In this document: in pieces, positions 1 through 40,192 of the stretch
Position numbering within the stretch: position 1 is the stretch's first letter
Layout of the letters: every line of letters starts with the position of its first letter
The notes under the pieces: generated by a model
What the model was told of the DNA's origin: nothing
Seen by the model: the letters and a program-made list of their open reading frames with translations, nothing else
Database searches by the model: none
Translations under genes and position numbers: made by a program
Assembly: GCA_025358085.1 (NCBI GenBank)
Contig: JANYKT010000078.1
Coordinates: 1 to 40,192 of the forward strand
Reading direction: 5' to 3'
DNA from: Deltaproteobacteria bacterium
GTDB taxonomy: Bacteria; Myxococcota; Myxococcia; Myxococcales; 40CM-4-68-19
Length of the DNA stretch: 40,192 nt

Positions 1-2
1 GC

Positions 3-1476
3 TCTCATGATTGATCACTTCTTCCCCGAGCGCCCGGCGCTCCAACCGCGCTCGAGGAGCAATAGGTCGCGAAAGCCGCGAGCGAGGATGAGCCAGCCTG
101 GTTCGCCGTTGGCGCGTACGTGGCCACCGAGTCTGGCGACAGCAAGCAGCGCGTCGCGTACCGAGGGCCGTCGCGGCAGAGGCGTTTTCGAGACGGCGCG
201 CAACACGGCGAGGTGAGATGGGGTGAGCGCGTCGCGCGCCGGGCGCTCGGGCTGATGGCGCGCAAGATGTCGCAGGAGCAGGAGCCGCCAGGCGGTGGGA
301 GCGAGCACGGCGAGCGCGTTGAGCAGCCTCCTGCTGGTAGTGAGTTGGCGGCGTTCGTATTGGCAGCCAGTCTTGAGGGCCTTGAAGTACTCCTCGATCA
401 TCCAGCGCGCGCGATAGCAATCGACGACGTAGGTAATCTGTTTGGGTGTTGCGACAGGCAGGGAAGTCAGTAGAAACCATTCGACGGGGACGTCGCCCCG
501 CGGTGGTTCCGGCTCGAGCACATGGACCACGTTGACGAACATCGTCTTGGGCCCTTTTCCATTCGCAGTGGATGTTCGCGGCAGAGCCACGCGAGTGGCG
601 GCGAAGGTCAGACGCGCGACGCGGGCATCCCGCGCCGGATGCCGTTTTCCCTTCGGGCCTGGAATGTGCGGCCGATAGGAGAGCGAGACTTCGCGTTCAA
701 TCACCGGAGCGGTCCCTCGCGCGACGGTGCGAAGATGCGTTTGTTCCTCGACGCCCGCCAGGACACGGTCGTGATTGGAGCGGATGACGTAGTCCCGGCT
801 CTTCTCCTCCAGACTGGTGAGAATCGAAAACGAGTCGCCCTCTCTATCCATTAGATGGATTGCGCGGACCGAATCAGCAAGCTGCGCTTCCGCCGCCTCC
901 ACGCCCCTGACCCATCGCGCCGACTCTCCCAGGTGGTGTTTCTTCTTTCGCTTCCTCCGGGGGATGGCGGCGCCGTGACGGAAGATGGTCTCCAGCGCAA
1001 GCAATCCGAGCGGCGCGTGGGTCTTGGTCGCCTCCACCGCAAGCGAGAAGTGGCCGAAGAAACCTTGGCCCGGCCGCAGCAGCCGGCCCAGCCCCTCCCG
1101 CTCGGACTCACCGCCAAATTCAAACTCCGTCGTATCGTGAATGACCAAAACGCGCGGCCGCGCCGCCGCTCTCTTCGCCGAGGACGCGAAGTGCGGCTCC
1201 AGCACCGCCTCCGGCTTGACTCGGTCGTTGCCGAAGAATCGATACGCAGCCTCGAGCTGCGACTCGTCCGCAAGCGCCTTCGGAAAGCTCTCCGCGGCTG
1301 TCTCCGACAATTGGTCAGCCATCCTCTCCAGCCGCCGGTTCAGCCGCTCGTCGCCGAGCTGCGCCCCGACGAACTCCGCCGCCAACGGCCGCAGCCGTAG
1401 CACACCTGTCGCTCGTCTCATTTCCCACTACAAATCAGAGGGGTCTGACACTGATCGGATGTGTAGGATCATGAGA
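3..1476 (-). mobile_element. IS4-family (IS50/Tn5-like) insertion sequence, apparently complete
   Basis: The element contains one transposase gene bounded by imperfect terminal inverted repeats. The left end (from base 3) and the right end (reverse complement from base 1476) both read TCTCATGAT, and the match continues as nnnnCACnTC, about 14 of 19 positions. The transposase stop codon sits inside the left repeat, as in IS50, and the repeat-to-repeat length of about 1.47 kb is normal for the family. Only two bases lie outside the left end in this window, so the target duplication cannot be checked. The outer boundaries may be off by one or two bases. Confidence 0.8.
15..1421 (-). CDS. IS4-family transposase (Tn5/IS50-like)
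   Basis: DDE transposase that catalyses cut-and-paste movement of the surrounding element. The N-terminal part (about residues 15-77) matches the Tn5-type DNA-binding domain, with an LGDERL segment and an AAYRFF segment. The catalytic core shows the first aspartate in HDTTEF (D96), the second in MDREGD (D192), and a perfect YREK signature Y-x2-R-x3-E-x6-K at Y336, R339, E343 and K350. At 468 residues it is close to the 476 of Tn5 transposase. The frame is open throughout and both inverted repeats are present, so it is probably functional or recently inserted. No accessory gene is carried. Confidence 0.92.
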   Translation of the reverse strand: MRRATGVLRLRPLAAEFVGAQLGDERLNRRLERMADQLSETAAESFPKALADESQLEAAYRFFGNDRVKPEAVLEPHFASSAKRAAARPRVLVIHDTTEFEFGGESEREGLGRLLRPGQGFFGHFSLAVEATKTHAPLGLLALETIFRHGAAIPRRKRKKKHHLGESARWVRGVEAAEAQLADSVRAIHLMDREGDSFSILTSLEEKSRDYVIRSNHDRVLAGVEEQTHLRTVARGTAPVIEREVSLSYRPHIPGPKGKRHPARDARVARLTFAATRVALPRTSTANGKGPKTMFVNVVHVLEPEPPRGDVPVEWFLLTSLPVATPKQITYVVDCYRARWMIEEYFKALKTGCQYERRQLTTSRRLLNALAVLAPTAWRLLLLRHLARHQPERPARDALTPSHLAVLRAVSKTPLPRRPSVRDALLAVARLGGHVRANGEPGWLILARGFRDLLLLERGWSAGRSGKK

Positions 1477-1507
1477 CCGCGACGCTAGCACCGGGCATTG
1501 CCATAAG

Positions 1508-1840
1508 CTAGCCTACCGTGACCTTACGTACGCCCCTGATTTCCAGCAGTTCGGGGAGCCGGGCGCGCTGGTCTCCCTGCAGGATCAGCGTCGCGCCTTC
1601 CACGGTGCCTCCGCACCCAAGCGACTGTTTGAGCGCCTTCAGCCAGACCTCCAGCTGCTTCGCCGGAAGATTGAGTTGTTCAACCACCGTGACCTCCTTG
1701 CCCCCGCGTCCCTTGCGTTCCATCCGCACCACCGCGCGCGCGGGGCCCTTCGCTTCCTTTTCGATTTGCTTCGGCCCTTCCGGCAGCGACCCGCGAGCCC
1801 CTTGCAGCTTGCCAAACGGGTTGTTGAACGGATCAGACAT
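1508..1840 (-). CDS. SUI1/YciH-family translation initiation factor
   Basis: A small basic protein of 110 residues matching the SUI1 (eIF1/YciH) fold, whose bacterial members are thought to influence initiation-codon selection on the 30S subunit. The diagnostic part is the C-terminal two thirds: a strand with VRMERKGRGGKEVTVV, then LKQSLGCGGTVEG, then a final strand ending in the GVRKVTVG region. The first 35 residues are a polar, lysine- and proline-containing tail, as in other bacterial members. It is divergent from hemH with only 48 bases between the start codons, so the two probably share a promoter region. The stop codon lies about 30 bases from the IS end, so the insertion just missed the gene. 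Confidence 0.88.
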   Translation of the reverse strand: MSDPFNNPFGKLQGARGSLPEGPKQIEKEAKGPARAVVRMERKGRGGKEVTVVEQLNLPAKQLEVWLKALKQSLGCGGTVEGATLILQGDQRARLPELLEIRGVRKVTVG

Positions 1841-1888
1841 GCCACAACTGTATCGTGCTCGCGACGTCCGGGTGTTAGTGGTGCGCGC

Positions 1889-2902
1889 ATGAATGGAGTC
1901 CTGCTCATCAATCTCGGCACTCCGGACGCTCCGCAGAGCGGACCGGTACGCACCTACCTGCGTGAGTTCCTCAGCGACCCGCGCGTCGTCGACATCAATC
2001 CGGTGGGGCGCAAGCTGCTGCTCGAGGCGGTCATCCTGCCGCTGCGTCCTGCCAAAAGCGCCGCGGCCTATCGGAAGGTCTGGACCGATCGCGGCTCGCC
2101 TTTGCTGGTGGAGAGTCTGGCGCTGACCGACCGCGTACGCGCGGTGCTTGCTATGCCGGTCGAGCTGGGTATGCGCTATGGGAATCCCCCGATTGCAGCG
2201 GCTTTGCGCAAGCTGGTGGACGCTCGTGTCGATCGCATCACCATCGCTCCGCTTTATCCGCAGTATTCATCGGCAGCGACGGGCTCTTCGCTCGAAGAAG
2301 TCTACCGGCAGGTGGGCAAGCTCGATGTCGTCCCCAATGTTTCGACGCTGCCGCCGTTCTATGACGACCCGCGCTTCATCGAGGCTTTCGCGCTGCAGGG
2401 AGAGCCGGTGCTCGCGCGCGAGAAGCCCGACCATGTCCTGTTCAGTTTTCATGGCTTGCCGGAGCGGCACGTGCGGCGAACCGACCCGACTGGCAAGCAT
2501 TGCCTGCAATCGCCGCAATGCTGCGATTCAATGATCGATGCCAATCGCGATTGCTATCGTGCGCAATGCTTCGCGACCGCGCGCGCGCTGATTGCGCGGC
2601 TGGCGCTGTCGGCAGACCGGACGACCGTCTGCTTCCAGAGCCGGCTCGGCCGGACGCCGTGGATCAAGCCCTATACCGACCTGGTACTGCCCGAGCTTTT
2701 TGCACGCGGGGTGAAGCGCATCGCGGTCTTCTGCCCGGCCTTCGTGGCCGACTGCCTCGAGACGCTCGAAGAGATCGGCCTGCGCGCGCGAGACCAGTGG
2801 CTCGGCCTGGGCGGCGAATCGCTCGCGCTCGTTCCGTCACTCAATTCCTCCGATGCCTGGGTCACCTCGCTCACCGCCCTGCTCCAACCCCACCTGCATT
2901 GA
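1889..2902 (+). CDS. hemH: Ferrochelatase, predicted [2Fe-2S]-containing type
   Basis: Inserts ferrous iron into protoporphyrin IX in the last step of protoheme synthesis. The ATG at 1889 gives the normal N-terminus (VLLINLGTP) and a 337-residue protein; the open frame runs further upstream but would cross the divergent gene. Visible family motifs are the metal-binding histidine in SFHGLPERH (H188) and the CPAFVADCLETLEE block (282-295) with its conserved glutamate. Between them lies an insertion rich in cysteine (C205, C211, C212, C222, C227). Known: Myxococcus and Bdellovibrio ferrochelatases bind a [2Fe-2S] cluster through four internal cysteines. That this one does so is inferred. No strong Shine-Dalgarno is visible before the ATG. 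Confidence 0.95.
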   Translation: MNGVLLINLGTPDAPQSGPVRTYLREFLSDPRVVDINPVGRKLLLEAVILPLRPAKSAAAYRKVWTDRGSPLLVESLALTDRVRAVLAMPVELGMRYGNPPIAAALRKLVDARVDRITIAPLYPQYSSAATGSSLEEVYRQVGKLDVVPNVSTLPPFYDDPRFIEAFALQGEPVLAREKPDHVLFSFHGLPERHVRRTDPTGKHCLQSPQCCDSMIDANRDCYRAQCFATARALIARLALSADRTTVCFQSRLGRTPWIKPYTDLVLPELFARGVKRIAVFCPAFVADCLETLEEIGLRARDQWLGLGGESLALVPSLNSSDAWVTSLTALLQPHLH

Positions 2903-2905
2903 CAG

Positions 2906-3012
2906 GGGGACACCATACGCATTTCGCGCCGATTTCTTGATATGAGGACGCCGTACCCATTGAGCGCCGATTTCAACCGGGTCCGCTTGATCTAAATCAG
3001 TATGGTGTCCCC
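2906..3012. repeat. REP/MITE-like element with 13-bp terminal inverted repeats
   Basis: A 107-base intergenic block begins with GGGGACACCATAC (2906-2918) and ends with its exact reverse complement (3000-3012). Four further bases match inside each arm (ATTT after a two-base gap). Internally the ten-base word GCGCCGATTT occurs twice (about 2926 and 2964). The block fills almost the whole gap between the hemH stop and the convergent methyltransferase stop, ends within four bases of the latter, and holds no ORF. It could be a non-autonomous mobile repeat or a REP-type palindrome. It might also act as a bidirectional terminator, but there is no U-tract. Confidence 0.7.
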
Positions 3013-3015
3013 ACA

Positions 3016-4224
3016 TTAACGGCGGTCCCAGATTGCGGCGAAGAAAGCGTCGGTGTCGTGGAGGTACGGGAGGCAGCGGAAAAAGCCTTCGCTGGTCGGG
3101 CAGACGGCAGGCATCTGGCGCAGGAATTCTGGATGAGCCTGCTCGAAGGCCAACGCGACGTCCTCATTCTCTTCTCTTCGCAGCGTGCAGGTTCCGTAGA
3201 CCAGCCGGTTGCGCGCCAGCGGCGCGGCGCGCTCGAGCAGCGCTCGTTGCAGCGCAGGAAAACCGGCCGCGGCGGCTTCTCCTTTGCGCCAGCGAGCGTC
3301 CGGCCCGCGGCGCAGCGTCCCGAGTTCGGAGCAAGGAGCGTCCACCAGGACTCGATCGCTCTCTCGCGGCACGGCAACTTCGATGCAGGTCGCAAAGGCC
3401 TTGGCGGCGCGGCGCGCGAGCCTCTGCAACCGCTCTTGGTCCGGGTCGTGCGCGATCACCGCGCCGCGGTTTTGCAGGTGCGCTGCGAGCTGCAGCGACT
3501 TGCCGCCAGCGCCCGCGCACAGGTCGAGAATCGTCTCGCCGGGCTCCGCGGCCACCAGCTCGCCGAGGAGCTGGCTGCCCTCGTCCTGCGCTTCAAAAAG
3601 TCCCGCGCGAGCGCTCGCCAGGCCGAGCAGATTGGGCCGCGGTGTAGTGACCACGAGGCCGTCGCGCGCGAGCAGGGCCAGGCGCGTGGTCAGGCCTTCC
3701 GCTGTCAGCCGCCCCGCCAATTCTTCGCGCGAACAGCGCAGCGTATTGGCGCGCAGACAGACGGGGCCCGGGGCGCAGATGGCCTCGGCGAAAGCAGCAG
3801 CGCCTTCGGGGCCGAGCTCACGGACGAAGAGAGCGGAGAGCCAATCCGGCAGCGAGAATCGGTCCGCAAGCGGCTCGGGTGCGGGCCTTCTCGGTGGCTC
3901 CTGCGCTACCCCGCAGAGCGCGCCGGCGTCTTCGCGGCCAGCAAGATCGCGCAGCAGCGCAAAGAGCAGCAGCCGGGCTTCGGGCGAGCCTGCGTGAAAG
4001 GCCAGCCGTCGCCGCCAGAGCGCGACACCAAAGATGGCCTCGACCAGCGCCGCGCGACCCGGCCGATCCAGGTCGCGCGCCGAGCGCAGCGAGCGATCCA
4101 CCTCGCGCTCGGCCGCGGACCCCGAAAGTACGCGCTCGATGGCGGGTAGCGCGAGGTCCAGGCGCAACGCCTCCCAAGGCACACCGCGCAGGCGCTCGAT
4201 GATGGAGTCCATCGCGGGCCCCAT
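3016..4224 (-). CDS. rsmB: RsmB/NOP2-type 16S rRNA (cytosine-C5) methyltransferase
   Basis: S-adenosylmethionine-dependent RNA m5C methyltransferase; RsmB itself modifies C967 of 16S rRNA. The N-terminal 110 residues are helical and alanine/arginine rich, in the place of the NusB-like domain. The catalytic domain follows: a SAM-binding loop DLCAGAGGKS (about 234-243), motif IV DAPCS with C298, and motif VI YGTCTL with C346, the usual nucleophile. At 402 residues it is slightly shorter than E. coli RsmB (429). Start choice is between ATG 4224 and ATG 4212; both are close to a G-rich stretch. The symbol is by family; substrate position is not proven, and another NOP2/Sun member is possible. Confidence 0.85.
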   Translation of the reverse strand: MGPAMDSIIERLRGVPWEALRLDLALPAIERVLSGSAAEREVDRSLRSARDLDRPGRAALVEAIFGVALWRRRLAFHAGSPEARLLLFALLRDLAGREDAGALCGVAQEPPRRPAPEPLADRFSLPDWLSALFVRELGPEGAAAFAEAICAPGPVCLRANTLRCSREELAGRLTAEGLTTRLALLARDGLVVTTPRPNLLGLASARAGLFEAQDEGSQLLGELVAAEPGETILDLCAGAGGKSLQLAAHLQNRGAVIAHDPDQERLQRLARRAAKAFATCIEVAVPRESDRVLVDAPCSELGTLRRGPDARWRKGEAAAAGFPALQRALLERAAPLARNRLVYGTCTLRREENEDVALAFEQAHPEFLRQMPAVCPTSEGFFRCLPYLHDTDAFFAAIWDRR

Positions 4225-4512
4225 ACCCGCGGTGCGTGCTGAAGATCAAATCAACCGCGACCATGCCGGAGTGGGATCCGTCCTTCGACCGCGAGGGCCA
4301 GGACCTCGTCGAGTCCATCTGCGTGCGCGCCGGCGCCAGGCACTGGTAAAATCTCCTCGTGCGCGGGCAGCCTGGATTTTTTCGGGGGGGTGGAGCCGTA
4401 CCCGGACTCGGCCCTGGAGCAAGGGCAAACCTAGCTGACGAGTGCCCTGGCTTTTGGCAGCGCGCTGGCGGGGGGCGTGCGCGGCAGGCTGCCAAGCCGC
4501 ATATTTCGTCCA
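4225..4512. other. Intergenic region with divergent genes on each side
   Basis: This stretch of 288 bases separates the divergent rsmB-like and TPR-like genes, so it should carry promoters for both. I see no reading frame with convincing composition, no clear -10/-35 pair and no repeat. A minus-strand frame running through here continues as the antisense shadow of the next gene. Confidence 0.4.
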
Positions 4513-5139
4513 ATGGACGATCCGCGCGAGCTCCTCGAGGCGGGCCGCTTTGACGAGCTGGCCCATGATGATCACCCACTCTGGCGGGGCCTCGCCCTGC
4601 TTGAGTTGCGCCGCTATCTCGAAGCGAGCCGTGTCTTCGAGGACGCGCCCGACGCCAGGTCGAGCGGAACCATGATGGAACTCGCCGGGGCCGCGCGCTG
4701 GTTGGCGGGCGACCGCGAGGCGGCCATCGAGCGCTGGATTGCTGCGCTGGACGCGGGCTACGACTCTCCGTCCGGGCCCGTCAAGCCGCCCGCGCTGCTG
4801 GTCTATGCCGGCAAGCGCATGGGGGATGAGCGCTATGTTTTGCGCGGCATGCGCCTGCTCGGCAAGCTCTGGAAGCCAAAGGTCGGGCGCGTCTGGCCCG
4901 GACCCGTGGCGGGCTTCCTGCTGGATAAGGTCGAGCCTGAGCGCTTCCTCGAGGACGGCTATGAGGATGTCGAGCTGGAGGCGCGTCGGCTCGCCGCCGC
5001 TCACTTCTGGGCCGCGCTGAAAGACGAAGACCACGCGCGCGAGCACTACCAGCGCGCGGCGCAGGCTGAGGGCGCGTGCGCGCTCGAGGTCGAGCACCAC
5101 CTCGCTCGCGGGGAGCTGGCCGAGCAGCAAGCCGAGTGA
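4513..5139 (+). CDS. Hypothetical TPR-like helical protein
   Basis: A 208-residue protein built of helix-turn-helix repeats rich in alanine, leucine, arginine and glutamate. It lacks a signal peptide and membrane segments, so it is probably cytoplasmic. Segments such as WRGLALLELRRYLEASRVF, LAGDREAAIERW and DEDHAREHYQRA have the spacing of TPR or Sel1-like helix pairs, but I cannot assign a named family. The ATG at 4513 is preferred to the upstream in-frame start at 4477 because the protein then begins with a typical first helix (DDPRELLEAG). Its stop is 15 bases before the next gene on the same strand, so the two are likely cotranscribed. A protein-binding scaffold role is only a guess. Confidence 0.7.
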   Translation: MDDPRELLEAGRFDELAHDDHPLWRGLALLELRRYLEASRVFEDAPDARSSGTMMELAGAARWLAGDREAAIERWIAALDAGYDSPSGPVKPPALLVYAGKRMGDERYVLRGMRLLGKLWKPKVGRVWPGPVAGFLLDKVEPERFLEDGYEDVELEARRLAAAHFWAALKDEDHAREHYQRAAQAEGACALEVEHHLARGELAEQQAE

Positions 5140-5154
5140 TTACCGTTCTGCGCA

Positions 5155-5973
5155 ATGGAGAAGACCAAACCCCGGGGGCTTGGCCCGGACGAGGCGCAGT
5201 CGGTGCTTCGCCGCGCAGCAGAGCTGGACAGGAAGCAGGCGGCTGCCAGCACGGCGATGATTCGCCCGGACGCAGGAGAGCTGGGCATGGACGCCGCCGA
5301 GCTCGAGCGCGTCGGTGCCGAATCGGGACTGAGCCGCGAGGCCATGCGTCGCGCGTTGACCGAGCTCGCGGCTGGCGCTCTCGTCGACGGGTTGAGGCCG
5401 GAGGCGCCGCGCCATTTCGTCACCGGTGACGCCGTCATCGCGGAGCAGACCTTCAACGCCCCGCCCGAAGTGATCGAAGCGCGGCTCGCCGCGACCTTGC
5501 GCAGGAACGGACTCGAGGTAGCGCAGAGATCGCCACACGCGACGCGCTGGGAGCCGGCGCCGGGCTTGCGCCAAACGCTCGGCCGCGTCGTCAATTGGGA
5601 CGGCTCTGCCGCCTGGCTCGGGTCGACCGTGGAGAGCGGCGTGCATGCCGTGACGGGCGAGCAAACCTCCGCCGAACTGCGTGGCGACGCGAAGAATCTT
5701 GGGGCGCCCATTGCCACGGTGACCGGCCTGCTGCTCGCGTTCCCGGCGGGCATTGCGCTCCTGGTCGTGCTTGCGTTTGGCCTGCGCTGGGGCTTCTCGG
5801 GACAGCAGGCACTCGCCTTGATGGCGGTGGTGGCTGCGTGGGTCACGCTGACCGCGCTGGTCTCGCGTGGCGTCGCGCGCCGCAGGGTCAAGAAGCTGCG
5901 GCGCGCGCTCGAGCGCATGCTCCAGCAGGTCGCCGCGACGCCAGGGATGCCGGACCCGCGCCGGCTGGCCTGA
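5155..5973 (+). CDS. Two-helix membrane protein with an EVLRRA-type N-terminal segment
   Basis: Function unknown. The N-terminal 70 residues (ending around TELAAGALVDG) follow a pattern seen in many bacterial membrane proteins: an initial LRRAAEL helix, then an alpha-helical unit with ELGMDAAELERVGAESGLS and REAMRRALTEL. The middle third looks like a folded alpha/beta domain without recognisable motifs. Two hydrophobic segments follow (about residues 185-206 and 218-236), then a basic amphipathic tail (RRRVKKLRRALERML). The likely topology is a cytoplasmic N-terminal domain anchored by a C-terminal hairpin. It lies 15 bases downstream of the TPR-like gene and converges on the ABC transporter gene. 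No Shine-Dalgarno is obvious. Confidence 0.7.
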   Translation: MEKTKPRGLGPDEAQSVLRRAAELDRKQAAASTAMIRPDAGELGMDAAELERVGAESGLSREAMRRALTELAAGALVDGLRPEAPRHFVTGDAVIAEQTFNAPPEVIEARLAATLRRNGLEVAQRSPHATRWEPAPGLRQTLGRVVNWDGSAAWLGSTVESGVHAVTGEQTSAELRGDAKNLGAPIATVTGLLLAFPAGIALLVVLAFGLRWGFSGQQALALMAVVAAWVTLTALVSRGVARRRVKKLRRALERMLQQVAATPGMPDPRRLA

Positions 5974-5978
5974 AGCCG

Positions 5979-5998
5979 GCAATCAGCGTTCCGATTGC
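5979..5998. terminator. Possible hairpin between convergent genes
   Basis: GCAATC (5979-5984) can pair perfectly with GATTGC (5993-5998) across an eight-base loop, in the 49-base gap between two convergent genes. A ten-base palindrome, ATCAATTGAT, follows at 6014-6023. There is no U-tract on either strand, so an intrinsic terminator is only suggested by position. Confidence 0.25.
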
Positions 5999-6022
5999 GC
6001 CGCCGGTGCCAACATCAATTGA

Positions 6023-7864
6023 TCAGGCATATCCCGCGGCCTGAAGCCGGAAGAGGTGGGCGTAGCGGCCGTCGTGCTGCAGAAGCTCCTCGTGGGTGCC
6101 CAGCTCCGCCACCCGCCCGCCCTGCAGCACCGCGATGCGGTCGGCCTGCCGCACGGTGGAGAAGCGGTGGCTGATGAGAATTGCAGTGCGGTCGGCGGCG
6201 AGTTGCTGCAGGCGCACGAACAGCTCGTGCTCCGCCTCGGCATCCAGCGCGGCAGTGGGCTCATCGAGAATCAAGACTTCCGACTCGCGCATGAACGCGC
6301 GCGCCAGCGCAATCTTCTGCCATTGTCCTCCCGACAGCTCCTGCCCTTCCTCGAACCAGCCGCCCAGCATGGTGTCGAGCTTCTGCGGCAATTGATCGAT
6401 CACCGGCCGCGCACCGCCCTGGTCCACCGCGCGCTCGATGCGCGGGCGGTCGCTGATGGACGGCACCCAGCCGAGCCCGATGTTCTCCGCGGCGCTGAAC
6501 TGATACTTGACGAAATCCTGGAAGAGCACCCCGACGCGGTCGCGCAGGTCGCGCGGGTCCATGTCGCGCAGGTCCACGCCGCCATAGAGAATGGCGCCGC
6601 CGGTCGGGTCATAGAGGCGCAGCAGCAGCTTGATCAGCGTGGACTTGCCCGCGCCGTTGTCACCCACCAGCGCGAGCTTTTCGCCCGGTCGCAGCTGCAG
6701 GGTCACGTCCTGCAACACCAGCTTGTCGCTGCCGGGGTAATGGAACGAGACGTTGCGGAACTCGATGGACTGCGACCGCGCGCGCGGCGCCGACAGGGGC
6801 GGGTGCACGCGCGGCGCCTCGCCGGTGGTCTCCATATCGAGATACTCATAGAGGTTGGAGACGAACAAGCCATCTTCATACAAGGACCCGATCGAAGTCA
6901 GCGCTGATTGAATCGAGGTCTGGCCCTGGCGGAAGACGGAAAGATAGAGGGTCAGGTCACCGAGGGAAATGAAGCCCGCCGCGGCCCGCAGCGCCATATA
7001 GACATAGCTGCCATAGAACGCGAGCAGCGATAAGGCGCCCAGCAGCAATCCATAGATGGACTTGCGCAGCGCCAGCTTGCGGTCTTCCAGATAGAACTTC
7101 GCATAAAGGTCCTTGTAGCGCTGCAGCACCATTGGCCCCAGCCCGAACAGCTTCACCTCTTTGACGTGCGAATCGCGTGTCAGGATCCATTCCAGGTAGT
7201 TCTGCCGCCGGCCCTCGGGCGCGCGCCAGGTATTGAGCCGGAACGACTCGCCGGACAGCTTTGCCTCGGCGATAAAGGAGGGCAGCGAGGCTGCGACAAT
7301 CACCAGCACCGACCAGGGCGAGAGCCGCGCCAGCAGGACCGCATAGGTGGCGAGGATGATCAATTGCTGCACGAGCGAGGCGATCTCGAGCACCAGCGAG
7401 AGCGGCCGCGACGAAGCCTCGCGCCGCGCATTCTGCATCTTGTCGTAGAAGGCGGCGTTCTCGAAGTGCTTGAGTTCGAGCTGCGTCGCCTTCTCGAGGA
7501 TCATGGTGTTGACGTGGTTGCCGAGCGAGGTCCGCATCAAGTCGCGCAGCAGCGATTGCCCGCGCGACAGCGTGGTCGAGAGCACCATCAGGCCCAGCTC
7601 CAGCACCACCAGCCGCAGCACCCGCGAGCGGTCGCCGCCGCGCGCGGCCACCACCACCGCATCGACGATGAGCTTGCCGACCCACGCCAGCGCCGCGGGC
7701 AGGAATGCCTGGCCGAGCAGCAGCACGACGATTCCCACCGCGAACCCGCGCGATGAATCGCGGACCAGCGCGAACGTGCGCGGGAGATAGCGCAGGTATT
7801 TGACGGTCAGCCGGACGCGCTCGCGAAAGGACGGGCGGGCCTTGCTTAGCAGGGGCGGTGCCAT
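6023..7864 (-). CDS. ABC transporter, fused permease and ATP-binding subunit
   Basis: Half-transporter of the type I exporter fold that moves a substrate across the inner membrane using ATP. The first 310 residues form the transmembrane domain, with hydrophobic stretches near 41-70, 84-98, 165-195 and 270-300. The nucleotide-binding domain shows Walker A GDNGAGKST (401-409), signature LSGGQ (510-514), Walker B VLILDEPTAALD (530-541) and H-loop ISHRF. The 613 residues match a homodimeric exporter of the MsbA/BmrA kind; the substrate cannot be read from sequence. The start codon directly follows the stop codon of the DUF4476 gene with no base between, suggesting translational coupling. The neighbouring lipid kinase makes a lipid or envelope substrate plausible, but that is inference. 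Confidence 0.93.
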   Translation of the reverse strand: MAPPLLSKARPSFRERVRLTVKYLRYLPRTFALVRDSSRGFAVGIVVLLLGQAFLPAALAWVGKLIVDAVVVAARGGDRSRVLRLVVLELGLMVLSTTLSRGQSLLRDLMRTSLGNHVNTMILEKATQLELKHFENAAFYDKMQNARREASSRPLSLVLEIASLVQQLIILATYAVLLARLSPWSVLVIVAASLPSFIAEAKLSGESFRLNTWRAPEGRRQNYLEWILTRDSHVKEVKLFGLGPMVLQRYKDLYAKFYLEDRKLALRKSIYGLLLGALSLLAFYGSYVYMALRAAAGFISLGDLTLYLSVFRQGQTSIQSALTSIGSLYEDGLFVSNLYEYLDMETTGEAPRVHPPLSAPRARSQSIEFRNVSFHYPGSDKLVLQDVTLQLRPGEKLALVGDNGAGKSTLIKLLLRLYDPTGGAILYGGVDLRDMDPRDLRDRVGVLFQDFVKYQFSAAENIGLGWVPSISDRPRIERAVDQGGARPVIDQLPQKLDTMLGGWFEEGQELSGGQWQKIALARAFMRESEVLILDEPTAALDAEAEHELFVRLQQLAADRTAILISHRFSTVRQADRIAVLQGGRVAELGTHEELLQHDGRYAHLFRLQAAGYA

Positions 7865-8551
7865 CTAGTGCTCGAGCAGCTCCTGCACGCGCGCCTTGTC
7901 TTCTCGATAGGTGAAGTGTTGATAGAGAAGATAGGCATTCTGCTTGTCGAGAATACGGTCCTTCAATAGAGGCACCGCCAGCAGCTTGTTCTCGCGATAG
8001 ACCACATGATCGATGAGGGCGCCTGCCTGCGCGGTGCTGAAGTAGGCCCGCCGCGCCGCCGTCTCCAGAATGGACAGCTTGGCCTTGTCGCCGGGCTCGA
8101 TATCAATCGCGGTCAGCAGCCGGTGGAATTCCTCGTGCGTCAGGGTCACCGGCCCGCGCACGCCTGCGTCGATGAAGGTCAGGCTCGCCACCTGGCCTGC
8201 CTGGCCTTGCACCTTAGTCTCTCGCAGCGCGCCCGACGGCAGGTGCGCTGTCACGCGATACCAGTGGTCGGCCTGCGCCTCGATGGACAGCGGCGCGCTC
8301 TGCTGGTCGACGAGCTTCGGACCATCGAAAATCTGCACGGAAGCGCCATCGGGCTTGCGCACTTCCAGCATGGTGCGGCCGTCGGCCTGTGGCCGGTATT
8401 CGAGCGCGACTCCGTCGTCAGCCGGGAGCACCGGCGGCGCAGCGGGACGGTCTGCAGTCCTGGGCGGTGGCTTTACCTGTTGCGTGGGAGCAGAGGCGCA
8501 AGCGCAAGCAGCGGAAACGAACGCGATCGCGAGCAGGCGTTGCAAGGTCAT
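7865..8551 (-). CDS. DUF4476-domain lipoprotein
   Basis: A 228-residue exported protein. The first 20 residues are a signal peptide ending in SAACACASA, where a cysteine could serve as a weak lipobox (serine rather than leucine at -3), so lipidation is likely but not certain. A proline-rich linker (about 25-42) is followed by a small beta domain. The C-terminal 95 residues fit DUF4476: the start EEFHRLLTAID, the STAQAGALIDHVVY block and the closing pattern ILDKQNAYLLYQHFTY. The function of DUF4476 is unknown. The gene is between a lipid kinase (24 bases upstream) and an ABC exporter (directly adjacent), so it may be an envelope partner of that exporter. Confidence 0.8.
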   Translation of the reverse strand: MTLQRLLAIAFVSAACACASAPTQQVKPPPRTADRPAAPPVLPADDGVALEYRPQADGRTMLEVRKPDGASVQIFDGPKLVDQQSAPLSIEAQADHWYRVTAHLPSGALRETKVQGQAGQVASLTFIDAGVRGPVTLTHEEFHRLLTAIDIEPGDKAKLSILETAARRAYFSTAQAGALIDHVVYRENKLLAVPLLKDRILDKQNAYLLYQHFTYREDKARVQELLEH

Positions 8552-8575
8552 GCGGCTGTTGTAACGCGGCAGCGC

Positions 8576-9601
8576 TCAGGCGGCGAGAGCGGCGCGCCAG
8601 TCCACCACCCGCACCGTCTCGGAGGCAACGGCAAAAGTGATCTCGTCGCGGAAACCCACCGGGTCACCACCGATCTGGAAAGGCATCGGCCGCGAGAAGG
8701 TCATGCGCGCGCGCTTGACGAAAAAATCGGACATGCCGGGCTGCGGAAATTGGCCGGTCCAGAGCTTGACCGAGTTGCGCACCGCCTCCAGCACCTGCCG
8801 GTCATAGATACGCAGGTTGATATGTCCGGGCTTTGCGTGCGCGTGCGGAAATGCCTTGAAGCCATATCCCCACTCCGGCGTTCCGCTGGCCGCGCCCACG
8901 CTCACCGGGCCTTCGTAGAGTTTGCGCGACGGTGACCCGCCCTCGGCGTCCAGGATGGGGAGAGGCTTGCCGCGCCGGTCCAGCTCATAAGAAGTCCCTT
9001 CCAGGCTCTCCAGCAGCACCCGCGCCTGGCCATGGAGCCGCTGCTCGCGAATCAACTCGGGGACGCTGATGCGCAGCGTGCTGTAGCAATAGCCAAGCGC
9101 GCTCTTGTTGATCCAGGTGGCGAGGCGGCGGCCGAAGAGTTGCGAGCCGCGCTTGTCGAGATTGCGCGAATAATCATTCAGGATGCGCGCGTCCCAGCCG
9201 ACGCCTGCGAAGTGGCAGACCTGACCGTCCACCTCGACCAGGTCGAAGGTGCTCGTGGGAAGCTCGTGGGGCAGGGCGGGGAGCCGTTGAATCAGTTCAT
9301 TGAACTCAGGTGCTCCCGAGACGCGTGCCCAGCCATTGCCGGTCCCGAGCTTGAGGACGCCGAGGATCGGCAATGGCCCGCGCTCGCGCAGGAGGTTCAG
9401 CAGCTTGACCGCCGCGCCGTCGCCGCCGCCCGACAGCACCACGTCGGGCCGGTCAGCGGCGATGCGGTCGGCGTGCGCGCTGGCCTCGTCGAAGTCGTGC
9501 GAGACCAGCACCAGCGAGTCCGGGAGCGCCCGGCGCAGGTCGCGTTCGACGCGGGCCGTGACGCGCTTGGCCCGGCCGTTGAGCAGCGCAGCAATCTTCA
9601 T
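8576..9601 (-). CDS. Diacylglycerol/lipid kinase family protein (DAGK catalytic domain)
   Basis: ATP-dependent kinase of the DagK/YegS/sphingosine-kinase superfamily, expected to phosphorylate a lipid hydroxyl such as that of diacylglycerol. Starting at ATG 9601 the protein has 341 residues and begins with the typical strand KIAALLNGRA. The nucleotide-binding signature is VVLSGGGDGAA (54-64), followed by LKLGTGNGWARV (83-94), equivalent to the family's LGTGNDFAR. The C-terminal beta domain ends with strands near VGFRDEITF. The open frame extends upstream, but that part is out of frame with the preceding gene. ATG 9601 overlaps the amidohydrolase stop as ATGA, so translation is probably coupled. 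The exact lipid substrate is unknown. Confidence 0.88.
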   Translation of the reverse strand: MKIAALLNGRAKRVTARVERDLRRALPDSLVLVSHDFDEASAHADRIAADRPDVVLSGGGDGAAVKLLNLLRERGPLPILGVLKLGTGNGWARVSGAPEFNELIQRLPALPHELPTSTFDLVEVDGQVCHFAGVGWDARILNDYSRNLDKRGSQLFGRRLATWINKSALGYCYSTLRISVPELIREQRLHGQARVLLESLEGTSYELDRRGKPLPILDAEGGSPSRKLYEGPVSVGAASGTPEWGYGFKAFPHAHAKPGHINLRIYDRQVLEAVRNSVKLWTGQFPQPGMSDFFVKRARMTFSRPMPFQIGGDPVGFRDEITFAVASETVRVVDWRAALAA

Positions 9602-10887
9602 TGCTTGTAGACGACGCCAGCTTTCATGACGAACCGGACGTGTTCGAGCAAAGAAATATCTTTCAGCGGATCGCCGTCCACGGCGATCAGATCGGCATAC
9701 TTCCCGGCAGCCACCGCGCCGATATCCGAGCCGGCGCATTCTCGCGCTTGCGGCGGGCAGAGCGGGTCCAACAAGGCCGCGGCCACGCTGGTGGCCGATT
9801 GAATGGCTTTCATCGGCGCCATTCCATAGCGCACCATGATGGAGAGTTCTTTGGCCTGGTTCTCCGTCCAGGCGTAGCCGCCCGCATCGGTGCCATAAGC
9901 GATCTTCACTCCGTGCTTCAGCGCCGCCTGGAAGGCAACCTTCTCCAGTTCGACCATCTCCGGCCAGATGCCGCCACGGCCCTGCGCGACGTAGACGCCG
10001 ACATACATGGTGGGGCACCACGAGACGCCCTGTTTGGCCATGCGCTCGAGCAGGTCCGGGGTCAGGCCGTCGCCGTGCTCGATAGAGTCGACCCCCGCCC
10101 GGAGCGCCGCGTCAATGCCGTCCCAGCCCATGGCGTGCGCGGCCACCTTCTTGCGGAGACGGTGCGCTTCGTCCACCAGGGCTTTCAGCTCCTCGTCGGT
10201 GAAGTTGACCAGCGAGCGCAGCGGCTTCTTTGCATCAGTGGAGCGGTAATAGCGGCGGTCCGAATAGAACTTGATCAAGTCCGCGCCATACTTCACTTCT
10301 TCCCGAACGGCCTTGCGAATGTTGTCCGGGCCGTCGACGATCTGCACGCCTTCCGGCAGGTGCAGCTCCCATGAATAGCCGAGCAAGGGATACATGCCCG
10401 TGGGCGCCATCGCACGCGTTGACACGAACATGCGCGGCCCCGGAATCACCCCGCGCGCGATGGCGGTCTTGACGTCGACGTCGGCATACATGGCGCCTTC
10501 GGTCTCGACATCGCGAATCGCGGTGAAGCCGTTCATCAGCGCCGTGCGGGCCGCGGCGCTGGCGCGCAGGGCGCGGTAGGGAGTTGATTCCTTGAGCAGC
10601 TGGTCGTCGTAATCGGCAGCGGTGATATCGCCTTGCAAGAGGACGTGCGTGTGCGCGTCGATGAGGCCGGGCAGGAGAGTGGCATTGCCGAGGTCAATCA
10701 CGCGCTGGGCGCGCCCGGCAAGCTGCGCGACCGGTCCAACTTCTTTGATGCGGTCTCCTTCAATCAGAACGCCGAGGCCGTCTCGGGGCGTGTCTGTCGT
10801 CCCGTCGATCAGGTGGGCGGCTTTGACCAGTATGAGTTCTTTAGGTGGTGAGACGGCCTGGGCAACGAGCAGGATGGCTAGGAGCAT
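9598..10887 (-). CDS. Secreted metal-dependent amidohydrolase (imidazolonepropionase/prolidase-like)
   Basis: Amidohydrolase-superfamily enzyme of the COG1228 type, a group that includes Xaa-Pro dipeptidases and related exported hydrolases. A short hydrophobic N-terminus (LLAILLVAQAVS) acts as signal peptide, so it likely works in the periplasm or outside. Metal-site motifs are the HxH in DAHTHV (H79, H81), the lysine in DLIKFYSD, AAHAMG, SIEHGD and the aspartate in YGTDAGG, all in family order. The protein has 429 residues with the usual small beta-sandwich formed by both ends (EGDRIKEVG and AVDGDPLKDI). The stop overlaps the start of the lipid kinase by four bases. The substrate, peptide or cyclic amide, is not determinable. 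Confidence 0.9.
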   Translation of the reverse strand: MLLAILLVAQAVSPPKELILVKAAHLIDGTTDTPRDGLGVLIEGDRIKEVGPVAQLAGRAQRVIDLGNATLLPGLIDAHTHVLLQGDITAADYDDQLLKESTPYRALRASAAARTALMNGFTAIRDVETEGAMYADVDVKTAIARGVIPGPRMFVSTRAMAPTGMYPLLGYSWELHLPEGVQIVDGPDNIRKAVREEVKYGADLIKFYSDRRYYRSTDAKKPLRSLVNFTDEELKALVDEAHRLRKKVAAHAMGWDGIDAALRAGVDSIEHGDGLTPDLLERMAKQGVSWCPTMYVGVYVAQGRGGIWPEMVELEKVAFQAALKHGVKIAYGTDAGGYAWTENQAKELSIMVRYGMAPMKAIQSATSVAAALLDPLCPPQARECAGSDIGAVAAGKYADLIAVDGDPLKDISLLEHVRFVMKAGVVYKQ

Positions 10888-10929
10888 GGCCGCGGAAGCT
10901 AGGCCTTTCTGCCTCGGAAGGCGAGCCCC

Positions 10930-12333
10930 TCAGTTGCAAAAAGCAAGGCCTTGCGCGCTGGAGCCGGCCCCGCGCACCTCGATCGTGCGGGCCGGCTGCA
11001 GCGTCACCGAGCCGATCAGGTTGGCAAGAGGATAGACGGAGATCTGGAAGCGCGTGGCTGTGCGGCTGTTGGCCACGTAAAGGTTGCCGCCGTCCAGCAG
11101 GATGGCGCCGACGCGGGCCGGGTTGAGCGCGCTGACCTGCTGGGTGAGCCTGGCGGTCGGCGTGCGGTCCGACGAGCCGCTGGAGCGGTCGAATTGGACG
11201 ATCGAGCCGTCCCTGTTCACCGCATAAACGAGGGTGCCGTCCACCGCCAGCGCGTTCGGCTGGTTGAGCAGCGTCGACGGGCCCGCGATCGTCAGGCGGC
11301 GAGTTGCAAAGGAGCCGGCTCCGGTGCGCGGATAGAAGGCGATGGCATTGTCGTTGAGCGAGACCACCAGCTCATGGTTGGCGCTGTCATAGACGGCATT
11401 GTTGGGGATATCGGCCGCGGGCAAGGCGATAGGGGTACCGAAGCTCACGCCGGTGACGTCGGTGGCAGCGGTGGAGGAGAAGGTGCTGACAGTCAGAGTC
11501 GAGACTACGTACACCTCATGATCGACGGGGTTGAGGGCAATCGCGCTGTAATCGGCGCCAGCGGAGTTGCCGCCCCATTGCCTCAATGGCACTTCGTCAT
11601 TGATGACCGCGGCAGTGCGGGCGAAGACCCCGACGAAGTTTCCATTGCTGAGGCTGTTCATCCACAGCTCGTCTTTGACCGGGTCGGCCACCAGCCAGGC
11701 AGGGACGTTGTTGTTGAAGGCGAGGCGAGGGCCGATAGCGCCCAAGATGGTCGCCGCGCCCGTGCTGCTATTGCTCGGGATATAGGCCAGCAGCGCCGTG
11801 CTGTACTGGTTTCCGGAGAAGTAGTCAGCCATCCAATAGCGCCCGGCGGTATCGAAGGCGATGGCTCCGGGCGAGCCCTGGATGGTGATGGTGCGGGTCG
11901 GCGTGGGGACCCCGCTGGCCGTGTTCGGATAGGTGTAGAGCCCCGCCCTGCTGGATCTTACGATCTCGCTGGAGACCGGATCGTACAGGAGGCCGTCCAC
12001 TGAAAAGGAGGAGTTCGAGCCATTGATGGTTTGCAGCGGAACAGGATGCACTGCGCCGTTGTCGACGGCTGTGTCGGAATAGATCAGGATTGCATTCGGC
12101 GTGGCCTGCACCCCGACGTACAACCGGTGATTGACCGGATCGTACGCCAGCGCGGTTATGGTATCGCTGGGCGCCTTGATGGCGTCCACCGAGAATGACC
12201 GCACCGGCGCGGGCTTGCCTGAGTCGGTCTGATTGAAGACGCGCACCGAGAAGTTGCCGGCGACGAAAATTTGCCCGTTGGCGGAGTCGACAGCGAGGGC
12301 GGTGGGCGCATCGTCTACCAGGAAATAGTTCAT
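10930..12333 (-). CDS. Beta-propeller segment of a split surface repeat protein (3' part)
   Basis: A 467-residue chain of beta-propeller blades with the recurring pattern 'P-ALAVD...G-IFVA-N...V-VF', for example PTALAVDSANGQIFVAGN and ITALAYDPVNHRLYVGV. It has no signal peptide and begins within a blade, so it is not a plausible stand-alone secreted protein. The preceding frame ends with the first half of the same blade (TVARFERTANGDVPP) at TGA 12330-12332. The ATG used here overlaps that stop as ATGA. I therefore read it as the continuation of the upstream frame after a -1 shift. Reinitiation at ATGA is possible because GGAGA lies about ten bases upstream. The amidohydrolase gene follows after 42 bases. 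Confidence 0.7.
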   Translation of the reverse strand: MNYFLVDDAPTALAVDSANGQIFVAGNFSVRVFNQTDSGKPAPVRSFSVDAIKAPSDTITALAYDPVNHRLYVGVQATPNAILIYSDTAVDNGAVHPVPLQTINGSNSSFSVDGLLYDPVSSEIVRSSRAGLYTYPNTASGVPTPTRTITIQGSPGAIAFDTAGRYWMADYFSGNQYSTALLAYIPSNSSTGAATILGAIGPRLAFNNNVPAWLVADPVKDELWMNSLSNGNFVGVFARTAAVINDEVPLRQWGGNSAGADYSAIALNPVDHEVYVVSTLTVSTFSSTAATDVTGVSFGTPIALPAADIPNNAVYDSANHELVVSLNDNAIAFYPRTGAGSFATRRLTIAGPSTLLNQPNALAVDGTLVYAVNRDGSIVQFDRSSGSSDRTPTARLTQQVSALNPARVGAILLDGGNLYVANSRTATRFQISVYPLANLIGSVTLQPARTIEVRGAGSSAQGLAFCN

Positions 12334-13043
12334 GGAGGCACGTCTCCGTTCGCGGTGCGCTCGAAGCGGGCCACCGTGCCGGAGCCGGCGACGCTCGCGG
12401 ACCCGCCATTGCCGACGAAGAGCTTGTCGGAGACCCCGTCGATGGCGACGCTGTCAGGGTTGTCGAGCCGCGCCGCGGGCCCGGCGATCAGCCGCGCCGG
12501 AAGCACATTGCCCCCGACGGCGGTGGAGTGAACGGTGACCGACCCGCTGCCCAAAGTATTGACCGCGGCAATCTCCTGATGAGCGGAGTCCACCGCGATG
12601 GCTACGGGCGCCAGCAGCCGCGTGGCATTGCCGAAGAAACGGCGCGCCTCGGTCTGTCCGCTGGCGTCGGCGTCGAAAGCGATGGACGAGGGGCCATCGG
12701 TGGCCACGCAGAGCTCGCGGGCGGGCGAGACGGACACCTCGTTGGAGGCAGGTCCGGTCCCCGACGCACTGGTAGCCTTGATGATGTAATAGGCCGCGAT
12801 TCCATTCGCCAATCCGGTATCCAGGTAAGGATTGATGACGGGTTGCGCGAGCGGGGTCGCGCTCTCTCCACCCGGCGTATTCCCTTTATATACGTTGTAT
12901 CCGGTAGCGCCGGCGACGCCCGGCCAGCTCAGCCTGGCCCCGCCATTGAGCGCGATAGCCGTGAGGGCAGGCGCGACGAGGAACGTGGCGAAGAGCTCAT
13001 TGGAATCGATGCTGTCGCCTGCGGCATTCACGGCCCGGACCAC
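12330..13043 (-). CDS. Fn3 plus first propeller blades of a split surface repeat protein (middle part)
   Basis: This piece begins inside the fifth fibronectin type III module (YYYVVRAVNAAGDS), contains the complete sixth (ALTAIALNG to SNEVSVSP), and then enters the beta-propeller (GPSSIAFDADASGQTEARRF). It is in the same frame as the upstream ORF: Fn3 sequence continues without gap through bases 13044-13118 up to the single TAA at 13119-13121. The annotated start at 13043 is merely the first ATG after that stop and is probably not a natural start. It is best treated as a fragment of one ancestral gene spanning 10930-14387. Confidence 0.6.
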   Translation of the reverse strand: MVRAVNAAGDSIDSNELFATFLVAPALTAIALNGGARLSWPGVAGATGYNVYKGNTPGGESATPLAQPVINPYLDTGLANGIAAYYIIKATSASGTGPASNEVSVSPARELCVATDGPSSIAFDADASGQTEARRFFGNATRLLAPVAIAVDSAHQEIAAVNTLGSGSVTVHSTAVGGNVLPARLIAGPAARLDNPDSVAIDGVSDKLFVGNGGSASVAGSGTVARFERTANGDVPP

Positions 13044-13118
13044 ATAATAGTATTTAATGCCATTTTGCGCGCTGCTATCCGTATAGGAAGTCGCCGTTGG
13101 CGTGGCGAGCGGATTTGC

Positions 13119-14387
13119 TTAGGTATAGTTCGCCGACGTCGTGCTGCGATACACCTTGAAGCTGGCCGCCGCCGAGGTCCAGGTGAGGGAGACCTGGCCA
13201 TTGCCGGGCGTCGCGGCGGTGAGCACCGGCGCGGCGGGGAGCGCTGCTTGCGGGGTAGCGGAAACTTCGTTGGACTTATCGCTGTCGCCCGACGCATTGC
13301 GCGCGACGATGACGAAGTAGACCTTGCTGCCATTGGCCTCGATGGCGTTGTAGCTGAGGCCGTTGGCACCAAGGCTTCCGCTCGCGGCCGTATACGGGCC
13401 GCCCATGTCGGCGGACCGCAGCACGAGGTAGCTGGCGGCGCCGTTCACTGCAGGCCAGCCCAGGCTCACGACTCCGTTGCCCGCATTGGCGGTCAGCAAG
13501 ACGGGATTGGAAGGAATGGTCAGGGTGACGAATTCGGCCGACGCATCGCTGGTCCCCGATCCGTTGGTGGCGGCGACCACGTAATAGTAGGCGGTGCCGG
13601 CAGTGAGGCCCGCGTCGATGGCGCTGACCGCCTGGGTGGGCGAGCCCAAAGCGCTTTCATTTCCGGCAGTGGTTCCGCGCGCGACGGTATAGGTCACTGC
13701 GCCCGTCGCGGCGGTCCATGCGAGATTGACGCTGATCTGGCCGACGGCGGTGGCATGCAGGGCCGTGGGCGGTGGGGGCGCGGTGAGCGCGCTGGCCTCG
13801 TTGGAGGCGGGGCTGTCTCCCGCCGCGTCGGTCGCGACGACCACGTAGTACGAGGTGACTCCGGCGGGCGCGGCAAGGTCCATGTAGCCGGGGGTCGTCG
13901 AGGTGCCGAGCGTCGCGTGGATGCCGGTCGCGAGACCGCTGGCGATTTTGTACATGGTGGCGCCGGGCGAGGCGGTCCAGGTCAGGGTCACCTTGCCCTT
14001 GCTTCCAGTGGCGGTCACTCCGGTGGGCGCAGCGGGCGGCTGCGCCGCGGCCGTGGTGGTGGCGCTGGCTTCACGCGAACCAGGGCTACTGCCGGCGGCG
14101 TTGATCGCCCGCACCACGTAAAAGTAAGCGGTGCCGGCGGCAAGCCCGCTGTCGACGTAGCTGGTGTTGCCCGGCGTGGCGATGGCGATGTACGGCCCGC
14201 CCGCGGCGTTTCCCCGCATTAGCGCGTAGCTCGTGGCGGTATCTGAGGCCGACCACGCAAGCGAGATCGTCGTACCCGAGGCACTGGCTGTGAGCGTGGC
14301 CGGCGCTGCTGGCAGCCTTACCGAACCGGTGCTTCCGCAAGCTGATGCGAGCAGCGAAACGGCGATGAGAGCAGGGGCGCGAAGCAT
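13119..14387 (-). CDS. Fibronectin type III repeat lipoprotein, prematurely stopped (5' part)
   Basis: A 422-residue exported protein. The start is ATG 14387, chosen because GGAGGT lies five to six bases upstream and because it opens a clear lipoprotein signal peptide (LIAVSLLASAC). Four complete Fn3 modules and half of a fifth follow, each about 88 residues, with the marks W-A(S/A)--A-SY and YYYVV-A-N-AG-S--S-E. It stops at TAA 13119-13121 in the middle of module five (after VYRSTTSANYT). The next codons in the same frame complete the module. Known bacterial Fn3 chains of this type are extracellular spacers; here the propeller that should follow is cut off unless the stop is read through. 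The gene is 87 bases downstream of another repeat protein on the same strand. Confidence 0.75.
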   Translation of the reverse strand: MLRAPALIAVSLLASACGSTGSVRLPAAPATLTASASGTTISLAWSASDTATSYALMRGNAAGGPYIAIATPGNTSYVDSGLAAGTAYFYVVRAINAAGSSPGSREASATTTAAAQPPAAPTGVTATGSKGKVTLTWTASPGATMYKIASGLATGIHATLGTSTTPGYMDLAAPAGVTSYYVVVATDAAGDSPASNEASALTAPPPPTALHATAVGQISVNLAWTAATGAVTYTVARGTTAGNESALGSPTQAVSAIDAGLTAGTAYYYVVAATNGSGTSDASAEFVTLTIPSNPVLLTANAGNGVVSLGWPAVNGAASYLVLRSADMGGPYTAASGSLGANGLSYNAIEANGSKVYFVIVARNASGDSDKSNEVSATPQAALPAAPVLTAATPGNGQVSLTWTSAAASFKVYRSTTSANYT

Positions 14388-14474
14388 CGGACCTCCAGGG
14401 AAAATGGCGTCCGAGACTACCTTCACATCGCGCGGCGGGTGCTTTTTTGAGCGCACTCCAGCCAGGCGCGCGGG

Positions 14475-17400
14475 TTACAACCCGCCGGTGCTGGTCCGGA
14501 AGAAGCCTCCGCTTGCCGACCCGGCGTAGACCGCGTTCACTGTGTTGGGATCGACGGCGAGGCCGGTGGTGGCGGGGTCGAGCGTGAGTCCAGCCGCCAC
14601 CCAGGTGGTGCCGCCGTCGGGGCTGCGGAACACGCCCGCGCCGTTGGCGGCGGCATAGACCGTATTCGGATTGCCGGGCTGGAAAGCGATGGCAGTGAAG
14701 GGCGAAGAGATCCCTGTCGGCGTGATCATGCTCATGAGATTGCCGCCGTTGATGCTTTTGAAGACGCCGGTCGGCGCGGCCGCGTAGACGATGAAGCCGG
14801 TGGAGTCGATCACCAACGACCCCACGCTGGGGACGGCGGTGCCGCTCGCCTGCTGGAACGAGCCGCCAGAACTGGAGCGGTACACTGCGTTCGTCGCGCC
14901 GACCAGGACGAGTTTCCCAGTCGTTCCCGCGGTGACCGAGGTGAGCGGCATGGTCGTGCCGCCGGGCAGCAGGACCGGGGACCATGCGCCCCCGGGGCCC
15001 GAATACAGGCCGGTGACCGTGCTGACGAAGATGTTTCCTAACCCGTCGGCGGCGATTCCCGTGGGTCGCGGGTTGCCGGCAATGGGCATCGAGGTCCAGA
15101 CCGGCGCAGCGCCAAGGGGCGACGAGTAAGGCCCCGCGTCCGTGGCCGCCCAGACCAGGCCACTCTGCCCGTCAAAGGCGATGCCGACCACCTTGGTGAC
15201 CCCGGCGAACCCGGTGTTGGCGGACGCGAAGGTGACGCCCGAGTCGTTGGAGATCTGCACGCCGAGCCGGGTGGTAGCGGCGTAGATGCGCGCGGGCGTG
15301 GCGGGATCCACGGCGATGGTGTTCACCTGCGCGGCGATGCCGTTCGAACTAAAAGACCAGGCGGCGCCGCTGTTGACGGTCTTGTAGATCAAAGCGCCGG
15401 GCTGGGCGCTGAAGACGGTCGTCGTCGAGGTGGGGTCGGAGGCGAGGATCTGGATGGCTTGGGGCGCAAGGCCTTTGCCCGCCCCGGTCCAACCGGTGGT
15501 GCCGACCGAGCCGGCGGTGTTGGAGAAAACCTCGCCATCAGCGAAGCCCGCAAAAATCTGCGTGCCGGACAGCAGGAGCGCTGTCATCGATAGGGCGGGC
15601 ACTGGCAGCGCGCTGGTGCTGGCCTGCGTCCACGAGTTGCCGGTATGGACGTAGAGGTCCTTGCCCTGGGTGGCTGCGTACAAATTCGTGGCGGTGGCGT
15701 CGATTGCGAGCGCGTTGATCGGGGTGTTGGCGGGAAGGCCCTGATCGGCCCAACTGAGGTTGCCGGTGCCGTTGGCGATGCTCGACTGCCAGACGCCGTT
15801 GCCGTCCCCATAGCCGATCAAGGCGTGCGTCGAGTTGGTGGGGTCGATGGTGAGGGAGGTCATCGTATTGGTGGCGGTGACGGGGAGTCCGCCGCCGGAG
15901 ACCACGGTCCACGACGCTGCAGAGTCGGAGGAGAGGTAGACGTCGATGGTGGTAATGGCCCAGAGGCGCGAGGGGTTGTTGATGCCGACCACGATGGCCT
16001 TGACCGAGCCGTTCAGACCCGGTCCGGGGCCGTTGGCCGCCGTCCACGCAGCGGCTCCCTTGGCGCGCTTGAAGACGCCGCTCGCGGTGCCGGCGTAGAC
16101 GAGGCCGGCGGTGTCTACCGCGAGCGCGTTGACTGCGATGGTGCCCATGCCGGTGGTGTAGGGCGTCCAGGTGGCGCCGCCGTCCGCTGTATTGAACATC
16201 CCCGCGCTGGTCGCCGCGTAGCCTGCTGCGGGCCCCGCGACGACGGTGGGGTCCATCTTGACGTCGTTGACCGTACCCGCGAGGGACTTCGTCAACGTCC
16301 ACGGGGCGCTGATGCTGAAGGCGGCGCTCGTGGCCTGGGTGAGCGTCCCGCTCGAGGCCGTGAGCGTGTAGCCCTGGCCGATGGCGTTGACGAACAGGCC
16401 CGAGAAGCTGGCAATGCCATTGACCACGTCGGCGCTGGCGCGGGCCGCGGGCGTCAGCGAAGCCCCGCCCGGATTGTTGCCGATGGCGAGAACCACCTGG
16501 GGCGCGCCGCTGCCCGTGTTCAGGTTGGTCATCGTGTTGCCGAGCACATCCTCGATGGCGACCTGGATGGCACCGATGCTGGTGCCTGGCGTGGCGTTGA
16601 CGGGCGATTGCAGGAAGATCACCTGCGTGGCCGGACCGAAGAAGGCGATGGCCGCGACCGGCGTGGCCGCGCCGATGGTGGCGGTGAGCTTGTCGTTCTC
16701 CGCGGACGGCGAGGTGATGGTGGTGAGATACGAGCCGGCGGCGTCGGTGAAGCCGTTGGCCGCCGCGAAGCTGGACGCGATGCCATCGCTCGTGAGGAGC
16801 ACCGGCTGCCCAACCGCCGGATTGCCGAGGGGATCCAGCGCCAGCACGGTGACCGAGACGTTGGTTCCAGAAAGCGCGCGGCTCTGGCCAACCGTGAGGT
16901 TGCTGGTGCCCGTCGCTGCCGGCTGCGACTGGAAGAGGACGGTGCTGTTGAGGTTGAAGCCGCCCACCGCGGCGGTGATGGTCTTCAACTGCGCGGTGGT
17001 CGAGGCGAGGGTCGCGACCAGGGTGCCCGGGCCGTTGGTGACCGCGCCGCCGACCACGAGCGTGTTGCTGCTGCCGTCCACGGTGAGGGTGACAAACTGG
17101 TTCGCGATCGCCACGCCCCCTGTGTCCTTGACCACGATGGTGATGGCGGTGCTGCTGGTTCCATCGGCAGGAAGCGCGGTGCGGCTCAGGTTGAGGGTTG
17201 AGGTGATCGCGCTCGCGACGCCGGAAGGGCTGGGCGCGGTCGCGGGATCAAAGACCGGCGCGGGAACGACACGGTTTGGACCGCCGTCACCCAGCTGGCC
17301 CGAGGTGCCGAGGCCCCAGCACCAGAGAGAGCCATCGGTGCGCAGGCCGCAGCCGTGCGAGAGGCCGGAGGCCACCGAGGACCAGTTGCTGGCGATGCCG

Positions 17401-17990
17401 ACCTGCGCAGGGGAGGCGCGGTCCGCGGTGTCGCCGAGGCCGAGTTGCGAGGAATCGTTTGCGCCCCAGCAAAAGAGCGTGCCTGCGGTGCTGACGGCGC
17501 AGGTGTTGAGCGGTCCCGGGAACACGCTGGCCCAGCTTCCCGCGACGGCGGCCGGTCCGAAAATCGCGCTTGCGAAGGCGCTGTTGCCGACCTGGCCCCG
17601 GGAATCGCCGCCCCAACAGGAGAGCTGGTTGCCCTGCAGACCGCAGCCGTGCTGGTTGCCCGCGGCCACGTTGCTCCAATTGAGAAGTGAGCCGACTTGC
17701 AGCGGCGAGGTGTTCTGCGCGACCGTCGCAGGCAGGGCGAGCTCGCCCACGTCGTTGGCACCCCAGCAGAAGAGCCCGCCGCCCTTGACGCCGCAGCTGT
17801 GCGCCGCGCCGGCCACTGCGCGCGCGTAACCCGAGTCAATGAGCGGGCCGGGCGTGCTGCGGAAGCTGTTGAAGGCGACGGCTGCTTCGCCGAGGGTGCC
17901 AAAGGCGTTGCTGCCCCAGCAGTAGATGCTGTTCAGACCGCTGTTGGTACGCATGCCGCAGGCGTGGGTGCCGCTGGTTGAGATCTGCAT
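14475..17990 (-). CDS. Large RCC1/Ig-like/BNR repeat surface protein, 5'-truncated
   Basis: A 1171-residue repeat protein. Residues 1-250 hold five RCC1-type repeats recognised by H-(G/S/A)-CG---G-L-CWG (for example HSCGVKGGGLFCWG and HGCGLRTDGSLWCWG). An invasin/Ig-like region follows (about 265-560; TAITIVVKDTGG). From about 570 to the end there are BNR/sialidase-like repeats with 'VYAATxxGVFKSxxGG' blades. It lacks a signal peptide and ATG 17990 has no Shine-Dalgarno. The frame upstream stays RCC1-like (GFNTDW before MQIS) until a TGA near 18068 without any ATG, GTG or TTG. Five repeats are too few for a closed seven-bladed RCC1 propeller. I conclude the 5' end has been lost, so expression and export are doubtful. 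Confidence 0.75.
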   Translation of the reverse strand: MQISTSGTHACGMRTNSGLNSIYCWGSNAFGTLGEAAVAFNSFRSTPGPLIDSGYARAVAGAAHSCGVKGGGLFCWGANDVGELALPATVAQNTSPLQVGSLLNWSNVAAGNQHGCGLQGNQLSCWGGDSRGQVGNSAFASAIFGPAAVAGSWASVFPGPLNTCAVSTAGTLFCWGANDSSQLGLGDTADRASPAQVGIASNWSSVASGLSHGCGLRTDGSLWCWGLGTSGQLGDGGPNRVVPAPVFDPATAPSPSGVASAITSTLNLSRTALPADGTSSTAITIVVKDTGGVAIANQFVTLTVDGSSNTLVVGGAVTNGPGTLVATLASTTAQLKTITAAVGGFNLNSTVLFQSQPAATGTSNLTVGQSRALSGTNVSVTVLALDPLGNPAVGQPVLLTSDGIASSFAAANGFTDAAGSYLTTITSPSAENDKLTATIGAATPVAAIAFFGPATQVIFLQSPVNATPGTSIGAIQVAIEDVLGNTMTNLNTGSGAPQVVLAIGNNPGGASLTPAARASADVVNGIASFSGLFVNAIGQGYTLTASSGTLTQATSAAFSISAPWTLTKSLAGTVNDVKMDPTVVAGPAAGYAATSAGMFNTADGGATWTPYTTGMGTIAVNALAVDTAGLVYAGTASGVFKRAKGAAAWTAANGPGPGLNGSVKAIVVGINNPSRLWAITTIDVYLSSDSAASWTVVSGGGLPVTATNTMTSLTIDPTNSTHALIGYGDGNGVWQSSIANGTGNLSWADQGLPANTPINALAIDATATNLYAATQGKDLYVHTGNSWTQASTSALPVPALSMTALLLSGTQIFAGFADGEVFSNTAGSVGTTGWTGAGKGLAPQAIQILASDPTSTTTVFSAQPGALIYKTVNSGAAWSFSSNGIAAQVNTIAVDPATPARIYAATTRLGVQISNDSGVTFASANTGFAGVTKVVGIAFDGQSGLVWAATDAGPYSSPLGAAPVWTSMPIAGNPRPTGIAADGLGNIFVSTVTGLYSGPGGAWSPVLLPGGTTMPLTSVTAGTTGKLVLVGATNAVYRSSSGGSFQQASGTAVPSVGSLVIDSTGFIVYAAAPTGVFKSINGGNLMSMITPTGISSPFTAIAFQPGNPNTVYAAANGAGVFRSPDGGTTWVAAGLTLDPATTGLAVDPNTVNAVYAGSASGGFFRTSTGGL

Positions 17991-18150
17991 CCAGTCGGTG
18001 TTGAAGCCGATGCCGTCCCTGTCCGTGGATTGCCTTGCGATGCGTTCGCCTGGCTGTGGCTTTCAGGCTTGCGGACTGTCGTTGGGTTGAAGTGAGAGCA
18101 TGCGAGGACCCGCTAACCTGATCCACAACCGTTCTACTTTGCACCGGCGT

Positions 18151-18174
18151 CTTGTGACAAGTGCCGAACACTTG
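18151..18174. promoter_or_regulatory. Overlapping inverted repeats upstream of the FemAB-like gene
   Basis: CTTGTGACAAG (18151-18161) is a perfect inverted repeat with a one-base centre. It overlaps CAAGTG-ccgaa-CACTTG (18158-18174), a second one with six-base arms. Together they lie about 70 bases before the start codon at 18243. They could form an operator; a run of five T at 18182-18186 also allows a weak terminator reading. No promoter boxes are identifiable. Confidence 0.25.
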
Positions 18175-18242
18175 GAGGCGCTTTTTGACGGCTCTACTGG
18201 CCGCGTTGCGCGCGGCGCAGTTGAGCGATAGCTCTCAAGGCC

Positions 18243-19406
18243 ATGACTTTCGGCGATGTGCGTGTGTTGCCCACCCTGGACGAGGTCTCTCCCTCCGCCT
18301 GGGATGCCCTGCTTGCTTTCGGACGCACCCCTTTCGAGCGCCACGCGTTCCTGCATGCTCTGGAAAAGTCGCGGTCCGCTGCACCGGGCTCGGGTTGGAC
18401 TCCGCAACATCTGACACTGTGGCGTGCGGGGCGGCTGGTCGCGGCCGCGCCCGCTTATTTGAAGGAAGACAGCGACGGAGACTTCGCCCGCGACTGGGAC
18501 TGGGCCTCGGTGGCCGGCCGCTCCGGCCTCGCCTATTACCCGAAGCTTTGCCTGACGATTCCGTTCACCCCGGTAACGGGTTCGCGCGTGCTGGTCGCGC
18601 CGGGGGAGGACCGCGCCCGCTGTGTAGCCGCGCTGGTCGACGGCGCTCGTGACCTCTGCGCGCGGGAGCGAATCCCGACGCTGCAGGTGCTGTTTCCCGA
18701 CGAGTCGCAGGCCCGCGAACTCGAGGCCGCCGGGCTGGCCTTGCGCGTCTCGCACCAATTTCACTGGCAAAATGAAGGGTACAAGACCGCTGATGACTTT
18801 CTCGCTCGATTCAATTCAAAGCGCCGGCATATGCTCAAGCGCGAGCGCGGCGCGGCGGCGGAGCAGGGCATTACCATTCGCACCGTCCGCGCGCCGGAAC
18901 TGGATGATACCTGGGCGCGGGCGGCCTATGCCCTGCACCGCAGCACCGTTGACAAGCTGATGTGGGGCCGGCGCTGGCTGAATGAAGACTTCTATCGCCG
19001 GATTTTCGCGTCCATGCCGGAGGATCTCGAAGTGGTGGCCGCGGAGAAGGATGGCCGGCTGGTGGCGGGCGCGTTCAACGTCCACAGTCCAACTCATCTC
19101 TTCGGCCGGTATTGGGGCTGTTTCGAGGAACACCCGTTCCTGCATTTCAATGTCTGTTTGTATCACTCAATCGATGAGTGTATCCGGCGGGGCGTGCAGG
19201 TCTTCGAAGGCGGAGCGGGCGGTGAGCACAAGCTGCCCCGCGGCTTTCTCCCCGAGGTGACCTGGAGCGCGCACGCATCGCTGGACCGCAGGCTGGACAA
19301 GGCGATGCGCGATTTTCTCCACCAGGAGACGCCGGAGCGCCGCCGCAGCATCGCGCGATTTGCCGCCGAATCACCTATCTTCAAACGCCCGGAGGCTGCC
19401 CTGTGA
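18243..19406 (+). CDS. FemAB/GNAT-like acyltransferase (DUF482 family)
   Basis: A 387-residue member of the FemAB-like/DUF482 branch of the GNAT superfamily, annotated elsewhere as putative peptidoglycan-related or N-acetyltransferase proteins. Family landmarks are the N-terminal SAWDALL...PFERHAFLHALE segment, the WTPQHLTLWR strand, the FLARFNSKRRHMLKRER helix (about 196-212), and the C-terminal block YHSIDECIRRGVQVFEGGAGGEHKLPRGFLP, which I judge the most conserved part of the family. The substrate is unknown. The stop codon overlaps the clpS start as GTGA, with GGAGG in this gene's last codons serving as the clpS ribosome site, so the pair is translationally coupled. The start at 18243 has only AAGG close by. 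Confidence 0.85.
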   Translation: MTFGDVRVLPTLDEVSPSAWDALLAFGRTPFERHAFLHALEKSRSAAPGSGWTPQHLTLWRAGRLVAAAPAYLKEDSDGDFARDWDWASVAGRSGLAYYPKLCLTIPFTPVTGSRVLVAPGEDRARCVAALVDGARDLCARERIPTLQVLFPDESQARELEAAGLALRVSHQFHWQNEGYKTADDFLARFNSKRRHMLKRERGAAAEQGITIRTVRAPELDDTWARAAYALHRSTVDKLMWGRRWLNEDFYRRIFASMPEDLEVVAAEKDGRLVAGAFNVHSPTHLFGRYWGCFEEHPFLHFNVCLYHSIDECIRRGVQVFEGGAGGEHKLPRGFLPEVTWSAHASLDRRLDKAMRDFLHQETPERRRSIARFAAESPIFKRPEAAL

Positions 19407-19735
19407 GCTCACCAAGGAAGCGCGACGGCGGGGATACTTCGGTCATTACCCGGCCGGCCGTCAAATCAAAGCCGATGCTGGAGAAGCCGAAGCTCTACAA
19501 GGTGCTTTTGCACAACGACAACTATACCCCGATGGAGTTCGTGGTCCTCATCCTCCAGCAGGTCTTCCACAAGACCGAGGCCGAGGCGGTGGCAATCATG
19601 CTTCACGCCCATACGCACGACTATGCCGTGGCCGGCATTTACAGCTTCGAAATCGCCGAGACCAAAGTGGCTGAGACCATGGCGCTGGCGGACAAGGCGC
19701 AATTTCCACTCTTATGTACGATGGACCCGGAGTGA
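19403..19735 (+). CDS. clpS: ClpS-family adaptor protein
   Basis: ClpS binds the N-domain of ClpA and delivers substrates with N-degron residues to the ClpAP protease. The core starts at LYKVLLHNDNYTPMEFVV, including the N-D-x-Y-T-P-M-E-F motif that lines the N-degron pocket, continues with EAEAVAIMLHAHTHDYAVAG, and ends with FEIAETKV. Residues 1-28 form the usual disordered N-terminal extension needed for ClpA binding. The length of 110 is typical. It uses a GTG start (19403) overlapping the previous stop, preceded by GGAGG. No clpA follows; instead an MFS transporter overlaps the 3' end. ClpA must then be encoded elsewhere or the partner is ClpC. Confidence 0.93.
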   Translation: MSSPRKRDGGDTSVITRPAVKSKPMLEKPKLYKVLLHNDNYTPMEFVVLILQQVFHKTEAEAVAIMLHAHTHDYAVAGIYSFEIAETKVAETMALADKAQFPLLCTMDPE

Positions 19736-20883
19736 TTCAACAGCTCCGACTCATCTACTTCCTCTATTACGCGGGCGTCGGTTCCTTCCTCTTCTATTTC
19801 GCACCTTATTTGCGGGGCCTGGGCTTCAGCGGCGCGCAAATTGGTGCGGCCATCATGACCTCGCAGATCGTCTCCGCCTTCGCCGCGCTGGGCTGGGGCG
19901 CGGTGGCCGACCGCCTCGGCGACCCGGCGCGCACGCTGCGGTTGTGCGCAGCCGGCGCGCTGCTGGCCGTCTGCGGTCTGCCCTTCGCCCGCACGCCGCT
20001 GCAGGTCGGGCTGGTACTCTCGCTCGCGGCCACCTGCAGCGGGAGCGTTGTGCCGCTGCTCGACTCCGTCACGGTCACAGCGCTGCGGATGGGCTATGCC
20101 CGGACACGATTGTTCGGCTCGGTCGGGTTCATCGTCGCGGCGCAGGGCCTGGGCTTGCTCCTGTCGGGGCGCGGCGATCGGCCAGCCGACCTGCTGATGC
20201 CGCTCGTCTTCGTCGCTTGCACGCTCGGATATGCCTTGACCGCGCAGACCCTGCTCCCGGTGCCCAACACGCACGCGCGCCTCCGCTTCGCCGATGCGGC
20301 GGCGCTCCTCTCGAACACGCCGCTGCTGGTGCTGCTGGCAATCTGCACGCTCCATTGGGCCTGCTGCGCGCCCTATCACCTGATGTTCGGCGTGCTCATC
20401 CGCGACCACGGCCTGCCTTCCAGCCTGACAGGCCTGGGCTCGGCGCTGGGCGTGCTCGCCGAGGTATTCGCACTCCTGCTTTTCCCCGCTCTCGAGCGAC
20501 GCTTTTCGTTGCGGGCCCTGCTTGGCGCGGCTTTCGCTGTCACGGCGCTGCGCTGGATGCTGGTCGCGCGCGCACAGTCGGCCCAGTCCCTGGTACTGCT
20601 GCAACTGTTGCATGGCATGACCTTCGGCCTCTGGTGGGGCTGCGCGGTGGAGGCGATGGCGCGACTGGTTCCCGCGCGCCTGCGCTCCACCGGTCAGGCT
20701 CTCTTCTCGGCGGTCGTGTTTGGCCTGGGCAATGCGGCGGGAGTTGGACTCTCCGGCATTGGCTACGATCGCTTCGGCAGCGCGGGGCCGCTCTTTGATG
20801 CCGCGGCGCTGGTCGAACTCGCTCCGCTCCTGCTGGTGTTGTTGCTTGCGCGTCCGCTATCGCTCCAGCGACTGCCCGCCTGA
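19732..20883 (+). CDS. MFS transporter (MFS_1-like, HcaT/nucleoside-permease type)
   Basis: Integral membrane transporter of about 12 helices and 383 residues. The opening pattern LIYFLYYAGVGSFLFYFAPYLRGLGFSGAQIG, followed by WGAVADRLGDPAR (the loop 2-3 signature), is characteristic of the MFS_1-like group that includes phenylpropionate and nucleoside permeases. The second half repeats with LRDHGL, LLFPALERRF and the final GIGYDRFGSAGPL. GTG 19732 is preferred because it overlaps the clpS stop as GTGA and has CCGGAG just upstream, copying the junction before clpS. ATG 19714 is an alternative, adding six residues without a ribosome site. The substrate is not predictable. Confidence 0.88.
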   Translation: MIQQLRLIYFLYYAGVGSFLFYFAPYLRGLGFSGAQIGAAIMTSQIVSAFAALGWGAVADRLGDPARTLRLCAAGALLAVCGLPFARTPLQVGLVLSLAATCSGSVVPLLDSVTVTALRMGYARTRLFGSVGFIVAAQGLGLLLSGRGDRPADLLMPLVFVACTLGYALTAQTLLPVPNTHARLRFADAAALLSNTPLLVLLAICTLHWACCAPYHLMFGVLIRDHGLPSSLTGLGSALGVLAEVFALLLFPALERRFSLRALLGAAFAVTALRWMLVARAQSAQSLVLLQLLHGMTFGLWWGCAVEAMARLVPARLRSTGQALFSAVVFGLGNAAGVGLSGIGYDRFGSAGPLFDAAALVELAPLLLVLLLARPLSLQRLPA

Positions 20884-20936
20884 CGAGGCAGCGAATCGAA
20901 CGACTTTGCCCAGCCCGGTAGGGTACGTTGTTCGCG

Positions 20937-23924
20937 ATGCGCTCTCTTCCCGTCAGCAGAACCTCCACGCTGCTGCTACGAGCGGCAGCGGCGGCGCTTT
21001 GTTGCGCGCTTCCTGCGCGCGCCGGGTCTGCGCCGGAAGGTCATTTCTCCTTCCGCAGCTACGGCGGCGAGCAGGGCCTCGAGAACCAGGTCGCGTGGCG
21101 CGCGGCCCAGGACGCGCAAGGGTTTCTCTGGGTCGGCACCGAGGACGGCGCCTACCGCTATGACGGCCAGCGTTTCCAGCATTTCGGCGTGGTTGATGGC
21201 CTGCCGTCCAACTGGGTCAGCCGCATCGAGATCGCCAAAGGGCAGCTCTGGGTGGGCACCTTTCGCGGCCTGGCGCGCTGGGATGGCGCGCGTTTCCAGA
21301 GCGCCTCTGACATCCCGCCCTCGCAGGTGAACAGCCTCGCGATCGGGGCGTCCGGCGAGCTCTGGGTCGCCACCGCGGACGGGCTTTACCGGCAGGCCGG
21401 CCAGAAATTTGAGCCTGTGAAAGAATGGCCCGGCGGCGAGGCGCACGCGGTCTGGGTCGACCCGGACGGCGGCGTCTTCGCCACCCAGCAAGGCGTGCTG
21501 CACAAGCTGGGCGGCCGTACCTGGGGCGCCGCTGAAGGCCTCGGCACCGAGCGGATCGACGCCATTCGCCGCGACGCGCGCGGACGGCTTTGGCTGCGCG
21601 CGGCCCGTCACCTCTGGCTCGCGGAGGGCGACCGGTTCGTCGACCGATCGGCGCTGATGCCGGGCAAGAGCGACCAGGGCTATCTCTCCCTGGATCGCGC
21701 GGGCACGCTCTGGGTGCCCACCGACCACGGCTTGTTGCACATCGACGGGGACCGCACCGAGGTGCTCGGCCCTGCGCAGGGCCTGCCGGTGCCGTGGGTG
21801 CTGGATTTCAGCGAGGACCGCGAAGGCTCGTTCTGGATCTCCGGCCTCGGTGTGCATCGGCTCCTGGGACGCGGCCTGTGGACCGCCTACGGCATCGGCG
21901 AAGGGCTGCCTGGAAATTTGATTTGGACCGTGGGTCGTGACGCACACGGCGCGCTCTGGGTCGGCACCGACTCGGGCGTGGCGCGCGACGACGGCGGGCG
22001 CTTCCAGACCCTGCCCGGCACCGAGGGCCACATCGTGCGAACGTTTGCCCGTGACATCGCCGGCATCGTCTGGCTGGCGGGTGGCCGGGGCGAGCTGCTG
22101 CGGTACGACGGCAAGGAAGTGCGCGTGATCGCCGGGCCGGCGGGAGTGCCGCTGCTGGCCCTCTGCGCCGACCCGCAAGGCGGCGTCTGGGCTGGCTCCG
22201 ACGGCGCGGGCTTGTTGCACATCGACGGGCAGGGAACGCTCTTGCGCGAAGTGTTGCCGCACGACGATCCGCGCGAGCACTTCGATCAAGTGATCATCGA
22301 TCACGCGGGCCGGGTCGTTGCCGCGGGCGAGCATGGCCTCGCGGTCCGGGACAGCGGGCGCTGGCAACGCATCGACAAGCACGATGGCTTGCTGGCGGAC
22401 CACGTGAGCTTTCTCCTCGAGCGCAAATCCGGCGAACTCTGCTTTTCCTATTTCGAGTCCGCCGGGGTCACCTGCCTGCGTGGGCCCGCAGGTGCGCGCG
22501 TCGTGCGTCACCTCGACGTTGCGCACGGACTCGCCAGCGACAAGGTCTACCAGGTGGGCGAGGACGCGGCGGGCCGGCTGTGGATCGGCGGCGGCAACGG
22601 CGCGGACATGATCACGGGGGAGAGCATCCAGCACTTCGGGCGCGGCGACGGTCTGCCCAGCGACGACACCGATGCGACAGCCTTCCTGGCCGACCCGGAC
22701 GGCGACGTGTGGATCGGCACCAGCGCAGGACTGGGGCGCTTCCATGGCGCCGGGTACAAGCCGCCAGATCCGCCGAACACGGTCATCGTGCAGGCCCGGC
22801 TCGGCAGTCGAGAAGTCAATCCCGGCGAGCCAGCGCCGCGGGTCCCGTACCGGAACAACACGCTCGAAGTGCGCTTTGCGGCGATGAGCTTCATCGACGA
22901 GGCCCGCGTCCGCTACGAAGTCCGGCTCGAGGGACTCGAGGAGGGCTGGCACCCGAGCGACGTGGGTCAGGCGCGCTACAGCTCTCTATTGCCCGGCTCG
23001 TACCGCCTGCAGGTGCGCGCCCGGCTGGGACGCGGAGATGCGGGACCGCCGACCTTGCTGGCGTTCGCGGTGCTGCCGGCCTGGTGGCAGACTTGGTGGT
23101 TTCGCGCGCTGGCCGTGCTGGGATTCGGCGCGCTGGCGGTCGCGACCTGGCAGGTTCGCGTCCGCGCGCTCGAGGGTTCCAATCGTGCCCTGGAGCAGCT
23201 GGTGGCGGCGCGCACCGCGGAGCTCGCGCGCGCCAATGATTCTTTGATGGATCTATCGGTCACCGACCCGCTCACCGGCCTGAAGAATCGCCGCTACCTG
23301 CGCGAGGAACTGCCCCGCGAGGCCGCGCGCGCCGCCCGCGTTCATCGCGACGCGCTGAACCGCGGGCTGAAGCGGCCGCAGCACAACGCGGATCTATTGG
23401 TCATGCTGATCGATCTCGACCTCTTCAAGCAGGTCAATGACACCCACGGCCATGCTGCGGGAGATCTCCTGTTGCAGCAGGCCGCGCAGCTCTTCCAGAA
23501 GTCAGTGCGCGAGACCGACGCGGCGGTGCGATTTGGCGGCGAGGAGTTCCTGCTCCTCTACCGCGACGCCGACCGGCGGGACGCGCCGGCGCTAGCCGAG
23601 CGCGTGCTGACGTTGTTCCGCGCCCAGGTCTTCGATCTGGGGAACGGCAAGACCCTGCACAAGACTTGCTCCATCGGCGTGGCCGCGATGCCGTTCATTC
23701 CGGCCTCTCCCGAGACAGGAGACGGACCGCTGATCCTCCAGCTGGCCGATCACGCGCTGATGATGGCAAAGAGTGCCGGCCGCGATCGCTGGATCCTTCT
23801 GGAGGCGGCGGAGCCTGGGAATGCCGATGGCCTGTCCGGCACCCCGGACGACCTGATCGCGGGCGGCAAGATCGTCGTGCATTCGAGCGACCAGATGCTC
23901 GACGCGAAGACTGCCAAGGCTTGA
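20937..23924 (+). CDS. Propeller-sensor diguanylate cyclase (Reg_prop, Y_Y_Y, GGDEF)
   Basis: Membrane-bound enzyme predicted to make c-di-GMP from two GTP. A signal peptide (residues 1-30) leads into a periplasmic double propeller built of 'LWVGTxxGLARWDG' blades, about residues 40-620. A Y_Y_Y Ig-like domain follows (NNTLEVRFAAMSF...LLPGSYRLQV), then one transmembrane helix (ALAVLGFGALAVATW) and a short coiled coil (LEGSNRALEQLVAARTAEL). The GGDEF domain has LIDLDLFKQVNDTHGHAAGD and the active site GGEEF at 867-871. An inhibitory RxxD (RETD) lies exactly five residues before it, so product feedback is expected. In most proteins of this architecture the output is a histidine kinase; GGDEF output is less usual. 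ATG 20937 is chosen over the TTG three codons upstream. Confidence 0.93.
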   Translation: MRSLPVSRTSTLLLRAAAAALCCALPARAGSAPEGHFSFRSYGGEQGLENQVAWRAAQDAQGFLWVGTEDGAYRYDGQRFQHFGVVDGLPSNWVSRIEIAKGQLWVGTFRGLARWDGARFQSASDIPPSQVNSLAIGASGELWVATADGLYRQAGQKFEPVKEWPGGEAHAVWVDPDGGVFATQQGVLHKLGGRTWGAAEGLGTERIDAIRRDARGRLWLRAARHLWLAEGDRFVDRSALMPGKSDQGYLSLDRAGTLWVPTDHGLLHIDGDRTEVLGPAQGLPVPWVLDFSEDREGSFWISGLGVHRLLGRGLWTAYGIGEGLPGNLIWTVGRDAHGALWVGTDSGVARDDGGRFQTLPGTEGHIVRTFARDIAGIVWLAGGRGELLRYDGKEVRVIAGPAGVPLLALCADPQGGVWAGSDGAGLLHIDGQGTLLREVLPHDDPREHFDQVIIDHAGRVVAAGEHGLAVRDSGRWQRIDKHDGLLADHVSFLLERKSGELCFSYFESAGVTCLRGPAGARVVRHLDVAHGLASDKVYQVGEDAAGRLWIGGGNGADMITGESIQHFGRGDGLPSDDTDATAFLADPDGDVWIGTSAGLGRFHGAGYKPPDPPNTVIVQARLGSREVNPGEPAPRVPYRNNTLEVRFAAMSFIDEARVRYEVRLEGLEEGWHPSDVGQARYSSLLPGSYRLQVRARLGRGDAGPPTLLAFAVLPAWWQTWWFRALAVLGFGALAVATWQVRVRALEGSNRALEQLVAARTAELARANDSLMDLSVTDPLTGLKNRRYLREELPREAARAARVHRDALNRGLKRPQHNADLLVMLIDLDLFKQVNDTHGHAAGDLLLQQAAQLFQKSVRETDAAVRFGGEEFLLLYRDADRRDAPALAERVLTLFRAQVFDLGNGKTLHKTCSIGVAAMPFIPASPETGDGPLILQLADHALMMAKSAGRDRWILLEAAEPGNADGLSGTPDDLIAGGKIVVHSSDQMLDAKTAKA

Positions 23925-23952
23925 CGGTCGTTGATTGAATCGAGAAATCGAA

Positions 23953-25083
23953 ATGAGTTCTGATCCGCAAGCAGACACGTCCTTGCGCGGGCGCATTGGA
24001 GCGCTGCACGCGCGGCATGCCGGCAAGACACTGGTGCTCTCCTTTCTGGGCGGCTTTGTTTTCGACGCGGTGATGCTCAGCCGCATCGACGAGCCCGGCA
24101 TGTTGATTCAACAGGGTGCCTATCTGCTGATTTGCGGGACGCTGCTGGCGGTGACGCAGCGGATGGAGCTGAAAAAGCTCGAACCGCCGCCATGGTTGCG
24201 CAAGCCCTGGCATTACGTGGACCATGCGATTCATTTCATGCTCGGCACGCTGCTCAATGCCTATTCGATCTTCTATTTCCGCAGCGCCTCCGGCCTGACC
24301 GCGCTGGGCTTCGTCGTCATCATCACTTCCCTGCTGGCTTTGAATGAGCTGCCGCGTTTCCAGAAGCTCGGCCCGGTGGTGCTCTATGCGCTTTACAGCA
24401 TCTGCCTGACTTCCTACTTCGCCTATCTGTTTCCGGTCTTGCTGAGGCATATCAGTCCCTGGATGTTCTATCTGGCGGTAGGCGCGGCGCTCTTGCCGCT
24501 GACGCTGCAGGTGTCGTTGCTGCTGAAGTGGGGCCGTGCTTTCAGCCAGGTCGCGCGCCACGTTGCCCTCCCCGCCTATGGAGTGCAGCTTGTATTCCTC
24601 CTGGTGTACGCGCTCCGCATCGCGCCGCCGGTGCCCCTGGCGGTGAAGGAGATGGGCATCTATCACGACGTCCAGCGCGCTCCCGGAGGCCGGCGCCTGC
24701 TCCACCAGAAGCGCGCCTGGAAATTCTGGCAGAAGGGCGACCAGGATTTTCTCGAGCGGGCGGGCGACAAAGTCTATTGCTTCGCGCGCATCTTCGCGCC
24801 GGCGCGCTTTCGCGATCGCCTCGACATCGTCTGGTATCGCGATGATCCGAAGAAGGGGTGGATTGAATACCACCGCTTTGCTTCGACCATTGCCGCGAGC
24901 AGCGAGCGCGGGTTTGCCACCGATGGATACCTGACTCATCCGCCTCCGGGAAATTGGCGCGTGGAGATCCAGAGTGGAGACCGCCGTACCATGGGGCTGC
25001 TTCACTTCACGGTGATTCCGGATACCAGCAACGGGCCGCGCGACTTCGAGGAGAGCACCAGCGAAGCTGGCCGGAGGCTCTGA
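23953..25083 (+). CDS. Multi-spanning membrane protein with C-terminal DUF2914
   Basis: A 376-residue protein with about seven hydrophobic segments between residues 25 and 235 (for example TLVLSFLGGFVFDAVML and ALGFVVIITSLLAL), followed by a soluble domain of about 120 residues. That domain matches DUF2914: VYCFARIFAP near its start, DIVWYRDDPKKGW, and the closing pattern GNWRVEIQSGDRRTMGLLHFTV. The function is unknown. It is 28 bases downstream of the diguanylate cyclase on the same strand, so cotranscription is likely. ATG 23953 is used; a TTG at 23935 is possible. The soluble part probably sits outside the cytoplasmic membrane, but orientation is not certain. Confidence 0.8.
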   Translation: MSSDPQADTSLRGRIGALHARHAGKTLVLSFLGGFVFDAVMLSRIDEPGMLIQQGAYLLICGTLLAVTQRMELKKLEPPPWLRKPWHYVDHAIHFMLGTLLNAYSIFYFRSASGLTALGFVVIITSLLALNELPRFQKLGPVVLYALYSICLTSYFAYLFPVLLRHISPWMFYLAVGAALLPLTLQVSLLLKWGRAFSQVARHVALPAYGVQLVFLLVYALRIAPPVPLAVKEMGIYHDVQRAPGGRRLLHQKRAWKFWQKGDQDFLERAGDKVYCFARIFAPARFRDRLDIVWYRDDPKKGWIEYHRFASTIAASSERGFATDGYLTHPPPGNWRVEIQSGDRRTMGLLHFTVIPDTSNGPRDFEESTSEAGRRL

Positions 25084-25122
25084 ACGGCAAGCTCTGAACC
25101 GGCAACCCACAGGGGGCATCAT

Positions 25123-25566
25123 TTGACGGACCCGCAGGAGACACCGCTCGGCAACTCGCAGCCGACACCATTGGCAGGTGTCGTCGCCGGGAGGCCTGCT
25201 CCATTCAGCGATCACGCCGCCAACGAACGGACCATGCTGGCCTGGATCCGCACCGGTCTTTCCTTGATGGCTTTTGGCTTTGCGATTGCCCGCTTCGGTC
25301 TCTTCCTCCGCGAAATCACCGATCTCGGCAAAGTAAAGATCCATGCCAGTCGCGGCCTCAACTCCGGCTGGTTCGGGGTAGCGCTGGTCCTGCTGGGGCT
25401 TGCGGTCAATACGATCGCAACCACTCGCTATGTCCGCATTCGCAAAGCGCTGCTGATGGGGACCACCGAAGCGCCGGGGGCCGGCTTCGTGATTGCGCTG
25501 GGCGGCGCCGCGGCGCTGGTCGCGCTGATCATGGCCGTCATCCTCGGTGGGACACTCGCGAGTTGA
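25123..25566 (+). CDS. DUF202 (YidH-like) inner-membrane protein
   Basis: A 147-residue membrane protein. The DUF202 signature is NERTMLAWIRTGLSLMAFGFAIARFGLFL (about residues 30-58): an amphipathic segment with an arginine before the first helix. Two more helices follow (WFGVALVLLGLAVNTIA and FVIALGGAAALVALIMAVI), giving the usual three spans. The function of the family is unknown. The start is TTG 25123, supported by AGGGGG six bases upstream; there is no ATG that keeps the domain intact. It follows the DUF2914 gene by 39 bases and probably ends that transcription unit. Confidence 0.85.
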   Translation: MTDPQETPLGNSQPTPLAGVVAGRPAPFSDHAANERTMLAWIRTGLSLMAFGFAIARFGLFLREITDLGKVKIHASRGLNSGWFGVALVLLGLAVNTIATTRYVRIRKALLMGTTEAPGAGFVIALGGAAALVALIMAVILGGTLAS

Positions 25567-25853
25567 CCGAGGCAATCGGCTCGAAACGTCCCGGCACGTC
25601 GCTGTCTTGAGGAATGCGGTTGAATATGAGCCTGCGATCACACTTGTGCGCGGGCGGTGAAATGAACGGGTCTGATCTCGTGCGCGCGTGCACACCTCAG
25701 TCGGCTTTACCCGCTCGTTCGACCTCGAGGAAATCACACCTTCCCCGGGCGGCTCCAAACTCGGGTTCCGGGGGTGGTCTTCCGGGGGGCGTCGAGCGGA
25801 CCGCGGTTAATGAAAAGGGTCAAATGCAATGCAGTGCGTGTCTTCATCCTGCC
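25567..25853. other. Intergenic region between convergent genes
   Basis: Two convergent genes end on either side of these 287 bases. I see no convincing gene. A 40-codon reading (GTG 25688 to TAA 25810) has protein-like composition but no ribosome site. No stem with a U-tract was found, so where transcription stops is unclear. Confidence 0.4.
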
Positions 25854-26975
25854 TCAAACCGTCAAGCCGCGGAAGAAGAGGGCGGCCATGGGCGCGGAGA
25901 GGGCCATGGCGGTGACGAGAAGCGTGAGCTGCAGCGGGCGCGGGAAAGAGGGGACGATCAGGACCACCGGCAGCAGTAGCGCCTCGGCGCGGTAGAGGGA
26001 AAGATTGCCGCCGAGCAGGAGCGGCGCGAGCCAGAAGGCGGCTGCAGAGAACAGGACGATCGAAGTCTTCTCTTCGAGTATGCGCGGCAAAGGTGTGCCC
26101 GAACTGGCATCGACGCTCCTGCGAAAAGACGACCGCGCGGAGCCAACGGCCGCCAAGACCACGAGCGAGGTGGAGAGGAGCGTCTGCAGCGCGGTGGTGA
26201 AAGACGTCGCGTTCCGATAGCGCTGATTCACCAAAGGCTTCAATCGCGCAAAGAGGGCATCAAAGGGGAGTCCGAGGTGATAGCCATACTTGCGCTGCAC
26301 GAGGAAATACGCGTCCCAGCGGCCGGTCTGCTGGTGCAGGAAGGCCAGCACCGCCGCAGCTCCGAGCAGAGACCCGAGCACCACCGCCAGGGCAGTGTAG
26401 CGGCGATGAACCAGCGCCCAGACCAACACCACGGGCGCGAGCAGGACGCCAGTCGGATAGCAAGCCGCCGCAACCAATGCCGCAAGTGCTGCGGCGTTAA
26501 AGCGACCAGGGAGGCAGAGTGCAATGCAGCCGAGCACCGCGAGCGAGACGACCGGGGTGGGAAACACCGCCGCCATATAGACGTTGCCCGGAAAAAAGGC
26601 CGCCAATAGCAGGGCCGGCCAATGCCGCCGTTGCAGCAGGTGCCAGATCAGCACGAGGCAACCCAGCTGGCAGGCGGCGGCGATCAGCACCGCCGCGCCA
26701 GGCGAGCCGCCCAGAATGCGGATCAACAGCGGATACCCCGGGAACCACCCGGCTGAGCCGCACCACGCTTGCGGAGGGTAAAGCGTATCGGGCGTGCAAT
26801 GGGTCAGCGCGGAATAGCCGTGATTGGCGATATCGACATAAAAGTCAGAATCCCAGCGCATCCAGGTGGCGGGGGCAAGAGGAGGGAAGCCGGAAGCGAC
26901 AGCGACGAGCGACAGAAGCAGGCGTTGCAGGAGGAAGGCGAAGAACGGAGGCCACCAGCGCGAACCAGAGCGCAT
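25854..26975 (-). CDS. PIG-V-like membrane mannosyltransferase/glycosyltransferase
   Basis: A 373-residue protein with about ten hydrophobic segments. The diagnostic part is near the N-terminus: ATWMRWDSDFYVDIANHGYS (37-56), which fits the RWDSxWYxxIAxxGY motif of GPI mannosyltransferase 2 (PIG-V) and its bacterial relatives, with the catalytic-type aspartate in an outside loop. A second loop motif, GWFPGYPLLIR, is also typical. Such enzymes use polyprenyl-phosphate sugars to glycosylate lipids or proteins on the far side of the membrane. It begins two bases after the kinase stop and is the last gene of the type III PKS operon, so the lipid product of that operon is a possible acceptor (inference). 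Confidence 0.8.
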   Translation of the reverse strand: MRSGSRWWPPFFAFLLQRLLLSLVAVASGFPPLAPATWMRWDSDFYVDIANHGYSALTHCTPDTLYPPQAWCGSAGWFPGYPLLIRILGGSPGAAVLIAAACQLGCLVLIWHLLQRRHWPALLLAAFFPGNVYMAAVFPTPVVSLAVLGCIALCLPGRFNAAALAALVAAACYPTGVLLAPVVLVWALVHRRYTALAVVLGSLLGAAAVLAFLHQQTGRWDAYFLVQRKYGYHLGLPFDALFARLKPLVNQRYRNATSFTTALQTLLSTSLVVLAAVGSARSSFRRSVDASSGTPLPRILEEKTSIVLFSAAAFWLAPLLLGGNLSLYRAEALLLPVVLIVPSFPRPLQLTLLVTAMALSAPMAALFFRGLTV

Positions 26976-26977
26976 GC

Positions 26978-29944
26978 TCAGCGCAGCTCGATCTTCCCGG
27001 TTGCCGAGAGCCGCGCCAGCCGTTCGCGAGCGTCCTTGAGTTCGGGCAGGCCCGCGTCCGCCTTGGCCCAGGCAGCCAGGAACCGCTGGGTGGCTTCCAG
27101 CGCCAGCGCGGGCTTTTGCTTGCGCTCATACAACCTTCCCAATTCGTAATCGCTGCGCGCCCGGAAAGCGCTGGCAAAGCCGGGACCCGGTGCCGAGACC
27201 GAGGGAAAGAACGCCTGCGCGCGGATGAGCTTCTCGATAGCACGCGCGTCATCATGAGCCTGCGCGTAATCGTCGGAGAGCACGTAAAAAAGAAAGTCTT
27301 GATAAGGGGACTTGTCGGCGAGAGCTTCGAATCCCGCTGCCGACTGGAGGTAATCGCCGTTGACTCGCGCGCGGAAGGCGGTCACCGACTGATCCGCCAG
27401 CGGGTCCGCCACGCTCTTCAGCACGTTCGCGTACTTCTCGAGATCGCCCAGCAGTGGATAGACAAAACCGAACCACGTCTCCGGTACGCCACGCGCGCCC
27501 GCCTCGACGACCAGCTTCCGAGCACCCGCGGCGTCGCGCAAGTAGAGCAAGCGCAACAGCGCCTCTCCCGCGATAGCCGTCGCCTCGAGCTCGCCGTCGC
27601 CCGCGGCGGTTGCGTCGCGCGCCGCGTCGGCATATGCCTGAAGCGCCTCGCGAATGCGCCCGCCCTGCGTGAGCGCGCCCGCGAGCGTAACCTGGGCGCT
27701 GATGCGCTCCTGCGCCGTCAGCGTTGCATTGGCAACAATTGGCAAGAGCTCACGCACGGCTCCGTCGACATCGAAGAGCCAGGCGTCGAGCGCACCGGCG
27801 CTCTCGACCGGAACCGGGCTGCGCGGGAAAAGCAGGCGTGCCTGGTCGAAGGTGGCCGCTGCTTCCAGCAGTTGCCCTCGCACGGCCAGCGCCCGACCCA
27901 GCTGCGCATAGGCCTCGGGACTTTCCACGCGCGCCACGTATTGACGTGCATCGCTGATCAGCTCGTCTTTCGCCAGAAGCTGATCGGCCCAGATCAGGTG
28001 CTGCCAGGCACGGTCCATGCTCGGGTCGAGCAGGAGCGCTTTATGGAAGTAGTCGCTGGCATAAGAGAAGTATCCGCCGTGGAAGACCAGATCGCCGACC
28101 ATGAAGACGCACTCCTTCTCGGCCGGAAAGCGCGTCGCGCACTCCAGGAAAGCTTCGTAGGCGTCTTTTCCGCGGCTATCGAGCGACGCGCTCACCCCGC
28201 GCGCCATCAGCCGCTCCTTCTCCGGGAGCCGCAGCGGCTGCGCGAGCGCGCGGGCAATGGACTCGCGCGCCCGGGGGCCGTCGTGAAGCCACATCAATGC
28301 GTAAGCCAATCGATAGCTCGCCAAAGCGAATGAGGGGTCGATGGCAAGGGCGGCGCGGTATTCCTCGAGCGCGTGATTGAAGTGCAAGTGGTCGACGAGT
28401 TGATCGCCGCGGAAGTAATGCTCATAAGCCTGGAGATCACGAGTCGTGACGTCGGCCACCGGGGCACTGGCAAGGGTGCCGGATTCCTTCAGGCTGCGGC
28501 GGGCCTGTGATGACAGCTCGTCGATCAGGCGGGGCACGCTGGCCTTGCCGGTCCCCTCTTCCTTCAGCGCCACCAGGAATTTGTTGGTACCCGGATTCAA
28601 TACCCGCAATTCGACGACATAGAGCGAATCAAACTTGCGGATGGTCGAGAGCACCAGCGCCTGCGCTCCCGCCTTCTGCGCGATCTCGCGGCTCAAGCTC
28701 TCATTGAGGCGCGAGACGTCCGGCTTTCCCATTTGCCGGAGCAAGTCGAACATGCGCGAGCGGGTGATGACGGTCAGCCGCTTCGATTGCTCGAGCGAGG
28801 TAATCATCATTCCGGAGAGACCGTCGAGATCGCGCTCGCCGGTCTGGTTGTCGAAGTCCGCCACCGCTACCACGACGTGGCCGCCGCGGTCCGGCAAGGA
28901 CCACGCGAGAGGTGCGAGGGCGACCAGGACCAGCGCCAGCAGCGCCGCGCTGAGAGCCTTGTTGCGCCGGACCCGTCGCAGTGCCCGTTCGAGCGGGGAG
29001 GCGCGCCGCGCCTGCACCGGCTCGCCATCGAGCGAGCGCTGCAGATCCTCCGCCAGCGCGCGCGCGGTCTGGTATCTGCGCGACGGATCCTTCTCGAGGC
29101 ACTTGAGCACCACACTCTCTAGATCGATCGGCAGCGAGGGAACCAGGCGGCGCGGTGGCGCGGGCTCGTCGTGCATCATCCGGTAGAGAATTTGCAAGTT
29201 CGTTGCCCCTTCGAACGGCGGGCGGCCCGTCAGCGCTTCATACAAAGTCGCGCCCAGGCTATAGACGTCGGTGCGCGCATCAATCTTGTCGAGCTCTCCG
29301 CGCGCCTGCTCTGGCGCCATGTATTGAGGCGTCCCCAGTAATGAGCCCTGCACGGTATTGCCTGGCTGGGCCAGATCGCGGGCCAGGCCGAAATCGCAGA
29401 TCGACGGCGGCGCGCCGGGCGCTTTGCCAATCAGGATATTCGCTGGCTTGATATCACGGTGAATCAGACCCAGGACATGGGCGGCGTGGACTCCTTCGGC
29501 GATGTCGCGCAGCACCGCCACCTTCTCTGCGACGGACAGTCCCTTGGCTGCCTCGCGCAGCGTCTGGCCATCGATATATTGCATGGCGATATACGGCAGC
29601 TCGCCGATGCGGCCCGCTTCATAGACGCGGCAGACACAAGCATGCTCGACGCGCGCCTGCGCCTGCGCCTCCTGCAGAAAACGGGTCTCGAGCTGGGCGT
29701 CGGCCGCGCGCAGGAACTTGAGCGCTACCGGGCGCTTCAGCTTGCGGTCAAAGGCCTGGTAAACCTTCCCCATGCCGCCGCTGCCTAAAAGCGGGCCGAG
29801 CTGGTAACGCTCCGACTCGGGTAGAGCAGCGCCGGGCTCGGACGGGGGCGAAGGCGTCAAAGGCGGAGGCGTCGATGCGTCGTTCCCGTTTGGCTCGCCC
29901 GTCCCAGCTTGCTTACCCTGCTTGCTTCTGGAGACCGGGGACAT
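26978..29944 (-). CDS. Ser/Thr protein kinase with transmembrane helix, TolB-like domain and TPR repeats
   Basis: A 988-residue membrane-anchored kinase. After a proline-rich leader (1-45), the kinase domain (about 47-310) has a glycine loop GSGGMGKV (54-61), the ATP-binding lysine K76 in [12 protein letters not shown] with catalytic D164, DFGLA with D184, and APEQA. All key residues are present, so it should be active. One transmembrane helix lies near 329-350. Beyond it are a TolB/FlgO-like alpha/beta domain ([17 protein letters not shown] onward) and about 450 residues of TPR-type helices, including [18 protein letters not shown]. It starts 9 bases after the oxidoreductase stop and ends two bases before the glycosyltransferase. 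Location in a biosynthetic operon suggests local control, but the phosphorylation targets are unknown. Confidence 0.93.
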
Positions 29945-29953
29945 GCACGCAGC

Positions 29954-31069
29954 TTACTCGACCATGCCCAGCAAGGTACGGAAGAGAACGGGGAAACGGA
30001 CCGTGAGACGCAGTGCCCGGCGGCGCAGGGCGGGGCGCCGGGCGAGCGCGAGCAGGACCTTTGCCGGTAATGCGTAGCGCAGCCAGCGGCCGCGGAGCGA
30101 GCGGTCATAGCGGCGCAGCGCGGGCCCGAGATCCTGCGATAAGTCTTCCGGCAGCGCCTCGACGAGCAGCGCGGCCGAGGCGAAGGCGAGCGACAGACCC
30201 TGACCGGTAATGGCGTCGACATAGCCGGCTGCGTCGCCCACCAGCGCGAGTCGATCCTTGCCGCGCGCGCGCACCCGCTGCAGCAGAGGTCCTATGCCCC
30301 GTATTTCGGAAGTAGCGGTTCTGCCCTTGAGCCGCGCTTCCAGCACGGGAAAGCGGCGCAAATGGTCCTCGAACGTTGCCGCCGGGCCCGAGCGCGACAC
30401 CGGGGTCGACCAGAGAAAGGCGACGTTGACGACCTCGGCGCTGATCGGCGTGACGTAGGCCTCGACACCTGCGGCCCAATGCACCTCGACCAGATCGGTC
30501 CAGGGGTCGAGTCCGAAATGGCGGCGCACACCGAAGCGACGCGCGGCTCGCGGCTTTTCTTTTCCATTCAGTAAAGCCGCCTTTCGCAGTGGCGAGTGGA
30601 GGCCGTCGGCGGCGACGAGCAGGCGGGCGCGCAGCTCTCCTGCGTCGGTGTCGACCGCGATCACGCCATCTTCGACCCGGGCCGCCCGGACACAATCGCG
30701 TCGGAGCTCGACGCCCGCGGCCGAGGCGCAGCTGGAGAGCGCGGCGCTGAGAGCCGTGCGGCGGATGCCCATTCCGTCGCCTTCCGAGAAGCGCCCCTCG
30801 ACGGAGCTGCCGTCTTCCTGCACGTAACGGATGCCGCGAAATGGAGCGCGGTCGCGCGCCTCGATCAGTGCGAGTGCGCCCAGCGCCTCGAGCTCGCGCA
30901 GGCCCGCAGGCATCAAGCCTTCGCCGCAGGCCTTGTCGGGGACTCCCGCCGCGCGCTCGAGCAGGACGGTGCGAAAGCCGCGCCGGGCCGCGCGGATGGC
31001 GACCGCCAGCCCCGAAGGGCCCCCGCCCGCAATCAGGATATCAATCGGCGCGCTTACGAATGCAGCCAC
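29954..31069 (-). CDS. FAD-dependent oxidoreductase (geranylgeranyl-reductase/SrsC-like flavoprotein)
   Basis: A 371-residue flavoprotein of the PHBH/geranylgeranyl-reductase fold. Visible FAD contacts are the N-terminal dinucleotide fold DILIAGGGPSGLAVA (G15-G20) ending with E38 in LLERAAG, CGEGLMPAG, the middle VAADGLHSPLR, and LALVGDAAGYVDAITGQG that binds the ribityl chain. It may hydroxylate or reduce an alkyl-aromatic or prenyl-like product. Known: the srs cluster of Streptomyces griseus pairs a type III PKS with a methyltransferase and a flavoprotein hydroxylase that yields quinones. Here the same three enzyme types occur together. The start overlaps the acyl-AMP ligase stop by 16 bases. 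Confidence 0.88.
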   Translation of the reverse strand: MAAFVSAPIDILIAGGGPSGLAVAIRAARRGFRTVLLERAAGVPDKACGEGLMPAGLRELEALGALALIEARDRAPFRGIRYVQEDGSSVEGRFSEGDGMGIRRTALSAALSSCASAAGVELRRDCVRAARVEDGVIAVDTDAGELRARLLVAADGLHSPLRKAALLNGKEKPRAARRFGVRRHFGLDPWTDLVEVHWAAGVEAYVTPISAEVVNVAFLWSTPVSRSGPAATFEDHLRRFPVLEARLKGRTATSEIRGIGPLLQRVRARGKDRLALVGDAAGYVDAITGQGLSLAFASAALLVEALPEDLSQDLGPALRRYDRSLRGRWLRYALPAKVLLALARRPALRRRALRLTVRFPVLFRTLLGMVE

Positions 31070-32694
31070 GAACGCACCAGCTCTTTTGCCATTCCCAGCG
31101 CGGTCACTTTGCCGGGTGGCCGCAGTTCGAAGGAGAGCAGCTGTCGCCGCGCCTCGCTGCGCCGGAGCTTGCCGCTCGAGGTGCGCGGCAGCGTGCCGGG
31201 CTTGAGCAGCCGCACCAGCGCCGCGCGGATCCCCGTGCGCTCCAGCACACTCGTGCGGACCGCCTCTTCCAGCCCCGGTACGAGCACGCCGTCGGTCTCG
31301 ACCAGGAGCGCGAGTTCCTCGCCCTCTTCGCCCGGCACGGCGACCGCGATGGCACAGCCCGCGCGAACTCCCTTTACGCCGTCAAGCGCGTCCTCGAACT
31401 CCTGCGGCGCGTGGTTCTTGCCTCTCAGGATGACCAAGTCTTTGGCGCGCCCGCTGATGAATAGCTCGCCGTCCTCGACGAAGCCGAGGTCACCGGTGTC
31501 GAGCCAGCCATCGGGCGAGATGGCGTCCTGCTCGCGGCCGAAATAGCGCTTCATCACGGAGGGGCCGCGCACCGCGATTTGGCCGCGCTCGACCCGCACT
31601 TCCATGCCGGGGACAGGCATGCCCACCGAGACGGCGCGGACCACGCGCGCACCGCGGCGCCGGGGCGTGAAGGTCACCGCGAGCGTGGCTTCCGAGAGAC
31701 CGTACACCGGCGTCAGCGCGCGCGGGTCGAAGCCGAACTTCGCGAACCGATCGGCGAAGCGCTGCAGCACCGCGGGCGCGATGGGCTCGGCGCCGTTGAG
31801 CGCCAGCGTCCAGCTCGAGAGGTCCACGCCTTCCAGCTCTTCATCGCGGATGCGCTTCACGCAGAGGCCAAAGGCAAAGTTCGGCGCGACCGAGATGGTG
31901 GCGCGCTTCCTGGAGATAGCGCGGAGCCAGAGCGCTGGCCGCGCGAGGAAGATCTCAGGGCCAAGCAGCGTCATGTCGCCAGGATGGACGACCGCGAGCA
32001 GCAGGCAGCCGATGAGTCCCATGTCGTGGTAGAGCGGCAGCCAGGAGACGCCGGACTGTGGCCAGGGCAGATCTTCGGGCAGGAAGGTGTCGATGGCGGC
32101 CGCGTTCGAGAGCACGTTTGCGTGCGTCAGCGCCACCGGCTTCGGGTCGACGGTGGTTCCTGATGAAAACTGGATCAGCGCCAGATCTTGCGGCGCGCCG
32201 GGAAGCTCCAATTCACCGCGAGCATCGTCGAACAGCTCGGAGACGAGGCGCAGGTTCAGCGCGGGCCGCGCGCGGCCCAGAGCCACGCCGAGCAGCCGGG
32301 CAATGCGCGCGTCGCTGAGCAGCAGGCGAGCAGAGGACACGGAGAGCATTCGTGCGGTGCGCTCGTGGAATTCGTCGAGCCGGCCCAGGCGCACCGGCGG
32401 ATAGAGCGGTACCGGCGTCGCGCCCGCGAGCAGCGTGCCGAAGAAAGCGTCCATGAAATCGATGGAGGTGGGCAACACCAGCGCCACGCGGTCGCCGGGC
32501 CGAATGCCGATTGCCTGCAGCGACCAGGCAAACTTGCGTGCTCGCGCGTGCATCTCTGCGAAGGGCAGCGCGCGCTCCCGCTCCTGCGCGTCGAGGAAAC
32601 AAAGCCCTTTGGGCGACGCGGCCGCGGCGGCGAGGGCGCGCTGCAGGGTCGCATGTCGCGAGGGCGGCAGCGGCTCTCCACGCAGGAGGGTCAC
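31054..32694 (-). CDS. Fatty acyl-AMP ligase (FAAL-type adenylate-forming enzyme)
   Basis: Activates a fatty acid as acyl-adenylate and passes it to an acyl carrier protein. The 546 residues show the adenylation signatures LIQFSSGTT (173-181), VYGLSEATLAV, GWLDTGDLGFVEDGELFISGR and a C-terminal lysine in LPRTSSGKLRR. The segment PVPLYPPVRLGRLDEFHERTARML (94-117) is typical of the FAAL branch (as in mycobacterial FadD32-like enzymes) rather than acyl-CoA synthetases. The gene overlaps the ACP gene by four bases, which supports ACP rather than CoA as the acceptor. It would thus provide the starter acyl group for the type III PKS in the same operon. Confidence 0.9.
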   Translation of the reverse strand: MTLLRGEPLPPSRHATLQRALAAAAASPKGLCFLDAQERERALPFAEMHARARKFAWSLQAIGIRPGDRVALVLPTSIDFMDAFFGTLLAGATPVPLYPPVRLGRLDEFHERTARMLSVSSARLLLSDARIARLLGVALGRARPALNLRLVSELFDDARGELELPGAPQDLALIQFSSGTTVDPKPVALTHANVLSNAAAIDTFLPEDLPWPQSGVSWLPLYHDMGLIGCLLLAVVHPGDMTLLGPEIFLARPALWLRAISRKRATISVAPNFAFGLCVKRIRDEELEGVDLSSWTLALNGAEPIAPAVLQRFADRFAKFGFDPRALTPVYGLSEATLAVTFTPRRRGARVVRAVSVGMPVPGMEVRVERGQIAVRGPSVMKRYFGREQDAISPDGWLDTGDLGFVEDGELFISGRAKDLVILRGKNHAPQEFEDALDGVKGVRAGCAIAVAVPGEEGEELALLVETDGVLVPGLEEAVRTSVLERTGIRAALVRLLKPGTLPRTSSGKLRRSEARRQLLSFELRPPGKVTALGMAKELVRSWLHS

Positions 32695-32942
32695 GTGCGA
32701 GGCTCCGGATGGGCGCGGCGTCGCTGCACCAGGGCCACCAGATCGGCAACCGTGCGCACGCCCACCGCGTCTTGCTCGTCCAGCGCCATGCGGAACTTGT
32801 TCTCCAGGCCCACGACCAAGGTTAACACGCCGACTGAGTCGAGCTGCAGGTCGCGCGCCAGCTCATCTTCCAGCCGGACCGCGCGCGCATGACCCAGCTC
32901 CTCACGGAGTATGCGGGCAATCTCCTCGACGATTTCATCCAC
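32691..32942 (-). CDS. Acyl carrier protein
   Basis: An 83-residue acidic helical protein with the phosphopantetheine attachment motif LQLDSVGVL; the modified serine is S36. The helix pattern (DEIVEEIARILREEL, then VLTLVVGLENKF, then VADLVALV) fits a stand-alone ACP. It is translated in overlap with both neighbours, 8 bases with the methyltransferase and 4 with the acyl-AMP ligase. It very likely carries the fatty acyl chain made available by that ligase and donates it to the polyketide synthase. A 4'-phosphopantetheinyl transferase is not encoded in this window. Confidence 0.92.
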   Translation of the reverse strand: MDEIVEEIARILREELGHARAVRLEDELARDLQLDSVGVLTLVVGLENKFRMALDEQDAVGVRTVADLVALVQRRRAHPEPRT

Positions 32943-33444
32943 GCGAATATCCCAGCGCGCGATTCTCCACGCGGATGCGGACTGCGAGGAGGGCGGCGTT
33001 CAAGGTCGAAAAGACAATCGCCGTCATAAAGGCGCCGTGAATCAATGGGACGCTGATCATCTCGAGTGCGACCGCGACATAGTTCGGATGGTGAAGATAT
33101 CGATAAGGACCCGTGGCAATGGGTGCATCGCCCGGTACCACCAGGACGCGCACGTTCCAACGGGGCCCGAGCGTCGCAATGGCCCAATAGCGCAGCGCCT
33201 GCGAGCCGGCCGCGAGGGCCAGCGCAATCCAGCCAATCGCGCCGGGAAAGGGTTTTTGCAATCCCTCGACAAGGCAGCTGGCGAGGAAGAGAGTGTGAAT
33301 CAAAGCCATCGCCGGGAAATGCGCAGCGCCGGCCTCGATTGCCCCACGCGCCAGCTGCAACCGGGCATTGCGGCGCGAGAGCCAGAGCTCGTAGAGCCGC
33401 TCAGCCGCGAGGGCTGCGATCACAACAATATAAGGATTTACCAT
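32935..33444 (-). CDS. Isoprenylcysteine-carboxyl-methyltransferase-like membrane enzyme (SrsB/BpsB-like)
   Basis: A 169-residue integral membrane protein of the ICMT/PEMT family with four or five helices. The SAM-binding signature is GPYRYLHHPNYVAVALEM (about 112-129), followed by the C-terminal R-x-ENRAL motif (RIRVENRALG). Bacterial relatives sit next to type III PKS genes and O-methylate their products: BpsB with BpsA in Bacillus subtilis is the known example, and SrsB in Streptomyces is a methyltransferase beside SrsA. The start overlaps the PKS gene by seven bases, so the same pairing exists here and methylation of an alkylpyrone or alkylresorcinol is the likely role. Confidence 0.88.
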   Translation of the reverse strand: MVNPYIVVIAALAAERLYELWLSRRNARLQLARGAIEAGAAHFPAMALIHTLFLASCLVEGLQKPFPGAIGWIALALAAGSQALRYWAIATLGPRWNVRVLVVPGDAPIATGPYRYLHHPNYVAVALEMISVPLIHGAFMTAIVFSTLNAALLAVRIRVENRALGYSRG

Positions 33445-34496
33445 CGCAGCAGCACCAGCTCGGAGCAGAAGCCGGGACCCATCGCGAGCAGCAAGCCAAA
33501 GTCGCCGGGCTTTGCTTCTCCGGACTCGAGCAGGTCGCGCAGGACGAAGAGCACCGAGGCCGAAGAAAGGTTTCCCAACTGCTGCAGCGAGTCCCAGGTG
33601 CGCTGCACGGCCGCGCGCGGGATCTCGAGCGCCACCTCGAAAGCCTCCAGCACCTTGGGTCCGCCCGGGTGGCAGACCCAGTGGCGGATATCGCTCCGCT
33701 TCAATCCCTGCGCGGCGAGGAATGAGTCCACGTCATCGCGGATGCGCGCGCGCACCAGGTCGGGGACCTGCGAAGAGAGGACGATCTTGAAGCCTGTGTT
33801 GACGATGTCCCAGCCCATCACGCGCTCGGTGGCGGGGTAGAAGACCGACCGCGTGGCCAGCACCTCGGGCGCCGGCGCGCTCGTCGGAGCCCGGGGACCC
33901 AGCACCACGCAGGCCGCGCCGTCGCCGAACAGGCCACTCGCGATGATGTTCGCGACTGATAGATCTTCGCGCTGCAGCGTGAGTGAACAGAGCTCCACCG
34001 CAATCAGGGCGGCGTGCTGACCGGGGAAACCGCGCAGGTAGTCGGAGGCGCGCGCAATCCCGGCTGCCCCGGCGACGCAGCCAAGGCCGAAGAGGGGCGT
34101 GCGCTTGAGGTCGAGCCGCAGCCCCAGGCGATCGATCAGGCGCGATTCGACGGACGGCGTGGCGATGCCGGTGACGGTGGTGAAGAAGATGTGATCGAGC
34201 TGGTCCGGCAGAAGACCAGCGCGGTCAAGCGCCTTGCGCAGCACCACTTCGGAGAGCTCTGTGGCGACCCGCGTCCAGGCGTTGTTGCGCGCGGAGAAGG
34301 TCTCGAGTGCACGGTATTCGGCGAGAGGCAGGGAGAGGTACCGTCCGCCCACGCGCACGGCTCTGAAAAGCTGCTCCATTCGCTCGAGATTGAAATGCTT
34401 CTCGCCCCACAGCGAGCGGAACTCGGCAACCAGGGTCTCCTGATCAGCGAAATGATTCGGCAGCGCGGTTGCCGCCGCGAGGATGCAGGCGCTCAC
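33438..34496 (-). CDS. Type III polyketide synthase (chalcone/alkylresorcinol synthase family)
   Basis: A 352-residue homodimer-type ketosynthase that extends an acyl starter with malonyl-CoA and cyclises the product to resorcinols or pyrones. The catalytic triad is complete: C140 in FGLGCVAGA, H276 in CHPGGPKVLEA and N309 in GNLSSASVLFVL. The C-terminal GFG-like loop is MGPGFCSEL. No aromatic-starter gene is nearby; the operon instead supplies a fatty acyl-ACP, so a long-chain alkyl starter is expected, as in Azotobacter ArsB/ArsC or Streptomyces SrsA. Its start overlaps the stop of the preceding thioredoxin/NHL gene as ATGA. Product ring type cannot be read from sequence. Confidence 0.95.
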   Translation of the reverse strand: MSACILAAATALPNHFADQETLVAEFRSLWGEKHFNLERMEQLFRAVRVGGRYLSLPLAEYRALETFSARNNAWTRVATELSEVVLRKALDRAGLLPDQLDHIFFTTVTGIATPSVESRLIDRLGLRLDLKRTPLFGLGCVAGAAGIARASDYLRGFPGQHAALIAVELCSLTLQREDLSVANIIASGLFGDGAACVVLGPRAPTSAPAPEVLATRSVFYPATERVMGWDIVNTGFKIVLSSQVPDLVRARIRDDVDSFLAAQGLKRSDIRHWVCHPGGPKVLEAFEVALEIPRAAVQRTWDSLQQLGNLSSASVLFVLRDLLESGEAKPGDFGLLLAMGPGFCSELVLLRW

Positions 34497-36136
34497 GGCT
34501 GCGGCACCGGGGTACGGGCGCGCGATTGCACAATCAACGCTTCCGTACCGGCGGAATGCGAGGGGAGAGCATCAATCCAGATCTGCTCGCGGGATTCGCT
34601 GTTGGATTCGGCGCCGACGTGTACCGCCCCGCGTTCGACGGACGCTTCAAGCTCGACGCCCACTTCTGGCTCGGGTGCGCCTGCAATCTCCAACTCGAAC
34701 GCGCGGGTGCCGTCCGGAGAGAGCAGCACCACGCGGTGGTTGTTGGTGTCGGCGACCAGAACTTCGCCATCGGGCAGCACCGCGAGGCCGGCGGGGTGCC
34801 GCAGCCGCGATTCGGCGGCTTTGCTGGCTCCGCAGAAAAACTCGTCCAGCCGCAGCCCGTCGGGCGAGAAGCGCTTGATCTTGTCGTTGTACGTATCGGC
34901 GACCAGTAGCCCCGCCGCGCGCGTTCCCGCCACCGCGAGCGGGTGCTGGAGCATGCCAGTCTGCACCTTGCCGGTCAGGTCGCCGAAGTCGGAGAGCCCG
35001 GGACCGCCGGTGAGCGAGTAGAGCTTGCGCGAGCGCAGATCCAGGACGCGCACGCCGCTCGATTCGCTGTCAGCCACGTAGAGTACGTCGCCCTGCACCG
35101 CGAGCCCGCTCGGTTGCGCCAGCGCAGCTTGGGCTCCCGGGCCGTCGACCAACGCCTTTTTTCCGTCGCCAGCGATGGCCTCGATTGAGTTGGTCATCAA
35201 ATCAATGATTGCCAATTGATGGCTGCCCGCGAGCGCCACGTACAGCTCGTCGCCGCGGATCGCCAGGTCCCAGGGCGAGCGCAGCGAGGTCTCAGTCGCT
35301 TGCTTTTTCCCGAAGCCGAGCGGCCCGCGGCCCAATCTGAAAGTGCCGGCCAGCCTCGAAAGCGTACGTGTCGCGAGGTCCGCTTTCCAGACCACGTGCG
35401 CGCCTGCATCGGCGATGTAAAGGAGGTCGCCGCGAACCGCGAGTCCCTGCGGATCGTCCAGCGCCGCCTGGGCAAAAGGACCCTCGCGGTGCCCCCGCAG
35501 GCCGCTGCCAATCGTTGCCAGGACCTGTCCTTCTTCATCCACCACCAGCACGCGATGATGACCCGAGTCGGCGATGAAGATGCGGCCCGGCCCCCACGCG
35601 ACCTTCCCGGGAAAACGCAGCGGGCGTGACGGCTCCTTCGTGTTGCGATTCAAGTTCAACCGGAGCGGCTTTTCCGCCGGCGTGCCGTTCGCACGGCCCT
35701 CGTCAAGCAGTTGCCGAATCAGACTTTCGAGCGTCTCCGGATCGGTCTCGCCCGGCAACACCGCGCCTGGCCTCCCGTCGGGCCGCAGCACGATGAGCGT
35801 GGGCCAGGATCGGACCGCATAGGAGGACCAGACGCGCTGCTCGCGGTCCACCGCGACCGGGTGTTTGATACCGTAACGCCGCAGGGCAGAGGCAATGAAC
35901 TGCGGGTCTTTCTCCGCCTTGAACCTGGCCGAGTGGATGCCGATGACGACCAGCGGATCGTCGCGGTGGCGCGCCTGGAGTTCACGCAGCACCGGCTGCA
36001 GATGCATGCAATTCACGCACGAAGAGGTCCAGAAATCCAGGATCACCACCTGGCCCCGCAGCGACTCAATGGCGAGCCCCTCGCTGGTGTTCAGCCAGGC
36101 GGTCGCGAAGTCCGGGGCGTGAGTGCGTTCCGTCAT
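34493..36136 (-). CDS. NHLRC2-like protein: thioredoxin-like domain plus NHL propeller
   Basis: A 547-residue protein. Residues 1-150 form a TlpA/thioredoxin-like domain with WTSSCVNC (C40 and C43), close in wording to the FTYCCINC segment of animal NHLRC2. The rest is a six-bladed NHL propeller with blades such as PGRIFIADSGHHRVLVVDEEG and DGEVLVADTNNHRVVLLSPDG, then a short acidic tail. The start ATG 36136 is preferred; an upstream ATG at 36196 would add 20 residues of poor quality and run into the divergent PilZ gene. No signal peptide is visible, so it is probably cytoplasmic. It is the first gene of the type III PKS operon and overlaps the PKS by four bases; its role there is unknown. 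Confidence 0.88.
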   Translation of the reverse strand: MTERTHAPDFATAWLNTSEGLAIESLRGQVVILDFWTSSCVNCMHLQPVLRELQARHRDDPLVVIGIHSARFKAEKDPQFIASALRRYGIKHPVAVDREQRVWSSYAVRSWPTLIVLRPDGRPGAVLPGETDPETLESLIRQLLDEGRANGTPAEKPLRLNLNRNTKEPSRPLRFPGKVAWGPGRIFIADSGHHRVLVVDEEGQVLATIGSGLRGHREGPFAQAALDDPQGLAVRGDLLYIADAGAHVVWKADLATRTLSRLAGTFRLGRGPLGFGKKQATETSLRSPWDLAIRGDELYVALAGSHQLAIIDLMTNSIEAIAGDGKKALVDGPGAQAALAQPSGLAVQGDVLYVADSESSGVRVLDLRSRKLYSLTGGPGLSDFGDLTGKVQTGMLQHPLAVAGTRAAGLLVADTYNDKIKRFSPDGLRLDEFFCGASKAAESRLRHPAGLAVLPDGEVLVADTNNHRVVLLSPDGTRAFELEIAGAPEPEVGVELEASVERGAVHVGAESNSESREQIWIDALPSHSAGTEALIVQSRARTPVPQP

Positions 36137-36195
36137 CCCGGTCGCTTCATAACAGGTGGGTGGCAACTGCGCCCGCGGCGTGGAACAGTAGTGCA
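36137..36195. promoter_or_regulatory. Shared divergent promoter region, type III PKS operon and PilZ gene
   Basis: Only 59 bases separate the start codons of the eight-gene minus-strand operon and the plus-strand PilZ gene. Promoters for both must lie here or within the opposite gene's 5' end. I cannot identify -10/-35 boxes or an operator palindrome with confidence. Confidence 0.4.
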
Positions 36196-36858
36196 ATGCG
36201 TAAAGCGATGGTTTTTCCGGTACGCTTCGTGACCCACGGACAATCGGTGCAGACCACCTCGCGGGACCTCGACGATGATTCGGTTTTCATCCGCTGCGTC
36301 GAGCCGCCGGACGAAGGCGAGCACGTCGTTCTGCGCCTTTACCTGCCGGGCCTGGCCGCGGGAGAAATCATCCAGGCCGTGGTCCGCGAGCGGCTGCTCG
36401 AGGGGCGAGATGCGGGCTTCCGCGCCGGCTTCGAAGATTTGACTCCCGAGACGCTCGCGCATATCCGCGCCGCCCTCTTACGCGGAACCGCCGCCGGAGG
36501 CACCGTCCCCGAGGCGCACGCGCGGGCGGGCGAGAACCGGCGCTTGCTGCCGCGTTATCTTGATCGCTTCCGCGTCACGCTTTCCATCGGCCAGCATCGC
36601 AGCCAGCGTGAAGCGTTGAACCTCTCTGCGAGCGGGCTTTTCATTGAAACCGAGCTCCCACCGCCGATGGACGAGATCGTTCAAATCATTCTCGAGCTTC
36701 CAGACAATAAGCCCCCCGCGGAGGCGCAGGGCATCGTCCTGCACCGGGTGCTTCCGGGCGGGGCCGAGCCAGTGGGCGCGGGCGTCCAGTTCATTGGCGC
36801 GGACGATGCTTTTCGCGCGCGACTCGATGCCTATCTTCAAACCTTGAAGTCTGCTTGA
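36196..36858 (+). CDS. Tandem PilZ-domain protein (myxococcal TIGR02266-like)
   Basis: A 220-residue protein of two similar halves. The C-terminal half (about 112-218) is a PilZ domain with the c-di-GMP motifs intact: RYLDR (RxxxR) and NLSASG (NxSxxG), then strands ending AGVQFIGADDAFRARLDAYL. The N-terminal half has the same layout (FPVRFVT, RDLDDDSVFI, AGFEDLTPETLAHI), but both ligand motifs are degenerate, so it probably does not bind c-di-GMP. ATG 36196 fits the domain start; the frame is open 36 bases further. It is divergent from the PKS operon and could report c-di-GMP made by enzymes such as the GGDEF protein in this window. The output partner is unknown. Confidence 0.85.
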   Translation: MRKAMVFPVRFVTHGQSVQTTSRDLDDDSVFIRCVEPPDEGEHVVLRLYLPGLAAGEIIQAVVRERLLEGRDAGFRAGFEDLTPETLAHIRAALLRGTAAGGTVPEAHARAGENRRLLPRYLDRFRVTLSIGQHRSQREALNLSASGLFIETELPPPMDEIVQIILELPDNKPPAEAQGIVLHRVLPGGAEPVGAGVQFIGADDAFRARLDAYLQTLKSA

Positions 36859-36936
36859 TCGCTGCGGTGGCTCGAAATCGAGCCTTCAGGCTTGAATTCT
36901 GGCCTTCCGGGGGGAGACGTTGTAAACACTCTCTTC

Positions 36937-37299
36937 ATGCCCCGAAACCCTGAACGAACTGATTTGTTTGCCATGGTCATCGACCGCTTCGCCGAGGCTC
37001 TCGCCGAAAAGATGACCGGCGCGACTCTTTCCTTCGGCGCTGGGCCCGCCTCCACCCGCAACGCGCAGCGCGGCTCCTCGCGGCGCAAGGGAGAGAAGCG
37101 CACGGCGGCGATGCTCAATCAGACCACTTCGCAGTTGCTGCGGTACATCAAGTCAAACCCCAGCCAGCGCATCGAACAAATTGCCGTCGACCTGGGCTTG
37201 TCTACGAAGGAACTCAAGTTACCCACGCAGAAGTTGCTCGCGGGTCGCAAGATTGCGTCGCGCGGCGAGCGGCGCGGCATGAGGTATTTTCCCGCCTGA
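36937..37299 (+). CDS. Small winged-helix/HTH DNA-binding protein
   Basis: A 120-residue basic protein. The first 60 residues are a poorly ordered region with SRRKGEKRT leading to the fold. The C-terminal half is a compact winged helix: TSQLLRYIKSNPSQRIEQIAVDLGLSTKELKLPTQKLLAGRKI, then the wing RGERRGMRYFPA. I associate this type with myxobacterial genomes, where it occurs as small stand-alone proteins that appear to bind DNA. ATG 36937 is used because the preceding in-frame residues are not protein-like. It follows the PilZ gene by 78 bases on the same strand, so they may be cotranscribed. The target is unknown. Confidence 0.8.
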   Translation: MPRNPERTDLFAMVIDRFAEALAEKMTGATLSFGAGPASTRNAQRGSSRRKGEKRTAAMLNQTTSQLLRYIKSNPSQRIEQIAVDLGLSTKELKLPTQKLLAGRKIASRGERRGMRYFPA

Positions 37300-37336
37300 G
37301 CAACAGCACGCGATGTCCCGTTTGCGGGCGGCGCAG

Positions 37337-37771
37337 CTACAACATTTCGCGACCGGCGCGAGTATTGACTACCGCCCGCAGCGCTTCGAGATCTTTTTCT
37401 TCCGGACACCACTCAGCGAGGTTGGAGAGGCGTCTCTTCGCGAAGTGGTGCCCCGCAACGATGACGGACGACTCCGTACGTGCCACCTGATCGGCTCCCT
37501 CCTGCGCGAGCCGGATCACCTCATGCCGATGGTTCGGGTCGACGAGGCCATCGTCGCGAACGCGGATCTTTGAAAACCACACACGCGATACCGTCTGCGG
37601 CTTGCGATTCTTCAACTCGACCGACATTCCGATGCAGCGCACGAACCCATCGCCGTCTTGGGGGAGTGGCTTCTCCCCTGCGATAAAACGTTGCATCGTC
37701 ACATTCTGGATACGCCGGATCTCACCGGGGGCGGTCCGCTGGAAGAACCAGAGCGCTCTGTGCTCTTTCAT
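37337..37771 (-). CDS. Hypothetical protein
   Basis: I do not recognise this 144-residue protein. Its composition is that of a folded soluble protein (RFIAGEKPLPQDGDGF, QTVSRVWFSKIRVRDDGL, LSNLAEWCPEEKDLEAL), with no signal peptide or membrane segment. Codon third positions look less GC-rich than in neighbouring genes, which may mark it as acquired or as weakly expressed. Starts GTG 37777, GTG 37774 and ATG 37771 follow one another; ATG is chosen by default. It converges on the winged-helix gene, whose stop is 37 bases away. The opposite-strand frame here looks like a shadow. Confidence 0.6.
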   Translation of the reverse strand: MKEHRALWFFQRTAPGEIRRIQNVTMQRFIAGEKPLPQDGDGFVRCIGMSVELKNRKPQTVSRVWFSKIRVRDDGLVDPNHRHEVIRLAQEGADQVARTESSVIVAGHHFAKRRLSNLAEWCPEEKDLEALRAVVNTRAGREML

Positions 37772-38057
37772 CACCACCCATCGCTAACACGGCAGGACCT
37801 CCGTCCCCGGTGCAACCGTGCCCGGCTGTTCAGCGACCGACAGCCGCCTGCACCAGGCCGGAGAGTGCGGTGGCACCGGACGGGGTCGGTGCACGCCGAC
37901 GAGCACAGGAGCGACATCGTCGTTTGGCTCGGCTGGGTCATTCCAGCGGCGGGTACGGATTGTCACTGCTCGCAATCGTAACCCGGGCGCTCGGCCGTGA
38001 GGACAAACTCTTCTCTTCGTCCCAATGCTGCGATAGGGTGTTCCTTCCGAGGAGAAC
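37772..38057. other. Intergenic region upstream of the receiver/PilZ-like gene
   Basis: These 286 bases separate divergent genes and should hold promoters for both. The open frames crossing it on either strand have poor, arginine-rich composition. The only clear signal is GAGGAG just before the GTG at 38058. No repeat or hairpin stands out. Confidence 0.4.
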
Positions 38058-40055
38058 GTGCCAGGCTCTCGCTTGCTTCTGGTGGCAGATCCCAAGATGC
38101 TGCCCGCGCTCGCGACCGCCTTGCGCGGCGGCGGCGTCTTTGACGTCTTGACCGTTCCAATCTCAGAAGCTGGTGAACCCGGCGCGCAGACCGCTGCCAA
38201 TGGCGCCGATGCGGTTGCGGTGTTCTATGGAACCGCTGATCGCCCGTTGGCTGCCGCGTTGCAGGCGCTGACGCCGCCCGTTCGACTGCGAGGCGGCCGG
38301 GTCATCGGCGTGCTGCAGCGCGAACAGGCAGGGCAGCGCGATGAGTGCTTCCGCGCGGGCGCCAGCGACTTGTTGTTCATGCCGTTGGGGAAGGAGCAAT
38401 TCGTTGCGCGGCTGACCAACGGCGTGCGGCTTTCTTATCCGGCGGGCCACGGCATCGCGATTGCGGTCTCGGTGGCGACGCGCTCGGCCACCTCCATCCT
38501 GGAGGGCGCCACGGTGACGCCGTCCGGAGTCCACGCACCGCGGGCTCTACCGTTGAAGCCCGGCGAGACGGTCCGGCTCTCCTGGGACCGCTTCCAGACC
38601 TGGGGCCTCGTGGTGCAGGGCGTTCCGGCGGCGCAGATACGTTTCGCGGGGCTCACGGTCGACGAGGAAGCGGCGATCCGCGATTGGCTGGTGGGGGCTT
38701 CGGCTTCCGCGCCGGCGCTCGCGTCTTCGGATCCTGCCGCGGGCTTGGCAGCGTCTCCCAGCGCCACGGTTCCTTCGCCCTCTGACGCCCATCCTGCGCT
38801 CCACGCCGACGGGATTCGCGCGGCGCCGCTCGCTGGTCCGCCACCAGGTTTTGCCGACCGCAAGCCCATCCGGCCCCACCAGGCGCGCTCACCGCGCGTT
38901 GTCCCGCTTGATTCGACAAATGGCGCGGCAATCACCGTCGACCCGTTTAAATCGCTACCAGCGGATGCCGCTTCTGCAAGCCCGGCCATTCTTGAGCCTC
39001 GGAGCGCACCGCCGCTCTCGTCAAGCCCCGGCGCCGCACCCGCCGAACCGCCCTTGGCCCAGCTTCCGGCGCTCCCGTTCTCTATCGGTCCCGCCTGGCC
39101 GGTTCCGTTTTCCGCCGCTCTTTGTCAGCAAGCTGCCTTCTGCCTGCTGAAGGACAAAACCCTTCCGCCGGACCTCAATCCGGAGGTCGCAGTCGCGACG
39201 CGCAAGATCGTGGGGCTCCTCAACAGCACCGAGCGCGCCGCGCTTGACAAAGCAGGACCCGATTCGCAGTTCGCCGACGCACTTGCAGCTCGCATCGCGC
39301 TGGACGCCGCCAGCTCAGACGGCGTCCGCCTTTCCTCCAACTCGCCCGCCGCTGTGCTGGATCCTGTGGGCTTCGCCGAGCTCAACCGGCGTTGCGACGC
39401 GGCCGCAGCGCGGCTGCAGAAGGAAGCGAGCCGGGCTATCACCAGCGGCGAGGTCGAGCAGCTCCAGCTCGTCACTGCCGCCAGCGCTGCCCTCAGCCGC
39501 GACGCGCTGATCTTAAAGGCCACCGCGGACCGCTTGCGCGGCATCGGCGTCGCACCCCGGTTGGGAGGAGGCGCGCTCGACCCCAGCCTGATTATCGCAG
39601 GCGCCGCACCGAGGCCGCCCGCGACAAAGGCACTCCCGGAAACTGCCGTTGTCCGCGCCGAGCTGCGCGACTTCACCGCCCTCGACGACCGCGTTCGCAG
39701 CAGCCGCATCAAGAAGATCGGCATTGCGGCGCTGGTGGTGTTGTTCGCGGTGGCGCTGGTGAATGCTCTCTTCTTTGCGCTGCCGCGGGTGACGCGGCTG
39801 TCGGCGGAACATGCTGGCGCGGGGGTGGAGCGCATCGACGTATCGGGCAAGAGCGCCATGGTCACGGTCCAGCCGGCCTGGGTCGCGGCGGGCGGACCCG
39901 ATCTGCTCAAGCTGCTTGATGTGCTGCGCAGCCGCGGGGTCGAGAAGGCAGTGCTGGCCACCTCCAGCGGGTCGCCGGCGGGAATGCTTGACGTGCAGGA
40001 GGGGAAGATCTACGGCTTGCCCAAGGCCGGGAACTCGCGCAAGTCCGCCCGCTAG
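38058..40055 (+). CDS. Receiver-like/PilZ-like transmembrane protein of unknown function
   Basis: A 665-residue protein starting at GTG 38058, with GAGGAG four bases upstream. Residues 1-120 look like a response-regulator receiver fold (RLLLVADPK; GADAVAVFYG; GRVIGVLQ; FRAGASDLLFMPL), but the phosphorylated aspartate position is not convincing, so it is probably a pseudo-receiver. Residues 120-215 resemble a PilZ beta barrel (SATSILEGATVTPSGVHAP) without RxxxR. A long alanine/proline/serine linker (215-345), a helical region and one transmembrane helix at 554-576 (IGIAALVVLFAVALVNALFF) follow, and then a short C-terminal domain of about 90 residues. No named family covers the whole. A membrane-tethered signalling adaptor is the best guess. 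Confidence 0.75.
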   Translation: MPGSRLLLVADPKMLPALATALRGGGVFDVLTVPISEAGEPGAQTAANGADAVAVFYGTADRPLAAALQALTPPVRLRGGRVIGVLQREQAGQRDECFRAGASDLLFMPLGKEQFVARLTNGVRLSYPAGHGIAIAVSVATRSATSILEGATVTPSGVHAPRALPLKPGETVRLSWDRFQTWGLVVQGVPAAQIRFAGLTVDEEAAIRDWLVGASASAPALASSDPAAGLAASPSATVPSPSDAHPALHADGIRAAPLAGPPPGFADRKPIRPHQARSPRVVPLDSTNGAAITVDPFKSLPADAASASPAILEPRSAPPLSSSPGAAPAEPPLAQLPALPFSIGPAWPVPFSAALCQQAAFCLLKDKTLPPDLNPEVAVATRKIVGLLNSTERAALDKAGPDSQFADALAARIALDAASSDGVRLSSNSPAAVLDPVGFAELNRRCDAAAARLQKEASRAITSGEVEQLQLVTAASAALSRDALILKATADRLRGIGVAPRLGGGALDPSLIIAGAAPRPPATKALPETAVVRAELRDFTALDDRVRSSRIKKIGIAALVVLFAVALVNALFFALPRVTRLSAEHAGAGVERIDVSGKSAMVTVQPAWVAAGGPDLLKLLDVLRSRGVEKAVLATSSGSPAGMLDVQEGKIYGLPKAGNSRKSAR

Positions 40056-40085
40056 AGCGCCGAACAGGTTCCCGTGCGCTCTCGC

Positions 40086-40192
40086 TCACGCTGCACGCCG
40101 CGCAATAACTTCGAGATTGTGAATCGCGCTCAACCGGCGCAGGTCGAAGGCGTTCTTGCGGACACCGCGGTAACGGGCCCGCGGCCCCTGTC
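40086..40192 (-). CDS. DDE transposase, C-terminal end (runs off the window)
   Basis: Only the last 34 codons and the TGA stop (40086-40088) are inside the window. They read ARYRGVRKNAFDLRRLSAIHNLE near the end, the closing helix of IS1182/IS5-type DDE transposases (usual wording ARYRG-RKN-FDLRR-AAI-NLE). The gene ends 31 bases after the convergent receiver/PilZ-like gene. The element's inverted repeat cannot be located with only one end visible. Whether the transposase is intact cannot be judged here. Confidence 0.75.
   Translation of the reverse strand, partial: QGPRARYRGVRKNAFDLRRLSAIHNLEVIARRAA

Follow-up and report, generated by a model that had tools for sequence, protein, structure and literature searches.

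REPINs and BIMEs, which were reportedly described together with RAYTs by Bertels and Rainey in 2011, are said to be inverted repeat pairs with a dedicated transposase gene. In the TIRtrons, a Y1 transposase (TIRYT) lies between inverted TIRs that carry the motif GGGGWSAS (Di Nocera et al. 2013, PMC3733652). According to the part of that paper available to us, TIRs are moderately abundant and dispersed as single units, dimers and groups, and the reported families come from other species, being highest in Stenotrophomonas maltophilia. The TIR families of TIRYTs were thus named in 2013; our literature searches brought up nothing on the mechanism of either the families or the enzymes. TnpAREP subclass 2.1, which is largely Bertels group 1, is described in the accessible text of Quentin et al. 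(2018, PMC6006769) as having the flanking consensus GGGG[AT][CG]A[CG] and an extension after the HUH core, and that text reports no REP-like sequences beside subclass 2.1 genes.

The locus considered here is a repeat block in a window of 40,192 nucleotides, which is contig C7 of a 5.42-Mb genome (G000, the host genome). Very probably, this block is a non-autonomous array whose terminal repeat units belong to the one TIRYT-type Y1 (HUH) transposase of the host, the gene for which lies on a different contig, C129. The general kind is already known, and what is found here is a new TIR repeat family member with its own TIRYT in the same genome. As in TIRtrons, GGGGACAC fits GGGGWSAS in all exact copies, the C129 transposase has a HUH motif and a catalytic tyrosine, its gene is flanked by inverted units, and the units are dispersed as singles, dimers and groups. 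In contrast to what is seen here and in related genomes, neither complementary flank and inner triplets nor 13-bp tandem arrays nor the candidate stop-codon docking are described for TIRs in what we could consult of PMC3733652. The likeness to subclass 2.1, judged by its published description in the text at hand, lies in the flanking consensus and the extension after the HUH core; the differences are that the units are dispersed here and that the HTH/Bac_DnaA_C match of the subclass was not found in a Pfam search with the C129 protein. With REPINs/BIMEs and RAYTs, as presented in the accessible part of Nunvar et al. (2010, PMC2817692), the units share their arrangement as inverted pairs of short repeats outside genes, their clustering and a dedicated transposase gene that they flank. 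Unlike classical REPs and REPINs, the units have no GTAG-type head and no stable palindrome of their own. The initial annotation had offered a REP as one identity for the block; this holds for the TIR type (GGGGWSAS), linked to TIRYTs and so related to RAYTs, but not for the classical GTAG REP. Finally, the modelled C129 protein shares the HUH-Y1 fold of IS200/IS605 elements (IS608, ISDra2), and the complementarity of flank and inner triplets resembles their pairing of cleavage site and guide as far as PMC8266576 was available, although the units lack the subterminal stable hairpin and its 5' tetranucleotide guide, and the proposed guide is 3' of the core word.

The repeat block and its copies in the host genome

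The block (Table 1) had initially been noted for its perfect 13-bp inverted ends, a repeated ten-base internal word and its position between two convergent stop codons, and each of these observations holds. The arms are exact and form the one perfect 13-bp inverted repeat spanning at most 120 bp in the window. Thirty mononucleotide shuffles of the window gave 11 such repeats in total, or about one per three windows of the same composition, so that perfect arms alone are unremarkable, and we have dropped them as stand-alone evidence. The limits first proposed, those of the arms, are slightly off: by the unit consensus, conserved sequence reaches at least 5 bases outside each arm. The ten-base word is part of a larger repeat, being the conserved tail of two head-to-tail copies with a 38-bp period and 30/38 identical positions, an identity reached in none of 2000 shuffles of the region (best shuffle 23). 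The block is a three-unit array of two head-to-tail left units, the second of them decayed, and one inverted right unit, rather than the single MITE that had been considered. The flank of the first copy is degenerate with respect to the class A consensus AAT (see below), and the 13-mer of the second, GAGGACGCCGTAC (2944-2956), matches at 10/13 positions. The decayed third unit hidden inside the window copy explains why no simple pair among the host copies listed is longer. The array folds as a hairpin (DNA z -2.4, RNA z -2.7). Elsewhere in the window, an IS4-like transposase gene (Tnp_DNA_bind and DDE_Tnp_1; 15-1385, minus strand) lies near the contig start and a small SUI1-family translation factor gene (1508-1840, minus strand) lies beside the ferrochelatase gene.

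Table 1. Features of the repeat block and the genes that converge on it (window positions).
Feature	Coordinates	Strand	Description
Ferrochelatase gene	1889..2902	+	Pfam PF00762, 308 bits; TGA (2900-2902) at -6..-4 of left unit
Left unit, tandem copy 1	2899..2936	+	flank GAC (2901-2903), 13-mer 2906-2918, inner ATT (2921-2923), tail GCGCCGATTTC
Left unit, tandem copy 2, decayed	2937..2974	+	flank GAT (2939-2941), inner ATT (2959-2961), tail as copy 1
Right unit	2995..3017	-	13-mer 3000-3012, inner ATT (2997-2995), flank AAT (3017-3015)
Whole reported array	2906..3012		closed by perfect 13-bp inverted repeat
16S rRNA methyltransferase RsmB/F gene	3016..4224	-	Pfam PF01189, 106 bits; TAA (3018-3016) inside right unit's TTAAT flank

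The 13-mer GGGGACACCATAC occurs exactly 68 times in the host genome (31 forward, 37 reverse) and 116 times with up to one mismatch (53 forward, 63 reverse), against none for the reversed control, and this copy number shows the block to be non-random. The copies are spread over dozens of contigs, and the many dispersed copies with the same ends that the initial annotation had proposed to look for therefore exist. Counts of units, clusters and gene ends in the host refer to stretches around 100 of the 116 places, among the matches listed. Most of these copies are inverted pairs of 39-107 bp; there are also arrays of the ++-, +-- and ++-- kinds and some single units. Tandem units have periods of 35-68 bp. 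Fifteen pairs of neighbouring units on the same strand were compared within arrays, 14 of them in the host and one in the relative G010. Some are close copies, for example 45/51 at locus L027, 33/37 at the transposase locus and, at most, 37/37 in G010; others have little match outside the unit.

The 102 distinct units among the matches listed were assigned by their inner sequence to class A (77; loose match to ATTT at 16-19) or class B (20; loose match to AACTC), with two units in both classes and seven in neither. A class A unit consists of AAT at -5 to -3, two variable bases, the 13-mer, two further variable bases and ATTT at 16-19, giving the consensus AATNYGGGGACACCATACKSATTT. The inner positions are strongly conserved (16 A 100%, 17 T 93%, 18 T 100%), partly because positions 16-19 were used to define the class. 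The flank (-5 A 96%, -4 A 98%, -3 T 83%) is free of that effect, and its conservation indicates that conserved sequence goes past the ends originally reported. Class B units have another inner sequence and no flank consensus. Those at nine loci (L013, L059, L066, L067, L076, L077, L081, L085 and L086) have other, longer arms (GCAACTC..GTGCCAA), which resemble those of G010 but lack the G010 flank motif; no transposase belonging to them was found in the host genome.

The C129 transposase and related words in other genomes

Among 15 Y1_Tnp matches in the host genome, one, at G000:C129:2575-3285 (minus strand), has the word on both sides. Two units lie 123 and 68 bases ahead of its start codon, and one exact and one one-mismatch unit lie downstream, so that the gene is flanked by units in inverted orientation, as the definition of a TIRtron requires. 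The protein matches Pfam Y1_Tnp with 51 bits and has an HVH motif and a tyrosine in the context YVELNP; H60, H62 and Y119 are invariant across an alignment of 29 sequences. Its predicted structure (mean pLDDT 88.7) has as its best PDB match by fold 4er8 (E 1.3e-9), a REP-associated transposase bound to a REP hairpin, which is also the best match by sequence. The NCBIfam model REP_Tyr_transpos (NF047646) scores 69.3 bits (E 3e-19), below its 80-bit cut-off. The further Pfam match, HetR_C, is under its own cut-off, and the model has helices at 141-204. As judged from its sequence, with the HUH and tyrosine motifs intact, the enzyme is a TIRYT, a Y1 (HUH) relative of REP-associated transposases. 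A genomic RAYT or insertion sequence sharing the ends, another check that had been proposed, is thereby found, and of the original reading, a MITE or a REP mobilised by a RAYT, the mobile repeat with a RAYT-like Y1 gene stands.

The 14 further Y1_Tnp matches (L040-L053) include several of another protein type and one inside the rsmD-coaD junction (L065). In the loci read, the word does not flank these genes; the exception is C171, where the Y1 gene is placed between two units of the same strand, at distances of about 0.2 and 0.65 kb. An inverted repeat of GGGGACACGGAGG at this gene was not counted as an end, as it starts inside the coding frame.

The position of the word around the C129 gene also bears on whether the block might be a classical MITE of a DDE insertion sequence with common ends, as its perfect inverted ends, its lack of an ORF and the IS4-like DDE transposase gene of the window could suggest. 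That word occurs only twice in the window and not around the IS4-like gene, yet it flanks a Y1 gene on both sides; no target-site duplication was seen by eye among the matches listed, and many copies, being single units or tandems on one strand, do not look like a MITE. We consider such an origin highly improbable.

The exact word was sought in 60 genomes, comprising the host, 11 same-family relatives and 48 genomes from outside the family. It is present in seven, namely the host and six of the 11 relatives (G004, 1 copy; G007, 1; G008, 3; G009, 5; G010, 30; G011, 4), and in none of the 48 outside the family. The initial annotation had tentatively linked the word to dispersed repeats in other proteobacteria; for the exact word this does not hold beyond the family in the genomes searched, although alphaproteobacterial TIRYTs carry the related GGTGACAGTGCAC. 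At E <= 1e-20, TIRYT relatives were found only in G000, G007, G010 and G011; G004, G008 and G009 have copies of the word without a detected TIRYT gene, some of the genomes being incomplete. Dispersed words agree in sequence with those that flank the genome's own TIRYTs in the relatives examined. Words of the CTTCC, CCTTC and AATAC types accompany the three TIRYTs of G011 and also occur dispersed in that genome, where the 96 GGGGACACNNTNC sites are mostly of these types and close variants, among the matches listed. Similarly, AATAC flanks one of the three TIRYTs of G007 and is found at six of the 12 sites listed out of 41. At four loci of G007 and G011 (L126, L128, L129 and L131), the core word is repeated in tandem at the TIRYT end, with a repeat length of 13 or 14 bp and a separate word for each gene.

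Named genomes, for the most part of Bradyrhizobium and other Alphaproteobacteria, supplied a further 44 TIRYT loci. Most have GGTGACAGTGCAC-type ends about 50 bp ahead of the start codon, and CGGTGACAGTGCA is present in 16 of 20 of these genomes, with 1 to 36 copies against no more than 1 for the control. In a tree of 36 proteins, in which the placement of the long branches L133 and L151 is unsure, GGGGACAC-type ends fall in the same-family clade and GGTGACAG-type ends in the alphaproteobacterial clade. A single bacterial family thus provides several transposase/word pairs that differ in core word and flank motif, and with these both the recognition of the word and the proposed guide pairing can be put to a direct test in vitro.

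The same distribution is relevant to the idea of a host element kept by selection at gene ends, be it a bidirectional terminator, an mRNA-stabilizing hairpin or a protein-binding site. With a home-made gene caller, 19 of 59 host clusters (among the matches listed) have convergent genes on their two sides and 26 have co-directional ones, and the hairpin potential of the block points the same way. Against this, the word is found in just seven of the 60 genomes, its own included, and varies with the local transposase; at the block itself there is neither a terminator match nor an Rfam family, and the candidates of an intrinsic terminator, a known RNA family and a DDE MITE went without support there. 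A host element as the origin of the units is improbable in our estimation, and a host regulatory or structural function could be a secondary role of the block.

Orthologous junctions with and without units

Evidence on mobility comes from junctions at which the neighbouring genes can be matched between genomes. At L038 (contig C102), two convergent genes are adjacent in the host and in five relatives. The host has 73 bp between the stops, of which 63 bp are a unit pair; the gaps in the relatives are 9 (G010), -29 (G007), -16 (G005), 7 (G001) and 138 bp (G003), and neither GGGGACA nor TGTCCCC occurs at the junction in any of these five. The comparison is between genera, at 39-72% protein identity, and the remaining relatives compared did not show the two genes as neighbours. 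In G003 the 138-bp intergenic junction (L296) holds a different palindromic repeat, CCAATGATTGG and variants. The rsmD-coaD junction (C171) has a 2.0-kb gap in the host that contains, besides two units on one strand, a Y1 gene belonging to another type; rsmD and coaD lie within 65 bp of each other, with no units, in G001, G004, G005, G007 and G011. This is weaker evidence than L038, because G002, G008, G009 and G010 hold other DNA in the gap. For the window junction no orthologous empty site was found, the ferrochelatase and RsmB matches lying apart in relatives, and the genes beside two other units gave homologues in relatives but no usable junction.

That units are present or absent at orthologous sites fits a mobile element and, together with the six of 11 same-family genomes that hold the word, provides the variation among relatives that had initially been proposed as a check. 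Mobility is thereby supported at the level of sequence comparison between genera (L038 and rsmD-coaD), rather than between strains of one species. The shared word, the copy number, the inverted and tandem layout, the intact motifs and the absence at L038 together support reading the block as a mobile repeat. The tandem units, with their near-identical neighbours, and the arrays of 13-14-bp direct repeats at the G007 and G011 loci could also be taken to mean that units spread from the transposase locus by replication slippage and recombination, with the transposase only the nuclease that starts the event. On its own, such a process would leave both the dispersal over dozens of contigs and the clean insertion at L038 unexplained, and we give it little credence.

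For a mobile array served by the C129 transposase, we infer the following scheme. The enzyme would recognize the unit (13-base core, outer flank triplet and complementary inner triplet) as single-stranded DNA and cut next to it with the HUH/tyrosine chemistry that IS200/IS605 and TnpAREP proteins use; unit pairs would thereby be copied or moved into gene ends. Tandem units may arise from repeated local insertion or from duplication, and the window copy would be an old copy in decay. Two findings tell against this account: there are 30 copies of the word in G010, in which the TIRYT frame (L127/L220) is without the N-terminal HHxTQRGN part, and the class B units (20 of 102) are not explained by the C129 gene. 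The NCBIfam score below the cut-off and the failure to find an orthologous empty site for the window junction also count against it.

Flank and inner triplets, and stop codons at the units

The flank triplet at -5 to -3 was compared with the inner triplet at 16-18 in 49 TIRYT loci (L127, L130 and L175 being left out). An upstream end was available in 43, four of which are array ends. At 32 of the remaining 39 the two triplets are fully complementary, as compared with 19/39 for the next best register. The pair types (ATT/AAT, 27; AAT/ATT, 2; GTT/AAC, 2; ATA/TAT, 1) include two-sided changes at each of the three pairs. Within genomes, complementary pairing amounts to 16/20 in G011 (25 of 2000 permutations as high) and 5/17 in G073 (67 of 2000), and it does not exceed permutation in G062 (14/31), G070 (29/36), G007 (2/8), G074 (1/7) and G008 (0/4). 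The complementarity, with compensatory changes between families, suggests the hypothesis that the two triplets act in a guide/target-like manner. Several points weaken this reading: three pairs are a small number, the sequences share ancestry, mispairing is frequent at the other end of a locus, and in five of the seven within-genome tests the pairing does not rise above permutation.

In the host, where gene ends were called by the home-made codon-usage method and units are those among the matches listed, 48 gene ends face a unit within 40 bp, and 15 of these stop exactly at -4 (12 TAA, 3 TGA). A TAAT flank places a TAA at that position; among other genes of the same loci, TAA is used by seven of 54. 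A second method gave 16 genes stopping at -4 and eight reading into the unit, read-ins being fewer than the 2:1 expected for random frames. In G010, with the flank GAGAT, five of 11 gene ends stop at -6. A comparable contribution of stop codons has already been published for GTAG REPs, according to the text of PMC3733652 that we could consult. A stop peak predicted at -5 in two alphaproteobacterial genomes failed (0/4 gene ends), and docking on stop codons as a general rule was dropped. The idea of docking is thus a hypothesis for the two genomes, G000 and G010, in which stop codons fall exactly within the flank motif.

A doubtful but possible extension is that TIRYT units choose their landing site by pairing, with 16-18 as guide and -5 to -3 as target, such that a new guide would bring a new target; in the host lineage the targets would overlap stop codons (TAAT in the host itself, TGAGAT in one relative), and units might dock on gene ends without harm to the gene. 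The ends of the RsmB/F, ferrochelatase, L038 and L015 genes lie within about 0-5 residues of those of several homologues, others being longer, and the C-terminus of RsmB/F is equal in length to that of its G005 homologue.
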